Below are positions 1 to 59,055 of a stretch of DNA of 59,055 nucleotides, in pieces; the first letter of the stretch is position 1, and the number at the start of each line of letters is the position of its first letter. The stretch spans positions 1 to 59,055 of the forward strand of contig NZ_WHNW01000012.1 in assembly GCF_009362845.1 (NCBI RefSeq), in the 5' to 3' direction. Origin of the DNA: Ostreibacterium oceani (GTDB lineage Bacteria > Pseudomonadota > Gammaproteobacteria > Cardiobacteriales > Ostreibacteriaceae). The notes under the pieces were generated by a model. That model made no database searches. It was not told the DNA's origin and saw only the letters and a list, made by a program, of their open reading frames with translations. The position numbers were made by a program, and so were the translations under genes.

Positions 1-90
1 ATCGGTTACTCGCCATTGTCTGGTTTGATAAAGACGCCAAATCTCTTGGCGATCAAGCGGTGTTAAGCGTATTCGTTTGTGCATGTTCAT
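1..90 (-). CDS. IS481-type transposase, N-terminal fragment
   Basis: An ATG at 90-88 on the minus strand opens 30 codons that run off the window edge. The peptide begins [18 protein letters not shown], which resembles the helix-turn-helix start of IS481/IS3-like DDE transposases. It lies 49 bp inside the IS tip. The catalytic core is outside the window. The C-terminus of a transposase of the same family, in the same orientation, is at the right edge (58948-59055), possibly from another copy of the same element. Confidence 0.8.
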
Positions 91-118
91 TACAGTATTC
101 TCTCAAAAAATACTGTAA
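90..118 (-). promoter_or_regulatory. perfect inverted repeat at the transposase start
   Basis: TTACAGTATT (90-99) and AATACTGTAA (109-118) are perfect inverted repeats around a 9-nt loop. On the minus strand the stem ends at the transposase ATG and the loop carries a GAGAG ribosome-binding-like sequence. A transcript entering the IS from outside could fold here and hide the start site. That role is inferred from other IS elements, not shown here. Confidence 0.5.
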
Positions 119-139
119 ACAACCCGAAGAAATCTTACA

Positions 140-1335
140 GTTTAGGTAATATCGCAGGGGTTGCCGTAGCCGTGAGTATCGGGGGTGCGGGCGCGACATT
201 CTGGATGATTTTAGCCGGTCTACTCGGTATGGCATCGAAATTTACCGAATGTACCTTGGGTGTTAAATACCGTAACGAATACGCTGATGGACGTGTATCG
301 GGTGGTCCGATGTATTACCTGAAAAAAGGGTTTGAAGAACGCGGATTACCACTAGGTGGATTTTTAGCCATCTTGTTTTCTATTTTCTGCGTATTTGGCG
401 CACTCGGTGGCGGTAATATGTTCCAAGCCAACCAAGCCGCAAGTATGGTGAATGAGCAATTAGGCATTCCTGCTTGGATTACAGGTCTTGCGCTGGCCGT
501 TATTGTGTTTGTGGTCATTGTCGGCGGGATTAAATCGATTGCGAAAGTCACCGAAAAAGTCGTCCCGTTCATGGGGGTTGGCTACGTTTTACTTGCTCTA
601 ATTATCATTTTCATGAATTTCAACCTCGTTGGTTGGGTATTTGCCGAAATCTTTAAAGGCGCCTTTACCGACACCGGTATTGTTGGCGGTGTTGTCGGTG
701 CGATTATCCAAGGTTTCAGACGTGCGGCGTTCTCTAACGAAGCAGGCGTTGGTTCGGCGGCGATTGCCCACTCGGCGGTAAAAACCAAAGAGCCTGTTAC
801 CGAAGGCTACGTCGCATTACTTGAGCCATTCATTGATACGGTTGTTGTATGTACCATGACGGCTTTGGTTATTATCATCACGCAACAAATGGTGACAGAC
901 CCAGCCACTGGCATGTATGTCCTTAATGAAGCCGGCCGAATTGAAATGGCAAGCGGCGCAACAGGCGGCGTGCCAATTACATCAGCGGCATTCGCTTCTG
1001 TATTTAGCTGGGCACCATTTGCCATGATGATTGCGGTCTTGTTATTTGCTTTCTCTACCATGATTTCATGGAGCTACTACGGCGTTAAAGCGTGGACGTA
1101 CATGTTTGGCGAGAGCAAAGCCTCTGAATTGACATTCAAAATCATTTTTTGTGTGTTCACGTTCATCGGCGCAGTCATCAGTCTAGGCGCAGTGCTTGAT
1201 TTCTCAGACGCGGCGATATTCGCGATGGCCATTGTCAACATCATTGGTTTGTACTTCTTGATGCCTATCGTTAAACGCGAACTAAATAGCTACAAGGCAC
1301 GCCTAAAATCAGGTGAAATCAAAAAGTTTAAATAA
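140..1335 (+). pseudogene. sodium:alanine symporter AgcS family, 5' end removed by IS insertion
   Basis: The encoded protein would import alanine or glycine with Na+ across the inner membrane (AGCS family). The remaining roughly 398 codons begin at [11 protein letters not shown], a conserved AgcS segment that normally sits about 80-100 residues into the protein. The family motif [16 protein letters not shown] follows, then [20 protein letters not shown] and several membrane helices to a normal C-terminus. The first helices are missing because an IS481-type element ends at 139. An in-frame GTG inside the IS (79) could give a chimeric product, but no ribosome-binding site supports it. The gene is probably inactive here unless the assembly misjoins the junction. 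Confidence 0.85.
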
Positions 1336-1360
1336 TGCATTAAGTCATTTAAACTAACCA

Positions 1361-1393
1361 TTAAAAAAGCCGGGCATTGCTCGGCTTTTTTAA
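1361..1393 (+). terminator. intrinsic terminator after the symporter gene
   Basis: TTAAAAAAGCCG (1361-1372) and CGGCTTTTTTAA (1382-1393) form a perfect 12-bp stem with a 9-nt loop. The stem ends in a T run 26 bp after the symporter stop codon. Confidence 0.85.
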
Positions 1394-1600
1394 TGTGCTA
1401 ATGTCAGGACTAGTCAGGACTAATGCAAGGACTGGCGCAAGAGACAAAGCAAGGGACGTTAAGGCATCGGTATTTCAAGCGGCGCAACTTAATCGCTAAG
1501 CGAGTGGTGATAGTCGATGATAGCGGATAATAGCCGATGATAGTGAATGATCGTGCGCCCAAAAAATAGGCGATTACAGCGGTCTAATTCTGCGATGGGA

Positions 1601-1655
1601 AATCGTTTGTACGGCGGAAAATCGTTTGCGCGGCGGGAATCGTTTACGCGGTGGG
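1601..1655. repeat. three imperfect 18-bp tandem repeats at the 3' end of tatD
   Basis: Units AATCGTTTGTACGGCGGA, AATCGTTTGCGCGGCGGG and AATCGTTTACGCGGTGGG follow each other, with one extra base after the first. The third overlaps the last TatD codons and stop. The rest of 1394-1643 holds other degenerate duplications (CAGGACTA, GATAGTCGATGATAG) and no gene. Confidence 0.7.
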
Positions 1656-2420
1656 GAATAGTCGATAAAAATTATCGGTGGTAATGCGGGCAACCTCATC
1701 GGTAGTACAATCCTTAACCTCAGCCACGCACTCGGCCACATAGCGCACATAGGCAGGTTGGTTAACCTTGCCACGGTAGGGCATCGGCGCCAAATACGGT
1801 GCGTCAGTCTCAATCAGGATGCGGTCAAGCGGAACATACGCACAGACATCGCGAATCGATTGGGCATTTTTAAACGTAATCACCCCCGAAAACGAAATAT
1901 AAAACCCCAAATCCAGCGCGGCTTCGGCCATTGATAAGTCTTCGGTAAAGCAATGCATGATGCCACCGCCATCTTGTGCGTTCTCGCTGCGTAGCACATC
2001 TATCGTTGCCGTCCTTGCATCGCGGGTATGCACAATCAATGGTTTTTGATAGCGCCGCGATAGCGCGATATGACGGGCAAAGCTATCGCGTTGGATTTGC
2101 TGTTTATCGGGGTTATGTTCGTAATAAAAATCTAGCCCACTTTCGCCAATCGCAATGACTTGCTCGTCTTGCAATTGCGTCTCGAGCGTTACAAAATCTT
2201 GGTCGTCAATATAGCCAGGGTGAATCCCAGCGCTTAGTTTAACGCGGTCTGCGTGCGGTTCACACAATTGCTTCATCGCCGGCCAATCGACTGTGCTCAC
2301 CGATACACAAAGCATCTTTTCAACGCCGTTATTGGTGGTATTAGCCAAGACCGTCTCTAGTGTCAGCGGTGTTTTGTCGTGCTCAACGACCATGTTTAGA
2401 TGGCAATGCGAATCAATCAC
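1644..2420 (-). CDS. tatD: TatD family metal-dependent DNase
   Basis: TatD enzymes are TIM-barrel metal-dependent hydrolases with 3'-5' exonuclease activity. The N-terminal metal motif DSHCHLN is followed by GESGLDFYYE, the HTRDA and MHCFTED segments and the C-terminal ETDAPYLAPMPYRGK motif, all typical of the family. I place the start at GTG 2420, so the protein begins VIDSHCHLN (258 aa). An AGGTG sits five bases upstream, and family members usually begin close to this motif. A TTG at 2459 would add 13 residues unlike the family. It is the last gene of holB-pilZ-tatD, an arrangement also known in Pseudomonas. Confidence 0.9.
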   Translation of the reverse strand: MIDSHCHLNMVVEHDKTPLTLETVLANTTNNGVEKMLCVSVSTVDWPAMKQLCEPHADRVKLSAGIHPGYIDDQDFVTLETQLQDEQVIAIGESGLDFYYEHNPDKQQIQRDSFARHIALSRRYQKPLIVHTRDARTATIDVLRSENAQDGGGIMHCFTEDLSMAEAALDLGFYISFSGVITFKNAQSIRDVCAYVPLDRILIETDAPYLAPMPYRGKVNQPAYVRYVAECVAEVKDCTTDEVARITTDNFYRLFPTA

Positions 2421-2485
2421 ACGCGCACCTGTACGTAAGACACCGACCCGTTTTTCCAAGTGTATGACATGTATGGCATCACCAA

Positions 2486-2905
2486 CTACATCGTCGCGGT
2501 TGGCAATGGCGATTTGACTTTTTTACCCAAAATTTCCTCGATTTTATCGCGCATCTTTTCGGCATCGCGGCCTAAAATCTGCACGCCAATACCTGGCACG
2601 CGTTTGCCTAATTTTTGTTTAGGGTTTAGCCACATCACTTTGGCGGATACGGCAAATTTGCCACTATCGGCAGGCAGTGTCGCGAGCAAAAACACTTCAT
2701 CGCCTAGCTGATAGTCATCTTCCGTTGGCACAAAGATGCCGCAGCCTTTGACAAACGGCATATAGCAGGCATAAAGCGTTTTATCATCCTTAAAATTTAG
2801 TTTTAAGACACCCCGCTTGGCTAAGGCATCGTTACCTGCCCCCTTGCTTTTTTCGGCGCCCGCTGTTTGACTGCTGTCTGTTGTTGTTGATTTATTGTCT
2901 GTCAT
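2486..2905 (-). CDS. pilZ: PilZ domain protein, type IV pilus biogenesis
   Basis: This 139-aa protein has a disordered, charged N-terminus of about 30 residues rich in Thr, Ser and Lys, then a PilZ beta-barrel domain. Family-typical segments include GVLKLNFKD, GCGIFVPTEDDYQLGDEVFL, KVMWLNPKQK and GIGVQI. The classical c-di-GMP-binding RxxxR and D/NxSxxG motifs are not evident, as in pilus-type PilZ, which acts through protein contacts with the pilus assembly ATPase system. It overlaps the 3' end of holB by 14 bp, so the two are almost certainly cotranscribed. PilU is encoded at 47.7 kb. Confidence 0.9.
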   Translation of the reverse strand: MTDNKSTTTDSSQTAGAEKSKGAGNDALAKRGVLKLNFKDDKTLYACYMPFVKGCGIFVPTEDDYQLGDEVFLLATLPADSGKFAVSAKVMWLNPKQKLGKRVPGIGVQILGRDAEKMRDKIEEILGKKVKSPLPTATM

Positions 2906-3956
2906 GTTGCCAATCCATTAAATAGGTTTTAAGTTGCATCATAAGATTCACGTTGGTCGATTGCAAGCGCGTTACCGTCTCAACGACATCTCGCAAGCGG
3001 TACAATCGGCGTGCGGTCAATCCATGCCAATGTTGATATTGTAACGAATTTTTTCCCGATTTGTCAGTTTGTTCCGCGCTTTTTTGAAACAACAGCATAA
3101 TTGTTGCGTCAATATAGCGCCGATAGCGCACTAAGTACTCGCCTAAATCCGCTTTGGGGATGTCGCTAATGAGTGAATCGACATCACAACGTCCTTGCAT
3201 AAACTGGGCGAATCGATATTTGTCTTGTTTAATTTTTGACACTTTTTCTGGGTCTGAAAATAGCGCAAAAGCGGCCCTGGGCGAATAATCGACTAGCGCT
3301 GCAACCGCACCAATTTCGGCTTCTGTTTTTGCATCACCGACTCTTGCCTCAGCTGAATCTGGTGCCGCCGATTGCGTCAATTGCGTCAATTGCGCCTGTA
3401 ACCAATGTAAAATCACGTGCGTATCAACCGAAGGGTGTTTAAATCGCTGCACACGGCTCATCATGGTATTCAGCACACGCGCAGGTTGCTCAGCCGTTAA
3501 AATAAACACCGTTTTAGCGGGCGGTTCTTCGACATTTTTTAGTAGCGCATTTTGTGCCGCCACGCTCAAACAATCAACACCATCAATTAGCACAATTTGT
3601 GGTTTATCGAATGTCGGACTGCGCCAAATCCTTTGCCCCATTTGACGAACGGAATCAATATTGGCGGTATCTCGAGCCGCTAAGTGCAATACATTTGGAT
3701 GCGTTTTAGCGGCATTGAGATGACAATGCTGACACTGACCGCATAATCGTCTCTCATCGCACAATATCAACTGTGCCATTTGCCACAATAAGGTGTCGTC
3801 GAAATAATCTGAACGCGATCGAAAAAACAACGCCTGCGGCAGGCGGTCAGTCGCTATCATCTCACGTAACTGCATCAGCAATGTCTGATGCCAAGGATAT
3901 TGCGCGGATAGTTGCATGGCGTATTCAATGGGTTGTTTAATGGGGTGCGTTAGCAT
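2892..3956 (-). CDS. holB: DNA polymerase III subunit delta'
   Basis: Delta' is part of the clamp loader that places the beta sliding clamp on DNA. The 354-aa product has the AAA+ fold of the family. A CGQCQHCHLN zinc module lies near residues 72-80, followed by DGVDCLSVAAQNALLKNVEEPP and the sensor segment MSRVQRFK. A normal P-loop is absent, as usual for delta'. The start could be 3956 or the Met at residue 14, whose following YPWHQ resembles other delta' starts. A short coding duplication (LTQLTQ, from repeated TGCGTCAAT) lies near residue 195. The gene heads holB-pilZ-tatD and has a 13-bp repeat array just upstream. Confidence 0.9.
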   Translation of the reverse strand: MLTHPIKQPIEYAMQLSAQYPWHQTLLMQLREMIATDRLPQALFFRSRSDYFDDTLLWQMAQLILCDERRLCGQCQHCHLNAAKTHPNVLHLAARDTANIDSVRQMGQRIWRSPTFDKPQIVLIDGVDCLSVAAQNALLKNVEEPPAKTVFILTAEQPARVLNTMMSRVQRFKHPSVDTHVILHWLQAQLTQLTQSAAPDSAEARVGDAKTEAEIGAVAALVDYSPRAAFALFSDPEKVSKIKQDKYRFAQFMQGRCDVDSLISDIPKADLGEYLVRYRRYIDATIMLLFQKSAEQTDKSGKNSLQYQHWHGLTARRLYRLRDVVETVTRLQSTNVNLMMQLKTYLMDWQHDRQ

Positions 3957-3968
3957 GTTTTATCGCTT

Positions 3969-4059
3969 GGTTCATTTCATCGGTTCATTTCATCGGTTCA
4001 TTTCATCGGTTCATTTCATCGGTTCATTTCATCGGTTCATTTCATCGGTTCATTTCATC
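3969..4059. repeat. seven perfect tandem copies of a 13-bp unit
   Basis: GGTTCATTTCATC occurs seven times head to tail without mismatch, 13 bp upstream of the annotated holB start. There are no unique spacers, so it is not a CRISPR. The holB promoter region must contain or abut the array, so copy number could affect expression. That effect is inference. The rest of 3957-4364 carries degenerate AGTTGACT-type repeats (about 4220-4310) and no gene. Confidence 0.95.
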
Positions 4060-4364
4060 GCTTAATTACCTGCTATTTTAGCATAAGTTAAGCACCCAGA
4101 CTGATAAGTCTCATGCGCATATATCCACGCACATATCCACGTGCATCCCTTCACCGTTTTATCTACACTTAGCGGAAAACACCTTGTAAAGTTTGTTTCA
4201 GTGCGTAAATTGCGCTAAAGTATTGACTGGTTTAGTTGCCTACTAGTTGACTACTTAGTTGACAATTAGTTAATTGCTAGTTGAGCGTCAATCAACTACC
4301 AATTGACTACCGATAACAAATAAACAATTTATTTCAAAAAGATACTTTAAACGAGGAGACAAGC

Positions 4365-4967
4365 ATGGATTATGGTTTTTGGATTGCACTGATATTATTA
4401 GTCGGTATCGGTATTTTTTTAGTCACCATCTACAACAAACTCGTTTCATTACGGAATCGATTTAAAAACGGCTTTGCACAAATCGATGTGCAGCTCAATC
4501 GCCGCTACGATTTAATTCCTAACCTGATTGAAACCACCAAAGCCTACCTGCAACACGAAAAAGAAACTCTAGAGAACGTCATCCAGGCGCGAAACGGCGC
4601 ACTAAACGCAACCCAAGCCGCTGCCGCCCACCCTGAAGACGGTGCCGCGATTAAAAATCTCAACCAAGCAGAAGCCAAACTCGATTCTGCGCTCGGTCGC
4701 TTGTTAATGCTATCAGAATCTTACCCAGATTTAAAAGCCAACCAAACCATACAAGAACTAATGGAATCGCTCAGCAGCACCGAGAATAAAATTGCCTTTG
4801 CGCGCCAAGCTTATAACGATGCCGTTATGCATTACAACGAATACCGCGAGCAATTCCCCAATCTGTTTATTGCCAATAATTTTTCCTTTTCAGCCGCTGA
4901 ATACCTCGAATTGCCTGACGAAAAAATGCGCGAAGCCATTAAAGTCTCTTTTAATAAGGCGCCTTAG
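4365..4967 (+). CDS. lemA: LemA family membrane protein
   Basis: LemA proteins have an N-terminal membrane segment and an extra-membrane bundle of long helices. Their biochemical role is unclear. This 200-aa product has one helix at about residues 6-25, then the family signature [35 protein letters not shown]. An AGGAG sits seven bases before the ATG. The gene directly precedes a membrane M48 protease gene on the same strand. LemA next to an HtpX-like protease is a recurrent pairing and suggests a membrane or envelope quality-control unit. Confidence 0.9.
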   Translation: [200 protein letters not shown]

Positions 4968-5042
4968 CTTGTCATTTAAGGCGTTAATTTGTCGCTTTAA
5001 CCTATTGCCTAACCTATCGCTTTAACCTATCGCCATGCACTA

Positions 5043-7034
5043 ATGGATTTTTTTGAACAACAAGCCCTAGCCAGACGCAAAACCAAATGGCTAGTCGGTT
5101 ATTTTTTAATCGCGTTAACGCTGATTGTGCTAACACTTAACACGGTGGCATGGTTAGTTTATTTACTCCTTTCTCAGCAACAAACACAAGCCGCTATACG
5201 GGCCATTGACAGTAGCATTGACGGCAGCATGGACAGCATCAATCAGACACTGCATTTTGGACAATGGCTTATCACGCCATGGGGCATTGGTATCGCACTA
5301 GGCATTATCGGCATTATCGCGGTAGGTAGCTTGTTTCGTTGGATTAGTTTAAGCGATGGTGGTTTGGCCGTTGCGCGCCTGATGAACGCGCGTTTTATTT
5401 TACCCGACACCAACGATCGGCTAGAAAAACAGCTCATCAACGTGGTCGAGGAAATGGCCATTGCATCAGGCACTTTTGTCCCCCATGTCTATGTCATTGA
5501 CCATGAGCCTGGTATCAATGCGTTTGTCGCAGGAACGACCCAGCAAGACACCGTACTCGTGATTACCCAAGGCGCACTCACACAGCTCAGCCGTGACGAA
5601 CTCCAAGGCGTTGTCGCCCATGAATTTAGCCACATTTTTCATGGCGATGTCAGAACCAACATGCAGTTAATTGCGATTTTAGCCGGTATTCTTTTAATTG
5701 GCCAAGCAGGCCACTATATATTGGATTCTGCCACTCGCATTCGCGGTCGTGATTCTGAAAAAGCCATTGCCGTAACACTATCTATTGGCGCGGCAATGAC
5801 CGTTGTTGGCAGTATCGGCTTGTTTTTTGGTCGATTAATCAAAGCCGCCATCTCTCGACAACGCGAATTTTTAGCCGATGCGTCAGCCGTGCAATTTGCC
5901 CGTGATAACCAAGGGCTTGCGGGCGCATTGATCAAAATCGAGCAACAGGGTGCTTTGTTGCGCAGCGCGCACGCTGAAGAAACCAGCCATATGTGCATTG
6001 CTGAGCCTATTCGCATGGCATTTGGTGGCAGCATGGCATCCCACCCGCCGATTGACAAGCGTCTTGATGCCATTATGCGCCATTGGAAGCTATTTAAGCT
6101 AGAAAAATCACGCGACATCGGCACAGAAAATCAAGCAACACAGGCAGCACAGACAACACCCCAAAAGGCAAAAAATAGCGCTATCGACACCATAGGCAAC
6201 CCAAACATCCAAGACATTCAACAAGCCGCCATCCTAATCGGTGCATTGCCAGAAATACTCAAACAAGCCGCGCACAGCCCGCGTAACGACATCAATGCGA
6301 CCCAAGTCATTCTCGCGTTGTTATTTAGCGACAATGGGCAGTTTAGCGACACCAGTGAAAAGGCGATTGTGGCCGCTTATGATGATGCAACGCTATCTAA
6401 TAGCAAAATGCTCGCCGCGCATTTGCCTGCTGATACCGTTACGTGGCGCTTACCTATCGTTGAAATGGCGATGCCAAGCATCCGCCGCCTCAATCAAACC
6501 GAACAACAACGATTTGGGCATCTATTGCAGCGATTGATTATGGACGATAAGCACGTTACGCTGTTTGAATACGTGCTCTATTGTTTAGTTATTAAATCGA
6601 TTGACCCACAAAAGCCAAACCACCGCTTGATAAAACAATTTGCGGCGGTCGCTGATGACATCCAACAACTCCTTTCAACGGTAATCAACGCCAGCGATTA
6701 TGACGACAACAAGCCACCCAAAGACAGGAAATCGGTCGTATTCACCCAGCAATGGCAACATTTTAGCAGCGAACCACGCCAATTAATCAGCGGTGCATTC
6801 AACGCCACTGCCGTCCATCAGGCATTAAAAAACCTCGATCAACTCGACATCTCTCGCAAAAAAATCTTACTCAGTCGTTTAGAAGCCGTCGCACTCGACG
6901 ATCACCAATTAAATCCTCACGAGGCCGAGCTGCTTCGTGCAATTGCTGAGTATCTCGGTTGCCCCATGCCATTATCCGTACAGCAATATCGCGCGGACAA
7001 ACTAACGCAATTGGATTTACATCAAATTCGCTAG
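5043..7034 (+). CDS. M48 family membrane metalloprotease with long C-terminal extension
   Basis: The protein has two membrane helices (about 15-42 and 80-104) and the zinc motif HEFSH at 193-197. Two further hydrophobic segments follow, then REFLADASAVQFARD, which holds the third zinc ligand. This is the layout of HtpX-type proteases. At 663 aa it is more than twice the size of HtpX. Residues from about 360 form a soluble extension whose last 50 residues (DDHQLNPHEAELLRAIAEYL) resemble the TerB/DjlA-like helical module. That resemblance is inference. It follows lemA by 75 bp of repeated CGCTTTAACCTATCG-like sequence. The substrate is unknown. Confidence 0.88.
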   Translation: MDFFEQQALARRKTKWLVGYFLIALTLIVLTLNTVAWLVYLLLSQQQTQAAIRAIDSSIDGSMDSINQTLHFGQWLITPWGIGIALGIIGIIAVGSLFRWISLSDGGLAVARLMNARFILPDTNDRLEKQLINVVEEMAIASGTFVPHVYVIDHEPGINAFVAGTTQQDTVLVITQGALTQLSRDELQGVVAHEFSHIFHGDVRTNMQLIAILAGILLIGQAGHYILDSATRIRGRDSEKAIAVTLSIGAAMTVVGSIGLFFGRLIKAAISRQREFLADASAVQFARDNQGLAGALIKIEQQGALLRSAHAEETSHMCIAEPIRMAFGGSMASHPPIDKRLDAIMRHWKLFKLEKSRDIGTENQATQAAQTTPQKAKNSAIDTIGNPNIQDIQQAAILIGALPEILKQAAHSPRNDINATQVILALLFSDNGQFSDTSEKAIVAAYDDATLSNSKMLAAHLPADTVTWRLPIVEMAMPSIRRLNQTEQQRFGHLLQRLIMDDKHVTLFEYVLYCLVIKSIDPQKPNHRLIKQFAAVADDIQQLLSTVINASDYDDNKPPKDRKSVVFTQQWQHFSSEPRQLISGAFNATAVHQALKNLDQLDISRKKILLSRLEAVALDDHQLNPHEAELLRAIAEYLGCPMPLSVQQYRADKLTQLDLHQIR

Positions 7035-7125
7035 GCCCTAAATACACTAAGCCACCATCAAGTATTGGCCCACCAAGTATTAGCCCCCAAGTATTGGGCA
7101 TGCGCATCATCTAGTCGCTTGCACG

Positions 7126-7797
7126 TTACAAGCGACTGACTGCCTGAGAAATCACCGCTGCCATTTGCTCAACCGACTGTGTGGCATCAACCACCACACA
7201 GCGCTCAGGATGCGCATGGGCGATAGCTAGATAGCCGTCACGAACACGCTGCATAAACGACAGAGCTTCGGCCTCAAATCGGTCTATCGCTTCACCGCGA
7301 TGCTGGCGACGAACCGCGGCGGCCTCTGCAGGCAAGTCCAGCAAAAAACTCAATGATGGTTGAAAATCATCATGCACTAACGCCGCCAACTGCGTAATCA
7401 CGGCCAAATCAGCACCTCTGGCATAGCCTTGGTAGGCCATTGTTGCATCCGTAAACCGCGAACAAATCACCCAATCACCTGCCGCCACTTTGGGCTTTAA
7501 CACGGTTTGAATATGCTCTGCACGGGCCGCAAACATCAGTAACAACTCGGTCATGGTCGTCATTTGTTGCTCGGTGGACAGCAGTAATTCACGAATTTTC
7601 TCAGAAATTACCGTCCCACCTGGTTCACGCGTGACATGCACGGTTTTTCCTTGCTGGCGCAATGCATTTGCCAGTAACTCAATCTGTGTGCTTTTACCCG
7701 CGCCGTCAATCCCATCAAACGTGATAAATTGTCCTGGCGCTATTTTTTCATGCGGTGCTGGCTGTCGCTGCTGCTTTTGTTCATTCATTGAATTCAT
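7126..7797 (-). CDS. tmk: thymidylate kinase
   Basis: Tmk phosphorylates dTMP to dTDP. The P-loop is in FDGIDGAGKST (about residues 28-38). The dTMP-binding TREPGGTVISEKIRELLL follows, then SRFTDATMAYQGYARG and the lid segment DRFEAEALSFMQRVRDGYL. At 223 aa it is slightly longer than usual because of a Gln/Pro-rich N-terminal tail of about 23 residues. It is the last gene of acpP-fabF-pabB-pabC-mltG-tmk. In many relatives tmk is followed directly by holB. Here holB-pilZ-tatD lies beyond lemA and the M48 gene. Confidence 0.93.
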   Translation of the reverse strand: MNSMNEQKQQRQPAPHEKIAPGQFITFDGIDGAGKSTQIELLANALRQQGKTVHVTREPGGTVISEKIRELLLSTEQQMTTMTELLLMFAARAEHIQTVLKPKVAAGDWVICSRFTDATMAYQGYARGADLAVITQLAALVHDDFQPSLSFLLDLPAEAAAVRRQHRGEAIDRFEAEALSFMQRVRDGYLAIAHAHPERCVVVDATQSVEQMAAVISQAVSRL

Positions 7798-7847
7798 TCA
7801 TTTCCAACTGGTTATTGCGATTACTGAGATTACTGTGGTTATTAGGA

Positions 7848-8918
7848 TTACTGCGATTCCTGCGATTGCTGAAACTGGCGATAGACTTTCACCGCCTCGC
7901 GATGGGCTTCGTACGTCTTGCTAAAGGTATGCCCACCCTTGCCATCTGCGACAAAAAACAAACTCTCGCCGTCGTCGGGCTGCCCTGCCGCAATCAACGA
8001 TGCCATCCCTGGCAAGGCAATCGGTGTCGGTGGCAATCCATGTCGCGTATAGGTATTATAGGGCGTATCGAGGCGCAATTGACTGCGTGTCAAACGCCCA
8101 GTATATTGCTCGCCTAGCCCATAAATCACCGTTGGATCGGTCTGCAATCGCATCCCTTTGGCCATGCGGCGATGAAATACGCCAGAGATTTCATGGCGTT
8201 CACTGTCTAATGCCGTTTCTTTTTCAATAATCGATGCCAAGATAAGCAATTCATAGGGCGTTTTAAGCACAATATCGGGGTGCCGTGCCTGCCAAGCGGT
8301 CTCAAGATTTTTTTTCATCAAATCATGACTTTGTTTTAAAATATCAATATCTTTGGCTTGCTCCGCAAACTGAAAAGTATCTGGAAACAGCAAGCCTTCA
8401 TAATGCGATATTTCGCTACCTAAAATCTCAGGCATGTCTTTGGCAGGCACAAACGTTAGCGTTTGTTCAACTTTTGGGTGCGAACGAATAGCGGCTAGTG
8501 CATCAGCAAATGTCCAACCCTCGATAAACTGCACGCGATAAACAATCGTCTTACCGCTGACAAACAAATCTAGCAGTTCAGGCGGCGTCATCCCCGCGAT
8601 TAATTGGTACTGACCGACCTTTAGCTGGTGCGCTTGCCCTTGTTGCTGGGCCCAAAACTTGATGTACGCCGCATAGCGTTTATTTTGAAAATTAGCCAAG
8701 GCTTGGCCGTTACTCCCTTGACCTAACACGCCTTGGCCTTGCAACCGCCTAACAACGGTGGCAACGCTGTCTCCTGACTGGATACTAAAAGTTTGCGCCG
8801 CCGCATCATCGACCGCGCTAGCTCGTATAAAACGATGATAATCGGTATAAAGCCAAACGCCTGCTGCCAACGCAACAAAAATTAACAGCAGCAAAAAACG
8901 AATCAAAAATCGGCGCAT
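7848..8918 (-). CDS. mltG: endolytic transglycosylase MltG
   Basis: MltG (YceG) cleaves nascent glycan strands at the inner membrane and sets their length. The 356-aa product has a single N-terminal membrane helix (residues 5-25), a LysM-like stretch and the catalytic domain with ASIIEKETALDSER, in which the first Glu is the expected catalytic residue. It ends with the family segments DTPYNTYTRHGLPPTPI and LFFVADGKGGHTFSKTY. Its start overlaps the end of pabC by 16 bp. The 50-bp gap to tmk is made of degenerate GATTACTG repeats. Confidence 0.93.
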   Translation of the reverse strand: MRRFLIRFLLLLIFVALAAGVWLYTDYHRFIRASAVDDAAAQTFSIQSGDSVATVVRRLQGQGVLGQGSNGQALANFQNKRYAAYIKFWAQQQGQAHQLKVGQYQLIAGMTPPELLDLFVSGKTIVYRVQFIEGWTFADALAAIRSHPKVEQTLTFVPAKDMPEILGSEISHYEGLLFPDTFQFAEQAKDIDILKQSHDLMKKNLETAWQARHPDIVLKTPYELLILASIIEKETALDSERHEISGVFHRRMAKGMRLQTDPTVIYGLGEQYTGRLTRSQLRLDTPYNTYTRHGLPPTPIALPGMASLIAAGQPDDGESLFFVADGKGGHTFSKTYEAHREAVKVYRQFQQSQESQ

Positions 8919-9781
8919 GGGTGATCAACCATTTGTTTAAACGGATGGACTGCATCGACTGAAAACACTTTATCGATGGATTGAATGTGTCGGACGGGTT
9001 GCACACCCATCACGGCATTGGTTACAAAAACGGCATCGGCTCGCGCCAGCATCTGATAATCAATCGGCATCACCGCGACATCGATGTTTTTTTCTTGGCA
9101 TTTATCCAATAAGTGGGCGCGCATCGTCCCTGCAACACCCGCTTGGGTTAAATCTGGTGTTAACAAGCGGCGGTCTGCGACTAAAAACACATTACTGATA
9201 AGCCCTTCGATTAGCAGCCCTGTCGTATCAAACAAAAGCCCTTCGTGATAATCTTTATCCGCTGGCTCGCGCCTAGCTAGCACATACTCTAGGCGATTGC
9301 AGTGCTTCATGCCTGCCAATACAGGCTGCTGCGCCAATTTCATCTGACAAATACGCACATTAAGCCCTTGGTACAGGGCGCTATTATACGCATACGGAGA
9401 CACCGAGTAGCTGAAATAGCACGGCTGTGAGTCAATGCTTTGATAACCCCGCATGCCTTCGCCTCTAGACAATATCAATTTAATCACCACATAACGAGAA
9501 TCTGAACAGGGGATGTCCGTCAATGCTTGCTGGATAATCGCTTCAAAGTCGGCTTTCGTTAACAATGGCATCCCGAGACGTTGACAGCCGCTAGACAACC
9601 GCCGCCAATGATAATCGCGCTGGTGTACGCGCCCGTCAATCACCAGCATCGTTTCAAAAATACCATCGCCATATTGCACCAAGCTATCATTGTGGGTGTA
9701 CGTTTGGATAACTTTAAACGGCGGCGCTTTAAGCGACTGGGCTTTAAGCGGCTGAGATTTAGAAGGCTGAATAGCAGACAT
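8903..9781 (-). CDS. pabC: aminodeoxychorismate lyase
   Basis: PabC converts 4-amino-4-deoxychorismate to p-aminobenzoate and pyruvate with PLP, for folate synthesis. This class IV PLP-fold protein of 292 aa shows QYGDGIFETMLVIDGRV near the N-terminus. The lysine region GMKHCNRLEYVLARRE, the ISNVFLV segment and AGVAGTMRAHLLDKC follow. The first 25 residues contain a local LKAQ/SLKAPPFK-type duplication. Its ATG overlaps the pabB stop by one base and its end overlaps mltG, so translation is probably coupled along the operon. Confidence 0.92.
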   Translation of the reverse strand: MSAIQPSKSQPLKAQSLKAPPFKVIQTYTHNDSLVQYGDGIFETMLVIDGRVHQRDYHWRRLSSGCQRLGMPLLTKADFEAIIQQALTDIPCSDSRYVVIKLILSRGEGMRGYQSIDSQPCYFSYSVSPYAYNSALYQGLNVRICQMKLAQQPVLAGMKHCNRLEYVLARREPADKDYHEGLLFDTTGLLIEGLISNVFLVADRRLLTPDLTQAGVAGTMRAHLLDKCQEKNIDVAVMPIDYQMLARADAVFVTNAVMGVQPVRHIQSIDKVFSVDAVHPFKQMVDHPCADF

Positions 9782-11130
9782 TATCGCTCCAATGCTTTGA
9801 GTAAGCCTTTGGCCTTGTTTCGTGTTTCCGCCAATTCTGATTCGGCAACAGAGTCATAAACAACGCCCGCGCCTGCACGAAACAAAACCCCATCATTATG
9901 GCACGCAAACGAGCGAATCAAAATATTGGTATCCATATCGCCGTTGTGATTAACATAACCAACAGAGCCCGTATAAACACCGCGGTAGGTTTGTTCTAAT
10001 TCGTGGATAATTTCCATACATCGGACTTTGGGGCAGCCCGTTATTGTACCACCAGGAAACACAGCACGAATCACGTCTGCAGGCGTTATATCATCACGTA
10101 ATTGCCCCACGACATTCGACACAATATGATGCACGTGTGCATAGGATTCAATCACCATTAATTCATCCACGGTGACGGTACCTGCTTGACAAATGCGGCC
10201 CAAATCATTGCGCTCTAAGTCGATTAGCATAATATGCTCGGCGCGTTCTTTAAAATGTCCTAGCAGCTCCGTTGAAAAGGCTTTATCTGTCACTTCACTG
10301 TCGCCTCTGGGGCGTGTGCCAGCGATGGGGCGTGTTTCAGCGCGTCCATTGGTTACCGAAACCAACCGCTCTGGCGAAGACGATACAATAGAAACACCCG
10401 GCAAATGACAACTCGCCGCAAACGGTGCGGGATTATTCTGTCGAAGCTGAGTATAAAGTTGGTCGGTCGCGGTTTGTGGCATCGCAAACTGCCACGCTCT
10501 GGATAAATTAACCTGAAAAACATCGCCTTCGATGATGTAGTTTCTTGATTTTTCAACCCCTGATAAAAAACGACTTGGCTCATCCTCTTGGAGGTTAATC
10601 AGCGGCAACGGATTCGCTGCGATGGCTTCTGCCGCTGCTGCCACCTTTGCTGCTGTCAGGCGAACACAGTCAACACAGTCAGCCATTGTTTGCAGTGCGG
10701 CATTAGCGTCACCACCATCAACGACCAAGTAAGTCAGTTTCGCGACATGGTCAACGACAATTGCCGCAGGGCAGCGTGCCGCAAAAGCCACAGGATAAGG
10801 CGGTGGCGTGAGCGATAAGCTGGGTTCAATCTGCTCGGCAAGCTCATAGGCAAAAAAAACAAACCAGCCACCGCGAAAAGGAATATGCGCTGGGATACTG
10901 GCATCTGCTTGCGCTTGATGCGCCAACCAATTTTCATTAAAGCCGGCTAAGAAATCCGCCTCGCTAGGATGCGTTAATGCATGGGTTTCGCTGGGGCGAT
11001 AAAACAGCAGGCTGTAACGCCCTGTTTTGTCGTTTTTAGCAACAGATTCAAGCAAATAAGGAAATTTATCTGGCCATCGCTGGTGCAGTTGACACACATC
11101 AACTTCGCCCGCTAACTGCTGATATGCCAT
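9781..11130 (-). CDS. pabB: aminodeoxychorismate synthase component I
   Basis: PabB makes 4-amino-4-deoxychorismate from chorismate using ammonia from PabA. The 449-aa product has the chorismate-binding core: EGDVFQVNLSRAW, RPIAGTRPRG, DLERNDLGRIC and GGTITGCPKVRCMEIIHELE. It ends in AETRNKAKGLLKALER. No PabA domain is fused and no pabA is seen in the window. It lies between fabF and pabC, where many relatives have only pabC. Confidence 0.92.
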   Translation of the reverse strand: MAYQQLAGEVDVCQLHQRWPDKFPYLLESVAKNDKTGRYSLLFYRPSETHALTHPSEADFLAGFNENWLAHQAQADASIPAHIPFRGGWFVFFAYELAEQIEPSLSLTPPPYPVAFAARCPAAIVVDHVAKLTYLVVDGGDANAALQTMADCVDCVRLTAAKVAAAAEAIAANPLPLINLQEDEPSRFLSGVEKSRNYIIEGDVFQVNLSRAWQFAMPQTATDQLYTQLRQNNPAPFAASCHLPGVSIVSSSPERLVSVTNGRAETRPIAGTRPRGDSEVTDKAFSTELLGHFKERAEHIMLIDLERNDLGRICQAGTVTVDELMVIESYAHVHHIVSNVVGQLRDDITPADVIRAVFPGGTITGCPKVRCMEIIHELEQTYRGVYTGSVGYVNHNGDMDTNILIRSFACHNDGVLFRAGAGVVYDSVAESELAETRNKAKGLLKALER

Positions 11131-11145
11131 GATTTAATCAATCCA

Positions 11146-12387
11146 CTAATCTGAGAATTTTTTAATCAGCAAAGAGCCATTGGTTCCACCAAAACCAAAC
11201 GAATTCGACAGTGCATAATTTATCTGACTGTCTTTTGCCGTATTCGCGACCAAGTCAATATCAAAATCTGGCTCAGGTGAATCTAGGTTAATCGTTGGTG
11301 GCGCAACATTGTGATTAACGGCTAAAGTCGTAAAAATTGCCTCAATCGCACCCGCTGCGCCCAAGGCATGGCCTGTCATTGATTTGGTTGAGCTCATTTT
11401 TAATTGGCTAGTCTCTCCGTTGAATAGTTGCTTGACTGCCAAAAATTCGGCGCGGTCACCTAGTGGCGTTGATGTCCCATGTGCATTAATGTAATCTACT
11501 GACTGGACATCAATACTGGCATCTTTGACGGCATTCGCCATTGCACGCCGTGCACCGTCGCCATTCTCAGGCGGCGTCGTGATATGGTAGGCATCGCTAC
11601 TCATTCCAAACCCAACCAGTTCGGCATAAATATTAGCGCCTCGTGCTTTGGCTGTCTCTAACTCCTCTAGCATAATAATGCCTGCGGCATCGGACAATAC
11701 AAAACCGTCACGGTCTTTGTCCCACGGACGACTGGCCGCCGCTGGATTATCGTTTCTTGTTGATAGCGCCCGCGCAGCGGCAAACCCGGCAATACCCATG
11801 GCACAGGATGACATTTCTGCACCACCAGCCAGCATCATATCGACTTCGCCGTACTGAATCATACGAAACGCTTGGCCAATACTATGCGTCCCTGACGTAC
11901 AGGCTGTTACGGTGGATAAACTCGGACCTTTGATGCCATACGCCATCGAGACATGCCCAGCGGCCATATTGATGATACTACGTGGTACGTAAAATGGCGA
12001 TACTCGTCTTGCCCCTTTGTCAACGAAGGTTTGATAGCCTTCGACAATCCCTGGCAAGCCGCCAATGCCAGCACCAATAATGACGCCAGCGCGTTCGCTA
12101 TTTTCGTCATTCACGATATAGCCACTATCCTGCACGGCCTCATGCGCTGCAACCAATGCATACTGAATGAATAAATCCATTTTACGAATTTCTTTGGCGT
12201 CGATGATACCCGTTGCGTCAAAGTTTTTGACTTCGCCGCAAAATTGGACGGACAAATCGCTAGGGTCGTAACTTGCAATGGTTGCAATGCCGCTTTGTCC
12301 ATTAAGCAAACCTGACCAAGTAGCTGGCACGGAATTTGCCAAGGGCGTGACTGCACCTAATCCTGTAATGACAACACGTTTTTTCAT
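11146..12387 (-). CDS. fabF: beta-ketoacyl-ACP synthase II
   Basis: FabF elongates acyl-ACP with malonyl-ACP. The start is placed at ATG 12387, giving MKKRVVITGLGAVTPL, which matches family starts. The nine residues available upstream do not. The 413-aa protein has the Cys-His-His triad: TACTSGTHSIG, NAHGTSTPLGD and TGHALGAAGAIE. It ends in SNSFGFGGTN. It is separated from acpP by a strong terminator-like palindrome, so it is probably expressed at a lower level than acpP. Confidence 0.95.
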   Translation of the reverse strand: MKKRVVITGLGAVTPLANSVPATWSGLLNGQSGIATIASYDPSDLSVQFCGEVKNFDATGIIDAKEIRKMDLFIQYALVAAHEAVQDSGYIVNDENSERAGVIIGAGIGGLPGIVEGYQTFVDKGARRVSPFYVPRSIINMAAGHVSMAYGIKGPSLSTVTACTSGTHSIGQAFRMIQYGEVDMMLAGGAEMSSCAMGIAGFAAARALSTRNDNPAAASRPWDKDRDGFVLSDAAGIIMLEELETAKARGANIYAELVGFGMSSDAYHITTPPENGDGARRAMANAVKDASIDVQSVDYINAHGTSTPLGDRAEFLAVKQLFNGETSQLKMSSTKSMTGHALGAAGAIEAIFTTLAVNHNVAPPTINLDSPEPDFDIDLVANTAKDSQINYALSNSFGFGGTNGSLLIKKFSD

Positions 12388-12408
12388 GATAATACCACCG
12401 CCGATATA

Positions 12409-12448
12409 AATCAAAAAGCAGACTAGTCAACTAGTCTGCTTTTTGATT
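12409..12448 (-). terminator. long palindrome between acpP and fabF
   Basis: AATCAAAAAGCAGACTAGT (12409-12427) and its exact complement (12430-12448) form a 19-bp perfect stem with a two-base centre and T runs on both strands. It lies between the acpP stop and the fabF start. On the minus strand it should act as an intrinsic terminator or attenuator that lets only part of the acpP transcription into fabF. Confidence 0.8.
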
Positions 12449-12508
12449 CATTAAACTGTTAACTGACTATAAAACAATACGCAACCGAAATGCTAGCCAG
12501 TTACCGCA

Positions 12509-12745
12509 TTAAGCGGCATTTGCATCGATTTGATCAATCGCAGACTGAACGGTTGTGATTTTTTCCGCTTGGTCATCTTCGATAGTGATATCGAACTCAG
12601 TCTCTAAGTCCATCACTAACTCAACCAAATCCAAAGAATCTGCGCCCAAATCATCAATAAAGTGTGATTCATTTTTAATCGCGCTTTCCTCGACACTAAG
12701 ACGCTCTGCAATAACTTTTTTAACCCGTTCTTCAATGCTGCTCAT
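12509..12745 (-). CDS. acpP: acyl carrier protein
   Basis: AcpP carries growing acyl chains on a phosphopantetheine arm. The 78-aa acidic protein has the attachment serine in [18 protein letters not shown] and the usual start [16 protein letters not shown]. An AGAGGAAA lies upstream of the ATG. It is the first gene of the fabF-pabB-pabC-mltG-tmk block. The fabG-fabD-fabH block that usually precedes it is about 27 kb away at 39.6-42.6 kb. Confidence 0.97.
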
Positions 12746-13020
12746 GTTGGTGTTTCCTCTGTTGGTTTAAAATTCATCCTATTGTAATAAAACTTTGCCA
12801 ATTGTGCCACGATTTTTTCGCATCTATTTCGTATCTATTTTTGTATCTAAACAGATTGGCTACCGCTAACAAGTATTCGGCATGCTTAATCTGTCCAAAA
12901 TATCATGTAGCAAGTAAGTAGCAAGTAACAACTGACGGCAAGTATTCCAACAATACGTTTTTATAGCGATGATAAAAGGATAGAAAAGGAAATAAGAAAA
13001 AACTGGCGGGGGGAATTAAA

Positions 13021-13096
<76 letters not shown>

Positions 13097-13109
13097 TCAC
13101 GAAGTGCGT

Positions 13110-13138
13110 ATTATATAAATCTAGTTTTCTTTTGTAAA
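13110..13138 (-). promoter_or_regulatory. sigma-70 promoter of tRNA-Thr
   Basis: On the minus strand TTTACA (13138-13133) and TATAAT (13115-13110) are separated by exactly 17 bp. The -10 box ends 13 bp before the mature tRNA 5' end. Confidence 0.75.
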
Positions 13139-13259
13139 GCACTGTTATCTTATTTTTCACCTGATTGCGACTAATTATTGCCGCTACATGGTTGATACAT
13201 GGCTTACATATGGCTTGCACAGGGCTAATACCCTAGATAATTGATGATAATCCATAGAC

Positions 13260-13296
13260 AAAAAGGGCGGTTAGTGGCTTAAAAACTAACCGCCCC
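13260..13296 (-). terminator. intrinsic terminator
   Basis: GGGCGGTTAGT (13265-13275) and ACTAACCGCCC (13285-13295) form an 11-bp perfect stem with a 9-nt loop. On the minus strand the stem is followed by five T residues. No annotated gene lies between it and the small unit upstream, so it probably serves that unit. The stretch 13300-13350 nearby holds TTTCAATTGTC/TTTCAATTACC repeats. Confidence 0.8.
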
Positions 13297-13592
13297 ATAG
13301 GCTGCCCTGTAATTGTCTTTCAATTGTCTTTCAATTACCTTTCAATTACCTTGCACCGCCCCTTTGGTATAAGAAAGAAGCCCTAGCAAATGTAGGCGAA
13401 TAACCGCTTAGGTGCATTTAGGCGCTTCTACCGTGTCTTCGCGCAGCCGCAGTCGCTCTTGCCATGACCATTGCTGCCATCGCCGCGAACATCATCACGA
13501 GCAGAACAACTGCCAGCAAAAACAACCACGCTTTTAGATATAAAAAACCGCATGCAATTTCTCCATTTCATTCGTACAATCTATTAATTATA
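13260..13592 (-). other. candidate small transcription unit (small RNA or small peptide)
   Basis: A TATAAT box lies at 13592-13587 and a strong terminator at 13296-13260, both for minus-strand transcription. Between them are two overlapping small reading frames. One starts at ATG 13553, with GGAGA seven bases upstream, and would give 41 residues (13428-13553). The other, ending at 13418, encodes a hydrophobic run WLFLLAVVLLVMMFAAMAAM followed by an Arg-rich tail, but has no convincing start codon. I cannot decide between a membrane peptide and a noncoding RNA. No homologue is recognised. Confidence 0.35.
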
Positions 13593-13756
13593 CGCAATAA
13601 AAGGCGGCGATAAATTACCATTCATTAATATTTACTGACAGACTAAGTCTTATGAATTCGCTACATTTACATGACGTTACTACATTTCACGGGCTAGCTA
13701 ACTGCTGCGCATGGCAGGGTTAACCGTTGATTGACGCTAATTGACGCTGATTGACG

Positions 13757-14731
13757 TCAATCAATCACCCAACACGACAGATCCGTTGCAAACGCAAGCG
13801 CGCCTTGGTAATGCGCGCGGATGCCAGCCGTCATTGCTTCCATTCGATTCTGACTGCGGTTCATGAAGTGTGACAAGACCACTTTTTTGGCGTTGGCTTG
13901 TTTTGCAATACGCCCAATCGTCGTCGGCTTCATATGCAAAAACGCCCCTGCACCTTGTGTGTGCTCGTGAATCGCTGCATGCGCGACTAATAAATCAGTT
14001 CCCTTTGCGAGTCTTTCGAGCGTCTGGCGCTCACCGTTCATATCACCGCTGATGGTGACTGATTTGCCAGCCACATCAATACGCCACGCCATCGCAGGCA
14101 AAAACCCATGATTAACAGGAATGCCCGATATGTCGAGACCCGGCGCTGGTTTGGCTGTATACAGCGCATCACCACTGACAGGCACATCATGGGCAATATA
14201 ATTAAATGGTGTCTGACGATTCGCGTCAAAATACCCCGACAAATAAGGATACACACCACGTTCTTTATCAAATAATCTATCGACAAACACTGTCGAATTA
14301 ACCAATAAATCGCCTTTGCCTTGATTGTCTGGTCCATAAATTGGCAAATTCTGGGTCCTTTCAGTAAAAAATCCTGCCTTTACAAACACAGGGAAATCTG
14401 CAGAATGATCCACATGAAAATGGGTAAATAGCACCGCATCCAAGTCGGCCAAGTTAGCACCGCTTTGCTCAAAACGCCAAGCGCTTCCTCCACCCATATC
14501 AATCATCACTTTGGCTTTACCACCCACCCACAACAAGTAAGCAGTAGAAGCCCGCCCGTCATCAATCTCAGGCCCGCCAGAGCCTAATACTTGCAGCGCA
14601 ACGTTTGCCTGCTGGCAAGTTTGGCTTTGCGAGTCGTCTGCCCTGACAGGCGACACCAGCATAATCAGCATAACTAGCATCGCTAAAAACGAACCCCCAA
14701 CATACCCTAACCGCTGCCATACCATTTTCAT
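13757..14731 (-). CDS. periplasmic MBL-fold metallo-hydrolase
   Basis: A cleavable signal peptide (about residues 1-31, ending PVRA) precedes a metallo-beta-lactamase fold. The metal motif is HFHVDH in LDAVLFTHFHVDHSADFP. Later ligands are likely in PVNHGFLPAMAW, TISGDMNGE and LSHFMNRSQNR. At 324 aa it resembles RNase Z-like or arylsulfatase-like MBL hydrolases found in the periplasm. The substrate cannot be told from sequence. Short TTGACG(C/T)-type duplications follow the stop codon (13730-13760). Confidence 0.82.
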   Translation of the reverse strand: MKMVWQRLGYVGGSFLAMLVMLIMLVSPVRADDSQSQTCQQANVALQVLGSGGPEIDDGRASTAYLLWVGGKAKVMIDMGGGSAWRFEQSGANLADLDAVLFTHFHVDHSADFPVFVKAGFFTERTQNLPIYGPDNQGKGDLLVNSTVFVDRLFDKERGVYPYLSGYFDANRQTPFNYIAHDVPVSGDALYTAKPAPGLDISGIPVNHGFLPAMAWRIDVAGKSVTISGDMNGERQTLERLAKGTDLLVAHAAIHEHTQGAGAFLHMKPTTIGRIAKQANAKKVVLSHFMNRSQNRMEAMTAGIRAHYQGALAFATDLSCWVID

Positions 14732-14808
14732 ATTATACCGTCATCCATTTTATTTATTCGTTCATCGTATTGGTGCGTTCATCGTGTTGGTGCGCTCGTC
14801 ACACGTTG

Positions 14809-15255
14809 TCAATCTTCGATTCGCACCATCGCTTCTGCATTAATACAGTAACGCAATCCGCTAGGCGGCGGCCCATCAGGGAATACGTGCCCCAGATGCG
14901 CATCACAGACATTGCATTGCACTTCGATGCGTTGCATACCGTGCCGCGTATCGGCGATATATTTAATCGCGTTTTCCTGTATTGGCTGGGAAAAACTCGG
15001 CCAACCCGTGCCTGAGTCAAACTTTAAGCGTGCATCGAATAGCATTGCACCACAGCATACACAGGCGTATAACCCTGGGTGATGCAGGCCACAGGCGTCG
15101 CTACTAAATGGCGGCTCGGTACCGTGTTGCCGTGTAATGTAATACTGCGCTTCTGTCAGCATTTCTCGCCACTGAACGTCACTTTTTTCGACGCGCTGGG
15201 CGGGTGCCAAATTGCCCTGCTTTACTAATTCATTCACGCGATTCCAGTTCAACAT
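14809..15255 (-). CDS. msrB: peptide-methionine (R)-S-oxide reductase
   Basis: MsrB reduces methionine-R-sulfoxide in proteins. The 148-aa single-domain protein has two zinc CxxC pairs (CVCC and CNVC), the FDSGTGWPSF motif, HLGHVFPDGP and the catalytic cysteine in GLRYCINAEAM. No signal peptide is seen, so it is cytoplasmic. It lies downstream of putA on the same strand, separated by a 12-bp repeat array. Confidence 0.95.
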   Translation of the reverse strand: MLNWNRVNELVKQGNLAPAQRVEKSDVQWREMLTEAQYYITRQHGTEPPFSSDACGLHHPGLYACVCCGAMLFDARLKFDSGTGWPSFSQPIQENAIKYIADTRHGMQRIEVQCNVCDAHLGHVFPDGPPPSGLRYCINAEAMVRIED

Positions 15256-15294
15256 ATTTTGCCTGCCTAAATTTGATGTTAATTACCTATTACT

Positions 15295-15414
15295 GGCATT
15301 ACTACGGGCATTACTACGGGCATTACTACGGGCATTACTACGGGCATTACTACGGGCATTACTACGGGCATTGCTACGGGCATTGCTACGGGCATTATTA
15401 CGGGCATTGCTGCT
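15295..15414. repeat. about ten tandem copies of a 12-bp unit between putA and msrB
   Basis: Six exact GGCATTACTACG units (15295-15366) are followed by three variants with one or two changes and a degenerate tenth. There are no spacers. The array fills much of the 195-bp gap between putA and msrB. Reading frames across it (YYGH or RALL repeats) are by-products of the 12-bp period. Confidence 0.95.
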
Positions 15415-15450
15415 CATCTATTGCTTATCTATTGCTTATCTATTTATCAT

Positions 15451-18400
15451 CTATTGTTCACCCATAGCCAACAGCGTTGCATTGCCACCGATGGCGGTGA
15501 TGTTATTACTAATGGTTTTTTCATTAATAAAGCGCATCAAATAATGCGGGCCGCCCGCCTTTGGCCCTGTGCCTGACAATCCGTGTCCACCAAATGGATT
15601 GACACCAACAATCGCGCCAATCTGATTGCGGTTAATATAAATATTTCCTGCATCGATTTTACGAGCAACCGCCTCGTAAAATGTCTCGTTGCGAGAATGA
15701 ATACCAAAGGTCAGTCCATAGCCCGTGCTGTTAATTTCTGCAATCACGTCCTCTAAGCGCTGACGTTTAAAGCGGATCACATGCAAAATCGGTCCGAATT
15801 GTTCTTTTTCTAGTGCAGCAATCCCATCAATCTCAATGACAGTGGGTTGGATAAAGTAGCTGTCCGTTGGGCAGTCATCTGACAACGGCGTTTGGTAACG
15901 CAGGGTGTGGGTTTTGCCCATTTCATCGAGGTGGGCTTGCAAACCAACTTGCGCACGGTTTTCAATCACACTACCAACATCGGTTTGATAGTGTTCTGGA
16001 TTGCCTAAGCGTAATTCGGCCATCGCACCTTGGAGCAATGCTAAGGTTCTATCGGCAATTTCTTCTTGCAAATACAGCACACGCAACGCCGAGCAACGCT
16101 GCCCCGCCGAGGTGAATGCGGACTCAATCACATCTTTGACGACTTGCTCAGGCAATGAAGTGGAGTCAACAATCATCGCGTTTTGCCCGCCCGTTTCGGC
16201 AATCAACGGCACAATCGGCCCTTCGCGATTTGCCAGCGTTTGATTAATGCGCCGCGCCGTTGCTGTCGAACCCGTGAAACACACGCCATCAACCCGCACA
16301 TCTTCCATTGCTTGCTGCCCAATGACCGAGCCTTTGCCACAAATCAGGTGCAATACATTGGTCGGCACGCCCGCTTCGTGCATCAATTGTACCGCGCGAT
16401 AAGCGATTAAATTAGTCGGCTCAGCTGGCTTTGCCAGTACCGCATTGCCTGTTACCAATGCCGCCACGACTTGCCCTGTAAAAATAGCCAACGGGAAATT
16501 CCAAGGGCTAACACAAAAGAAAACCCCGCGCCCCGTCATATGCAGTTCGTTAGTTTCACCCGTAGGGCCTGGTAATACGGTGGGTGCTGGCCAGTTTTTC
16601 AGTGCTTCGTTGGCATAATATCGACAAAAATCAACCGCCTCTCGCACTTCATCAATGCCATCTTGCAGTGTTTTTCCTGCTTCTCGCGTACACAGCGCAA
16701 TTAATTCGTGTTGGTTTGTCTCAAATAAGTCTGCAATGCGATCAAGCACCGCCGCCCGTTCGCTGGTCGGGCGCTTGGACCATTTTTGCCAACTTTGTTT
16801 GGCGCTGGCAATGGCCGTATTTAATAGCGCATCATCCGCAAAACTCACCGTACCAACAGCCTGCTGAAGGTTATACGGGCTATTGACTGCCAATGGCGCC
16901 TGTACTGCGACGGTTTTCCCATCGACAATCGATGCGCCATCATAGGTTTTTGCATAATGCGAGCGCACAGCGCCAATGAACGGTTCGCGTTGACAGGCGA
17001 TATGCAAATTAAGCCCAGCAGAGTTTTGTCGATTGGCAAAAATCTCTGTTGGTTTCGCAATCGCCGTATTATAAAAACTGGCATATTGTCTGACTTCGCG
17101 AACGGGGTGCACCGCCAGCTGTGATACTGGCGTTTTCGGATCGATTAGCTTGTGCACAAATGACGTATTCGCTCCGTTTTCTAGCAGCCTGCGAACCAAA
17201 TAAGGCAGCAAGTCTTTGTGTGCACCAACGGGTGCATAAATCCGACAATTCAATTCAGGGTGTCTAGTCAGGACTTCGTTATACAGTTCTTCCCCCATGC
17301 CATGTAGCCGCTGAAATTCAAAGCGATGGTTGTGATGCGCCTTGGCAAACGACAAAATACTCAACACGGTTTGTGCGTTATGGGTGGCAAATTGTGGGTA
17401 AATCGTCTCGTGCGCGGTAGCCAACAAATAATTAGCACACGCCAGATATGACACATCCGTGTTCGCCTTGCGAGTGAACACAGGATAGCCTGTCAGCCCC
17501 ATTTGCTGGGCGAGTTTGATTTCGCTATCCCAATAAGCGCCCTTGACCAGGCGCACAGGAATGGTCTTTTTCTGCGCCTTGGCAAGCAAATGAATCCAAT
17601 GCAACACAGGCAGCGCGCGACTGGCGTATGCTTGCACGACCAAACCAAACCCATTCCAGTCTTGGCAAACCTCGGCGCATAGGACTTTTTTAAATAAATG
17701 TAACGACAGCTCTAGTCTGTCCATTTCTTCTGCATCAATCGTGACTTGTACGTTGTTATGTCTCGCGTGAGCAACCAGTGCAACCACGGTCTCATAAAGC
17801 TCTGACAATACCCGCTCACGCTGCGACTCTTCGTAGCGAGGGTGTAGCGCCGATAATTTAATGGAGATATTGGGACGCGCGGCATCGCCTTTATAATGAT
17901 GCGCTCCCAATGCACTAATCGCATCATAATAGCTTTGGTAGTAACGCGTTGCATCGGCTGCCGTAATCGCAGCTTCGCCCAACATATCAAAGGAATGCGT
18001 GTAGCCCAGTTTTCTATCGTCGTCCGCTTCGTTGAGGGCTTCTTTGATCGTGCGCCCCAAAACGAACTGCTTACCCATGATTTTCATCGCTTGGTTCATC
18101 GCGGTGCGGATAACGGGCTCGCCTAGACGATCAATTAATCGCCCTAGCGCCGTCCCTGGGTTTTCTTCGTTTTTCTTACCCCAACGGGTGACTTTGCCCG
18201 ATAGCATCAACCCCCAAGTCGATGCATTGACAAATAATGAATCGCTTTTACTTAGGTGCTTGTCCCACTCGGCACTGGACAGTTTATCCTCAATTAGCGC
18301 ATCGGCCGTTTCGCTATCAGGAATGCGCAATAACGCCTCTGCCAAACACATCAGCGTGATGCCCTCTTCAGTATCTAGGCTATATTCTTGTAAGAAATTA

Positions 18401-18612
18401 TCAATACCACTGCCACGCCCTGCTGTTTTTCGAACCGTTGTAATCAGGCCTTCAACATCAGATTTCAAGGTATCTAGGTGCTTGTCATCCTGATTTATCG
18501 TTGCTAACAAGGAATCCATGTAGGTATTTTCGTCCACGATATAATTCTGGCTCAATGCTGACAACAAGGTGTCGGCATCGGTAAAATTGGCAAGCATTTT
18601 GGGGGTAATCAT
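15451..18612 (-). CDS. putA: bifunctional proline dehydrogenase / L-glutamate gamma-semialdehyde dehydrogenase
   Basis: PutA oxidises proline to glutamate in two steps. The N-terminal FAD-dependent TIM barrel shows VRLVKGAYWDSEIKLAQ and RLLENGANTSFVH. The C-terminal aldehyde dehydrogenase has AETGGQNAMIVD, the catalytic cysteine in AGQRCSALRVLYL, and EQFGPILHVIRF. The start at ATG 18612 is preferred because TAGGTGG lies five bases upstream, giving 1053 aa. The N-terminal ribbon-helix-helix DNA-binding domain of E. coli-type PutA is absent, so the protein should not regulate its own gene. Confidence 0.93.
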   Translation of the reverse strand: MITPKMLANFTDADTLLSALSQNYIVDENTYMDSLLATINQDDKHLDTLKSDVEGLITTVRKTAGRGSGIDNFLQEYSLDTEEGITLMCLAEALLRIPDSETADALIEDKLSSAEWDKHLSKSDSLFVNASTWGLMLSGKVTRWGKKNEENPGTALGRLIDRLGEPVIRTAMNQAMKIMGKQFVLGRTIKEALNEADDDRKLGYTHSFDMLGEAAITAADATRYYQSYYDAISALGAHHYKGDAARPNISIKLSALHPRYEESQRERVLSELYETVVALVAHARHNNVQVTIDAEEMDRLELSLHLFKKVLCAEVCQDWNGFGLVVQAYASRALPVLHWIHLLAKAQKKTIPVRLVKGAYWDSEIKLAQQMGLTGYPVFTRKANTDVSYLACANYLLATAHETIYPQFATHNAQTVLSILSFAKAHHNHRFEFQRLHGMGEELYNEVLTRHPELNCRIYAPVGAHKDLLPYLVRRLLENGANTSFVHKLIDPKTPVSQLAVHPVREVRQYASFYNTAIAKPTEIFANRQNSAGLNLHIACQREPFIGAVRSHYAKTYDGASIVDGKTVAVQAPLAVNSPYNLQQAVGTVSFADDALLNTAIASAKQSWQKWSKRPTSERAAVLDRIADLFETNQHELIALCTREAGKTLQDGIDEVREAVDFCRYYANEALKNWPAPTVLPGPTGETNELHMTGRGVFFCVSPWNFPLAIFTGQVVAALVTGNAVLAKPAEPTNLIAYRAVQLMHEAGVPTNVLHLICGKGSVIGQQAMEDVRVDGVCFTGSTATARRINQTLANREGPIVPLIAETGGQNAMIVDSTSLPEQVVKDVIESAFTSAGQRCSALRVLYLQEEIADRTLALLQGAMAELRLGNPEHYQTDVGSVIENRAQVGLQAHLDEMGKTHTLRYQTPLSDDCPTDSYFIQPTVIEIDGIAALEKEQFGPILHVIRFKRQRLEDVIAEINSTGYGLTFGIHSRNETFYEAVARKIDAGNIYINRNQIGAIVGVNPFGGHGLSGTGPKAGGPHYLMRFINEKTISNNITAIGGNATLLAMGEQ

Positions 18613-18647
18613 AAGCCACCTAAGCAATAAAATGAGTGAATAAGAAG

Positions 18648-18661
18648 CGGTCATTTGACCG
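18648..18661. promoter_or_regulatory. palindrome upstream of putA
   Basis: CGGTCA-TT-TGACCG lies 36 bp upstream of the putA start. It could be an operator for a separate regulator. The rest of 18655-18852 has no gene I can support. Confidence 0.35.
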
Positions 18662-18852
18662 TTTATTTGTTGTTATGTTTTTTGGTGTTACTTTAGACCG
18701 ACAATCAGTCCAAACATCGTCTATGGTAAAGGCAATACCTGCTTTCGTCAACCACTGAAATAAACAGCGAGTTATCACCCTCGACACGCATACATACGGC
18801 ATTTTAGCTGGCTGGTTTATTAAGCGCCACCATTACTTTCGTGCCACTGCAT

Positions 18853-19632
18853 TCACAACCTGACATTCATCACATCCCCGACACGTAACCGCCCTAGCTT
18901 TGTTACCCGTGTTGTTACGCCAAAAATACTCACCCGTCTGCCCTCAGGCAACCGATAGCGCCGCAAATAATCCAGCACGGCTTCCTCGTGTTCGCCACTG
19001 TCTGGATTAATCGCAGGGACATTACAGCGTTCGCAAGGCATCTGTACATGCATCGAGACTCCGCACGTTGTGATGCGTTGCCAATCATCTTCGGCAAACG
19101 CATCAACCGCGCCAGAGACCACAATATTCGGACGAAAACGCCGATAATCTATCGCCGCCCCAGCAATCTGTTGCTGCGCATGCGCCAATGATGACTCGCT
19201 GACCAAATGAATGGGCTGCGCGTCTTGAAATAGCACTTGATACCCCTTGCTATACGCAAGACTTGGGCACATGTAGACCAAGCGTACTGGCTGCCCGACA
19301 ATGTCACTTAAATATTCAGCGACTGCTTGCCCTTGGTCGTAGGCGGCTGTCTGGCGCTGCCAGACACTGACTATTGTTTGCGTTGATTGGTCGGTATAAA
19401 CCACCTGCTCGCCGCAGGCTGGATGTTGCAAAGACAAGCCACCTTCAATCAAACGCACCGCGATGGACGTCAACTGGGGGTGCGAACGCTGCGTAATAAA
19501 CTGCCCATGCTCATCCACTATCATAAAACTGCGGTCATGGTTTAAGCCGTAAGGCCTGACGATCACATCGTCTAACGAGACCCCTTGACAAGACTTTATT
19601 GGATACACAAATAACCCTGAAATCGTTAACAT
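18853..19632 (-). CDS. MOSC domain protein (YcbX-like)
   Basis: MOSC proteins bind molybdenum cofactor or act with it on N-hydroxylated compounds. The 259-aa product has the N-terminal beta-barrel part with FVYPIKSCQGVSL and GLNHDRSFMIVD. The MOSC domain carries RFRPNIVVSGAVDAFAEDDW and the conserved cysteine segment MPCERCNVPAINPDSGE. The ATG at 19632 is chosen because AAGGAG lies nine bases upstream. It follows the DUF455 gene by 13 bp, so the two are probably cotranscribed. Confidence 0.85.
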   Translation of the reverse strand: MLTISGLFVYPIKSCQGVSLDDVIVRPYGLNHDRSFMIVDEHGQFITQRSHPQLTSIAVRLIEGGLSLQHPACGEQVVYTDQSTQTIVSVWQRQTAAYDQGQAVAEYLSDIVGQPVRLVYMCPSLAYSKGYQVLFQDAQPIHLVSESSLAHAQQQIAGAAIDYRRFRPNIVVSGAVDAFAEDDWQRITTCGVSMHVQMPCERCNVPAINPDSGEHEEAVLDYLRRYRLPEGRRVSIFGVTTRVTKLGRLRVGDVMNVRL

Positions 19633-19645
19633 TTTATTACTCCTT

Positions 19646-20473
19646 TCATTGCATCCGCTTCGTCTCAGTCGTTGATTCGTTGCCAAACGCTTCGTCGAGC
19701 AACGCCAACTCCATATCGTCAAACCCTGCTTGCAGCCGTGCTGGTCGATTAAATGCCGTATCCATGCCATTTTTAAGGTAGTACTTCAATAGCGTTCGAA
19801 ACGTCCGATACGGGCTTAAACAACGTTGCTGACAGCAATACTTAAACCACCGCGACCCAATCGCCACATGCCCAATTTCGTCTTGGTAAATGACATTGAG
19901 CATTTCAACCGATTCCATATCGCCGATGCTGGCGAGTTTGTGTTGGATTTTTGGTGTCACATCCAACCCTCTGGCTTCCATGACGCGTGGTACTAGCGCC
20001 ATTCTTGCCATGACATCATGCTCAGTATCAACACACATCGCCCATAGCCCCGTATGCACAGGAAAATCGCCGTATTGACAATCTAACGCCGCCATACGCG
20101 CGGTGATTAATTGAAAGTGCTCGGCTTCTTCTTTTGCCACGCGCAACCAGTCAACATAATAATCCATCGGCATTTGGCGAAAGCGATAAACGGCATCTAG
20201 CCCAAGATTAATCGCATTATATTCAATATGCGCAATGGCATGAAGCATGGACTGATGTCCTGATTTACTGCCAACGCCTCGCCTTGACAAGTGCGATGTC
20301 GCTTTGACCGTCACCGCATCAGGTAACGGTGGATTGTGGATGGGTTTGACTGGCTTGCCCTCAATCACTAATGCGTGGTCACAAGCCGCACGATAGAGCG
20401 CCTCGATTTGGCGCTGCTTGCCCAAAATATCACTGGTCATTAACGCCTGATAAACATGATTTAAATCAAACAT
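19646..20473 (-). CDS. DUF455 family ferritin-like protein
   Basis: This 275-aa protein has the four-helix ferritin-like pattern with likely diiron ligands: HIEYNAINLGLDA, the ExxH in KEEAEHFQLI, DTEHDVMARM and the ExxH in QDEIGHVAIGSRW. The family is widespread but its substrate is not established. The start at ATG 20473 follows AGGTGAT at a normal distance. It lies between ilvA and the MOSC gene on the same strand, 45 bp after the ilvA stop. Confidence 0.85.
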   Translation of the reverse strand: MFDLNHVYQALMTSDILGKQRQIEALYRAACDHALVIEGKPVKPIHNPPLPDAVTVKATSHLSRRGVGSKSGHQSMLHAIAHIEYNAINLGLDAVYRFRQMPMDYYVDWLRVAKEEAEHFQLITARMAALDCQYGDFPVHTGLWAMCVDTEHDVMARMALVPRVMEARGLDVTPKIQHKLASIGDMESVEMLNVIYQDEIGHVAIGSRWFKYCCQQRCLSPYRTFRTLLKYYLKNGMDTAFNRPARLQAGFDDMELALLDEAFGNESTTETKRMQ

Positions 20474-20518
20474 ATTAATCACCTGCCCTGTCAAAGCCGT
20501 CCATTGCAAAAACGGCCA

Positions 20519-22045
20519 TTACAAAAACATCGTATACGCGGGATTATCCGTTTCATCCACATAATAATAACCAATTTTATCGAGCATCGCATTGAGCCTA
20601 GACACCTCATCAGGGCTTTCAATACCAATCAATACCCGCCCATAATCAGACCCATGGTTGCGATAATGAAACAACGTAATATTATGCCCACCGATGTGCT
20701 GCAAAAAATTCAGCAAAGCGCCTGGACGCTCTGGAAATTCAAACCGATACAGCAGCTCGCTTTTATCCGCGCACTTGCCGCCAATCATATACCGCATGTG
20801 TAATTTAGCAATATCGTTATCTGAAAAGTCACTAACCTCGTAACCCGCCTCGCCCAGCATGGCAATAATTTCGGCAATTTCCGCGCTACCTTGACCGATT
20901 GCAATCCCAATAAAAATACTCGCCGAGTCCGTCGCCGCATAGCGATAATTAAATTCGGTAATCGCTCGGCCGTTAATGATTTCGCACAATTGTCTAAATG
21001 CGCCAGGGCGTTCTGGAATCGTCACACCCAATAAACACTCGGTCTGTGCGCCAATCGCCGTGCGTTCGGTGACATGGCGCAAGCGATCAAAGTTCATATT
21101 TGCACCACTGACAATGGTAACGAGATTCAAGGGGTTACTTGCTTGTCCACGGACTGGCTGCGCTTGACACCACTTTTTTAGCCCCGCAACCGACGCCGCC
21201 CCTGACGGCTCAACAATGGTGCGTGTTTCATCAAAAATATCATTAATAGCGGCACAAATCTGGTCGGTTGTCACCGTCACCATTTCGTCAATTACTTGGC
21301 GCGCAATGGCGAAGTTATTTTCACCCACGCGCTTAACCGCAATACCATCAGCAAACACCCCGACATGCGGCAAAGTCACTAATGCTTGTTGCGAAATAGC
21401 AGCCTGCATTGATGCGGACTCGACATGCTCAACACCAATAATTTTAATACTGGGTTTAACGGTTTTGATATACGCGCCAACACCAGCGGCAAGTCCGCCG
21501 CCACCGATGGGGATAAACACCGCATCAATGTGGCGTAATTGTTCGACAATCTCTTTGCCAACCGTGCCCTGCCCTGCGATGACATCCATATCATCAAACG
21601 GATGTACAAACACCAATGATTGTTCGTGCTGCAGTTGCTTGGCATGCTCGGCGGCTTCGTCAAAGTTATCCCCGTGAATCACGACGGTTACCCACGATTG
21701 ACCAAAGCGCTTAACCGCATTAATTTTAATCGCTGGCGTAATATTGGGCATCACAATCGTTGCGCGAATACCGAGCTTACTTGCCGCCAACGCAAGCCCC
21801 TGCGCATGATTGCCAGCAGATGCCGTAATCACGCCTGCCAAATCAGGCACCGCATCGACTAGTTTCGCCAGTTTATTGTATGCACCACGGCATTTAAATG
21901 AAAAAACAGGCTGTAAATCTTCACGCTTGGCATATACTTGATGATTCAGCTTTGCTGACAATTGTGGCAACAGCTCAAGCGGCGTTTTTTTAGCGACATC
22001 ATAGACGGGTGCTGTTAGAATGTTATTTAATAGGTCTTTCATCAT
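20519..22045 (-). CDS. ilvA: threonine ammonia-lyase, biosynthetic
   Basis: IlvA deaminates threonine to 2-oxobutanoate, the first step to isoleucine. The 508-aa length and two C-terminal ACT-like regulatory repeats (starting near [13 protein letters not shown] and [14 protein letters not shown]) indicate the feedback-inhibited biosynthetic form. The PLP lysine is in [12 protein letters not shown], and the glycine loop is [12 protein letters not shown]. It is divergent from rpiA with only 15 bp between start codons, so its promoter must lie inside rpiA. No clear Shine-Dalgarno precedes the ATG. ilvD of the same pathway is at 23.1 kb. Confidence 0.95.
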
Positions 22046-22060
22046 ACGTTAGAGGTTATC

Positions 22061-22714
22061 ATGGATTCAACAGATATTCTAAAACAAAATGCCGCAAAAA
22101 AGGCAATCGAATGGGTGCGCCCCGATGAAATAATCGGCATCGGCACAGGCTCGACAGTGAATTACTTCATTCAAGAACTCGCCGCACTCGCCCACGATAT
22201 TCCTGGTGCGGTTTCTTCTAGCGAAGCAACCAGCGAAAAACTCCGCGAAATCGGTATTCCCATTGTGTCGCTTAATTATGCGGGGGAGATTAGTTTGTAC
22301 GTAGACGGCGCTGATGAAGTTAACACCTTCAAACACCTTATCAAGGGTGGCGGGGGTGCACTCACGCGCGAAAAAATCATCGCCGAAGCCGCCAATACCT
22401 TTGTCTGTATCGTTGATAGGCAAAAAGTCGTCGATGTGCTTGGCAAATTCCCGCTGCCTATCGAAGTCATCCCAATGGCGCGCAGCCTCGTCGCGCGTAA
22501 AATCCAACAAATGGGCGGCAAACCCGTCTGGCGAGAAAATTTCATCACCGATAACGGCAATGAAATTCTCGATATTCATCATTTGCAAATCGCCGAGCCG
22601 CAAGCCCTAGAAACCGCATTAAACGAAATCCCAGGTGTCGTGACTGTTGGGTTATTCGCACACCGCAAAGCCGATGTCGTGATTGTCGGTGACGAGCCCG
22701 TCCGTGTTCAGTAG
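22061..22714 (+). CDS. rpiA: ribose-5-phosphate isomerase A
   Basis: RpiA interconverts ribose 5-phosphate and ribulose 5-phosphate. The 217-aa protein has [13 protein letters not shown], the DGADEVN motif and the phosphate loop [31 protein letters not shown] lies at the C-terminus. AGAGG lies six bases before the ATG. The divergent ilvA/rpiA arrangement is also known in Pseudomonas. The downstream stretch 22715-22806 holds three AAGTAGTCA-type duplications. Confidence 0.95.
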
Positions 22715-22806
22715 TCACACCAAGTAGTCATGCCAAGTAGTCACGTCAAAATTTGCAATATTTTTTGACCCAGCAGGCTTGAAACCTGCATAGCTACGTT
22801 ATCAAG

Positions 22807-22893
22807 TGGTGCCTCCGGAGAGAATCGAACTCTCACTCTGTTGCCAGAACCGGATTTTGAATCCGGCGCGTCTACCAATTCCGCCACAGAGGC
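22807..22893 (-). tRNA. tRNA-Leu (anticodon CAA)
   Basis: The minus strand starts GCCTCTGTGGCGGAATTGG and forms a class II tRNA. The anticodon stem is CCGGA/TCCGG around loop TTCAAAA, giving CAA. A long variable arm, T arm GTTCGATTC and an encoded CCA follow. Length is 87 nt. Upstream, 22900-22940 holds three CTGTATT copies spaced 9-10 bp apart, of unknown meaning. Confidence 0.96.
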
Positions 22894-23059
22894 TAATTAA
22901 AACGATCTGTATTCCCTGTATTTTCGCTGTATTACTTTACTCAGTACGTTTTGCGTTCGCTATTTTACCCTTGTTAACACGAACTCACAAGTTTTATGAT
23001 AAAATTTTACCCAGCAGTAAAATACCAAGCAAACATCATAACCCTATTTCGAGGATCGC

Positions 23060-24739
23060 ATGAGCAAACCAATCAATCAAATCAGCAGTCGTATCACACA
23101 ACCTAAATCCCAAGGTGCTTCACAAGCGATGCTATACGCAACTGGCATGACCGAAAGCGACATGAACAAGGCGCAAATTGGAATCGCCAGTGTTTGGTAC
23201 GAAGGAAATCCCTGTAATATGCACTTGCTAGACTTGGCAGAAGCCGTCAAAGAAGGTGTCAACGGCGCCGGTATGATTGGCATGCGATTTAACACCATTG
23301 GGGTTTCAGATGGTATTTCAATGGGCACAGATGGCATGAGCTATTCGTTGCAGTCTCGCGAAATTATCGCTGACTCGATTGAAACCGTAATGAGTGCGCA
23401 GTGGTACGATGGTAATATTTCTCTCCCTGGATGTGACAAGAACATGCCAGGGGTTATCATTGCGATGGCACGCGTCAACCGCCCTAGCATTATGGTTTAT
23501 GGTGGCACGATTGCCGCAGGCCATGCGTGCGGCAAAAAACTCGACATCGTCTCCGCGTTTCAAAGCTACGGTGAGTTTCTCGCCAAAAAAATTGACGAAG
23601 ACGAGCGCCAAATGATTGTTCGTCATGCTTGTCCTGGTGCTGGCGCGTGTGGCGGCATGTACACTGCCAACACAATGGCATCGGCTATCGAAGCACTAGG
23701 TATGTCGTTACCGTACTCTTCATCGATTCCTGCAAACTCACCTGACAAACGCCATGAATGCCTTGCCGCAGGTGCGGCGATTCGCCAGCTACTCGAAAAA
23801 GACATCAAGCCCAGCGACATTATGACCCGAAAAGCTTTTGAAAATGCTATGGTCATCGTTACCGCACTCGGTGGCTCAACTAACGCAGTCTTGCACTTAT
23901 TAGCGATGGCGCGTGCAGTCAATGTGCCACTCACATTAGACGACTTTCAAACCATATCCGACCGCGTGCCGTTTATCGCTGACTTAAAACCCTCTGGGCA
24001 ATATGTGATGGAGGATTTACACGAGGTCGGTGGCACGCCAGCCGTCATAAAATATTTATTAGAAAAAGGACTGATGCACGGTGATTGCCTGACCGTTACG
24101 GGTAAAACATTGGCTGAGAACGTTGCCAATCTGCCTGGACTTAGCGAGGGGCAACAAATCATCTACCCGCTTGAAAAAGCGATTAAATCGACAGGGCATT
24201 TGCAAATCCTCAAAGGCTCGTTAGCGCCCGAAGGCTCTGTTGCCAAAATCACAGGTAAAGAAGGCCTGTTTTTTGAAGGCCCTGCCCGTGTATTTGACCG
24301 CGAAGAAGCCATGCTGGCAGCAGTCGAGCAAGGCAAAATCCAAAAAGGCGACGTGATTGTTATTCGCTACGAAGGCCCCAAAGGCGGCCCTGGCATGCCA
24401 GAAATGCTGACACCAACGTCTGTTATTATGGGCGCGGGGCTTGGCAATGATGTTGCCTTGATTACGGACGGGCGTTTTTCGGGTGGCTCGCATGGCTTTA
24501 TCATCGGACATGTCGCGCCAGAAGCACAGGTAGGCGGCCCTATCGCATTAATAGAGGACGGTGACATTATTACCATTGATGCAGAGACCAATCGCCTAGA
24601 TGTCAAGCTATCGCCTGAGACGCTTGCCGCACGAAGCGCCGCATTCACCCCACCCCCGTATGAGGCCACACGCGGCACCTTGCACAAATTCATTAAAAAT
24701 GTATCTAGTGCGTCTTTTGGCTGTGTCACTGACGAATAA
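23060..24739 (+). CDS. ilvD: dihydroxy-acid dehydratase
   Basis: IlvD makes the 2-oxo acid precursors of valine and isoleucine and needs an iron-sulfur cluster. The 559-aa product has cluster cysteines in [18 protein letters not shown] and [31 protein letters not shown] and the C-terminal [16 protein letters not shown] follow. A GAGGA lies upstream of the ATG. Confidence 0.96.
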
Positions 24740-24770
24740 TATGCACCCATAATACACGTCACAATCACTG

Positions 24771-24819
24771 CCGCTGTGTTGAGATAATCCCGATTATTCC
24801 AATTATCCCCGCACAGCGG
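24771..24819. other. two-tier inverted repeat between ilvD and zapE
   Basis: CCGCTGTG (24771-24778) pairs with CACAGCGG (24812-24819), and inside it GATAAT pairs with ATTATC. No T run follows, so it is not a standard terminator. It could shape the ilvD 3' end or the zapE leader. Confidence 0.4.
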
Positions 24820-24872
24820 TCACATCGTCACGAGATTGACTCATCCACACCCGAACAACCCGACAATACCCT

Positions 24873-26045
24873 ATGGCACAATGCAACCAGCAACGCTGGC
24901 AACAGCTATATCAGCGACACATTCACGCGGCTGGCTATGAAATCGATGCCGCTCAATGCGTCATCGTTGATGAATTTGCACGGATTGATACTGGCTTAAA
25001 AAGCACAAACCATCAGGCTAAAACGGCGGTACCTACGATGCTGTCTACGATAGTATCTACGATGGCGTCTACGTGGAAGCACTGGCTAAATTTAGCATCA
25101 ACACGCGAACCAACACGCACGACGACATACCAAGAATCATGCCAAGGACTCTACCTGTACGGCGCGGTGGGGCGTGGCAAGACGTTTTTAATGGATTTAT
25201 TTTGCGAACACGCCTCAGCGCCTGTTTATCGCGTGCATTTTCATTATTTTATGCAAGAGGTGCACCAGCGCCTTCGTCAACTCTCCGTTGAAAACCCACT
25301 CACGATTATCGCCCGTGATTTTTCCGACCAATATCGCGTGCTTTGTCTGGACGAATTCATGGTCAATGATATTACCGATGCGATGTTGCTGTACCAGTTA
25401 TTGGACAGCCTTATATCACAAGGCGTCGTTATCATCACGACCACCAATATCGCGCCTGATGATTTATATCGAGGGGGATTACAGCGTGAACGCTTTTTAC
25501 CTGCGATTGCGTTGATTAAAGACACGATGGTCATCCACGCCATAGACAACGGACAAGACTACCGCCGCCTAAGCGTTGCCAAAAGCCCGCGATTCTTTAA
25601 CACCCACGAGACAGATAGCCAAGCACAACTCACCGCCATCGCCGAGCAAATCAATCACGGCTTAACCGTTTCCCATGAGGGACAAATCATCATTGAAAAC
25701 CGTCCAATCACCTACCAGCAACAATCGGCGGAAATGATTTGGTTTGATTTTTCACAGTTATGCGAAGGCCCACGCTCGCAGCATGACTATATTGCGCTTG
25801 CTAAGCAGTTTCCAGTGATTTTCTTAACCAACATTCCTGTATTAGACCGCGACCAAGAAGAAGCCGCCAAACGGTTTTTATTGCTAATTGACGTGCTGTA
25901 TGACCAGCAAATTTTATTATTTCTATCGAGTGCCGCACCAATCGAACAGATTTACCAAGGCAAAAAACTGGCATTCGAATTCGCCCGCCTGCAATCCCGA
26001 CTGGCTGAAATGCAACAAGCGACTTATAGCCAAAATAATCGCTAG
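24873..26045 (+). CDS. zapE: cell division protein ZapE (AFG1-like ATPase)
   Basis: ZapE is a peripheral AAA ATPase linked to division under low oxygen or heat. The Walker A is LYLYGAVGRGKTFLMDLF and the Walker B region is VLCLDEFMVNDITDAMLL. TTNIAPDDLYRGGLQRERFLP and WFDFSQLCEGPRS are typical family blocks. Residues about 52-70 contain a 12-bp-period repeat (TMLSTIVSTMASTW, built on TCTACGAT) that E. coli-type ZapE is not expected to have. No clear Shine-Dalgarno precedes the ATG. Confidence 0.92.
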   Translation: MAQCNQQRWQQLYQRHIHAAGYEIDAAQCVIVDEFARIDTGLKSTNHQAKTAVPTMLSTIVSTMASTWKHWLNLASTREPTRTTTYQESCQGLYLYGAVGRGKTFLMDLFCEHASAPVYRVHFHYFMQEVHQRLRQLSVENPLTIIARDFSDQYRVLCLDEFMVNDITDAMLLYQLLDSLISQGVVIITTTNIAPDDLYRGGLQRERFLPAIALIKDTMVIHAIDNGQDYRRLSVAKSPRFFNTHETDSQAQLTAIAEQINHGLTVSHEGQIIIENRPITYQQQSAEMIWFDFSQLCEGPRSQHDYIALAKQFPVIFLTNIPVLDRDQEEAAKRFLLLIDVLYDQQILLFLSSAAPIEQIYQGKKLAFEFARLQSRLAEMQQATYSQNNR

Positions 26046-26123
26046 GCCGTAATCATCTGAATTTAAATAGCCCCTGTTTTGCTGTAATTGTCAGTATATG
26101 AACTGCGTGTGACTTTGATTGCT

Positions 26124-26434
26124 TTAATCCATGAAGTTATACTCTGCAGTTTTCACCACCCCGTTTTCAAGCACTACATGACAGCCCCAACGACCAAACG
26201 TTTTGGACTCTACAAGAAGAGTAGAGCCTGTCTCTGCGTGAGGCGGTCTAAGCCCATGCTCATCGGCGAATGACCTTAAGATATCAACAGACATGCCCGG
26301 TATAATCTCAGCACAGATTTGAAGATTTGACGCATACGGCTCTCGGCACTAATGAAAGGATAACCATATGAAGATAAACCACCAACGATAAAAATACCAG
26401 CGATTAGATTGACTAGCTTACGACTTTTTCCCAT
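26124..26434 (-). pseudogene. small membrane-anchored protein gene, frameshifted by an 8-bp tandem duplication
   Basis: From ATG 26434 the minus strand encodes MGKSRKLVNLIAGIFIVGG, a basic start and one membrane helix. After SRMRQI the frame is lost. The 8-mer TCAAATCT occurs twice in direct tandem (plus-strand 26315-26330). Removing one copy restores one open frame of 100 codons, running through CAEIIPGMSVDILRSFADEH and GRWGCHVVLENGVVKTAEYN to a TAA at 26126. As read, the first frame stops after about 20 more residues. I do not recognise the family. It could be a decayed gene, an on/off switch by slippage, or an assembly error. The rest of 26046-26514 holds nothing else I can support. Confidence 0.7.
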
Positions 26435-26514
26435 CTGTTTTTTCAATGATTAGCGCCATTAGGATTTTCACTCAGCGCAAAGCAATATTGACCATTATAT
26501 TTTCATCTATTCAA

Positions 26515-27171
26515 TTATGTCACTACGCGCAAAGCCTGGCGAGATTTTATTTCGTGGTAATACGACCACAGCAAATAGCACGCGGCGCTGCGATGGGGCT
26601 GCCAGTCCTCAGCGATTTCACGTAATTGACTTTCCTTAGGTCGCGTTTTAAGCGATAAACAATGTTGCGCGGCAACCTGAAGCGCCAAATCATTCGCCGC
26701 CATGACGTCGGGACGATTAAGGGAAAATAATAAATAAATCTCTGCCGTCCAGCGTCCGATACCCGTTACTGCTGTCAGCTGCGCAATCACCGCTTCATCA
26801 TCCAACGAAGCCAACTCCGCAAAATCAATCCGATGCGAGACCAACGAACGAACATAACGAATTTTCTGGCTAGACAATCCACACAGCCTGAGCTGTGAAT
26901 CGCTTGCGGCTTTAATTGCCTTGGGCGTGACCAGTGATGCGGCACTAAGCCTTTTCCAAATGCTACTGGCGGCGGCCACGGATAACTGCTGCGAAACAAT
27001 CGTACGATAAAGCTGAGTAAAATCATTGTCGCGCAATCGTAACTCGGGCAAACCCGTCACGGCAAAAACGTCTGCAAACACGGGCGCGACAGCAATTAAG
27101 CCTTGCACCTGTGTGGCAAGAGATGATGGGGTTAGAATCCGTGAGCATTGCAAACGGGTTGCGTTTAACAT
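26515..27171 (-). CDS. DNA-3-methyladenine glycosylase II family
   Basis: The protein removes alkylated bases from DNA as the first step of base excision repair. The 218-aa product is the HhH-GPD catalytic core without the AlkA N-terminal domain. YRTIVSQQLSVAAASSIWKR is followed by the helix-hairpin-helix LTAVTGIGRWTAEIYLLF and the catalytic aspartate in PDVMAANDLAL. The C-terminus WQPHRSAACYLLW is also typical. It is related to AlkA; yeast MAG1-like is an equally good description. Confidence 0.88.
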   Translation of the reverse strand: MLNATRLQCSRILTPSSLATQVQGLIAVAPVFADVFAVTGLPELRLRDNDFTQLYRTIVSQQLSVAAASSIWKRLSAASLVTPKAIKAASDSQLRLCGLSSQKIRYVRSLVSHRIDFAELASLDDEAVIAQLTAVTGIGRWTAEIYLLFSLNRPDVMAANDLALQVAAQHCLSLKTRPKESQLREIAEDWQPHRSAACYLLWSYYHEIKSRQALRVVT

Positions 27172-27187
27172 GATAAAAACAACCGAC

Positions 27188-28714
27188 TTATTTACACCAC
27201 AAATTAATCACGTCGCCGTCTTGTGGTTTAAACGACGCTTCACAGTGGTTGTTTTTGGGTAGCGGATAAAAAGGCTCGCACCACTCGATTGGAATATTTT
27301 TGCCCGCAATACTGCACCCTACGACACGACCGCTTTGGCGATTAAACGTCATCACCCCTTTTGCGGCGGTTGCACTAACCGATGAGCTGCGTTTGGTACC
27401 CGTGGTGTTTTTGACCACATCTTCACTGGGCTTTTTGCCCGTGGCGGTCGATTTTTTCGGCGTTTTCGAGCTGGTTGCCTTGGTCGTTGATGTTGCTTTG
27501 GTCGTTGATGTTGATTTTGGCGCGGTGGTTTTCGCTGTTTTAGTGCTCGACTTAGTGCTCGATTTAGTACTCGCTGTACTGCGATTCGCGTGGCGACTAT
27601 TAACCGAAACCATCAAATTCGCATCAATGCCAGTACTCTTTACCTTATATTTTTTGGCATAGCTGATTAGTGCTTGCTGTGTGCGCTTACCGATGACACC
27701 ATCAGGGGTGCCTGAATTAAACCCAAGTGCGTTTAATTTTTTCTGCGTGGCTTTGACTGCTTCAGCGGTTAATTTGCTTTGGGTTTTATCGTCTAATTGA
27801 CCAGTCGATTTTAACCCATATTTTTTCTGAAAGGATTTCAACGCATTCTGTGTTTTGCTGCCAAACACGCCGTCCACTTTGCCCACACGATAACCTAGTA
27901 TTTTAAGTGCTGCCTGCGTATAGCGGGTTTCTTTTTCTTTGCTTTTTTGTGCTTTGGCTTTGGTCGCGGCGATCGCTTGTTGGCGTTTATTTTGGTAGCG
28001 TTGATTGATGTGTCCGACCAATAATGCATCTAAGTCAGGGTATGTCACATCGGTTAATTCGCTCGATTCTCGATAACGTTTTAACGCCGCCTGTGTATTG
28101 CCGCCCATTAATCCATCAATCCCTTTGGTATCGTAGCCCAAATCCGTAAGCTTAAACTGTAAATCTTTTAATATATCTTGGTAAAAAAATCCTAACCACT
28201 GCGGCCCCAACCGTCCTGTTTCAGCCAAGTTATTGTCTTTTTGATAGGCTTTGATGGCACTGGTTGTTTTTTCGCCAATCAACCCATCGGGCTTGCCCGT
28301 GTCATAGCCCAATGCACCTAGACCTGTCTGAACAAAAGCAATCGACGCTTTGCCAAAACGATGGTTTTCAGGTTTATACTCCTTGAGCCACAGCATGATT
28401 TCAACGCGTTTTCGGAGCTCATCAGGCTTATCGGGGTCGGCATGCATCGCCGCCAACTCATAAGGAATAAAACCACGTTCATCGGGGATAAATAGATCCT
28501 GGCCTTCAAATCGCAGCTGCCTTAGTGTATCTAAATCCCCGTCGCGAGCGGCGTTATGAGCAGTCGAATTGATCGCATCATCAGCCTCTGCGGCATCTGA
28601 AGCCTGCTCCGAAGCTTGCTCCGAAGCCTTGTTTTGCGCATTTTGTGCGTTTTGCGCGTAGAGGTTGCCACAAGACAACACAATCGCACATAGTAAAAAC
28701 CACTTTCTCATCAT
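27188..28714 (-). CDS. secreted protein with four peptidoglycan-binding domains
   Basis: A signal peptide (about residues 1-20) is followed by a low-complexity AQNAQN/ASEQASEQ stretch. An ankyrin-like segment (AARDGDLDTLRQLRFEGQDL) comes next. Four PG_binding_1-type repeats lie near residues 120-165, 180-220, 262-300 and 318-355, each with a G(Y/F)-DG-G-T-AL pattern. Then come a Thr/Ser/Lys-rich linker (about 375-435) and a C-terminal module with four cysteines (VVGCSIAG, IEWCEPFYP, NHCEASF, NLWCK). It has no catalytic domain that I recognise, so it probably binds murein in the periplasm. Alternative starts are the adjacent first and second Met. Confidence 0.8.
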   Translation of the reverse strand: MMRKWFLLCAIVLSCGNLYAQNAQNAQNKASEQASEQASDAAEADDAINSTAHNAARDGDLDTLRQLRFEGQDLFIPDERGFIPYELAAMHADPDKPDELRKRVEIMLWLKEYKPENHRFGKASIAFVQTGLGALGYDTGKPDGLIGEKTTSAIKAYQKDNNLAETGRLGPQWLGFFYQDILKDLQFKLTDLGYDTKGIDGLMGGNTQAALKRYRESSELTDVTYPDLDALLVGHINQRYQNKRQQAIAATKAKAQKSKEKETRYTQAALKILGYRVGKVDGVFGSKTQNALKSFQKKYGLKSTGQLDDKTQSKLTAEAVKATQKKLNALGFNSGTPDGVIGKRTQQALISYAKKYKVKSTGIDANLMVSVNSRHANRSTASTKSSTKSSTKTAKTTAPKSTSTTKATSTTKATSSKTPKKSTATGKKPSEDVVKNTTGTKRSSSVSATAAKGVMTFNRQSGRVVGCSIAGKNIPIEWCEPFYPLPKNNHCEASFKPQDGDVINLWCK

Positions 28715-28796
28715 CGTTATTGCGTACCTAAGTTATCGCTTTTTATGTATTTTTCCCAGATTGACCCTTAATTGCCGGGCTTCATTAACGCCTACA

Positions 28797-29219
28797 TTAA
28801 CGCCTAGACTGTAGCGTTAATTGACCGTCAAACAAAGCCTGCTCAGCAAAGAATGCTAGCGTTTCTTCGGCACTACGCGGCAAATCAGTGACACGAAAGA
28901 CAGCTGATTTCGTCGTAATCAACGCAGAATCTGGCCCTCTGGGTAAGCTAGCATTATTGCCTGTTTCTGGCGTTTCTACAAATTTAATCTCTGTAATGTT
29001 AGCAAACGGTATTTCTTCAATCTTTCCAAGCCCAACAAGATACAGCATTGCACGCGATTTATCTAACACCATAATCGGACGAGACTCCACGCGTAGCGAT
29101 GTTTCAACACCCGATTCAGCGAGTTGTTTTAAGTCGTCAAACGCTTGTTGGCGTTGTTTCCACGCATAAACACCCACCGCAATACAAGCCAAAATAAAAA
29201 AAATCACCCAAGGTTTCAT
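28797..29219 (-). CDS. hypothetical membrane-anchored protein
   Basis: The 140-aa product has one N-terminal helix (about residues 3-20) followed by a basic KQRQQ and a soluble domain of mixed alpha/beta character (VESRPIMVLDKSRAMLYLV, EIPFANITEIKFVETPE). The helix followed by positive charge suggests the soluble part could face the cytoplasm, but topology is uncertain. I do not recognise a family. It lies between the peptidoglycan-binding and Nudix genes on the same strand. Confidence 0.65.
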   Translation of the reverse strand: MKPWVIFFILACIAVGVYAWKQRQQAFDDLKQLAESGVETSLRVESRPIMVLDKSRAMLYLVGLGKIEEIPFANITEIKFVETPETGNNASLPRGPDSALITTKSAVFRVTDLPRSAEETLAFFAEQALFDGQLTLQSRR

Positions 29220-29308
29220 TCTGATACACGCCGTGTTTAAACCCTACATTATAACGTATTTTTAATTGGTTTCGTGCATCTTTGGCTTGTTTGTGCATTC
29301 CAGTTTGA

Positions 29309-29917
29309 CTATTGACTGGCTAGTTGTTTGATTTTGCCTTCCCAATCGTGCATAAAAAATTGTTGAAACGCAATCAAACTGGTCGCATTATTTAACCGCC
29401 CCTCGCTTACTGCATCATACATTTCTTTGACGCTGACCGTATGCACACGGATATCCTCACCTTCTTCGATAATTCCCGTAAACTCTCGACGTGTTGTCGC
29501 GTCAATGGTTGCCAAATAAACTTTTATCTTGGCAGCACTACCGCCTGGGCCTGAGTAATATTCAGTCATAGGGTAAACGGCTTGGGCCTCGCAGCCCGTT
29601 TCTTCGAATAATTCACGCTGTGCCGTGCGCACCTCGTCTTCACCCTGCACATCCATAAACCCTGCCACAATCTCCAACGTCCACGGATGTTCGCCCCGCA
29701 CCAACATGCCGATACGAAATTGCTCGACCAACAAAAACTCGCCCCGCACAGGGTCATAGGGCAATACCGCCACCACATCGTGTTTTTTACCGCATTCTCT
29801 AATCACTTGCTGGACTTGACCGCCTGTAAATCGATCAAACGAAACCGTATAAGCATAAATCTTAAAAAACCCTTCGTAACAAGGCTGAGTATCGTGTAAT
29901 GTCACTTGGTACTGCAT
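29309..29917 (-). CDS. nudF: Nudix hydrolase, ADP-ribose diphosphatase type
   Basis: NudF hydrolyses ADP-ribose to AMP and ribose 5-phosphate. The 202-aa protein shows EQFRIGM, the Nudix helix RTAQRELFEETGCEA and the downstream YYSGPGGSAAKIKVYLA typical of the ADP-ribose branch. The loop before the helix (GFMDVQGEDE) is one residue longer than the textbook Nudix box. SD-like GAGGAA lies upstream of the ATG. Confidence 0.88.
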   Translation of the reverse strand: MQYQVTLHDTQPCYEGFFKIYAYTVSFDRFTGGQVQQVIRECGKKHDVVAVLPYDPVRGEFLLVEQFRIGMLVRGEHPWTLEIVAGFMDVQGEDEVRTAQRELFEETGCEAQAVYPMTEYYSGPGGSAAKIKVYLATIDATTRREFTGIIEEGEDIRVHTVSVKEMYDAVSEGRLNNATSLIAFQQFFMHDWEGKIKQLASQ

Positions 29918-30111
29918 AGCTGTTTCCTCTATTGTTATCTATTTATCTATTGTCTTAAAATGAACACCTACCAATGAGCTCAAAATCTGATGCGCTGTCT
30001 GTTATGTTTTAACCGCCCTGTCCTATGTTATGATAAAATTCAAACAAAGCAGCAATCAAAATAGCACCCCCATGCACTGATAGCCCATACACTGATGACC
30101 CATACTTTACC

Positions 30112-30750
30112 ATGAAAAACCTAACCCGAACACTCGCCGCCACACCCTATTTTGCGCTTTCCTATCGGTTTTCGCCGTTTTTTTCACCTCGACTCGTACG
30201 TACTTTCGTAACGCAGTATTTAAAAAACACACCACAACGGCCAACCCGCTTATTCGTGACGCGGTTAATTAGTCTGTCAATCGTTTTTTTGTGCCTCAAT
30301 CTACCCGCCGCCAACGCGCTTGAACGCGATAATAAAAGCACAACACAGGATTCCGCTGCCAAATTCCAAGAAAACTATAATAGTCTATTGTATTTGGGTG
30401 AGCACCAGTTTGAGCTAGAAATTGCCAACACTTCACAAACCATGCAAAAAGGCATGATGCACAGACCCAGCATGCAAGCCAATCAAGCCATGATTTTTGT
30501 CTTTCCCGCTCCCAGACAAGTGAGTTTTTGGATGAAAAACACCTTAATCCCGCTTGATATGCTGTTTTTCGATACCAATGGTGTGCTAAAAGAAATCAAA
30601 CACAATGTGCCGCCCTGTCGCCAAGCGCAATGCCCAACTTACCCATCAGCAACCAACGACATTCAATATGTTGTCGAAATAAAAGGCGGCGAGGCAAAAA
30701 AACGTAACTTGCAAATAGGGCAACGTTTTTATGCCTGCGGATGGTTATAG
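30112..30750 (+). CDS. DUF192 family secreted protein
   Basis: The C-terminal 120 residues form a DUF192 domain: MQKGMMHRPSMQANQAMIFV, VSFWMKNTLIPLDMLFFD and NDIQYVVEIKGGEA. The function of this family is not known. The hydrophobic segment LISLSIVFLCLNLPAANA is a signal peptide but begins about 50 residues after the first ATG. A GTG at 30256 (VTRLISLS) could be the real start, though neither start has a clear ribosome-binding site. It is followed after three bases by ldcA, so the two may be cotranscribed. Confidence 0.82.
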   Translation: MKNLTRTLAATPYFALSYRFSPFFSPRLVRTFVTQYLKNTPQRPTRLFVTRLISLSIVFLCLNLPAANALERDNKSTTQDSAAKFQENYNSLLYLGEHQFELEIANTSQTMQKGMMHRPSMQANQAMIFVFPAPRQVSFWMKNTLIPLDMLFFDTNGVLKEIKHNVPPCRQAQCPTYPSATNDIQYVVEIKGGEAKKRNLQIGQRFYACGWL

Positions 30751-30753
30751 CCG

Positions 30754-31716
30754 ATGGCGATAACGGCGGGTGGTCATTTCCGTTTAAAAACGGGCGATGC
30801 GGTGGCGTTAATTGCGCCTGCATCAGGGCAAAAATCACACGAAACTGGCTACCTAAACGAGGCGGTTGAGCTGCTCACTAGCTGGGGGCTAGTGGTTAAA
30901 ATTTTCGCAGCGCAGCAGCCCACGCACTACTTAGCTGCCAACGATGATACGCGTGCCACGCAGCTAAATGCCGCCCTTACTGATCCGACAATCAAAGCCA
31001 TTTTCGTCACCCGCGGTGGCTACGGCTGTGCGAGAATCGTCGATGCTATCACCCCAGTCAGTTTTGGCGAAAAATGGCTCGTTGGATTTAGCGATATCAC
31101 CACCCTTCAATTGTGCTTAGCCACACATAGCAACATACATCGCATTCACGGCCCTAACTTAGCCACGGCGCAATTTTTAGCACCAACGCAAGCAGCAGAG
31201 ACCAATCGTCAACAACTCTATCACGCGTTATTTACTGGCGAATTCCCCAAATTAACGCTTGAACCCCTCAATGCAGCCGCCCAGAAACACGCCCAGAAAC
31301 ACGCCCAGAAACACGCCCAGAAACACGCCCAGAAACACGCACAAACGCAAACACAAACACAGCCGCTTAATTTATCAACAGCCCCACTAACGGGTGGCTG
31401 TTTATCGATTGTTGTCACCACGCTGGGCACGCCCTTTGCGATTGACACAACCAACAAAATACTCATGCTAGAAGAGACCAACGAGCCGCCTTTTCGTATT
31501 GATCGTATGCTGACCCACTTGGCGCTTGCTGGCAAGCTAACCAACCTTCAAGGGCTAGTTTTCGGGGAAATGCAGGCCTGTCATTCGCCCCAAATTGATT
31601 TATTTGATATCCTAAAAGCCCAATTTACCGACGCCCATTTCCCCGTCTATTGCAGCCCAGATTTTGGGCATGGCGCACGTAATTTATGCTGGCGCTACGA
31701 CACGGGTGTTGCCTAA
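30754..31716 (+). CDS. ldcA: muramoyltetrapeptide LD-carboxypeptidase (S66)
   Basis: LdcA removes the terminal D-Ala from tetrapeptides during murein recycling. The N-terminal VALIAPASG and VTRGGYGCARIVDAI precede the nucleophile serine in WLVGFSDITTLQL. The acidic member is in MLEETNEPPFRIDRML and the histidine in DFGHGARN. Between the two domains (about residues 175-203) sits an in-frame AQKH array plus TQTQTQ. The C-terminus stops at RYDTGVA, slightly shorter than usual. It works in the same recycling pathway as AnmK at 50.9 kb. Confidence 0.9.
   Translation: MAITAGGHFRLKTGDAVALIAPASGQKSHETGYLNEAVELLTSWGLVVKIFAAQQPTHYLAANDDTRATQLNAALTDPTIKAIFVTRGGYGCARIVDAITPVSFGEKWLVGFSDITTLQLCLATHSNIHRIHGPNLATAQFLAPTQAAETNRQQLYHALFTGEFPKLTLEPLNAAAQKHAQKHAQKHAQKHAQKHAQTQTQTQPLNLSTAPLTGGCLSIVVTTLGTPFAIDTTNKILMLEETNEPPFRIDRMLTHLALAGKLTNLQGLVFGEMQACHSPQIDLFDILKAQFTDAHFPVYCSPDFGHGARNLCWRYDTGVA
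31279..31338 (+). repeat. five exact 12-bp in-frame repeats in ldcA
   Basis: GCCCAGAAACAC occurs five times without mismatch and encodes AQKH units. It is followed by degenerate ACAAAC repeats encoding TQTQTQ. The array lies in the linker between the two LdcA domains, so it can vary in length without shifting frame. Confidence 0.95.
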
Positions 31717-32134
31717 CAGCCCATCAGTAGAAAACTCAGCAGAAAACTCAGCAGAAGCGCGATAAAGAAGCTGGCAATAAAATCGCTCGCTTCGTCGATA
31801 TAAAAAATAACCCATAATTCTTTGCTTAAGGGATTGCTTTTCCACGAAAGCCATCGTATATTAGCCGTTATCAGAATAACAAACGTCGAATATTAGCAAA
31901 TTTATGCAGATAATACCGCTACTTCATCCGCTGATTACCGCACCGCTATCGCTTGTCGCATTGACCTGCGCTGCTAGTCGCATTCGTGTTTCGTCGATGT
32001 GCTGGCGCTAACATCACCCATTCTTGCAATCTTGTTAGTCGCCAGCCCAGCCTCCTCGCTTAGCAAAGCCGCCTAAGCACCTGTTATCAAAGATTGCTCC
32101 CACTGATTTTTTTATTGCGTTTTTAGAGGTAACG
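31717..32134. other. intergenic region upstream of serA
   Basis: It begins with AGAAAACTCAGC duplications (31730-31755). A 35-codon frame (31904-32011) has no ribosome-binding site or Ser-codon run and is not called a leader peptide. An AGAGG lies before the serA ATG. I see no terminator for ldcA and no riboswitch. Confidence 0.4.
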
Positions 32135-33088
32135 ATGAAAGTAATTATTGCAGACAAAATGGATACCAAAGCACAGACCGTATTAGCTAACCTCGGTCTA
32201 ACGGTTGATGCGCGCCCCGCTAACGGTGAAATTTCTATAGAAACCATCATTGGCGAAGCCGATGCGTTACTGGTTCGCTCGGCGACCACAGTCGATGCCG
32301 CCCTTATCGCCAAAGCACCCAACCTAAAAGTCATTGGACGCGCAGGTATCGGGGTCGATAACATTGATATCACGGCAGCATCCAACGCTAACATTATCGT
32401 GATGAATACCCCAATGGCCAACGCGATTAGCACGGCAGAACATACCCTTGCGCTCCTGTTTGCCGTCGCACGACACGTCCCGCAGGCTAACACCAGCACA
32501 CACGCTGGTCACTGGGAGAAAAATCGCTTCACAGGCGTTGAGTTATCCCACAAAACATTGGGTATTATTGGCTGTGGTAATATCGGCAAAATCGTCGCTA
32601 ATCGTGCCCAAGGCTTAAAAATGCACGTCTGCGCATTTGACCCCATGCTAAGTGACGCGCAAGCGGCAGAAAACCAAATTGAAAAGGTCAGCCTAGTCGA
32701 TTTATTCGCCCGTTCTGATTTTATCACATTGCACACACCGCTCACGGCAGACACTAAGCACATCATTGATGCTGATGCCATCGCCAAAATGAAGACAGGC
32801 GTTTATCTCATCAATGCGGCTAGAGGCGGATTAATCGATGAAACCGTGTTAAAAGCGGCTTTGGACAGCGGACAAATCGCAGGCGTTGCCATGGACGTGT
32901 TTGCCGAAGAACCATTGACGCAGCACCCCCTCATGCAACACCCACGGGTTATACTCACCCCACACATTGCCGCCGCTACCAAAGAAGCACAAGACAATGT
33001 GGCAATACAAATTGCTGAACAAGTTGGCGGCTTCCTAACCACTGGTGCAATCACCCATGCAATCAATACGCATTCGCTTAAACCATAA
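32135..33088 (+). CDS. serA: D-3-phosphoglycerate dehydrogenase, short form
   Basis: SerA oxidises 3-phosphoglycerate in the first step of serine synthesis. The 317-aa protein has VIGRAGIGVDNIDITAA, the Rossmann motif LGIIGCGNIGKIVANRA, NAARGGLIDE and the C-terminal HIAAATKEAQ with the catalytic histidine. It lacks the C-terminal ACT regulatory domain of E. coli SerA, so serine feedback through that domain is not expected. serB follows after 61 bp, forming a serine-pathway pair. Other 2-hydroxyacid dehydrogenases are possible, but the neighbour supports SerA. Confidence 0.88.
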   Translation: MKVIIADKMDTKAQTVLANLGLTVDARPANGEISIETIIGEADALLVRSATTVDAALIAKAPNLKVIGRAGIGVDNIDITAASNANIIVMNTPMANAISTAEHTLALLFAVARHVPQANTSTHAGHWEKNRFTGVELSHKTLGIIGCGNIGKIVANRAQGLKMHVCAFDPMLSDAQAAENQIEKVSLVDLFARSDFITLHTPLTADTKHIIDADAIAKMKTGVYLINAARGGLIDETVLKAALDSGQIAGVAMDVFAEEPLTQHPLMQHPRVILTPHIAAATKEAQDNVAIQIAEQVGGFLTTGAITHAINTHSLKP

Positions 33089-33149
33089 CGTTTCCTAACC
33101 ACTGGTAATTACCCACAGACTATCCATTGATTATTTCAGGAATGAGCGC

Positions 33150-33998
33150 ATGCACAAAACATTGACCTTAGTTGCGAATCAACCATTACATACGCAAGCG
33201 ATACGCCAGTTGATTGCACCATTTACCACCATACTCAATATAACAGCACGCCATGAAAACGTCTGGGATATTGACTGCCCAACCGCCACGATACTGACTG
33301 AAGCCTTTCGCCAGACGTTATACCAACAGCACATTGACTTTGCGCTACAAGAGTCCAAACACGTCACGAAAAAGCTATTGCTCTCAGATATGGACGCCAC
33401 CATTGTGGTTGGTGAGACCATCGAAGAAATGGCCAGCGTCCTCGGTCTTACCGAGCAAGTCAGCCAAATCACCACCGCTGCAATGCAAGGCCATATTGAT
33501 TATCGCGAAGCCCTCGCAAAGCGATTACAACTGCTCAAAGGCATCCCCAAAGCAACTGTCATCGAATTAGCCGAAAAAGTCACCTTGGCCAAAGGCGCAC
33601 AGCAATTAATGCAAGGCATTAACGAAAAATCAATGGATAGCTGTCTAATCTCTGGCGGATTTAGTTTATTTACCGAGGTGGTCAGCCAAAAACTAGGATT
33701 TAAACGCCATTTATCAAACCGATTATCCTACGATGACGCGGATTGTCTGGATGGGCATTGGATTGGCGACTTAGTCACGGCGGAGGTCAAAGCATCAACC
33801 CTGCAAACGCTAGCCGCAGAAAACGACATCGACATTAAACAAACCGTTGCAATCGGCGATGGCGCCAATGATATCAAAATGTTACGCGCAGCGGGGCTAG
33901 GGGTCGCCTACTACGGCAAACCAGTGGTACAGGCATCGGTGAATGCCGAAATCCACGCAGGGACAATTGACAATTTGCTTTGGTTTATTAACGATTAA
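33150..33998 (+). CDS. serB: phosphoserine phosphatase
   Basis: SerB hydrolyses phosphoserine to serine. The 282-aa product has a short N-terminal ACT-like region. The HAD motifs follow: the nucleophile aspartate in LLSDMDATIVVGETIEEMA, the Ser in SCLISGGFSLFTE and the metal site in IGDGANDIKMLRAAGL. The loop DMDATIV differs slightly from the common DMDST, but the key aspartates remain. It lies directly downstream of serA. Confidence 0.93.
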   Translation: MHKTLTLVANQPLHTQAIRQLIAPFTTILNITARHENVWDIDCPTATILTEAFRQTLYQQHIDFALQESKHVTKKLLLSDMDATIVVGETIEEMASVLGLTEQVSQITTAAMQGHIDYREALAKRLQLLKGIPKATVIELAEKVTLAKGAQQLMQGINEKSMDSCLISGGFSLFTEVVSQKLGFKRHLSNRLSYDDADCLDGHWIGDLVTAEVKASTLQTLAAENDIDIKQTVAIGDGANDIKMLRAAGLGVAYYGKPVVQASVNAEIHAGTIDNLLWFIND

Positions 33999-34026
33999 GT
34001 TGATTGGCGATTAAACCTACTTAGGT

Positions 34027-34605
34027 CTATTGGCGCACGGCAATGCGGCGCAAATGGACTTTGTATGTCATCTCGTTAGATAAATTATCTGTCGATAGCT
34101 GGCATTGCAAAGTGCCGACTTTTTGTTGGCGGTTATACTCGCCTTCACAATTTAGTCTCGACTGCTCACCCACCGCATCTAGCTTAACTTGTTGATTATT
34201 GTCGCGCACTGTTTGTACGCGAGGGGTTGCATAAAACCCTGAGTGCCAATAGACCGAGTGCCCTGGATAACGATGCCGCGGCCCCACGGCATTGAAACCA
34301 AAGTAAGATTCACCCCATGGATCGATCGCAGTTGTTTGTGTTGATGACGCCTCTAAGAACGTCATATGCCCTCGAACGATTTCGCCATTTGGCAACCGAA
34401 TGCTTAACTGCTCGGGCGGATGGCCGCTCGCGTATTGATGGTAATGCGTAAATGCCCCCAGCTTTTCAGCCGCAGAATTGCTGGGGTAAAAATTAAGCGT
34501 CTCTGTGATACTTGCAACGCCACTGGCGCAACCACTCAAGGCAGACATCACTGACAAGGCCAATAAGCCTCTAGAAAAAATAGTTAAAGCGTTTTTATTC
34601 GCCAT
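34027..34605 (-). CDS. hypothetical lipoprotein
   Basis: The N-terminus has a signal with lipobox SALSGC (cysteine near residue 26), predicting an acylated envelope protein. The remaining 165 residues contain LSIRLPNGEIVRGHMTFLE and a Tyr/His-rich GFNAVGPRHRYPGHSVYWHSGF. They end in a beta-rich part with two cysteines (RLNCEGEY, TLQCQLS). No family is recognised. It is convergent with serB. Confidence 0.7.
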   Translation of the reverse strand: MANKNALTIFSRGLLALSVMSALSGCASGVASITETLNFYPSNSAAEKLGAFTHYHQYASGHPPEQLSIRLPNGEIVRGHMTFLEASSTQTTAIDPWGESYFGFNAVGPRHRYPGHSVYWHSGFYATPRVQTVRDNNQQVKLDAVGEQSRLNCEGEYNRQQKVGTLQCQLSTDNLSNEMTYKVHLRRIAVRQ

Positions 34606-34934
34606 ATGCTAAGCTGATTTGTAATGGGTTAATTTAGGGGTTAATCTGAGTTTGAACTAATATTATAGACACAGACTGCTGTTCTAAGCGTAACCAATGC
34701 ATGACGTTTAAGTGGCCGTTAGGTGGTCGCTTAGGTGGTTGTTTAGGCGGTTACTGCCATCGAGTGACCGATGGGCGTATCAATAGCGATACAACGAATC
34801 TGACGCAGCAAATGTGGCACAGCACATCTGGCATAACGACTCAAGAAAAGCGAACAAAAAAGCACGAATAAAGTGCAAAACCGCAAACAAACAATACGCG
34901 GCAAACAACACACAACCTAACGTAACAATAAAAC
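34606..34934. other. intergenic region upstream of the EamA gene
   Basis: Degenerate TTAGGTGGTCGC/TTAGGTGGTTGT repeats lie at 34710-34755, and A-rich sequence leads into the EamA start. No gene or clear promoter is supported. Confidence 0.35.
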
Positions 34935-35801
34935 ATGAAAAATATGATGCTGTGGTTTCTGCTGGCCTGTATTTGGGCAGCGACATTCCCTGCCATTAAA
35001 ATCGGCATCCAAACGATGCAACCGATGACATTGGTCGCCCACCGCATGATTATTGCCGCGTTGGTATTATTGGCGTTTATCGTATATAAGCGCATCCCTT
35101 TGCACACAAGTATTAGCATATGGCTGCACGGTATCGCGATAGGACTGACCGGTAATGTCATTCCTTTTTTTCTGATTAGCTGGGGCGAAACCACCGTCGA
35201 CAGTAGTGTTGCCGCCGTATTGATGGGGTTAACCCCAATTGTCACGGTATTTTTGGCGAGTTTATTATTTGCTGACGAACCCCTTACTGGCCGCAAGGTG
35301 GCAGGCCTAAGTCTAGGCATCAGTGGTTTGCTTATCCTTGTCGGTGTTGGCGTTTTTTCAGAAGCAGGACAGCACGTCCCTGGTTTACTTGCCATTGCCA
35401 TGGCCGCGGTTTTTTATGCCTTAAACACCCTGTATGTCCGCAAATTCGTGCATCAAGGCGGCATCATGCTCGCCTTTGTCGCCTGCTTGGCTGGCGCACT
35501 AATCACCTCACCTGTGGCTATCGCCGTCGATAAAGAACAATTTTTTCAAATGCCTAGCCTATCCGCATTACTTGCCTTACTTTATCTGGGGGTTATCGCC
35601 ACCGCGCTGGCGACCTTTGTTTATCTGTATTTAATCCCAAAAATTGGCGCAGGGCGTATGTCACAAATTAACTTTTTAATCCCTGTCTTGGGGGCATTTT
35701 TTGGCGTTGTCTTATTAAACGAAACGTTAGACGCCAATCTCATCATTGCCTTAATCACCGTCATCGGCGCGGTGTATCTAGTCAACCGAGAAAAAGGTTA
35801 G
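34935..35801 (+). CDS. EamA family (drug/metabolite) transporter
   Basis: The 288-aa protein is almost entirely hydrophobic, with about ten membrane helices in two EamA repeats. Family-typical segments include LLACIWAATFPAIKIGIQTM, FLISWGETTVDSSVAAVLMGLTP and LFADEPLTGRKVAGL in the first half. FLIPVLGAFFGVVLLNETL lies in the second. It is an inner-membrane exporter or importer; the substrate cannot be predicted. Confidence 0.88.
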   Translation: MKNMMLWFLLACIWAATFPAIKIGIQTMQPMTLVAHRMIIAALVLLAFIVYKRIPLHTSISIWLHGIAIGLTGNVIPFFLISWGETTVDSSVAAVLMGLTPIVTVFLASLLFADEPLTGRKVAGLSLGISGLLILVGVGVFSEAGQHVPGLLAIAMAAVFYALNTLYVRKFVHQGGIMLAFVACLAGALITSPVAIAVDKEQFFQMPSLSALLALLYLGVIATALATFVYLYLIPKIGAGRMSQINFLIPVLGAFFGVVLLNETLDANLIIALITVIGAVYLVNREKG

Positions 35802-35890
35802 CTATAAACGGATGTGATAAAAAATTGGATTCCGTAATCACATATGCGATACTGGTAAGCTAACGCCATTCAAAAAAAGCAAGAAAAACA

Positions 35891-36427
35891 ATGAATCACA
35901 GACTGCACTCAAAGCCTTTTATCGGCCTTATCGCCCTATACACCATCATCAGCACATCATCTACAAATGCCTGCGAGCACATCCTCGGCAAATGGCAATC
36001 CTCGAAATCACTGAGCTTAGACTATGCCAAACAGCGCACTGACAAAAAATACAGTGACAAACAGATACAGCTTTTGCAAGATATTTTTGGGATTGGACAA
36101 GTTGAGTTCACACCAACATCCTACATCTTTTTCATACCGGAACACACAACCAGAATACAAGATCAGCTGAAGAAAAATGCAGAACAAATACATACCAACA
36201 ACATCGTTTACACCGTATGTCAAAAAGATAAAGTAATCATCGCTGAAAACCAGACCAAATTGAAGGAAAATAAACATACTATTGAGGCCTTAAAAATAAT
36301 GGACATCAGCATTGAAGAGTTCACCACACACACACTGCATTTTGTCGATAAAAATACTTATTGGACGTCTCCGCTGCCAAGAATGTCAAACCTACGAGAA
36401 TACTTCGTACGCATTCCTAAAGACTAA
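35891..36427 (+). CDS. hypothetical secreted protein
   Basis: A signal peptide ends near STNA at residue 27, followed by CEHILGKWQS. The mature part is about 150 residues, rich in Lys, Gln and Thr, with a second cysteine at TVCQKDK. A WxS-type beginning (LGKWQSSKSLSLDY) hints at a small beta-barrel, but no family is recognised. Base composition is AT-rich compared with neighbouring core genes. The next gene starts 50 bp later on the same strand and is also AT-rich, suggesting acquisition as a pair. Confidence 0.65.
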   Translation: MNHRLHSKPFIGLIALYTIISTSSTNACEHILGKWQSSKSLSLDYAKQRTDKKYSDKQIQLLQDIFGIGQVEFTPTSYIFFIPEHTTRIQDQLKKNAEQIHTNNIVYTVCQKDKVIIAENQTKLKENKHTIEALKIMDISIEEFTTHTLHFVDKNTYWTSPLPRMSNLREYFVRIPKD

Positions 36428-36477
36428 CGGAAGCTTTACCCAGAACCCCTTATCCGCCAAAAAACACCACACCACCG

Positions 36478-37323
36478 ATGAATTTCAAACATAACTGCCC
36501 AAATTGCAAAGAAAAATCATTCTTCCTTACCCATAAAATAACGAGCAAAATTATCGGCTGTAGTGTAAAGCGTACGCCATATTATGCCTGCCCAAAATGC
36601 GGGGAAATCATAAGACCTGTCTATGAATCACGAAGAACCAATAAGACTGGTTCTTTTTTATCCCAAAAAACTTCGGCATCAAACAGAATCAGAGTGTCAT
36701 TTTTATTTTTCAATCGCTATCATCCAGTCATTAGAGAATATTTTATTCGAGCCAGCACAACGCCCCATTCTTTTGCCCTAAAAAATAATGCGTTTATCTA
36801 TTTGGCCTTACTGATGATGACGCCTGCCACTGTTTTTTTACCTATACTCATGTTAGTAAAATTATTCAGAATCAAAACTAATTTATTTTTCAAACGCGCA
36901 TTTTTTATGCATACTTTATTATTTTCAGCTAGTTGTGGTTACGTCATTATCTCTTTTGCTCTCTATCCAAAAACAATCAGTATTTTTATTTGGTATATTT
37001 CTATTTGCATCGTATTACTTTGCATTTTTTTGTTCATAAATAGCTATATAGACTATGGCATTCGCTATAAATCCAAGCCCGCACCTCCACACTATAACGG
37101 CTTAATATCAGGACTGATTATTGCTTTCTTTGGCTTTATCTCCTTGTACCCCATTCATATCATTAACCGCACTGGATTTGACCAACTTGACCCGGGGGAA
37201 ACCATACTTTCTGAATGGCAAATAGCCATCTATTTCGCATTACCCATTTTGATGCTGACAACTTTGACTGCACCCTTATTTAAAACTTATCTGCAGACAC
37301 TCAATGGTAAACGCATTTTATAA
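36478..37323 (+). CDS. hypothetical membrane protein with N-terminal zinc ribbon
   Basis: The protein begins with two CxxC pairs, NCPNCKE (residues 6-12) and ACPKCGE (about 37-43), which form a likely zinc ribbon. After about 60 polar residues come six likely membrane segments in three pairs (about 102-127, 139-182 and 208-271). Total length is 281 aa. The gene is strongly AT-rich and its last six bases overlap the convergent flavin oxidoreductase gene. No family is recognised. It may work with the secreted protein encoded 50 bp upstream; that is inference from spacing only. Confidence 0.65.
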   Translation: MNFKHNCPNCKEKSFFLTHKITSKIIGCSVKRTPYYACPKCGEIIRPVYESRRTNKTGSFLSQKTSASNRIRVSFLFFNRYHPVIREYFIRASTTPHSFALKNNAFIYLALLMMTPATVFLPILMLVKLFRIKTNLFFKRAFFMHTLLFSASCGYVIISFALYPKTISIFIWYISICIVLLCIFLFINSYIDYGIRYKSKPAPPHYNGLISGLIIAFFGFISLYPIHIINRTGFDQLDPGETILSEWQIAIYFALPILMLTTLTAPLFKTYLQTLNGKRIL

Positions 37324-38547
37324 TACTCGAGCAGCAAGAAAACGATCTGTTAAAAATTTAATCGCTGCCAGATAGTTCTCATGACCGTCGATGACAGATA
37401 CCGCGATATCTGAGTCACCATTTTCACCGTGAAGCGCTAGCTGGTGGCAAAACCAATTTAGGGCGGCATTTCTGGGCAGTTCCTCAGCAGGAGGAAAATC
37501 TCGCTCTACGGCTGGAGCCATTTCAATTGAGCCATTCAACAGCTTTGTCGGAAACTCAGGATCAACAATAAACGGACGCCCCATTCCTATCAAATCGGTC
37601 GCGCCACTAGACAATGCATTGTTCATCACTAAAGCCGAGCGAAATCCGCCAGTAACCATGACAGGTATGTTAAGTACCGCTTTAATGTCGCGAGCATAGT
37701 CTAGGAAATAGGCTTCACGCTCGATGGTGCTTTGCTTAGTTTTATACTGATACGAGGCAGGTGCCTCAAAGTTCCCGCCTGAAATTTCCAGAAAATCGAT
37801 ACCTTCATTCTGCAGCATCTTGGCAACTTCGATACTGTCCTCATGAGTGAACCCGCCCTTTTGGAAATCCGATGAATTCAACTTAGTGGCTAGAATAAAA
37901 TCGTCTCCGACTTCGACACGCACCGCTCGAACTACCGCAAGTACGAGTCGTGCCCGATTTTTCAGAGACCCACCCCAGCGATCATCACGAGTATTTATCC
38001 TTGGCGACAGCGACGAACTCAACAGATATCCATGCGCTGCGTGGATTTGTACGCCGTCAAATCCAGCCTCTTTCGCCAATGCCGCTGATTTCGTAAACTT
38101 CCTAACCACGTCCTCGAAATCAGACTCAGTTGCGACTTTTGGTGTCCCAAATCCTGGGAGATTAAGGCGAAGGCTGGACATCGACAGCGGGTGAGGATTA
38201 ATCAGCTCTGGTGTTTGCCGACCCGCGTGGGCTAACTGTACGAGCGCCACCGAGCCACCACTTTTTGCCGCTGTCGCCAGCTGCCGTGCCCGCGCCATAT
38301 CTGATTGACAGTCCAGCACAAAATTACCCGCATGCTCCAGATGGCAACGATCGACTGGTGTATTACCCGTAATTAAAAGTCCAGCGCCGCCCTTGCTCCA
38401 GCGAGCAAAAAGGTTGACAAGGCCTTGCGTCGGATTGTTGAATCGATCTCCCAATGCTTCGGACATCGCCGACTTAACGAGACGATTACGTAGGACGGTA
38501 CCATTGGGTAGTTTGAACGCGCATTGAATCATATTGGCATACTCCAT
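37318..38547 (-). CDS. NADH:flavin oxidoreductase, Old Yellow Enzyme family
   Basis: FMN-dependent enzymes of this family reduce activated double bonds and quinone-like electrophiles. The 409-aa TIM-barrel protein shows LPNGTVLRNRLVKSAMSEAL, the active-site region DGVQIHAAHGYLLSSSLSPR and RINTRDDRWGGSLKNRARL. PVMVTGGFRS and DLIGMGRPFI bind FMN phosphate. The iron-sulfur domain of the longer dienoyl-CoA reductases is absent. It lies 69 bp downstream of an ArsR-type regulator gene on the same strand and is probably its target. Confidence 0.9.
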   Translation of the reverse strand: MEYANMIQCAFKLPNGTVLRNRLVKSAMSEALGDRFNNPTQGLVNLFARWSKGGAGLLITGNTPVDRCHLEHAGNFVLDCQSDMARARQLATAAKSGGSVALVQLAHAGRQTPELINPHPLSMSSLRLNLPGFGTPKVATESDFEDVVRKFTKSAALAKEAGFDGVQIHAAHGYLLSSSLSPRINTRDDRWGGSLKNRARLVLAVVRAVRVEVGDDFILATKLNSSDFQKGGFTHEDSIEVAKMLQNEGIDFLEISGGNFEAPASYQYKTKQSTIEREAYFLDYARDIKAVLNIPVMVTGGFRSALVMNNALSSGATDLIGMGRPFIVDPEFPTKLLNGSIEMAPAVERDFPPAEELPRNAALNWFCHQLALHGENGDSDIAVSVIDGHENYLAAIKFLTDRFLAARVL

Positions 38548-38616
38548 TTATATATTCAGAATGCTCGATATCTCGATACAAATTGATTACGAGCGCTTCG
38601 TATTTTGGCGTTAAGG

Positions 38617-38919
38617 TTACAAAATCTCTTCTCTAAAGGCGGTTATAAATTGACGGATGGTATCTTCGTCACGACGATAAAAAGTCCATTTGCCGTGACG
38701 TTCTGACTTCACCAAACCCGCTTGTTTTAATATACCCATGTAGTTCGAGATCGTTGACTGCGACAGCCCAGCCTTATCCTGAATATAGCCGACGCAAACT
38801 CCTTCCAAATTTCTGTGCTCGGGCAACGCAGAAGGAAAGTTTGACCTGTCTTTAAGCCAGACGAGAATTTGACGCCGCACGGGGTTGTTGAGTGCCACTA
38901 AGGCGATTTCTATTTTCAT
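38617..38919 (-). CDS. ArsR family transcriptional regulator
   Basis: The 100-aa winged-helix protein has ALNNPVRRQILVWLKDR, the recognition helix in AGLSQSTISNYMGILKQAGLV and the wing SERHGKWTFYRRDED. The CxC metal-site motif of classical ArsR is absent; one cysteine lies in GVCVGYIQD. It may sense an electrophile or another small molecule rather than metal. A 24-bp palindrome two bases upstream of its start suggests autoregulation and control of the adjacent flavin oxidoreductase gene. Confidence 0.88.
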   Translation of the reverse strand: MKIEIALVALNNPVRRQILVWLKDRSNFPSALPEHRNLEGVCVGYIQDKAGLSQSTISNYMGILKQAGLVKSERHGKWTFYRRDEDTIRQFITAFREEIL

Positions 38920-38921
38920 AT

Positions 38922-38945
38922 ATTTAAATATATCGATATTTAAAT
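38922..38945. promoter_or_regulatory. palindromic operator upstream of the ArsR gene
   Basis: ATTTAAATAT (38922-38931) and ATATTTAAAT (38936-38945) are perfect inverted repeats around ATCG, immediately before the regulator start. ArsR-family operators are commonly AT-rich palindromes of this size. A related CTCGATATCTCGATAC motif near 38560-38580 lies before the oxidoreductase gene. The rest of 38946-39115 holds no gene I can support. Confidence 0.65.
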
Positions 38946-39115
38946 TAAATGCAAGTGTTTTTAACTGTCATTTGGTTTCAACGTGTTGCTCTGCAAACGA
39001 AGACAGACAAAATTTTTAACGTGATGTTTTTTGATTGTATTAATTGTTTGTCAAAAACAGTTCGAAACAGCTGCCTATCAGAAAAATTAGACGATAATTA
39101 TTTTAAACCAATGAC

Positions 39116-39463
39116 TTATTCATTCATATCACGGAGGACGCGATTGTCCTTATCCACCAATATCGCTTTGGCTTTGGGGGCTTTGTCTGCCAACTCAAAA
39201 CCGATAATGATGATTTCTTCGCCAGCCTTTATCAAATGCGCTGCCGCGCCATTCATACTGATTATGCCTGAATTTTCTTCGCCTTCGATAATATACGTTT
39301 CTAGCCGTGCGCCCGAGGTATTGCTAACGACAAGCACTTTTTCATGAGCGGCTAACCCAGTTGCGTTTAATAAGGCTTTGTCAATCGTGATACTGCCGAC
39401 GTAGGCAACATCGGCTTGTGTCACGGTCGCTTTGTGTATTTTGGCGTGCATATAAAACCGCAT
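39116..39463 (-). CDS. panD: aspartate 1-decarboxylase proenzyme
   Basis: PanD makes beta-alanine for pantothenate and coenzyme A. The 115-aa proenzyme carries the self-cleavage site Gly-Ser in YVGSITIDKALL, which yields the pyruvoyl group. It also shows MNGAAAHLIKAGEEIIIIGF and a normal C-terminus. It lies just downstream of fabG on the same strand, a supplier of CoA/ACP cofactor beside fatty-acid genes. Confidence 0.95.
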   Translation of the reverse strand: MRFYMHAKIHKATVTQADVAYVGSITIDKALLNATGLAAHEKVLVVSNTSGARLETYIIEGEENSGIISMNGAAAHLIKAGEEIIIIGFELADKAPKAKAILVDKDNRVLRDMNE

Positions 39464-39599
39464 GATACTCCTCTACTTTGTTTTCTGCATGAATAGCCTA
39501 CTATTTATCGGCTATTTATTTAAGCTTCAACTGCCCTGACATGCCGCTATCCGCCTGCCTAGCCGTCTGTCTAGCCATTTACCTAACGCCTGCCAGCGT

Positions 39600-40355
39600 T
39601 TAGCCCATGTACATACCGCCATTGATATGCAGTGTTTCACCCGTGACATAACCCGCTTCAGGCGAAGCAAGGAATTTAACCGCATGCGCAATATCCGCCG
39701 CCGCACCTAGTTTGGCCGCAGGGATGTTTTTCGCCAATTCGGCTTTTTGCTCATCGGATAACGCGGCCGTCATATCGGTCTGAATAAATCCTGGTGCAAT
39801 CGTATTAACCGTAATCCCTCTAGAGGCAACCTCGCGCGCGAGAGACTTGCTAAACCCAATAACACCCGCTTTGGCCGCGGCATAATTCGTCTGCCCAGGG
39901 TTGCCAGTTACCCCGACAACCGATGCAATATTGATAATCCGACCAAATTTTTGCTTCATCATCGGGCGCAATACGGCTTTTGATAAGCGATAAACCGAGG
40001 TTAAATTCGTCTGGATAACGGCGTCCCAGTCTTCGTCTTTTAGTCGCATCAGCAAATTATCGCGTGTAATGCCCGCATTATTGACCAATACCGCAATGCC
40101 GCCAAAATCGGTCTCAATCGCGGCGAGGCATTGTTCAATAGACGTCGCATCAGCGACATTAAGCACATAGCCTTTGCCGCTTAGCCCTTGGGCTTTAATC
40201 CGCTCATTAATGGCGGACACCCCACTTTCTGACGTGGCTGTACCCAGTACAGTCGCGCCATTTTTGCCCATTACCTCTAAAATCGTTGCACCAATTCCAC
40301 GGCTTGCGCCAGTGACTAATACAACAGGGTACTCAGCTGGTTTTTCGTTTGTCAT
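39600..40355 (-). CDS. fabG: 3-oxoacyl-ACP reductase
   Basis: FabG reduces beta-ketoacyl-ACP with NADPH. The 251-aa short-chain dehydrogenase has VTGASRGIGATILEVM, NNAGITRDNLLMRLKDEDWD, the catalytic Ser region NIASVVGVTGNPGQTNYAAAK with YxxxK, and NTIAPGFIQTDMT. It follows fabD by 33 bp in the block yceD-rpmF-plsX-fabH-fabD-fabG. The usual next gene acpP is not here but at 12.5 kb. Confidence 0.95.
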   Translation of the reverse strand: MTNEKPAEYPVVLVTGASRGIGATILEVMGKNGATVLGTATSESGVSAINERIKAQGLSGKGYVLNVADATSIEQCLAAIETDFGGIAVLVNNAGITRDNLLMRLKDEDWDAVIQTNLTSVYRLSKAVLRPMMKQKFGRIINIASVVGVTGNPGQTNYAAAKAGVIGFSKSLAREVASRGITVNTIAPGFIQTDMTAALSDEQKAELAKNIPAAKLGAAADIAHAVKFLASPEAGYVTGETLHINGGMYMG

Positions 40356-40388
40356 TCGTTCACATCCAACAGTTATTTAATTCATCCT

Positions 40389-41414
40389 TTATTTTAGCAA
40401 GTCTGCAAGACTTTCCAAAGTTTCTTGATCGTGCACACAAAAAGCAGGCATTTCTTTATTAATTCGCTTATTTAAGCCTGCCAACACCTTGCCTGGCCCG
40501 ACCTCAACAACTAAATCAATTTGCTCATCGGCAAAATATTGCACCGTCTCTACCCAGCGTACAGGCGCAATGAGCTGTTTGGATAGTGCGCTAATAATGT
40601 CTGCGGTATTAGCGTGGATAGCAACGTCCACATTATGTACAACAGGCACTTTTGCGGGCGTCCAAGTCGCCATTAAAAAAGCCGACTTCATCGCCTCGGC
40701 AGCGCTTGCCATCAAAGGGCAATGCGACGGCACAGAAACGGGCAAGGCCAACGCCCGCTTTGCACCCGCTTGCTTTAGTGCTTCGCAGGCTTGCGCCACC
40801 GCAGTCGCGTGACCTGCAATTACCGTTTGCCCTGGTGCATTATCATTGGCTGCCCAAACGCCTTGATTCGCACCTTGATTCGCACCTTGATTCGCACCTT
40901 GATTAGCGCCTTGATTAGCGCCTTGATTGACTTGTTGATTAGCTTCTTTATTGGCATTTGAAATATCCTCACAGACCTGGCGAATATGGGTAATTTCTAA
41001 GCCTAAAATAGCGGCCATTGCACCTTGCCCCTGTGGCACGGCGGCTTGCATGCATTCAGCACGTTTTCGTGCTAATCGCAATGCCTCAGCAAAGGTTAAC
41101 TGACCCGATGCGACCAGCGCAGTATATTCGCCCAAGCTATGACCTGCTAATAACTGTGGTGAAATAGCGAATGTCTCATTAAGGGCACGGTAGGCCGCAA
41201 CCCCAGCCGTTAGCATGGCGGGCTGTGTATTAATGGTTTCATTTAGCGATTCGGCTGGGCCTTCGGCCGTCATCTGCCATAAATCAAATCCTAATACCTC
41301 ATTGGCTTCTGCATACGTTTGGCGAACCGTTTCATACTGATTATAAAGCGATTGCATCATACCCACTGACTGAGAGCCTTGCCCTGGAAAAACGAGCGCG
41401 ATACGTTGAGTCAT
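40389..41414 (-). CDS. fabD: malonyl-CoA-ACP transacylase with an in-frame NQGA repeat insert
   Basis: FabD loads malonyl groups onto ACP. The 341-aa protein has the oxyanion motif FPGQGSQSVGMM, the nucleophile in LAGHSLGEYTALVASG and the late histidine in VPSHCPLM. Between about residues 152 and 183 an insert of NQGA units interrupts a segment that in relatives is a short surface loop leading to NDNAPGQTVIAG. This makes the protein about 30 residues longer than typical FabD. All catalytic motifs are intact, so the enzyme is expected to be functional. Confidence 0.94.
   Translation of the reverse strand: MTQRIALVFPGQGSQSVGMMQSLYNQYETVRQTYAEANEVLGFDLWQMTAEGPAESLNETINTQPAMLTAGVAAYRALNETFAISPQLLAGHSLGEYTALVASGQLTFAEALRLARKRAECMQAAVPQGQGAMAAILGLEITHIRQVCEDISNANKEANQQVNQGANQGANQGANQGANQGANQGVWAANDNAPGQTVIAGHATAVAQACEALKQAGAKRALALPVSVPSHCPLMASAAEAMKSAFLMATWTPAKVPVVHNVDVAIHANTADIISALSKQLIAPVRWVETVQYFADEQIDLVVEVGPGKVLAGLNKRINKEMPAFCVHDQETLESLADLLK
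40861..40944 (-). repeat. in-frame 12-bp tandem array in fabD
   Basis: Three exact CCTTGATTCGCA units, two CCTTGATTAGCG units and two degenerate ones follow head to tail. On the coding strand they encode NQGA repeats. The two sub-types suggest successive rounds of duplication. Confidence 0.93.
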
Positions 41415-41608
41415 ATTAATTACCTGCTGTAGTTATCTTTATCTTGCCCACCTATGTCAACGCCGCAACCTGCTTGCAGCATTTGATGGTTAGGCAATCA
41501 ATACGCGAACCAAAAGCACAAACTATAAGCACGAACCAAAGGCGCATAAACTAAATAAAATTTCAAATAGAATTCTGACAGCGTATTATCGCATAAATAG
41601 GGTGTGAT

Positions 41609-42580
41609 TTAAAATCGCAATAATGCACCGCCCCACGTAAACCCACCGCCGAAAGCTTCCATGAACAACAAATCGCCGCGCTTTATTTGCTTTGCCTTGA
41701 CAGCACAATCTAGCGCCAACGGGATAGAAGCAGCCGATGTGTTGGCATGAAGCGCCACTGTACTCACGACTTTTTCCATCGGCAAATGTAATTTTTCGGC
41801 AACCGCTTTGATGATTCGGATATTGGCTTGGTGCGGGACTAACTTGTCGATTTGATGACTGCCGTAGTCTGTCCCAGCAGTGACTTGTTCAACCAAATCA
41901 CGGAGCTTAGATACCGCCACTTTAAAAACCTCTGAGCCTGACATCTGAATATAATCATCAATGCGCTCATCAGAGTGCTGATAAGACACCCCGTTAGGCA
42001 CCCACAATAATTCCTTAAACGCACCATCGGCATAGAGTTTGCTGCTAATTAAGCCTTCTTCGCTTTCACTCGCGGACAACACAACAGCCCCTGCGCCATC
42101 ACCAAATAGCACACAAGTATTGCGGTCTGACCAATTTAAAATTTTTGACATCGTTTCTGAACCAACGACTAATGCATGCTTTGCTTGGTTTGTCTTGATA
42201 TACTTATCTGCAATATCCAGTGCGTAGATAAATCCCGAGCAAACCGCCTGCACATCAAATGCAGGGCAAACCTGCGTACCTAGACGTTTTTGCAGCCCGC
42301 TGGCACAGCTAGGGAAAATATGGGTTGGCGTGGTGGTCGCGACGATAATTAAATCAATTGCGTCGGGCGTCAGCCCAGCATCAGCAATCGCAAGCCGTGC
42401 GGCGTGCTCTGCCATATCGCTAGTGGATTCATTATCGCCTGCAATATGGCGTTGCGAAATACCTGTTCTTGAAACAATCCACTCGTCAGACGTGTCTAAG
42501 GTTTTCGACAGATCTTCGTTTGTCACGATTGTTTTTGGCAGGTAACTCCCCGTCCCTTGGATATAGCTTCGTGTCGTCAT
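41609..42580 (-). CDS. fabH: beta-ketoacyl-ACP synthase III
   Basis: FabH starts fatty-acid synthesis by condensing acetyl-CoA with malonyl-ACP. The 323-aa protein shows GTGSYLPKTIVTNEDL, the catalytic cysteine in DVQAVCSGFIYALDIA, the histidine in LVPHQANIRIIKAVAEKL and the asparagine in HANTSAASIPLAL. It follows plsX by 15 bp. The 193 bp to fabD hold no gene; a separate fabD promoter could lie there. Confidence 0.96.
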   Translation of the reverse strand: MTTRSYIQGTGSYLPKTIVTNEDLSKTLDTSDEWIVSRTGISQRHIAGDNESTSDMAEHAARLAIADAGLTPDAIDLIIVATTTPTHIFPSCASGLQKRLGTQVCPAFDVQAVCSGFIYALDIADKYIKTNQAKHALVVGSETMSKILNWSDRNTCVLFGDGAGAVVLSASESEEGLISSKLYADGAFKELLWVPNGVSYQHSDERIDDYIQMSGSEVFKVAVSKLRDLVEQVTAGTDYGSHQIDKLVPHQANIRIIKAVAEKLHLPMEKVVSTVALHANTSAASIPLALDCAVKAKQIKRGDLLFMEAFGGGFTWGGALLRF

Positions 42581-42595
42581 CGTGCGTTTCTCGTT

Positions 42596-43717
42596 TTAAT
42601 CCGATGCTGATACTGAATGTAAATTTAAATCTGAATTTGTCGCTGTCGTTTCAGGCATGTTGTTTTCAGATAGGTTCGCTTCAGGCATATTGGCGACAGC
42701 GTACTGCGCTAGCATACCACGTATCTTATCTGGAAGCTGTTTTTTAACCTCAACAGACGCAATTTTAATCGCGTTTGCAAACGCGTCTTTGTCGGCATTA
42801 CCGTGACTTTTGATGACGATACCATTTAATCCAAGCAATGACGCACCATTATAGCGGCGTGGATCAATCTTATCAACGACAGCACGCAATACGGGTTTTG
42901 CAACAAACGCCGCCATTTTTGTCAAGGCATTACGCGTAAATTGTTCTTTGAGCAGGCTTTGAATGAAATGCGCTAATCCTTCGCTGGTTTTTAAGGCAAT
43001 ATTGCCCACAAACCCGTCGCAAACAATCACATCAACGCGCCCATTATAAATATCGTTCCCTTCGATAAATCCACAATAATTCAATGGGCTATTTTGAATG
43101 AGTTGCGCGGCAGCTTTTACTTGTTCGTTACCTTTGATGGCTTCGGAGCCATTATTCAACAGCCCAACCTCTGGTGAGGCCTTTCCATCCACAACAGAGC
43201 ACAGCGCACTGCCCATCACCGCAAATTGCATTAGCTGCGCGGCATCACTATCCACATTCGCACCCAAATCCAACCAATGAACGTGCCCATATTTATTTGG
43301 CACGGTGGTACAAATCGCGGGGCGATCGATGTCGGGTAGCATTTTGAGAATATAACGCGCCAACGCCATCAGGGCACCCGTATTACCTGCGCTAACGCAG
43401 GCATCGGCTTCACCACTTGCCACCAATTCAATCGCAACCCGCATGGACGCATCCTTTTTGCTTCTCAATACCGATGCAGGCGAGTCGTCCGATTGAATGA
43501 CTTCTGTGGTGTGTTTAACGCGAATGGCTGGATGCTGCAAAAGACCCGCTTGCGTCAATGCACGCTCAATCCGCTGCTGATCCCCAACTAAAATCAAATC
43601 GAGGTGCTTTTCGGCTGCTAAAACAGCACCAGCAGCAGCGACAATAACCTCTGTGCCAGCATCGCCCCCCATTGCATCAATCGCAATCGTTGAGCTCTCC
43701 TGCGCCAATTTTTGCAT
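42596..43717 (-). CDS. plsX: phosphate acyltransferase PlsX
   Basis: PlsX turns acyl-ACP into acyl-phosphate for phospholipid synthesis. The 373-aa protein has IAIDAMGGDAGTEVIVAAA, ACVSAGNTGALMALA, VDVIVCDGFVGNIALKTSEG and GLNGIVIKSHGNADKDAFANAI. The last 30 residues (PEANLSENNMPETTATNSD) are a low-complexity tail made by local duplication. It lies between rpmF and fabH, the standard order. Confidence 0.95.
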   Translation of the reverse strand: MQKLAQESSTIAIDAMGGDAGTEVIVAAAGAVLAAEKHLDLILVGDQQRIERALTQAGLLQHPAIRVKHTTEVIQSDDSPASVLRSKKDASMRVAIELVASGEADACVSAGNTGALMALARYILKMLPDIDRPAICTTVPNKYGHVHWLDLGANVDSDAAQLMQFAVMGSALCSVVDGKASPEVGLLNNGSEAIKGNEQVKAAAQLIQNSPLNYCGFIEGNDIYNGRVDVIVCDGFVGNIALKTSEGLAHFIQSLLKEQFTRNALTKMAAFVAKPVLRAVVDKIDPRRYNGASLLGLNGIVIKSHGNADKDAFANAIKIASVEVKKQLPDKIRGMLAQYAVANMPEANLSENNMPETTATNSDLNLHSVSASD

Positions 43718-43754
43718 ACTAATTCGTTAACAATTAATTAAAGAATCGAGTAAA

Positions 43755-43964
43755 TTAAGCGTCGATATCGTCTTGGGTTATTTCAGTTTGTGCTTTTGGT
43801 GCGATAATCTGCTTGCCTTTATAAAATCCATCTTTAGTCACATGGTGCCTATGGTGCAACTCGCCTGAGGCATTGTCTACGGAAAGCGTATTGCCCTTTA
43901 ATGCATCGTGGGCACGTCGCATGCCTTTTCTCGAGGGGGATTTCTTACTTTTTTGTACAGCCAT
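43755..43964 (-). CDS. rpmF: 50S ribosomal protein L32
   Basis: The basic 69-aa protein starts [20 protein letters not shown], the conserved L32 N-terminus, and continues with [20 protein letters not shown]. Zinc cysteines are absent. It is ten bases after yceD and precedes plsX. Confidence 0.96.
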
Positions 43965-43973
43965 GGTTGACTC

Positions 43974-44453
43974 CTAATTCAATAAATCTTTCAAATTTGC
44001 AAACGGGTTTTCCCGCTTATTTAGCTTGATATTTTGATAAGCTAGTTCACAATTCTCGTGTTTAGCAACTATCGGTAACACCAAAATAAATTCTTGCTCA
44101 ATCAGCGGTGCCAATTCTAGCATATCTTGGCAAACAACCGCATCTTCTTCAATGGTTTCTAGCCGTTTCTCGTGCTTTAGCAAAACTAAATGCAAATCAA
44201 CAGCCAACGTTAATGTCATCGGCTCAAGACAGCGTTGACAGTCAAGCACCACGTCAATCGATGCCTGCCCTGTTATCACTACCTCGCCATCATCGCGCTG
44301 GACGACCGACAAACTGACCGCCGCCTCACCACTATCACGATTTTGCGATGCCAAGAGATAGGGCATTTCTGCCAGTGGCAGCTTCCCGACAATAGTACTC
44401 CCATGACGATAAAGCGCCCAAGGGTCGATAATCAATGGCAACATGTCAGACAT
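43974..44453 (-). CDS. yceD: YceD (DUF177) family protein
   Basis: YceD is a conserved protein linked to 23S rRNA and ribosome assembly. The segments LPLIIDPWALYRHG, the CQRC motif in LDCQRCLEPMTL, LEFILVLPIV-like sequence near residue 135 and the C-terminal ANLKDLLN match the family. A promoter at 44492-44464 means the start must be near ATG 44453 or 44444, leaving a very short leader. I use 44453. It begins the yceD-rpmF-plsX-fabH block. Confidence 0.88.
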   Translation of the reverse strand: MSDMLPLIIDPWALYRHGSTIVGKLPLAEMPYLLASQNRDSGEAAVSLSVVQRDDGEVVITGQASIDVVLDCQRCLEPMTLTLAVDLHLVLLKHEKRLETIEEDAVVCQDMLELAPLIEQEFILVLPIVAKHENCELAYQNIKLNKRENPFANLKDLLN

Positions 44454-44463
44454 AAGGGCAAGC

Positions 44464-44492
44464 ATACTACAACGCAATGAGAAAATTGTCAA
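44464..44492 (-). promoter_or_regulatory. promoter of the yceD-rpmF-plsX-fabH block
   Basis: On the minus strand a perfect TTGACA (44492-44487) and TAGTAT (44469-44464) are 17 bp apart. The expected transcription start is within about 4-13 bases of the candidate yceD start codons, implying a near-leaderless mRNA. Confidence 0.6.
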
Positions 44493-44586
44493 AGGTTTAT
44501 ATTAAAATCCCCCTCGAAGCATACTGAGAAAGCCACCTAAATCGCACACCAAACCACACGATTTTTTCAAAAAAGACTTTTTATTA

Positions 44587-44615
44587 TTCAATCTCACGCG
44601 TTAAATCCGTATAAT
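44587..44615 (+). promoter_or_regulatory. possible hemE promoter
   Basis: A perfect TATAAT lies at 44610-44615, with a weak -35 candidate TTCAAT 17 bp upstream. The resulting leader before the hemE ATG would be about 45 bases. Confidence 0.45.
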
Positions 44616-44668
44616 GAGCGGCTAACGAAGGCCTGGCTCTTTTCACCGCTACTTTTACCATTATAATT

Positions 44669-45754
44669 ATGCCACCACTACAAAACGACCGTTTAATTCG
44701 CGCTTTGCTCCGCCAACCTGTTGACCGCACGCCTATCTGGGTCATGCGCCAAGCTGGGCGATACCTCCCTGAATACAGACAATTGCGCGCCCAAGCGGGC
44801 AGCTTTATGGCGCTATGCCAAAACCCCGAACTTGCCTGCGAGGTCACCTTACAACCGTTAGCACGATTTGATTTGGATGCCGCCATTTTATTTTCTGATA
44901 TTCTCACGATTCCTGACGCGATGGGACTAGGGCTTTATTTTTCGCCTAACGAAGGCCCTATGTTCGAGCGCACGATTACCTGCGAAAAAGACCTCTTGCA
45001 ACTCAAACCCATCGACCCTAATCAGGATTTACGTTATGTCATGGATGCCGTTTCAACCATTCGTCGCGCACTACAAAACCGTATTCCACTGATTGGTTTT
45101 GCGGGCTCACCTTGGACGCTCGCCACTTATATGATTGATGGCGGTGGCGCCAGCAAAAAAGGCTTCCCCAAAGCCCAAACCATGCTTTATAGCAACCCTA
45201 AACTGCTGCATGCATTATTAGACAAGCTAGTCGACGCGGTGAGCGACTATCTGGTCGCACAAATTGAAGCAGGCGCTCAAGCTTTGATGATTTTTGATAC
45301 GTGGGGCGGCCTATTAACCCCTGCCGCTTACGAGACCTTCTCTCAGCAAAAAATGGCTGAAATCGTTGCCAGACTCCCAAAAAACCACGATGGACAGCGC
45401 ATTCCTGTTGTTCTATTTACCAAGGGTGGGATGCGCAACTTGCCTGGTTTTGTTGCCGCTGGCACCGATGCAATTGGACTAGATTGGACCGCTGACTTGT
45501 CTGATGCCAAAGCTATCGTTGGTAACCAGTTAGCACTTCAAGGCAACTTAAACCCCAATATACTGCTCTCTTCATCCGAGACCATTGAAACAGAAGTCAA
45601 AAAGGTATTAGCAAGCTATGGCAACGTCCACTCTGGACAAGGGCATGTCTTTAATTTAGGGCATGGTATCACGCCTGATGTGCCGCCTGAGAACATGGCG
45701 GCACTGATTGAGGCCGTCAAGCAACACAGCCCACAGTACCATCAAACGAATTAA
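44669..45754 (+). CDS. hemE: uroporphyrinogen decarboxylase
   Basis: HemE converts uroporphyrinogen III to coproporphyrinogen III in haem synthesis. The 361-aa protein has the N-terminal signature [17 protein letters not shown], the catalytic Asp region [34 protein letters not shown] and [15 protein letters not shown]. No clear Shine-Dalgarno is seen before the ATG. It is divergent from yceD. Confidence 0.96.
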
Positions 45755-45781
45755 ACAAACCTGCGAATTAGACGAACCTAG

Positions 45782-47620
45782 CTAAAAACAAATCTCATTG
45801 GCAAATGTGGCTTGCCTTGTTACCTTGCTTGATGCCTCGACGTTTGATACCTCAGCGCTTGATGCCTCGGCCTGTGCGCGGCGCGTCAACTGAATCCGTC
45901 GAAAATTCACATAATCAATGATGTCACTCTCGTCTGTTAATCTCCCTGAAACCAGACGGGTATCGTCACCCGCAAATTTTATCGCCCCTGACTCTTGGCC
46001 ACAGAACACATTAATTGCATCACGACGGTCGCCTCGGCTATGATAAACGCACTGCGCGGATTTCGGTTGCTCACGTAGAAAGCTGCCCATATGAGGCTTC
46101 TCACAATCTGGGCTTAGCCATGACACTAGGCTATTCAACAAATCATTTTGCTGAACCAATGCTGTCTGCGCTCCTGAGCTAAAATCACCACCAACAACAA
46201 TCAGCGGCACTAGAGACGCTGCACCCAGACCAAACTGGTCAATTTCTGCGGCAGAAATTGGTGTCATTGCACGATGATCCGCCGTGATAATCAGCACACC
46301 ATCCTCAAAAAAATTATTTTTCACCAAATCATCGTATAGCGTTTTGACTGCCGTATCAACGTAGCGCATTGTTTTCTCTTGGTCGAGTTCTCGTGTTTTC
46401 GGCACAACAAACGGTAGGTGGCTAGTGACCGTCACCGCCATGACAAAGTAAGGCGCTTGTGCCGTTTGCGCATAGTCGACAACCCGTCGATAAAAAACCA
46501 AGTCTTCCACCGAATCAAACTGATACCTATCCGCCCCTTGGTAGCCTGGGTATTCCGAGCCTTCAATCACATCAAACCCCATGCTCTGGGCAAATAAATC
46601 ACTGTCTGACGATGACAACACGCCTGCCTTTAAAAATGCCGTTTCATAGCCTACAGCAGATAAGAATTTTGGTAGCGTATAATCAATATTTCGGTAGCCT
46701 TCGACTGGTTTTTGCTGAAGAAACGGTTTAATTGGCACCATCGTCGGGTACCCAGAGGCTAACGCAATTAACCCATGCGAACTGCGAAAGGTATTGGCAT
46801 GAAAATTCGTAAAGTATCGGTTTTCTTTCGCAATCGCATCAATATTCGGCGTCCAGTCATTGATACCAGAAAATAGCTGGCTATGATACATCGACAAGGA
46901 TTCAACGACCAACACAATCACGTTTGGGCGATGAGTCGCATCGGAAAACTCACAGCTGGTGCAGCCTGAGTTTGGATATTTTCTATCTAAGGCAGCAATA
47001 TAGTCTGTAGAGTACGATTTTGAGCTACCGTGATCTAAGTTCACAGAAATAAAATTGCGATAATACACATCGTGCACATAGCTTTCTTTGATCGGAATGG
47101 CCGAAGCGCCCCAACTAATCATCGCTAGCAAGCCAGTCAGGTATTTCAATCCACGATGCGAATGCTGCCATAATATTAGGACGATGGCACTCGTCACCAT
47201 AATCAAACAGAGTAATAGCAACAGCCTTGTGTCAAGGTGTAAAAATTCGACAACCGTACTCGGGTCAAAATAGGTTTTTATATCATAAGAATTCAACCGA
47301 CTATTAAATAACTTGATTGCCACAATATCAGCTAAATAAAGGAGTGTCACCAAGAGCGCAGTCATTCGCAAACTGAGTCGAATCACGCGCTGTTTAGCCC
47401 AAAAAGACAACCAAAGCAGCGTAAAAATAGCCGCTACAACCGTGGCATCGCTGATAAGTGTCCACTCGACAAAGCACCCTTGGCAGCGCGTATAATCGCC
47501 TAACATGCCTTCGACACTGTAAGCACGATAAGCCATCGCACCGAGTAGCGCAATGGCAGGCCAAAACAACAAGGCATTGATGGCTATTTTTTTACCCACC
47601 CGTAACATCCGTATTTTCAC
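45782..47620 (-). CDS. LTA synthase family sulfatase-fold membrane protein
   Basis: The N-terminal 180 residues hold about five membrane helices. A periplasmic alkaline-phosphatase-superfamily domain follows, with NVIVLVVESLSMYH, the nucleophile region FHANTFRSSHGLIALASGYP and the late metal site LIITADHRAM. Such proteins transfer phosphoglycerol or phosphoethanolamine, or hydrolyse related esters, at the cell surface. The substrate is not clear. Two CxxC-like pairs (CQGC near the N-terminus, CTSC near residue 220) are unusual. The C-terminal tail (AQAEASSAEVSNVEASSK) is a duplicated low-complexity stretch. Confidence 0.85.
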   Translation of the reverse strand: MKIRMLRVGKKIAINALLFWPAIALLGAMAYRAYSVEGMLGDYTRCQGCFVEWTLISDATVVAAIFTLLWLSFWAKQRVIRLSLRMTALLVTLLYLADIVAIKLFNSRLNSYDIKTYFDPSTVVEFLHLDTRLLLLLCLIMVTSAIVLILWQHSHRGLKYLTGLLAMISWGASAIPIKESYVHDVYYRNFISVNLDHGSSKSYSTDYIAALDRKYPNSGCTSCEFSDATHRPNVIVLVVESLSMYHSQLFSGINDWTPNIDAIAKENRYFTNFHANTFRSSHGLIALASGYPTMVPIKPFLQQKPVEGYRNIDYTLPKFLSAVGYETAFLKAGVLSSSDSDLFAQSMGFDVIEGSEYPGYQGADRYQFDSVEDLVFYRRVVDYAQTAQAPYFVMAVTVTSHLPFVVPKTRELDQEKTMRYVDTAVKTLYDDLVKNNFFEDGVLIITADHRAMTPISAAEIDQFGLGAASLVPLIVVGGDFSSGAQTALVQQNDLLNSLVSWLSPDCEKPHMGSFLREQPKSAQCVYHSRGDRRDAINVFCGQESGAIKFAGDDTRLVSGRLTDESDIIDYVNFRRIQLTRRAQAEASSAEVSNVEASSKVTRQATFANEICF

Positions 47621-47655
47621 CTCAACAAGTCGATTTTAAACAAAGGCGACCACTA

Positions 47656-48903
47656 TTATTCACGAACAAATGTCCCCATACCGCCTAACGCGTCTCCCTC
47701 TTGGGCTTTTTCGGCTTCTTCTTGTCGGCGCGCTTCTTCGCGGATTTCTTCGGCACTCTTCTCTAAGCTCCAGCTCTGTGTTGACGCACTGTTTGCCGCG
47801 TCATCAATGAGATGATTCATGCCATGTTCACGCAGTTTTTGCTTGAAATTATTCGCTGAATCGACATAAAGCAGGGCTTCCTCTGCTGTTACTTTCTCTG
47901 CTTTGAGCAAATCTAAAATGTAGTTATCAAAATTAATCACCCCTTCACGCATACTGGCTCTATCCATCGCTTCTTCGATAGCGCTTAGCTTGCCCTCAGA
48001 AATAAGCATTTGAATATGCGGCGTATTAGTCATGATCTCCAGCGCCGCCACTCGACCCGAACCCGACGCATGGTGCATTAATCGCTGACAAACGACGGCA
48101 TTTAGCGATTCTGACAAATCATGCAATAATTTTTCACGGCGTTCAAAAGGAAATAAGTTAATAATGCGTTCCAAAGTGAGCTTCGCACTGGTGGCATGGA
48201 GCGTCGCAAAGACCAAATGCCCCGTTTCGGCAAATGTCATCGCTTGTTCCATGACTTCCATATCTCGAATTTCACCGACCAACAAAACATCTGGCGCTTG
48301 ACGCAGTGCGCTTTTCATTGCTCGTGCATAGCTGTGGGTATCAATACCAATTTCACGCTGACAGACAATCGACTTTTTGCTTTGGTGGACAAATTCAATC
48401 GGGTCTTCTACGGTAATAATATGATCTGAAAAATTACGGTTACGATAACCAATCATCGAGGCCAACGAGGTGGATTTACCCACGCCTGTCCCGCCTGTAA
48501 ATAAGACCAAGCCTCGCTTCAGGCTAGCCAAGTCTTTTAAATAATCTGGCAGGTTAAGCGATTCGATTGTAGGAATCTCGATAGGAATACGACGCAACAC
48601 CATGCCAACCGTGTCTTTTTGCTTAAATACATTCGTTCTAAACTGCGCACGCCCTGGATAATCAATCATAAAGTTAATTTCTAAATCCTCATTGAATTGG
48701 CGATACATGGCATCCGACAGTTTAGCGCGAACCATCATGTCTACTGCTTCGGCGTTGGGCTTTATGCCCTCTACATATTGCACTTTACCGTTTAATTTAA
48801 TCCCTGGGTGGTTGTCTGAGGTAATGATTAAATCCGACCCGTTTTTGTCATTCATCAGTAAAGCCAGTTTGTCTAATATGGCTTCTGCTTGTTGTATATC
48901 CAT
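47656..48903 (-). CDS. pilU: type IV pilus ATPase PilU (PilT family)
   Basis: PilU is an accessory retraction ATPase of type IVa pili. The 415-aa protein has Walker A FTGGTGVGKSTSLASMIGYR near residue 140, the Asp box HIITVEDPIEFVH and Walker B APDVLLVGEIRDMEVMEQA. The His box region GHLVFATLHATSAKLTLERI follows. The long charged C-terminus (EEIREEARRQEEAEKAQ) and the length fit PilU better than PilT. No pilT lies beside it here. It is consistent with pilZ at 2.5 kb. Confidence 0.92.
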   Translation of the reverse strand: MDIQQAEAILDKLALLMNDKNGSDLIITSDNHPGIKLNGKVQYVEGIKPNAEAVDMMVRAKLSDAMYRQFNEDLEINFMIDYPGRAQFRTNVFKQKDTVGMVLRRIPIEIPTIESLNLPDYLKDLASLKRGLVLFTGGTGVGKSTSLASMIGYRNRNFSDHIITVEDPIEFVHQSKKSIVCQREIGIDTHSYARAMKSALRQAPDVLLVGEIRDMEVMEQAMTFAETGHLVFATLHATSAKLTLERIINLFPFERREKLLHDLSESLNAVVCQRLMHHASGSGRVAALEIMTNTPHIQMLISEGKLSAIEEAMDRASMREGVINFDNYILDLLKAEKVTAEEALLYVDSANNFKQKLREHGMNHLIDDAANSASTQSWSLEKSAEEIREEARRQEEAEKAQEGDALGGMGTFVRE

Positions 48904-49035
48904 TAAATTTCTCCCATTACTTGATGTTTATTCATTTTTAGCTGGTTTTTTAACTATTTTTCACCAACCCGTTAGCACATTCGCAGAGGCGGCGCCATTG
49001 GATTTACGTTAGGTTTTTATAGGCTTGCGTTAGAT

Positions 49036-49974
49036 TTACGTGGGCCGAAACACAATCGGCTGCTCGGTTTTATCTCGTGTACTGCGCTCAACTTTATCAA
49101 CCATATCAACCGTATCAACGTCATCAGTGCTCGCTGTCTGATGACGCTCAGGCAATAGCCAGCGATGACTTATTGCCGACTCCGTGTCAACGGTTTGCTG
49201 ACGTGTCAAGCGCCCAAAATCAAACAAGGACGTATCCAACAAATGCGATGGCGAGACATTAGACAGTGCACTAAACAAACTATTTTTTCGGTTCGGGTGT
49301 TCTTTTTCCCAGTTAGTTAGCATAGCTTTGATGTGTTTGCGTTGCAAGTTTTCTTGTGAACCACATAAATTGCATGGAATAATCGGAAATTCACGGACTT
49401 TAGCGTAGGCAATTAAATCCTGCTCATCGACTAAAGCTAACGGCCGAATGACCACATGATGCCCATCGTCACTTCGTAACTTAGGCGGCATGGTTTTTAG
49501 CCGACCGCCAAAAAATAAATTCAAGAAAAACGTCTCCAAAATATCGTCTTTGTGATGGCCTAGCGCAATCTTTGTTACGCCATTGGCCTTGGCATACGTA
49601 TACAAAATGCCGCGTCGCAAGCGTGAACACAGGCTACACATCGTCTTGCCTGCTGGTATTTTATCCGTTACAATCGAGTATGTATCTTCGGTAATAATAT
49701 CAAACGGCACGCCCAGTTGCGCTAGATAACTGGGTAAAATCGTCTCATCGAACCCAGGCTGCACCTGATTGAGATTAACGGCAAGCAGTTCAAAATCAAC
49801 CGGTGCCTTGCGCTGTAGATTCATCAGCATATCCAGCATCGCATAAGAGTCTTTGCCGCCCGACAAACAGACCATGATTTTGTCACCTGCTGCTATCATC
49901 TGATACTGCTCAATCGCCGTCGCAGTCAAGCGCCGAATACGTTTCTGCAATTTCTTACTATTCACACTACTCAT
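49036..49974 (-). CDS. ttcA: tRNA 2-thiocytidine(32) synthetase TtcA
   Basis: TtcA thiolates C32 of certain tRNAs and needs an iron-sulfur cluster. The 312-aa protein has the PP-loop [17 protein letters not shown], the cluster cysteines in [14 protein letters not shown] and the later cysteine region [19 protein letters not shown]. The C-terminal 40 residues are a low-complexity tail with a [13 protein letters not shown] duplication. Confidence 0.95.
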
Positions 49975-50072
49975 TTTTCACCGAACCGTTACCAAATTAT
50001 GCTTTATATTTATCGTCATTATGCCTAGAATGATAGGTTAAATTTCTCACACAACACACGGAGAATCTCTAT

Positions 50073-50555
50073 ATGTTAAAACTAAAACGTGCCTTTTCAG
50101 TTGCTATTCTAGCATTTGCTTGCTTTATTCCAAACGCTTATGCGGTAAAAGATGGTGATCAGTTCAGAGACTGGGAAGGCAAATGCGAAACCGTCGAAGG
50201 TCGTCAGTTCTGCGGCATTTCGCATACGATTTACGATGCCGACCAAAAACCAGTCGTCAATCTCTTTATTCGTAAAATCGACGGCCAACCCGATCCAATC
50301 GCTTTTATCAAGGTTCCGTTGGGTGTTAATCTACAGGCGGGGCTAGGCATTGCCGTTGATCGCGAAGAGATTGCACAAGTTCCCTATACAGTCTGCGACC
50401 CTGCAGGATGTAACGCGATTGTTCCGCTAAAGTCCGAAACCGTTGAGACGATGAAAAGAGGCAAAGAAATCCAAATTGGTATGCTACTGGTCAACCAAGA
50501 AGTCATCTTGACTGGCTCGCTCTCTGGTATCACCAAGGCACTAGGCGCATTGTAG
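50073..50555 (+). CDS. invasion-associated locus B (IalB) family protein
   Basis: A signal peptide ends near NAYA (residue 24). The 136-residue mature part begins DGDQFRDWEGKCE and contains four cysteines (GKCETVEG, QFCGISH, YTVCDPAGCNA), with the family pattern of a small periplasmic or surface beta protein. Named after a Bartonella factor, the family is common in Proteobacteria and does not by itself imply virulence. A GGAG lies upstream of the ATG. Confidence 0.85.
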   Translation: MLKLKRAFSVAILAFACFIPNAYAVKDGDQFRDWEGKCETVEGRQFCGISHTIYDADQKPVVNLFIRKIDGQPDPIAFIKVPLGVNLQAGLGIAVDREEIAQVPYTVCDPAGCNAIVPLKSETVETMKRGKEIQIGMLLVNQEVILTGSLSGITKALGAL

Positions 50556-50893
50556 GTATTATAGGCTAGGTATTAGGCGCATTTAGGCGCCTTAGCGGCA
50601 ATATTGCAGCCAATTATTGCAGCCAATTATTGCCGTCAATATTGTCGCTTGTATCATCTTCCATTTGCCTCTTCATCAAGTGACAACCCACAATAACATC
50701 CTGCACAGCTAACAGCTTGGGCTGAGTAAACCCGTGTTGATACGGGCTTATTTTATGCTCGGCATGCATCGTGAAGCTGCCCTACCATGCGCTACCTTAC
50801 CACGTGCTACTTTACCATGCGCTACTTTAACCTGCTTAGTCTAATTCTAGCGTCCACTAGGTGTTAATAGTAGCCGCCTAGACAGCTATCCAG
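50556..50893. other. intergenic region with short duplications
   Basis: It holds TATTATAGGCTAGGTATTAGG, GCAGCCAATTATT (twice, 50608-50640) and CTACCATGCGCTAC-like repeats (50780-50830). No gene or RNA is supported. Confidence 0.4.
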
Positions 50894-52093
50894 CTAATCC
50901 GAAAAATACACCGCACCCAACAGCACAGGAGACGCTGAGCCCGTCATTTCACGCGTATCTATCGGCTGCCTCGACAGTGTTTTTGACGCTAAAATGGCAA
51001 ACCCAGCCGCCTCAACCTGCTGCACATCAACCCCTAACACCGCCGTGGTTGTTACCTTCGTTTGCCTGCCGCACGACTGCAAACAATGCGATAATTCTTG
51101 TAACAACAGCGGATTTTTAGCACCGCCACCACTGGCAATTAGCTGACCCGTTGCGCCTGGCAATGCGCTTGGCAATGCATCAGACAATGCATTAACAATA
51201 CTTTGTGCCGTCAACCGCGCCAACGTCCGCATAACATCGACTGGTGCTTCGTTACCTTGCAAATAGGTCGTGAGCCAATCTAAGTGAAAATAATCTCGTC
51301 CTGTGCTTTTTGGTGGCGGGCGACTGAAATAATCGTCTGACAAACAACGTGCCAGCAATTCTGGCAAAACCTGTCCCTGGCTTGCCCATTCGCCATCATG
51401 GTCGTAAGTTTTCCCCTGATGAAGTGCAATCCAGTCATCCATTAGCGCATTACCAGGCCCTGCATCAAATCCTAATGGCAACCCTAATGGCGAGGCGAAG
51501 TTGGCGGCGGTGGCGTTTTCGGTGTTGATACTGAATATACTGATATTGCTAATCCCACCAATATTAACCATTGCTGCCGCAGATTGCATTGGTTCATCAC
51601 CAGTTAGCCTGTGCCCAAACAACGCTTGATGAAAATAAGGTGCCAGCGGCGCACCCTGCCCCCCTGCTGCGACATCTTTGCGGCGAAAATCACACACGAC
51701 TGTTTGCTTTGTTAGATAGCTCAATCGCGCACCGTCCAATAGTTGCAGTGTATAAGGCGTTTCGGCATCGATTGCATGGCGTATGGTTTGTCCATGTGCA
51801 CCAATCGCCGCAATTGCCTCGGGTTTGATTTTTACCGCCTCCAATAATCGTTGATACGCGTTGGCATAACAGGTTGTCAATGCAATTTCGGCACGGCAGG
51901 CCACATCAAGTTCATTCTCCTGTGAGCTGTTAAGCGCATAGAGCTGGCTTCGTAGCGCGGTGGGAAACGGCACATTGACATGGCCTTTGACCTGCCAATC
52001 GCTATCGTTGGCCTGCATAATTACGGCATCAACACCGTCTAAGCTGGTGCCGCTCATCATCCCAACCCAGTAAATGCTTCGTGTTGACGACAC
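50894..52093 (-). CDS. anmK: anhydro-N-acetylmuramic acid kinase
   Basis: AnmK phosphorylates and opens anhydroMurNAc to MurNAc-6-phosphate in wall recycling. The 399-aa protein has the ATP motif GMMSGTSLDGVDAVIMQ, AIGAHGQTIRHAID, VNIGGISNISI, FDAGPGNALMDDWI and ASGGGAKNPLLLQEL. A local ALSDALPSALPGA duplication lies near residue 310. It follows the M23 peptidase gene by five bases; with tyrS this order is also known in Pseudomonas. Confidence 0.94.
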   Translation of the reverse strand: MSSTRSIYWVGMMSGTSLDGVDAVIMQANDSDWQVKGHVNVPFPTALRSQLYALNSSQENELDVACRAEIALTTCYANAYQRLLEAVKIKPEAIAAIGAHGQTIRHAIDAETPYTLQLLDGARLSYLTKQTVVCDFRRKDVAAGGQGAPLAPYFHQALFGHRLTGDEPMQSAAAMVNIGGISNISIFSINTENATAANFASPLGLPLGFDAGPGNALMDDWIALHQGKTYDHDGEWASQGQVLPELLARCLSDDYFSRPPPKSTGRDYFHLDWLTTYLQGNEAPVDVMRTLARLTAQSIVNALSDALPSALPGATGQLIASGGGAKNPLLLQELSHCLQSCGRQTKVTTTAVLGVDVQQVEAAGFAILASKTLSRQPIDTREMTGSASPVLLGAVYFSD

Positions 52094-52098
52094 GGTGC

Positions 52099-54063
52099 TT
52101 ATTGCCTCGCCAATTGCCGCAAGGTCGGCAGATATTGCCGCGCCAATGCGCGCGCTTCAGCCAATGAATCCTCTTTGGCACCACCGGGTAAAGACACCGT
52201 TAGTGGGTTACGGTGCTTGCCGCTCACAATGACCTCATAATGCAAATGTGGCCCTGTGGAGATGCCTGTATTGCCGACTTTACCAATCGTTTGTCGCTGT
52301 TTGACTGTGCTACCTTTTTTCACCAGTATTTTCGATAAGTGGGCGTAGCGGGTTTTATATCCATTTTTGTGGTCGATTTCAATTAATTTGCCATAGCCAC
52401 TTTGCCGCCCTGCAAAAGTCACCACGCCGTTTGCAGGCGACCAAACAGGCGTCCCCGTTGACGCTTTAAAGTCTGTCCCTAAGTGCGGACGAATTCTTTT
52501 AGTCACCGGGTGGCGGCGACGCATACTAAAATGCGAAGAAATACGCTGATAACTCAGCGGGTATCGCAGAAATTTTTCATCGACACTGATTTTGCCTTCG
52601 CGATTTGCCCAAAACCATTTCCCTGTATGTTTAATAAGCACAAACTCCGCATGGCGATTATCACGTACAACGCGAACTGCTCGTAAATACTGGTTAGCGC
52701 CATCGCGTTTAAATAATAGGTAAAACTGACGAGGCGATTTGGCGGCTTTCATCACAGGAATTTCAGCCACTAACTGACGCTGCAGATTTGACAGCGAAAT
52801 GGTTTTAGCCGCGTCTAGGATACGCTGACCTGGTTTTTGCGAAAAGCTCAGCATCAACAAATCACCTTGTGTCGCGGTACGCGGCAAGGCGGCATTATCT
52901 CGATTGGTGCTTGGTGCGCTTGTTGTGCTTGGTGCGCTTTGTGTTCTTTGCACGGTTGGCTGGCCTAGACTGGCTAGCGATTCCGATGCTTGTTGCGGGG
53001 CCGCTGGCGAAGCAGCCTGTAACGAAGACTCAAGTAACGCGGCATTGTCAAATGCGCGCTTTAACTGCGTTTGCAGGGTTTTTTCTAGGCTAGATAAACT
53101 CAATAATTGATTGGCAGAAGGTCGATAAAAGTCAGCCCGCAGTGCCCCACGTTTAACGCTAATGCCTCTGACCTGACGCTGGTTTGCTTCTGCCTCAAAA
53201 ATCAGGGCAAATTCGCGGTCACTTTTGGCGTCTGGAATAATCGGTGCTGATTGAATTAATTGCAGCTCTTGGGCGCTGAGGTTAGCCTTGTTACACGCGA
53301 CATCTAAGGGCTCACCTTTTTTCTGTATGAACGCTAATTTTTTCCATTGTCCTGCGGCGCGTAACAGCGTTTTTTCGCTACTCGCTGGACTTTTATCCGC
53401 TCTCGCCTCAGCGGTTTCTTCAACGTTTTCTTCAACGCGTTCTTCACTGTTTGCTTCGACATTCGCCAAAGATAGCGTTGTCGTGTTTTGTTCTCCTCCC
53501 TGCACGGCAACGCGGCGGTCTATTTCATCCTGATTAGGTAATTTACTGGGCAATTGACTGGGGTGGCTTTTGGCGACGCGCGCTCCCTGCACCTCTGTCA
53601 CCAAAAAATTAATCATGCGGTTACCGCGGGTCACACGGATTTCTTGCAATGCCTTAGTCAGTGTGCTGGATTGCTTGGCAGGGATATCGCCTGATTTGTC
53701 GGCTGATTTATCGGCTGATTTGTCGGCACGATATGCCAAGCGAAAATGCCGCTCGGTATCAATCTTGGTAATCAATGGCAACTTGGCAATCATTGCTTTG
53801 TCGGCAGCGGCGATTGGCGTATTCTCAAGCGCTGCTGTTAATGTTTGGTTGCTTTTTTGGGTGAATTCGACAAATTCATATATAATGTCGGACTGATTCA
53901 ATTCAGATTGCGGTGTAGGTTGCCCCTCAGATTGCCCCTCAGATTGAGACTCGGGCTGAGGCGCTGACTGCAATTCAGATTGCGCGATAGCTTTGGGGGG
54001 AATATTCACCCAAATAACGCAGCAAATTAATACTAACCGTGTGATAAACGTCAATTGTTGCAC
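52099..54063 (-). CDS. M23 family murein endopeptidase (MepM/OapA type)
   Basis: These LytM enzymes cut peptide cross-links in murein. The start is a GTG at 54063, giving a signal-like [19 protein letters not shown]. Two OapA/LysM-like modules precede the catalytic domain. Its metal and active-site residues are in [16 protein letters not shown] and [17 protein letters not shown]. The 654-aa length reflects low-complexity inserts: SEGQSEGQ near residue 42, ADKS units near 115-126 and [12 protein letters not shown] near 385. It is divergent from tyrS, with 24 bp between the start codons. Confidence 0.9.
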
Positions 54064-54087
54064 TTACTAAATAGGACTAAATACGAG

Positions 54088-55281
54088 ATGGGCGTAAATG
54101 ATACCTTAAAACTCCTAAAACGTGGAGCAGAAGATTGCCTACCTGAGGCAGAGTTAATCAGCAAGTTACAAGAAGACCGACCGCTGCGTATCAAACTTGG
54201 CATGGACCCCACCTCACCCGACCTACATTTGGGGCATACCGTCGTGATTAACAAATTACGCCAATTTCAGGAATTAGGGCATGAGATTTTATTCTTAATT
54301 GGCGATTTTACCGCAAGCATTGGCGACCCAACGGGCAAAAGCGCCACTCGTCCGCCACTATCACCCGAAAAAATCAACGACAACGCCAAAACCTACCAAC
54401 AGCAGATTTTTAAGATTCTAGACCCAGATAAAACCACCGTGTTGTTTAATTCGACATGGATGAGCAAAATGACCGCATCGGACATGATTCGGTTATCCGC
54501 CCAATACAGTGTTGCAAGGATGCTAGAACGAGAGGACTTCAATAACCGCTACAAGTCTGGTCAGTCCATTGCCATCCATGAGTTTTTGTACCCGTTGGTT
54601 CAGGGCTATGACTCGGTTGCGATGCGCGCCGATATCGAACTGGGCGGCACAGATCAAAAGTTTAACCTGCTCGTTGGCCGCGAATTACAAAAAGCCTACG
54701 GTCAGCCACAGCAATGCATCCTGACCATGCCGATTTTAGAAGGCCTAGACGGGGTGCAGAAAATGTCCAAATCGCTGAATAACTATATCGGCATTTTTGA
54801 CGCACCTGATGAGATGTTTGGCAAAATCATGTCTATCTCCGATGCGCTGATGTGGCGTTATTTTGAGCTATTGTCGTTTAAATCGCTGACCGACATTGCC
54901 CATTTAAAACAAGCCGCAGCCGACGGCAAAAATCCCCGCGATATCAAATTTGAACTCGCCGTAGAGTTGATTGAACGCTTTCACGATAAATCCGCCGCCA
55001 CCCGCGCACGCGATAATTTTATCGAACGTTTCCAAAAAGGCCAGCTGCCCAGCGATATTGAGAAAAAAACCATCCGCATCGATAACCCGACTAAAATCGC
55101 TAACGTCCTAAAAACCGCAGGGCTGGTCAACACGACTTCCGAAGGCATGCGCATGATTCAGCAAGGGGCGGTTAAAATTGATGGCGAAAAAATCGACAAC
55201 TCGGATTTACAACTAGACAAAGGCTTTGACGCCATTATCCAAGTCGGTAAACGGCGAATTGCGCAGGTTGTTTTGCTGTAA
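54088..55281 (+). CDS. tyrS: tyrosine-tRNA ligase
   Basis: TyrS charges tRNA-Tyr. The start at ATG 54088 gives [20 protein letters not shown], which fits the family. A TTG at 54055 would overlap the divergent M23 gene. The 397-aa protein has the HIGH-type [45 protein letters not shown] in [14 protein letters not shown], and a C-terminal S4 RNA-binding domain ([12 protein letters not shown]). Confidence 0.96.
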
Positions 55282-55284
55282 TGC

Positions 55285-55338
55285 CGGCTTGATCGCTTCT
55301 GATTTAAATTCTGTTGTATAATGACGTCTTGGTTTCAT
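55285..55338 (-). mobile_element. IS3-type transposase remnant
   Basis: From ATG 55338 on the minus strand, with GAGGA upstream, the sequence encodes MKPRRHYTTEFKSEAIK, which resembles the N-terminus of IS3-family OrfA helix-turn-helix proteins. It then loses similarity four bases before the tyrS stop codon. Flanking AGTCCT/AGGACT inverted repeats lie at about 55345-55372. Only this tip of the element remains. Confidence 0.55.
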
Positions 55339-55503
55339 AATCGAAGTCCTCTAATATTTCGTTAAAAGGACTCCGCTTTTTGTTGAGCAGATCATTTTGC
55401 TTCCTCAAACGCTATGGTAAACGGATACAAATGGCTTGGCACGGACAGCGCCAATGACAGGGTCAATAATCCGTTATCACCCAATTAATTAACTTCACAA
55501 ATC

Positions 55504-55531
55504 AAAAACCGTCACATGGATTGCGTGACGG
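55504..55531 (-). terminator. intrinsic terminator of the truncated gene
   Basis: CCGTCAC (55509-55515) pairs with GTGACGG (55525-55531). On the minus strand the stem is followed by five T residues, seven bases after the stop of the gene remnant at 55538. Confidence 0.75.
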
Positions 55532-55537
55532 TGACGA

Positions 55538-55927
55538 TTAGTCGCCATTTCTCTGGTTTGATTTAATGGGAAATTGCATCTCATTAAAGTTCCTCATTCT
55601 AGTAGCGCTTTCAATACACAAAGGATCCCCTGCGTCATCAGTACTTGCATAAAAGTCGAGCAGCCGTATCTTATCGCCAGCATTTTTATCCAATTTCAAG
55701 CTATAACGTTTTAAATTAACTGATGTGGGATGTTTTTTCAAATCAACAGAAATATAGTACAGCTTTCCGTTGCCCCATCGTTTCTCCTTTTTTATTATTT
55801 TTAAATCAGCGACAACGTCCCAAGGGATATATAAAAAATAAGCATAGCTGCTGGAAAAAATAGTTATCCATTTTTTTTCTATAAAATAAATACCATTGAT
55901 ATCCCAAAAAACAGAAGAGAAGAAATC
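55538..55927 (-). pseudogene. 3' remnant of an unknown gene
   Basis: An open frame of 129 codons, with a normal stop and its own terminator, runs through WDINGIYFIEKKWITIF, YIPWDVVADLKIIKKEKRW and GDKIRLLDFYASTDDAGDP to KSNQRNGD. It has no ATG or GTG in its first part. The only late start is a TTG at 55741. The frame is closed upstream by a TAA that lies within a 14-bp match to the IS481-type tip. I read it as a gene that lost its 5' end in an IS-related event. No family is recognised. Confidence 0.5.
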
Positions 55928-55932
55928 TTACA
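55919..55932 (-). mobile_element. possible IS481-type tip remnant
   Basis: On the minus strand TGTAAGATTTCTTC matches exactly the outermost 14 bases of the IS tip at position 139, then diverges. It sits at the 5' edge of the truncated gene. The stretch 55933-56284 shows no gene I can support. Confidence 0.45.
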
Positions 55933-56284
55933 TATAGTTTAATTGAAATGTCAGATTAAGTCATTACTATTACACCTTGCCTAAGATATTAGGTAAATCG
56001 ACTGATAAATCTTGAGCTAATTTTAGCGTATGCCGCTTTTTCGTCTTTTCGTCTGATTATCACTAATCTTTTGCAAAGCTTCGTTGCTCCTGAATTTACT
56101 GGGCTCATTTAATCTAGCGATACGCGCATTTTTTCCGTTGTCTTTTTTTGTCCACTACCTCAATGAACCCAAAAGAGTCAATAAATACTGGGCGTATCAT
56201 GTAACGATAGTGATAACCAATCAGCAAAAAACCACAACCCTTCAATTAACGTTTTCAATTCAGCATTTTAATTACATATTTTTC

Positions 56285-56293
56285 TGGTATAAT
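56285..56293 (+). promoter_or_regulatory. extended -10 promoter of the first BspA-like gene
   Basis: TGGTATAAT is a perfect extended -10 element. It lies about 25 bp upstream of the duplicated leader block, so it belongs to copy 1 only. The second copy has a weaker GACATAATG at the equivalent place. Confidence 0.6.
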
Positions 56294-56318
56294 GTAGTAG
56301 AGAAAATAATTAATTTTA

Positions 56319-56484
56319 ATTACAAGCTGCTAGTGGGTTGTTAATTACAGGGCGATGTGTTGGTTGCAGGGTGTTGGTTGCCATTGATTTAAAAAAATGT
56401 GTAGCGAGAGATGCGTTGCGAGAGACTTATTTGGCGTATCAGTAGCTAATCGAGTTAAACAAAAAGTTAAAAAAGGTAAAAAAC
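56319..56484 (+). repeat. duplicated leader block, copy 1
   Basis: This leader, from ATTACAAGCTGCTAGTGGG to the start codon, is repeated with small changes at 57774-57946. It contains GCGAGAGATGCGTTGCGAGAGA, an internal repeat conserved in both copies. The conserved noncoding block may hold translation or mRNA-stability control; this is inference. Confidence 0.85.
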
Positions 56485-57597
56485 ATGATAAAGAGCAAAA
56501 TAAAGCACGTATTCGTTAAATGGTCAGTGGTTGTGTTGTTATTGACGGTAGGCAAGCTAGCACAGGCACAGATTACGGTAGGGTCTACGGATAATTTCAT
56601 CACCACATGGAACACTGAGGCACAAACCTCGCTTATCATCCCGACCACGGGTACGGGTTATAATTTCACGCTGTATTGGGAAGAGGTTGGTAATGCGGCG
56701 AACAATGGCACACTAACGGCCCAAACGGGGAATCCCACCATTACGGGATTGACGGTAAATACCGATTATCGTGTCGAAATCACGGGCGCTTTTCCGCGTA
56801 TTTTTATTAGCTCTCAACCGCCACAAAGGACGCAAATCCGCACAGTCTCTCAGTGGGGCACGATTGCATGGCAATCCATGGTAAGCGCTTTTTCAGGAAC
56901 AAGTAATTTACAGGTGACTGCGACAGACACCCCTGATTTATCAGCCGTCACTGATTTAACAGGCATGTTTGTAAATACTCAGGCGATGACCGGAGCTGGC
57001 GCCAACTGGGATTGGGATGTCAGCAGTGTGACGAATATGCAGTTAATGTTTCAAAGTGCTGTCAGTTTTAACCAAGACTTGGGTGATTGGGATACCAGCA
57101 GTGTGACAAATATGGAAGCTATGTTTTCCAACGCATTAAATTTTAACCAAGACATTGGCGATTGGGATACCAGTAGTGTGACGAATATGGAGTTCATATT
57201 TTTGGATGCATTAGATTTTAACCAAGACTTAGGCGATTGGGATTTAAGCAGTGTGACATCGACTAGTCTTATGCTATTTAACTCAGGGCTTGATTGTGGC
57301 AACTACTCGCTAACATTAATTGGCTGGGCCGCTAACGCAAATACCCCTGATAATCTAGCCTTAAGTAGCGTATCACCATTGCAGTATGGTACTGGAGCAG
57401 AAGCCGCGCGTGATGCCTTGATAGCTAAGGGTTGGAATATTACTGGCGATACACTGGATGCGACCTGCGTTATACCGACCAATACTACTGGCAATGCTGC
57501 AGCGATTCCGACGGTATCTTGGTGGGCGCTGTTAATGACGGTGTTTGGTGTGATGGGAATTGCTGGGGTTGCTCGTAGACGCAGCAATAGCTATTAA
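56485..57597 (+). CDS. BspA-like (DUF285) surface protein with IPTL-CTERM-like anchor, copy 1
   Basis: A signal peptide ends AQA near residue 28. A beta-rich N-terminal domain (to about 115) precedes 25-residue DUF285 repeats of the form [18 protein letters not shown]. Three full repeats and a degenerate one span about residues 178-275. The C-terminus [20 protein letters not shown] followed by ARRRS fits the IPTL-CTERM sorting signal: short motif, membrane helix, Arg tail. The protein is probably exported and processed at the envelope. BspA-like repeats in other bacteria are linked to adhesion. The next gene is a near duplicate. Confidence 0.88.
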
Positions 57598-57773
57598 CAT
57601 TAGCGAGTATTAAGCAAAACTTCGCTTAGCAGAAAATTTAGCAGGAAATTTTAGTAGCCAAGGGAAATATTAACAAATGGTAATCAATTAAGCGGTGAAT
57701 CAAGTCGCTGCTGTGGTTATTTTTTGCTAATATGTGATAGACATAATGTCTCATGGTGAGTGATTATGTTTTG

Positions 57774-57946
57774 ATTACAAGCTGCTAGTGGGTTGTTAAT
57801 TGCAGGGCGTTTTTTGCGTCACTAGTTGCCATCATTGGTTGCCATTGATTTAAAAAAATGTGTAGCGAGAGATGCGTTGCGAGAGACTTATTTGGCGTGT
57901 CAGTAGCTAATCGAGTTAAACAAAAGGTTAAAAAAAGTAAAAGGAC
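57774..57946 (+). repeat. duplicated leader block, copy 2
   Basis: It is the second copy of the leader at 56319-56484. It has a replaced middle section (GCAGGGCGTTTTTTGCGTC) and an identical stretch TTTAAAAAAATGTGTAGCG onward. Its upstream sequence (57598-57773) is unrelated to that of copy 1. Confidence 0.85.
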
Positions 57947-58920
57947 ATGAGAAAGAACAAAATAAAGCACGTATTCGTTAAATGGTCAGTGGTTGTATTG
58001 TTATTGACGGTAGGCAAGCTAGCACAGGCACAGATTACGGTAGGGTCTACAGATAATTTCATCACCACATGGAACACTGAGGCACAAACCTCGATTATCA
58101 TCCCGACCACGGGTACAGGTTATAATTACACGCTGTATTGGGAAGAGGTTGGTAATGCGGCGAACAATGGCACACTAACGGCCCAAACGGGGAATCCCAC
58201 CATTACGGGATTGACGGTAAATACCGATTATCGTGTCGAAATCACGGGTGCTTTTCCGCGTATTTTTATTAGCGGTCAACCGCCACAAAGGACGCAAATC
58301 CGCACAGTCTCTCAGTGGGGCACGATTGCATGGCAATCCATGGAGGCCGCTTTTTTGAGTGCACTTAATCTACAGGTGACTGCGACAGACACCCCTGATT
58401 TATCAGCCGTCACTGATTTAACAGGCATGTTTGTAAATACTCCGGCGATGACCGGAGCTGGCGCCAACTGGGATTGGGATGTCAGCAGTGTGACGAATAT
58501 GCAGAGTATGTTTAGCGGCGCACCCAATTTTAACCAAGACATTGGTGATTGGGATACCAGCAGTGTGACAAATATGGAAGCTATGTTTTCCAACGCATTA
58601 AATTTTAACCAAGACATTGGCGATTGGGATGTCAGCAATGTGACGAATATGGAAGGTATATTTCAACAAGCAGCCAATTTTAACGGAGATGTTGGTAATT
58701 GGGATACCAGTAGTGTGACGGATATGGGGACTATGTTTGGCGGCGCATCCAGCTTTAACCAAGACATTGGCGATTGGGATACCAGTAGTGTGACGAATAT
58801 GGATTTTATGTTTACCAGCGCATCCAGCTTCAACCAAGACTTGGGTGATTGGGATACCAGTAGTGTGACGAATATGGAGTTCATGTTTTTGGATGCAGTA
58901 GATTTTAACCAAGACTTAGG
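57947..58920 (+). pseudogene. BspA-like (DUF285) surface protein, copy 2, interrupted by IS
   Basis: The first 130 residues are almost identical to copy 1, including the signal peptide. It then has at least six 25-residue DUF285 repeats (against three in copy 1), with units such as [19 protein letters not shown] shared and others unique ([19 protein letters not shown]). At 58921, within the sixth repeat, an IS481-type element begins. The reading frame continues ten codons into the IS and stops at 58951. The C-terminal sorting signal is lost, so the product would not be anchored as in copy 1. Confidence 0.85.
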
Positions 58921-59055
58921 TGTAAGAAATCCTCGCGTTGTTTACAGTTAGGTTAACTCAAAGTAGTGACTAAGTATCTCATAAGGTGTTGCGTTGTTCA
59001 AACTTTTGTGCGGTTTGACAGTATTGTAAAAATTGATGAATCGATTTAATTCCAA
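58921..59055 (-). mobile_element. IS481-type insertion sequence, transposase-end side (partial)
   Basis: The tip starts exactly at 58921 with TGTAAGAAATCCTCGCG and continues into the shared GTTGTTTACAG, pairing with the tip at 139. The rest of the element lies beyond the window. Orientation is the same as that of the left-end fragment. Confidence 0.88.
58948..59055 (-). CDS. IS481-type transposase, C-terminal fragment
   Basis: The minus strand entering from the window edge encodes 35 residues to a TAA at 58950, including [20 protein letters not shown]. This is the conserved end of rve-type DDE transposases (usually YN-RPH-SL-TP-E). It is followed after 27 bp by the IS tip. Confidence 0.88.

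Follow-up and report, generated by a model that had tools for sequence, protein, structure and literature searches.

A small gene interrupted by an 8-bp tandem repeat

The window, the whole 59,055-base stretch of Ostreibacterium oceani DNA that was analyzed, carries on the minus strand between 26434 and 26124 one 100-codon gene interrupted by a frame-shifting 8-bp tandem repeat. Delimited by sequence and homology, the gene runs from ATG 26434 to the stop at 26126-26124, and its 311 bases equal 303 + 8, the 303 being 101 codons with the stop counted. The frame-breaking lesion itself, an exact repeat of exactly 2.0 copies, occurs once, at 26315-26330 of the same strand. The upstream piece (26331-26434, minus strand), recognized from its sequence and profile scores, encodes in the first frame a hydrophobic membrane anchor and then an AESR segment. 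At the repeat, the frame of ATG 26434 leaves that of the gene and meets a premature stop at 26276-26278 (minus strand) after 52 residues in total. A different frame is open over the second part, which begins at about 26315 and extends to the stop at 26124-26126; this downstream piece (26127-26315, minus strand), defined by homology to the relative L003 described below, comprises 63 codons from a conserved Cys (C..I.PGMS ... R.GC ... VVKTAEYN). No further frame breaks were found in the upstream or downstream piece. Pfam matches identify the flanking ORFs as an AFG1-like ATPase (24873-26045, plus strand) and an HhH-GPD glycosylase (26515-27171, minus strand).

Relatives of the two pieces

In the species-representative genome collection, 182 stretches fitted the search pattern and one was confirmed, L003 (contig CAMBDR010000393.1), the only relative of the downstream piece there. 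It is a metagenome-assembled contig labeled Janthinobacterium lividum, and this one contig is the sole near relative. Its protein is intact, with 103 residues and a hydrophobic segment at the N-terminus, and the downstream piece shares 54% identity over 61 columns with L003 1202-1384. The upstream piece alone gave no useful BLASTP match to the L003 protein (E 3.2); by eye, AESR was seen four residues ahead of the conserved Cys in both. The spacing from the anchor to this Cys (R, four residues ending before C) is equal in L003, in distant members of the family and on either side of the repeat, and the 8 bases are therefore the extra. No repeat tract lies at the corresponding place in L003.

With the downstream piece as query, none of the 56 other genomes of the order and class gave a match, and the L003 protein gave one weak match, to G190 (E 6.9e-4), among 368 other genomes of the class. 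A three-row profile, A1, gave no match in 397 other genomes sampled from the phylum, and it matched 47 of the 57 genomes of the family of G190, another gammaproteobacterial family, with G190 itself being a row of the profile. The gene is thus frequent in one distant bacterial family and missing in the order-mates searched, which makes it an accessory gene here.

A profile of ten proteins from the distant family was built from the loci passing the cut (within L007-L026) and not from all 47 genomes, and it excludes both L003 and the window. It scored 25.5 bits for the L003 protein and 10.8 bits for the downstream piece, values reached by none of 2000 shuffles of each, and 0.4 bits for the upstream piece, with 42 of 2000 shuffles as high. 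When L003 was added, the upstream piece rose to 3.2 bits, with 1 of 2000 shuffles as high, and the two pieces joined at the conserved Cys of this profile with nothing missing between them. The gene has intact homologues and homology on both sides of the lesion, as is found for a frame-disrupted gene; that of the upstream side is supported by these sequence comparisons, less strongly than that of the downstream side.

An earlier note made from the letters of this DNA had proposed that an exact 8-bp duplication knocks a small gene out of frame and that removing one copy restores 100 codons with a membrane anchor and a conserved-looking C-terminus. The duplication lies where it was placed, between two homologous parts, the arithmetic of the restored frame was correct, and the C-terminus is borne out by its profile score, the anchor more weakly by that of the upstream piece. 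The lack of any homologue of the restored form, which the note had allowed for, did not occur, given the intact relative and the 47 genomes of the distant family.

Identity of the protein family

Across its two frames, the window gene fits the small L003/f6 family, the members of which have an N-terminal anchor, the C..I.PGMS motif, a second Cys, and a length of about 100 aa. Neither the L003 protein nor the window pieces had a match over the curated cut-off in Pfam and NCBIfam, and six distant family members had none over the cut-off in Pfam. By the searches made, the family is uncharacterized, with no Pfam or NCBIfam name. A single-sequence structure model of the L003 protein was too weak to use (mean pLDDT 62.4, pTM 0.36); the PDB gave no match at E 0.001 or better, the best being 0.72. 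No relative of the L003 protein was found among plasmids and viral contigs.

In the distant family, an ORF of 378-382 codons was observed near the small anchored gene in all 10 loci listed (L007, L009, L010, L012, L013, L015, L018, L023, L024, and L026), and it encodes the oxaloacetate decarboxylase beta subunit (OAD_beta) in both loci scanned, L009 and L024. The neighbors in L003 are a histidine kinase and an SNF2-type ORF. The gene neighborhood was rejected as a clue to function; the neighbors differ among the window, L003, and the distant family, and no function follows from them.

Short tandem duplications across the genome

Taken by itself, the 8-bp repeat is within chance. The window contains three exact period-8 repeats, where 100 first-order Markov resamples averaged 0.82 and reached 5 at most, which makes such a repeat about a once-per-window event; the zero expectation computed for the repeat covers that single 16-base word only. 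Its status as a real lesion comes from the homology on both sides and not from the rarity of the repeat, and its dating and its tie to the genome-wide process have therefore likewise to be drawn from the homology.

The window plus ten additional stretches of 20 kb each (L027-L036), 259,055 bases altogether, served as the sample of the genome and were compared with 788,714 bases from fifteen other genomes, namely, fourteen order-mates and G190. Exact tandem repeats with units of 8-30 bp numbered 109 in the sample (21 in the 59,055 bases of the window and 88 in the 200,000 bases of the ten stretches) and 35 in the comparison set, an excess of about ten-fold, in agreement with the duplication-prone character ascribed to this genome in the earlier note. 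With units of 10 bp or more, there were 83 here (15 in the window and 68 in the ten stretches) and 11 elsewhere. Imperfect arrays called by TRF at a score of at least 40 (period 8-30) reached 80 and 91 per 100 kb here compared to 0 to 55 elsewhere. Among the sixteen genomes sampled, only this one shows a strong excess; the order-mate G001 is intermediate, with 8 exact repeats in 40 kb, and suggests that the trait may not be unique.

On a crude call of ORFs (the longest non-overlapping ones with at least 80 codons), which covers 85% of bases and leaves about 15% intergenic, 61 of the 109 exact repeats lie between ORFs, 39 lie within them, and 9 span an ORF edge; the repeat at 26315 is tallied as intergenic, since its gene is broken. 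The unit is a multiple of three in 32 of the 39 repeats inside ORFs, compared to 21 of the 61 intergenic ones, from which it follows that frame-breaking repeats have been purged from genes, the one at 26315 being an exception. Intergenic unit lengths peak at 11-13 bp (8 to 11 repeats at each length) and fade by 16 bp. Most arrays hold two to three copies, and the unit sequences vary from place to place. This pattern is what frequent duplication filtered by reading-frame selection would leave.

Stop-free flanks alone do not mark out further broken genes. When at least 38 codons free of stops were required on each side in the displaced frame, 5 of 45 two-copy non-triplet repeats passed (the one at 26315 included), compared to 21% of 3000 random positions.

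Loss of a repair gene was rejected as the sole cause of the excess. Matches over the curated cut-off were found for mutS in 21 of 21, and for recJ and xseA each in 20 of 21 genomes, this genome included each time. The C-terminal domain of exonuclease I (PF08411) was not matched in this genome, and 9 of the 20 others lacked a match as well; among these, G002 and G013 carry 1 and 4 repeats per 100 kb and show no excess.

Probable origin and consequences of the lesion

With a probability of roughly 0.8, a single recent 8-bp duplication shifted the frame of an accessory gene encoding a small single-pass membrane-anchored protein of about 100 aa. The 8 bp would have been copied within the gene when replication or repair slipped or switched template by about one unit, probably through the same process, polymerase slippage or template switching in repair, that scatters duplications over the genome, and the lesion at 26315 is most likely an ordinary mutation and a chance casualty of that process. 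As the reading frames predict, the frame change would cut the protein after the anchor and leave the remainder untranslated in register, and what the cell now produces is presumably no more than a 52-residue fragment, the anchor followed by a wrong tail. The gene would be non-functional unless the extra copy is lost again; precise loss of one copy could restore the frame. The ancestral state in this lineage was presumably the single copy, and the event is probably recent on the scale of pseudogene decay, because neither side carries a second lesion.

An assembly or sequencing error, with a single copy in the chromosome and an intact gene, is unlikely. The genome is a 36-contig draft, but it scored 100% complete with 0.01 contamination, and even a short read is much longer than the 16 bp of the repeat, which counts against misassembly. 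Like repeats in all eleven stretches sampled argue for a real property of the DNA.

The earlier note had also raised the possibility of a phase switch, in which the gene is toggled by frequent gain and loss of the duplication. The lesion is an exact tandem copy of frame-breaking length in a genome that makes many such duplications, and a precedent is given in PMC4022640, where the pneumococcal capsule genes cap3A, cap8E, and tts are described as inactivated by spontaneous sequence duplications (Waite et al. 2001, 2003). There too, as far as that account goes, an exact tandem copy inside an ORF breaks the frame, and precise loss is possible in principle; the two cases differ in that reversion of those genes was seen in culture and that the unit in the window is only 8 bp. 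Reversion of an insertion that does not exceed nine bp occurs at about 1e-5 at the most, according to the same source, which cites Waite 2001 and 2003. In the passage concerned of PMC6786866, none of eight lrp mutants tested, a set including tandem duplications in a share not stated there, reverted at the DNA level. Moreover, the locus holds only two 8-bp copies where a switch would have a tract of several units, no second allele came to light, L003 lacks a tract at the corresponding place, and the encoded protein has no known role calling for switching. The proposal thus found no support and is highly improbable for this gene. Every mutation of this type has a potential for reversion, which does not amount to a switch. 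A broader version, in which a process of the lineage duplicates segments of 8-15 bp, preferably of 11-13 bp, about ten times as often as in order-mates and is used or tolerated for reversible inactivation, this gene included, would be only marginally more credible.

Translational rescue, by ribosomal frameshifting at the repeat or a re-start at the internal ATG 26294 that keeps partial function, is also very improbable: this ATG precedes the stop at 26276 in an overlapping frame, as in coupled re-initiation, but the product would be a 56-aa piece without the anchor, the conserved Cys, and PG, and by eye no known shift-prone sequence was recognized.

Comparison with other repeat-rich genomes

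With mutation by duplication as the favored origin of the lesion, the broken gene itself matters little, being a small accessory gene lost by a common type of mutation. The genome-wide excess is more interesting, and unit length there does not simply fall off with size. Long simple sequence repeats with units of 5-11 nt are enriched in some prokaryote genomes, according to the introduction of PMC4679880, which refers to Mrazek and colleagues. As described there, those repeats share with the present ones an excess of short tandem copies, a preference for multiples of three in coding regions, and slippage as the proposed origin. Unlike them, the units here reach 15 bp, with an intergenic maximum at 11-13 bp and mostly two to three copies, and the strong excess is confined to one of the sixteen genomes sampled. 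The intergenic TAACTGA direct repeats of marine Beggiatoaceae, also reported in PMC4679880, likewise represent many short direct repeats in the intergenic DNA of a gammaproteobacterium; in that account they are one recurring heptamer, whereas the units listed here differ by place. Strains of the species would allow direct measurement of the rate and mechanism of duplication, with the broken gene as a marked case.

Other repeats in the window

An 87-codon ORF at 15204-15467 contains an 11-bp non-triplet repeat (15416-15444) near its 3' end, beside a 12-bp array, and is possibly another frame altered by duplication. At 31278-31340, an exact 12-bp array of 5.25 copies lies in a 320-codon ORF and encodes in-frame HAQK-type repeats. 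Arrays of a 75-bp repeat, with the unit beginning GATTGGGATACCAGCAGTGTGACGAATATG, extend over 57010-58915; they suggest a surface protein with 25-residue repeats, the protein type being our guess.

Follow-up and report, generated by a model that had tools for sequence, protein, structure and literature searches.

Tandem DUF285/PARCEL repeat-protein genes with different repeat numbers in Ostreibacterium oceani

Closest described systems and the gene pair

PARCEL repeats, which fall under DUF285, have been described as belonging to surface repeat proteins, and it was suggested that some PARCEL open reading frames act as reservoirs of variants (Roske et al., 2010; PMC2996958). Dyad symmetry was found in the PARCEL repeat DNA with the palindrome mode of MEME (PMC2996958). 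The genes analyzed here resemble this group in having 25-residue, 75-bp tandem repeats of variable number, a patchy distribution and export signals. They differ from it in an exosortase-H-type tag. Dyad symmetry was not found by simple tests, which are distinct from the MEME approach: no inverted repeat of at least 10 bp within 120 bp was found in the repeat DNA, and its folding z-score was -0.52. Named relatives are mostly from Bacteroidota and share with the pair the N-terminal domain, a capping repeat, the DUF285 array and a cap domain at about 35-49% identity. However, of the ten homologues scanned, eight carry a T9SS type A sorting domain (TIGR04183) at the C-terminus, whereas the intact gene described below ends in an IPTL-like tag. 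A search of the open-access literature for XrtH or IPTL-CTERM returned nothing.

The window, i.e. the whole stretch of DNA analyzed, corresponds to contig C12 (59,055 bp); the draft assembly comprises 36 contigs and 2.18 Mb. Near its right end two + strand genes lie side by side (56485-57597 and 57947-58920), referred to here as copy 1 and copy 2. The features of this region are as follows:

56319-56484, + strand: copy 1 leader, by alignment close to the copy 2 leader apart from one divergent stretch
56485-57597, + strand: copy 1, intact gene of 370 aa with signal peptide, FN3-like domain, DUF285 array, C-cap and sorting tag
56485-56571, + strand: copy 1 signal peptide, called by eye from the sequence
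56593-56793, + strand: copy 1 FN3-like N-terminal domain (weak Pfam fn3 match; Foldseek FN3 matches with probability of about 0.9 and non-significant E)
56878-56913, + strand: copy 1 diverged tract in capping repeat R0, 12 differences in 36 bases from copy 2
57010-57234, + strand: copy 1 DUF285/PARCEL units, 3 x 75 bp
57280-57498, + strand: copy 1 C-terminal cap domain of the DUF285 array, kept in homologues, model pLDDT >90
57505-57594, + strand: copy 1 IPTL-like C-terminal sorting tag
57774-57946, + strand: copy 2 leader, by alignment
57947-58920, + strand: copy 2, gene truncated within the last of its six DUF285/PARCEL units, lacking cap domain and sorting tag
58472-58920, + strand: copy 2 six 75-bp units, units 3-5 being those absent from copy 1
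58914-58920: ACTTAGG, expected 7-bp target duplication of the IS, with no partner flank in the assembly
58921-59055, - strand: end of an IS481-family element (3' end of the transposase gene), within which the contig stops

The copy 2 open reading frame extends from 57947 to 58951 (334 aa), its final residues running into the IS. A first-pass annotation of this DNA had proposed that the adjacent genes share leader, signal peptide and N-terminal domain, and the alignment agrees: the first 132 codons of the two copies differ at 10 nucleotides.

The gene was absent from all 56 related genomes, 31 of which belong to the same order, and a relative was present in eight of 368 other genomes sampled from the class. 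One of these eight genomes has the same gene as an Ectothiorhodospiraceae MAG, by which the organism of the window can be assigned to the Gammaproteobacteria. With a crude pattern, an IPTL-like tail was found in none of 68 DUF285 ORFs from homologous loci, nor was one seen in the readable class relatives. An ectodomain that is the same as in the homologues and is combined with a different sorting tail is in line with transfer between lineages, as has been proposed for PARCELs.

The AlphaFold2 model of copy 1 has a mean pLDDT of 85.9, with 273 of 370 residues above 90. It predicts an LRR-like solenoid, as in BspA-like LRR proteins, and the best VIA match was Treponema pallidum TpLRR (PDB 6mlx; Z 13.0, 3.8 A over 207 residues), although by the tool's own caveat a Z of 13 may reflect merely a common repeat-protein arrangement. 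Copy 1 gave no significant match to a solved structure, either by sequence or in a Foldseek search with the model. Since such a Z is not rare among repeat proteins and Foldseek returned no significant match, the likeness to TpLRR is supportive only, and in that sense the predicted fold agrees with the label "BspA-like" given in the first-pass annotation.

Repeat arrays and mosaic tracts

Both proteins contain tandem 25-residue repeats that score above the cut-offs of Pfam DUF285 (PF03382; 174 bits for copy 1 and 213 bits for copy 2, cut-off 25) and of the NCBIfam PARCEL repeat (TIGR02167; 43 and 104 bits, respectively, cut-off 30), which places them among the DUF285/PARCEL repeat proteins. The repeat unit is exactly 75 bp long. 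Copy 1 has three units. Copy 2 has six, of which the last ends one base early at the IS. These counts agree with the earlier estimate of about three versus at least six. The units had also been called near-identical. This holds for corresponding units across the copies, which are 97-100% identical, but not for units within one array, where identity is 67-83%.

The matrix of unit identities shows how the two arrays correspond. Unit 2 is 100% identical between the copies, and unit 3 of copy 1 matches unit 6 of copy 2 at 97%. Copy 1 tracks unit 2 of copy 2 over 84 mismatch-free bases and thereafter follows unit 6, the switch point falling in GATTGGGAT, which is common to both copies. Copy 1 thus lacks units 3-5 of copy 2, which amount to 225 bp, an exact three-unit jump in repeat register. 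Because units 3-5 of copy 2 were not recently duplicated from other units, the change is more simply read as a loss from copy 1, a direction given by parsimony only. The earlier suggestion that the repeats allow recombination within and between copies is borne out for the two copies, between which a repeat-register jump makes the different numbers, and recombination between their repeats is well supported by the sequence comparison.

Upstream of the switch point, the copies were compared over 684 shared bases and differ at 37 positions. Of these differences, 26 fall in two tracts of 75 nt combined, one in the capping repeat (R0) and one in unit 1 (R1), and the densest 33 nt hold 12 differences, compared with at most nine in 2000 random placements. 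Most differences are amino-acid changes at variable repeat positions, and ten codons have two or more altered bases; unit 2, in contrast, is the same in both copies. Short-tract replacement by recombination with other copies would fit this pattern better than point mutation; no gene-conversion donor for the R0 and R1 tracts was found among the loci compared.

The IS481-family element and the end of copy 2

The element that begins at 58921, with its transposase on the - strand, matched the IS481 profile at 146.7 bits, a score from a fragmentary copy that misses the full-length cut-off of 224 and lies far above those of other IS families. Together with the 7-bp target duplications described below, the transposase match assigns the element to the IS481 family. 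The same IS occurs at many sites in the genome, and contigs C3, C7, C8, C10, C11 and C12 end about 135-140 bases inside copies of it. As several contigs stop inside this multi-copy IS, the end of the window is an assembly break. Five sets of IS flanks could be paired by 7-bp target duplications, namely the ends of C3 and C8 (GTTTATG), the end of C11 and the start of C3 (GATAAGC), the end of C10 and the start of C5 (CCTAACG), a C4 flank and the start of C12 (GTTTAGG), and a C1 flank and the start of C14 (AATAAGT).

The ACTTAGG flank of copy 2 has no partner among the IS flanks of the assembly. DNA and protein searches of the entire assembly for the rest of copy 2 matched nothing but copy 1 and diverged genes on contig C8. 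Since the flank is unpaired and the tail is found nowhere in the assembly, the tail of copy 2 has probably been deleted; the observations suggest, but do not prove, an IS-linked deletion. The assembly is a draft, and the tail could lie on a small lost contig flanked by two IS copies. The first-pass annotation had stated that an IS removed the sorting signal of copy 2: the truncation by an IS481-family element is real, whereas completed loss of that signal rests on the absence of the tail from a draft.

Several joins across the IS were considered. Linking C12 to C8, both of which end in the IS near DUF285 genes, was rejected because C8 pairs with the end of C3 by GTTTATG, and a link from C12 to the beginning of C3, the region of the exosortase H gene, was rejected because that end pairs with C11 by GATAAGC. 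The flanks on C7 and C4 were checked for a reading frame running from one to the other, and the result was unconvincing. Flanks within C4 and C1 that were left unpaired may be partners. Two IS copies on these contigs (C4:24822-25627 and C1:145549-146658) contain N or doubled parts, and their flanks share no target duplication; such copies could have arisen by IS-IS recombination or could reflect joins made in scaffolding. At the left end of the window, positions 1-146 belong to the same IS481 element and form its other end; GTTTAGG comes next, and then a sodium:alanine-symporter-like gene that is split by the IS, its first part lying on C4. Before copy 1, 14 bases (GAAGAAATCTTACA) at 55919-55932 match the IS end exactly, which is at chance level (E 0.35).

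Sorting tag, exosortase H and the history of the family

Copy 1 ends in an IPTL-like motif followed by a hydrophobic stretch and RRR, and the genome encodes both exosortase H (XrtH, TIGR04177; 134.7 bits, cut-off 86), near the start of contig C3, and, in an adjoining gene, the XrtH-associated membrane protein (XrtH_assoc, NF041730; 150.6 bits, cut-off 35). The search for a matching sorting enzyme, which the first-pass annotation had recommended, was therefore successful. The genome shares with the IPTL-CTERM/exosortase H system these two proteins and, in copy 1, a tag with IP[ST] motif, hydrophobic stretch and basic end; the difference is that the tag of copy 1 is of a local variant form. Against the IPTL-CTERM profile (TIGR04174) this tag scored 9.2 bits, and because this falls below the cut-off of 20.5 bits, copy 1 lies outside the curated family. 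The label IPTL-CTERM assigned earlier is thus appropriate to the make-up of the tag but not by the profile.

A tag profile built from seven tags of this genome matched further proteins outside the seven, examples lying on contigs C9 (two), C14, C1, C11, C6 and C13. Judged from this profile search and from the ends of open reading frames, a local form of roughly [IV]P[ST]x[SN]xW[SA]LL is common to about 16 proteins (copy 1 and about fifteen others), and several unrelated proteins of the genome have the same tag, as in an exosortase H system. Because the XrtH system is encoded and the local tag is common to these proteins, copy 1 is likely to work as an exosortase H substrate. No member of the exosortase H family was matched in 31 other genomes of the same order. 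A protein encoded on contig C2 (positions 2868-3842 of the locus L047) has the best-scoring IPTL-type tag (20.5 bits) and combines a signal peptide nearly that of the C8 genes with another passenger domain. On contig C19, two adjacent proteins of the PD40 beta-propeller type with nearly identical IPSTSVMGLL tags are possibly another tandem duplicate pair of exosortase H substrates.

The first-pass annotation had also asked for further copies. Contig C8 (positions 4754-10934 of the locus L031) carries a cluster of three more surface-protein genes built on a related plan; DUF285 is present in two of them, and the third shares its signal peptide and C-terminal tag with its neighbours but has another passenger domain. 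All three are disrupted, by one in-frame stop and two frameshifts, one frameshift lying in a T run. Their DNA identity to the gene pair is about 65-70%. As copy 2 is cut by the IS and the C8 genes are all disrupted, no DUF285 gene in the genome other than copy 1 is intact. That all three C8 genes are disrupted points to decay more than to a functioning variation system, and such decay speaks against ongoing surface variation between isolates, the role that the first-pass annotation had in mind with a way to vary a surface protein.

The genes, the repeats, the breakpoint, the IS and the exosortase H genes can be read directly from the assembly, and from them we propose a history that, taken as a whole, we regard as probable. 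A gene for an exported repeat protein, composed of an FN3-like domain, a BspA/TpLRR-type solenoid of 25-residue DUF285/PARCEL repeats, a cap and an exosortase-H-type tag, would have undergone recent tandem duplication, giving rise to copies 1 and 2. Homologous recombination between units after the duplication may then have shortened copy 1 by exactly three units; a gain of three by copy 2 is less likely. The short tracts R0 and R1 may have been swapped with copies since gone from the genome. An IS481-family element would later have inserted in unit 6 of copy 2, the tail of which was lost, most simply by IS-linked deletion. It is probable that exosortase H, whose gene lies elsewhere in the genome, cuts copy 1 and attaches it, whereas copy 2, if expressed, would be exported yet unanchored. 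The order of these events and the deletion are deduced, as are processing by XrtH, a place at the cell surface and any binding role of copy 1.

Alternative readings concern the origin of the differences and the present state of the family. The pair or its repeat difference could be an artefact of assembly, given that the contig ends in a multi-copy IS and that short reads assemble repeats poorly. The copies, however, differ in leader, tracts and repeat number and lie on one contig with unique sequence between them, and collapsed repeats would be expected to obscure differences of this kind, not to produce them, which leaves this explanation very improbable. Targeted mutagenesis by a diversity-generating retroelement could account for diverged tracts in which the differences occupy variable repeat positions and several codons have changed at more than one base. 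We consider this next to negligible: it is disfavoured by the lack of any match to reverse transcriptase (PF00078) in the genome, the differences are not confined to one template base, and units 2 and 3/6 are nearly unchanged.

A further reading is active surface variation, with one expressed and anchored copy and the truncated or broken copies serving as a recombination store of repeats. The mosaic tracts, the repeat jump between the copies, the additional broken paralogues and the variant reservoirs suggested by Roske et al. (PMC2996958) speak for it, but the C8 paralogues reach only about 65-70% DNA identity to the pair and supply no donor for the two diverged tracts, and a diversity-generating system would lack its reverse transcriptase; we regard this reading as unlikely. 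A more serious competitor, though short of an even chance, is plain decay, in which a horizontally acquired family has been broken by IS, stops and frameshifts and has no present role in variation. The IS cut in copy 2, the three disrupted C8 genes, the many IS copies in the genome and the absence of the gene from all 31 other genomes searched in the order would all be expected from decay. Against it stand the intact copy 1, with few changes in signal peptide and N-terminal domain, and the intact exosortase H and its partner, for which the genome has several further candidate substrates, likewise intact. Past recombination within the family and its decay are compatible, and as the present state of the family, decay is at least as likely as active variation.

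It is a speculative idea, to which we give little weight, that a T9SS-type DUF285 surface protein has moved into a gammaproteobacterial exosortase H pathway and that its solenoid is varied by recombination between tandem and dispersed copies. If true, there would be a variable surface repertoire sorted by an exosortase. The occurrence of the same ectodomain with a T9SS tail in Bacteroidota and with an exosortase-H-type tail here suggests that passenger and anchor have been exchanged as modules, and the exact three-unit change between two young copies is direct evidence that PARCEL arrays change in repeat register.
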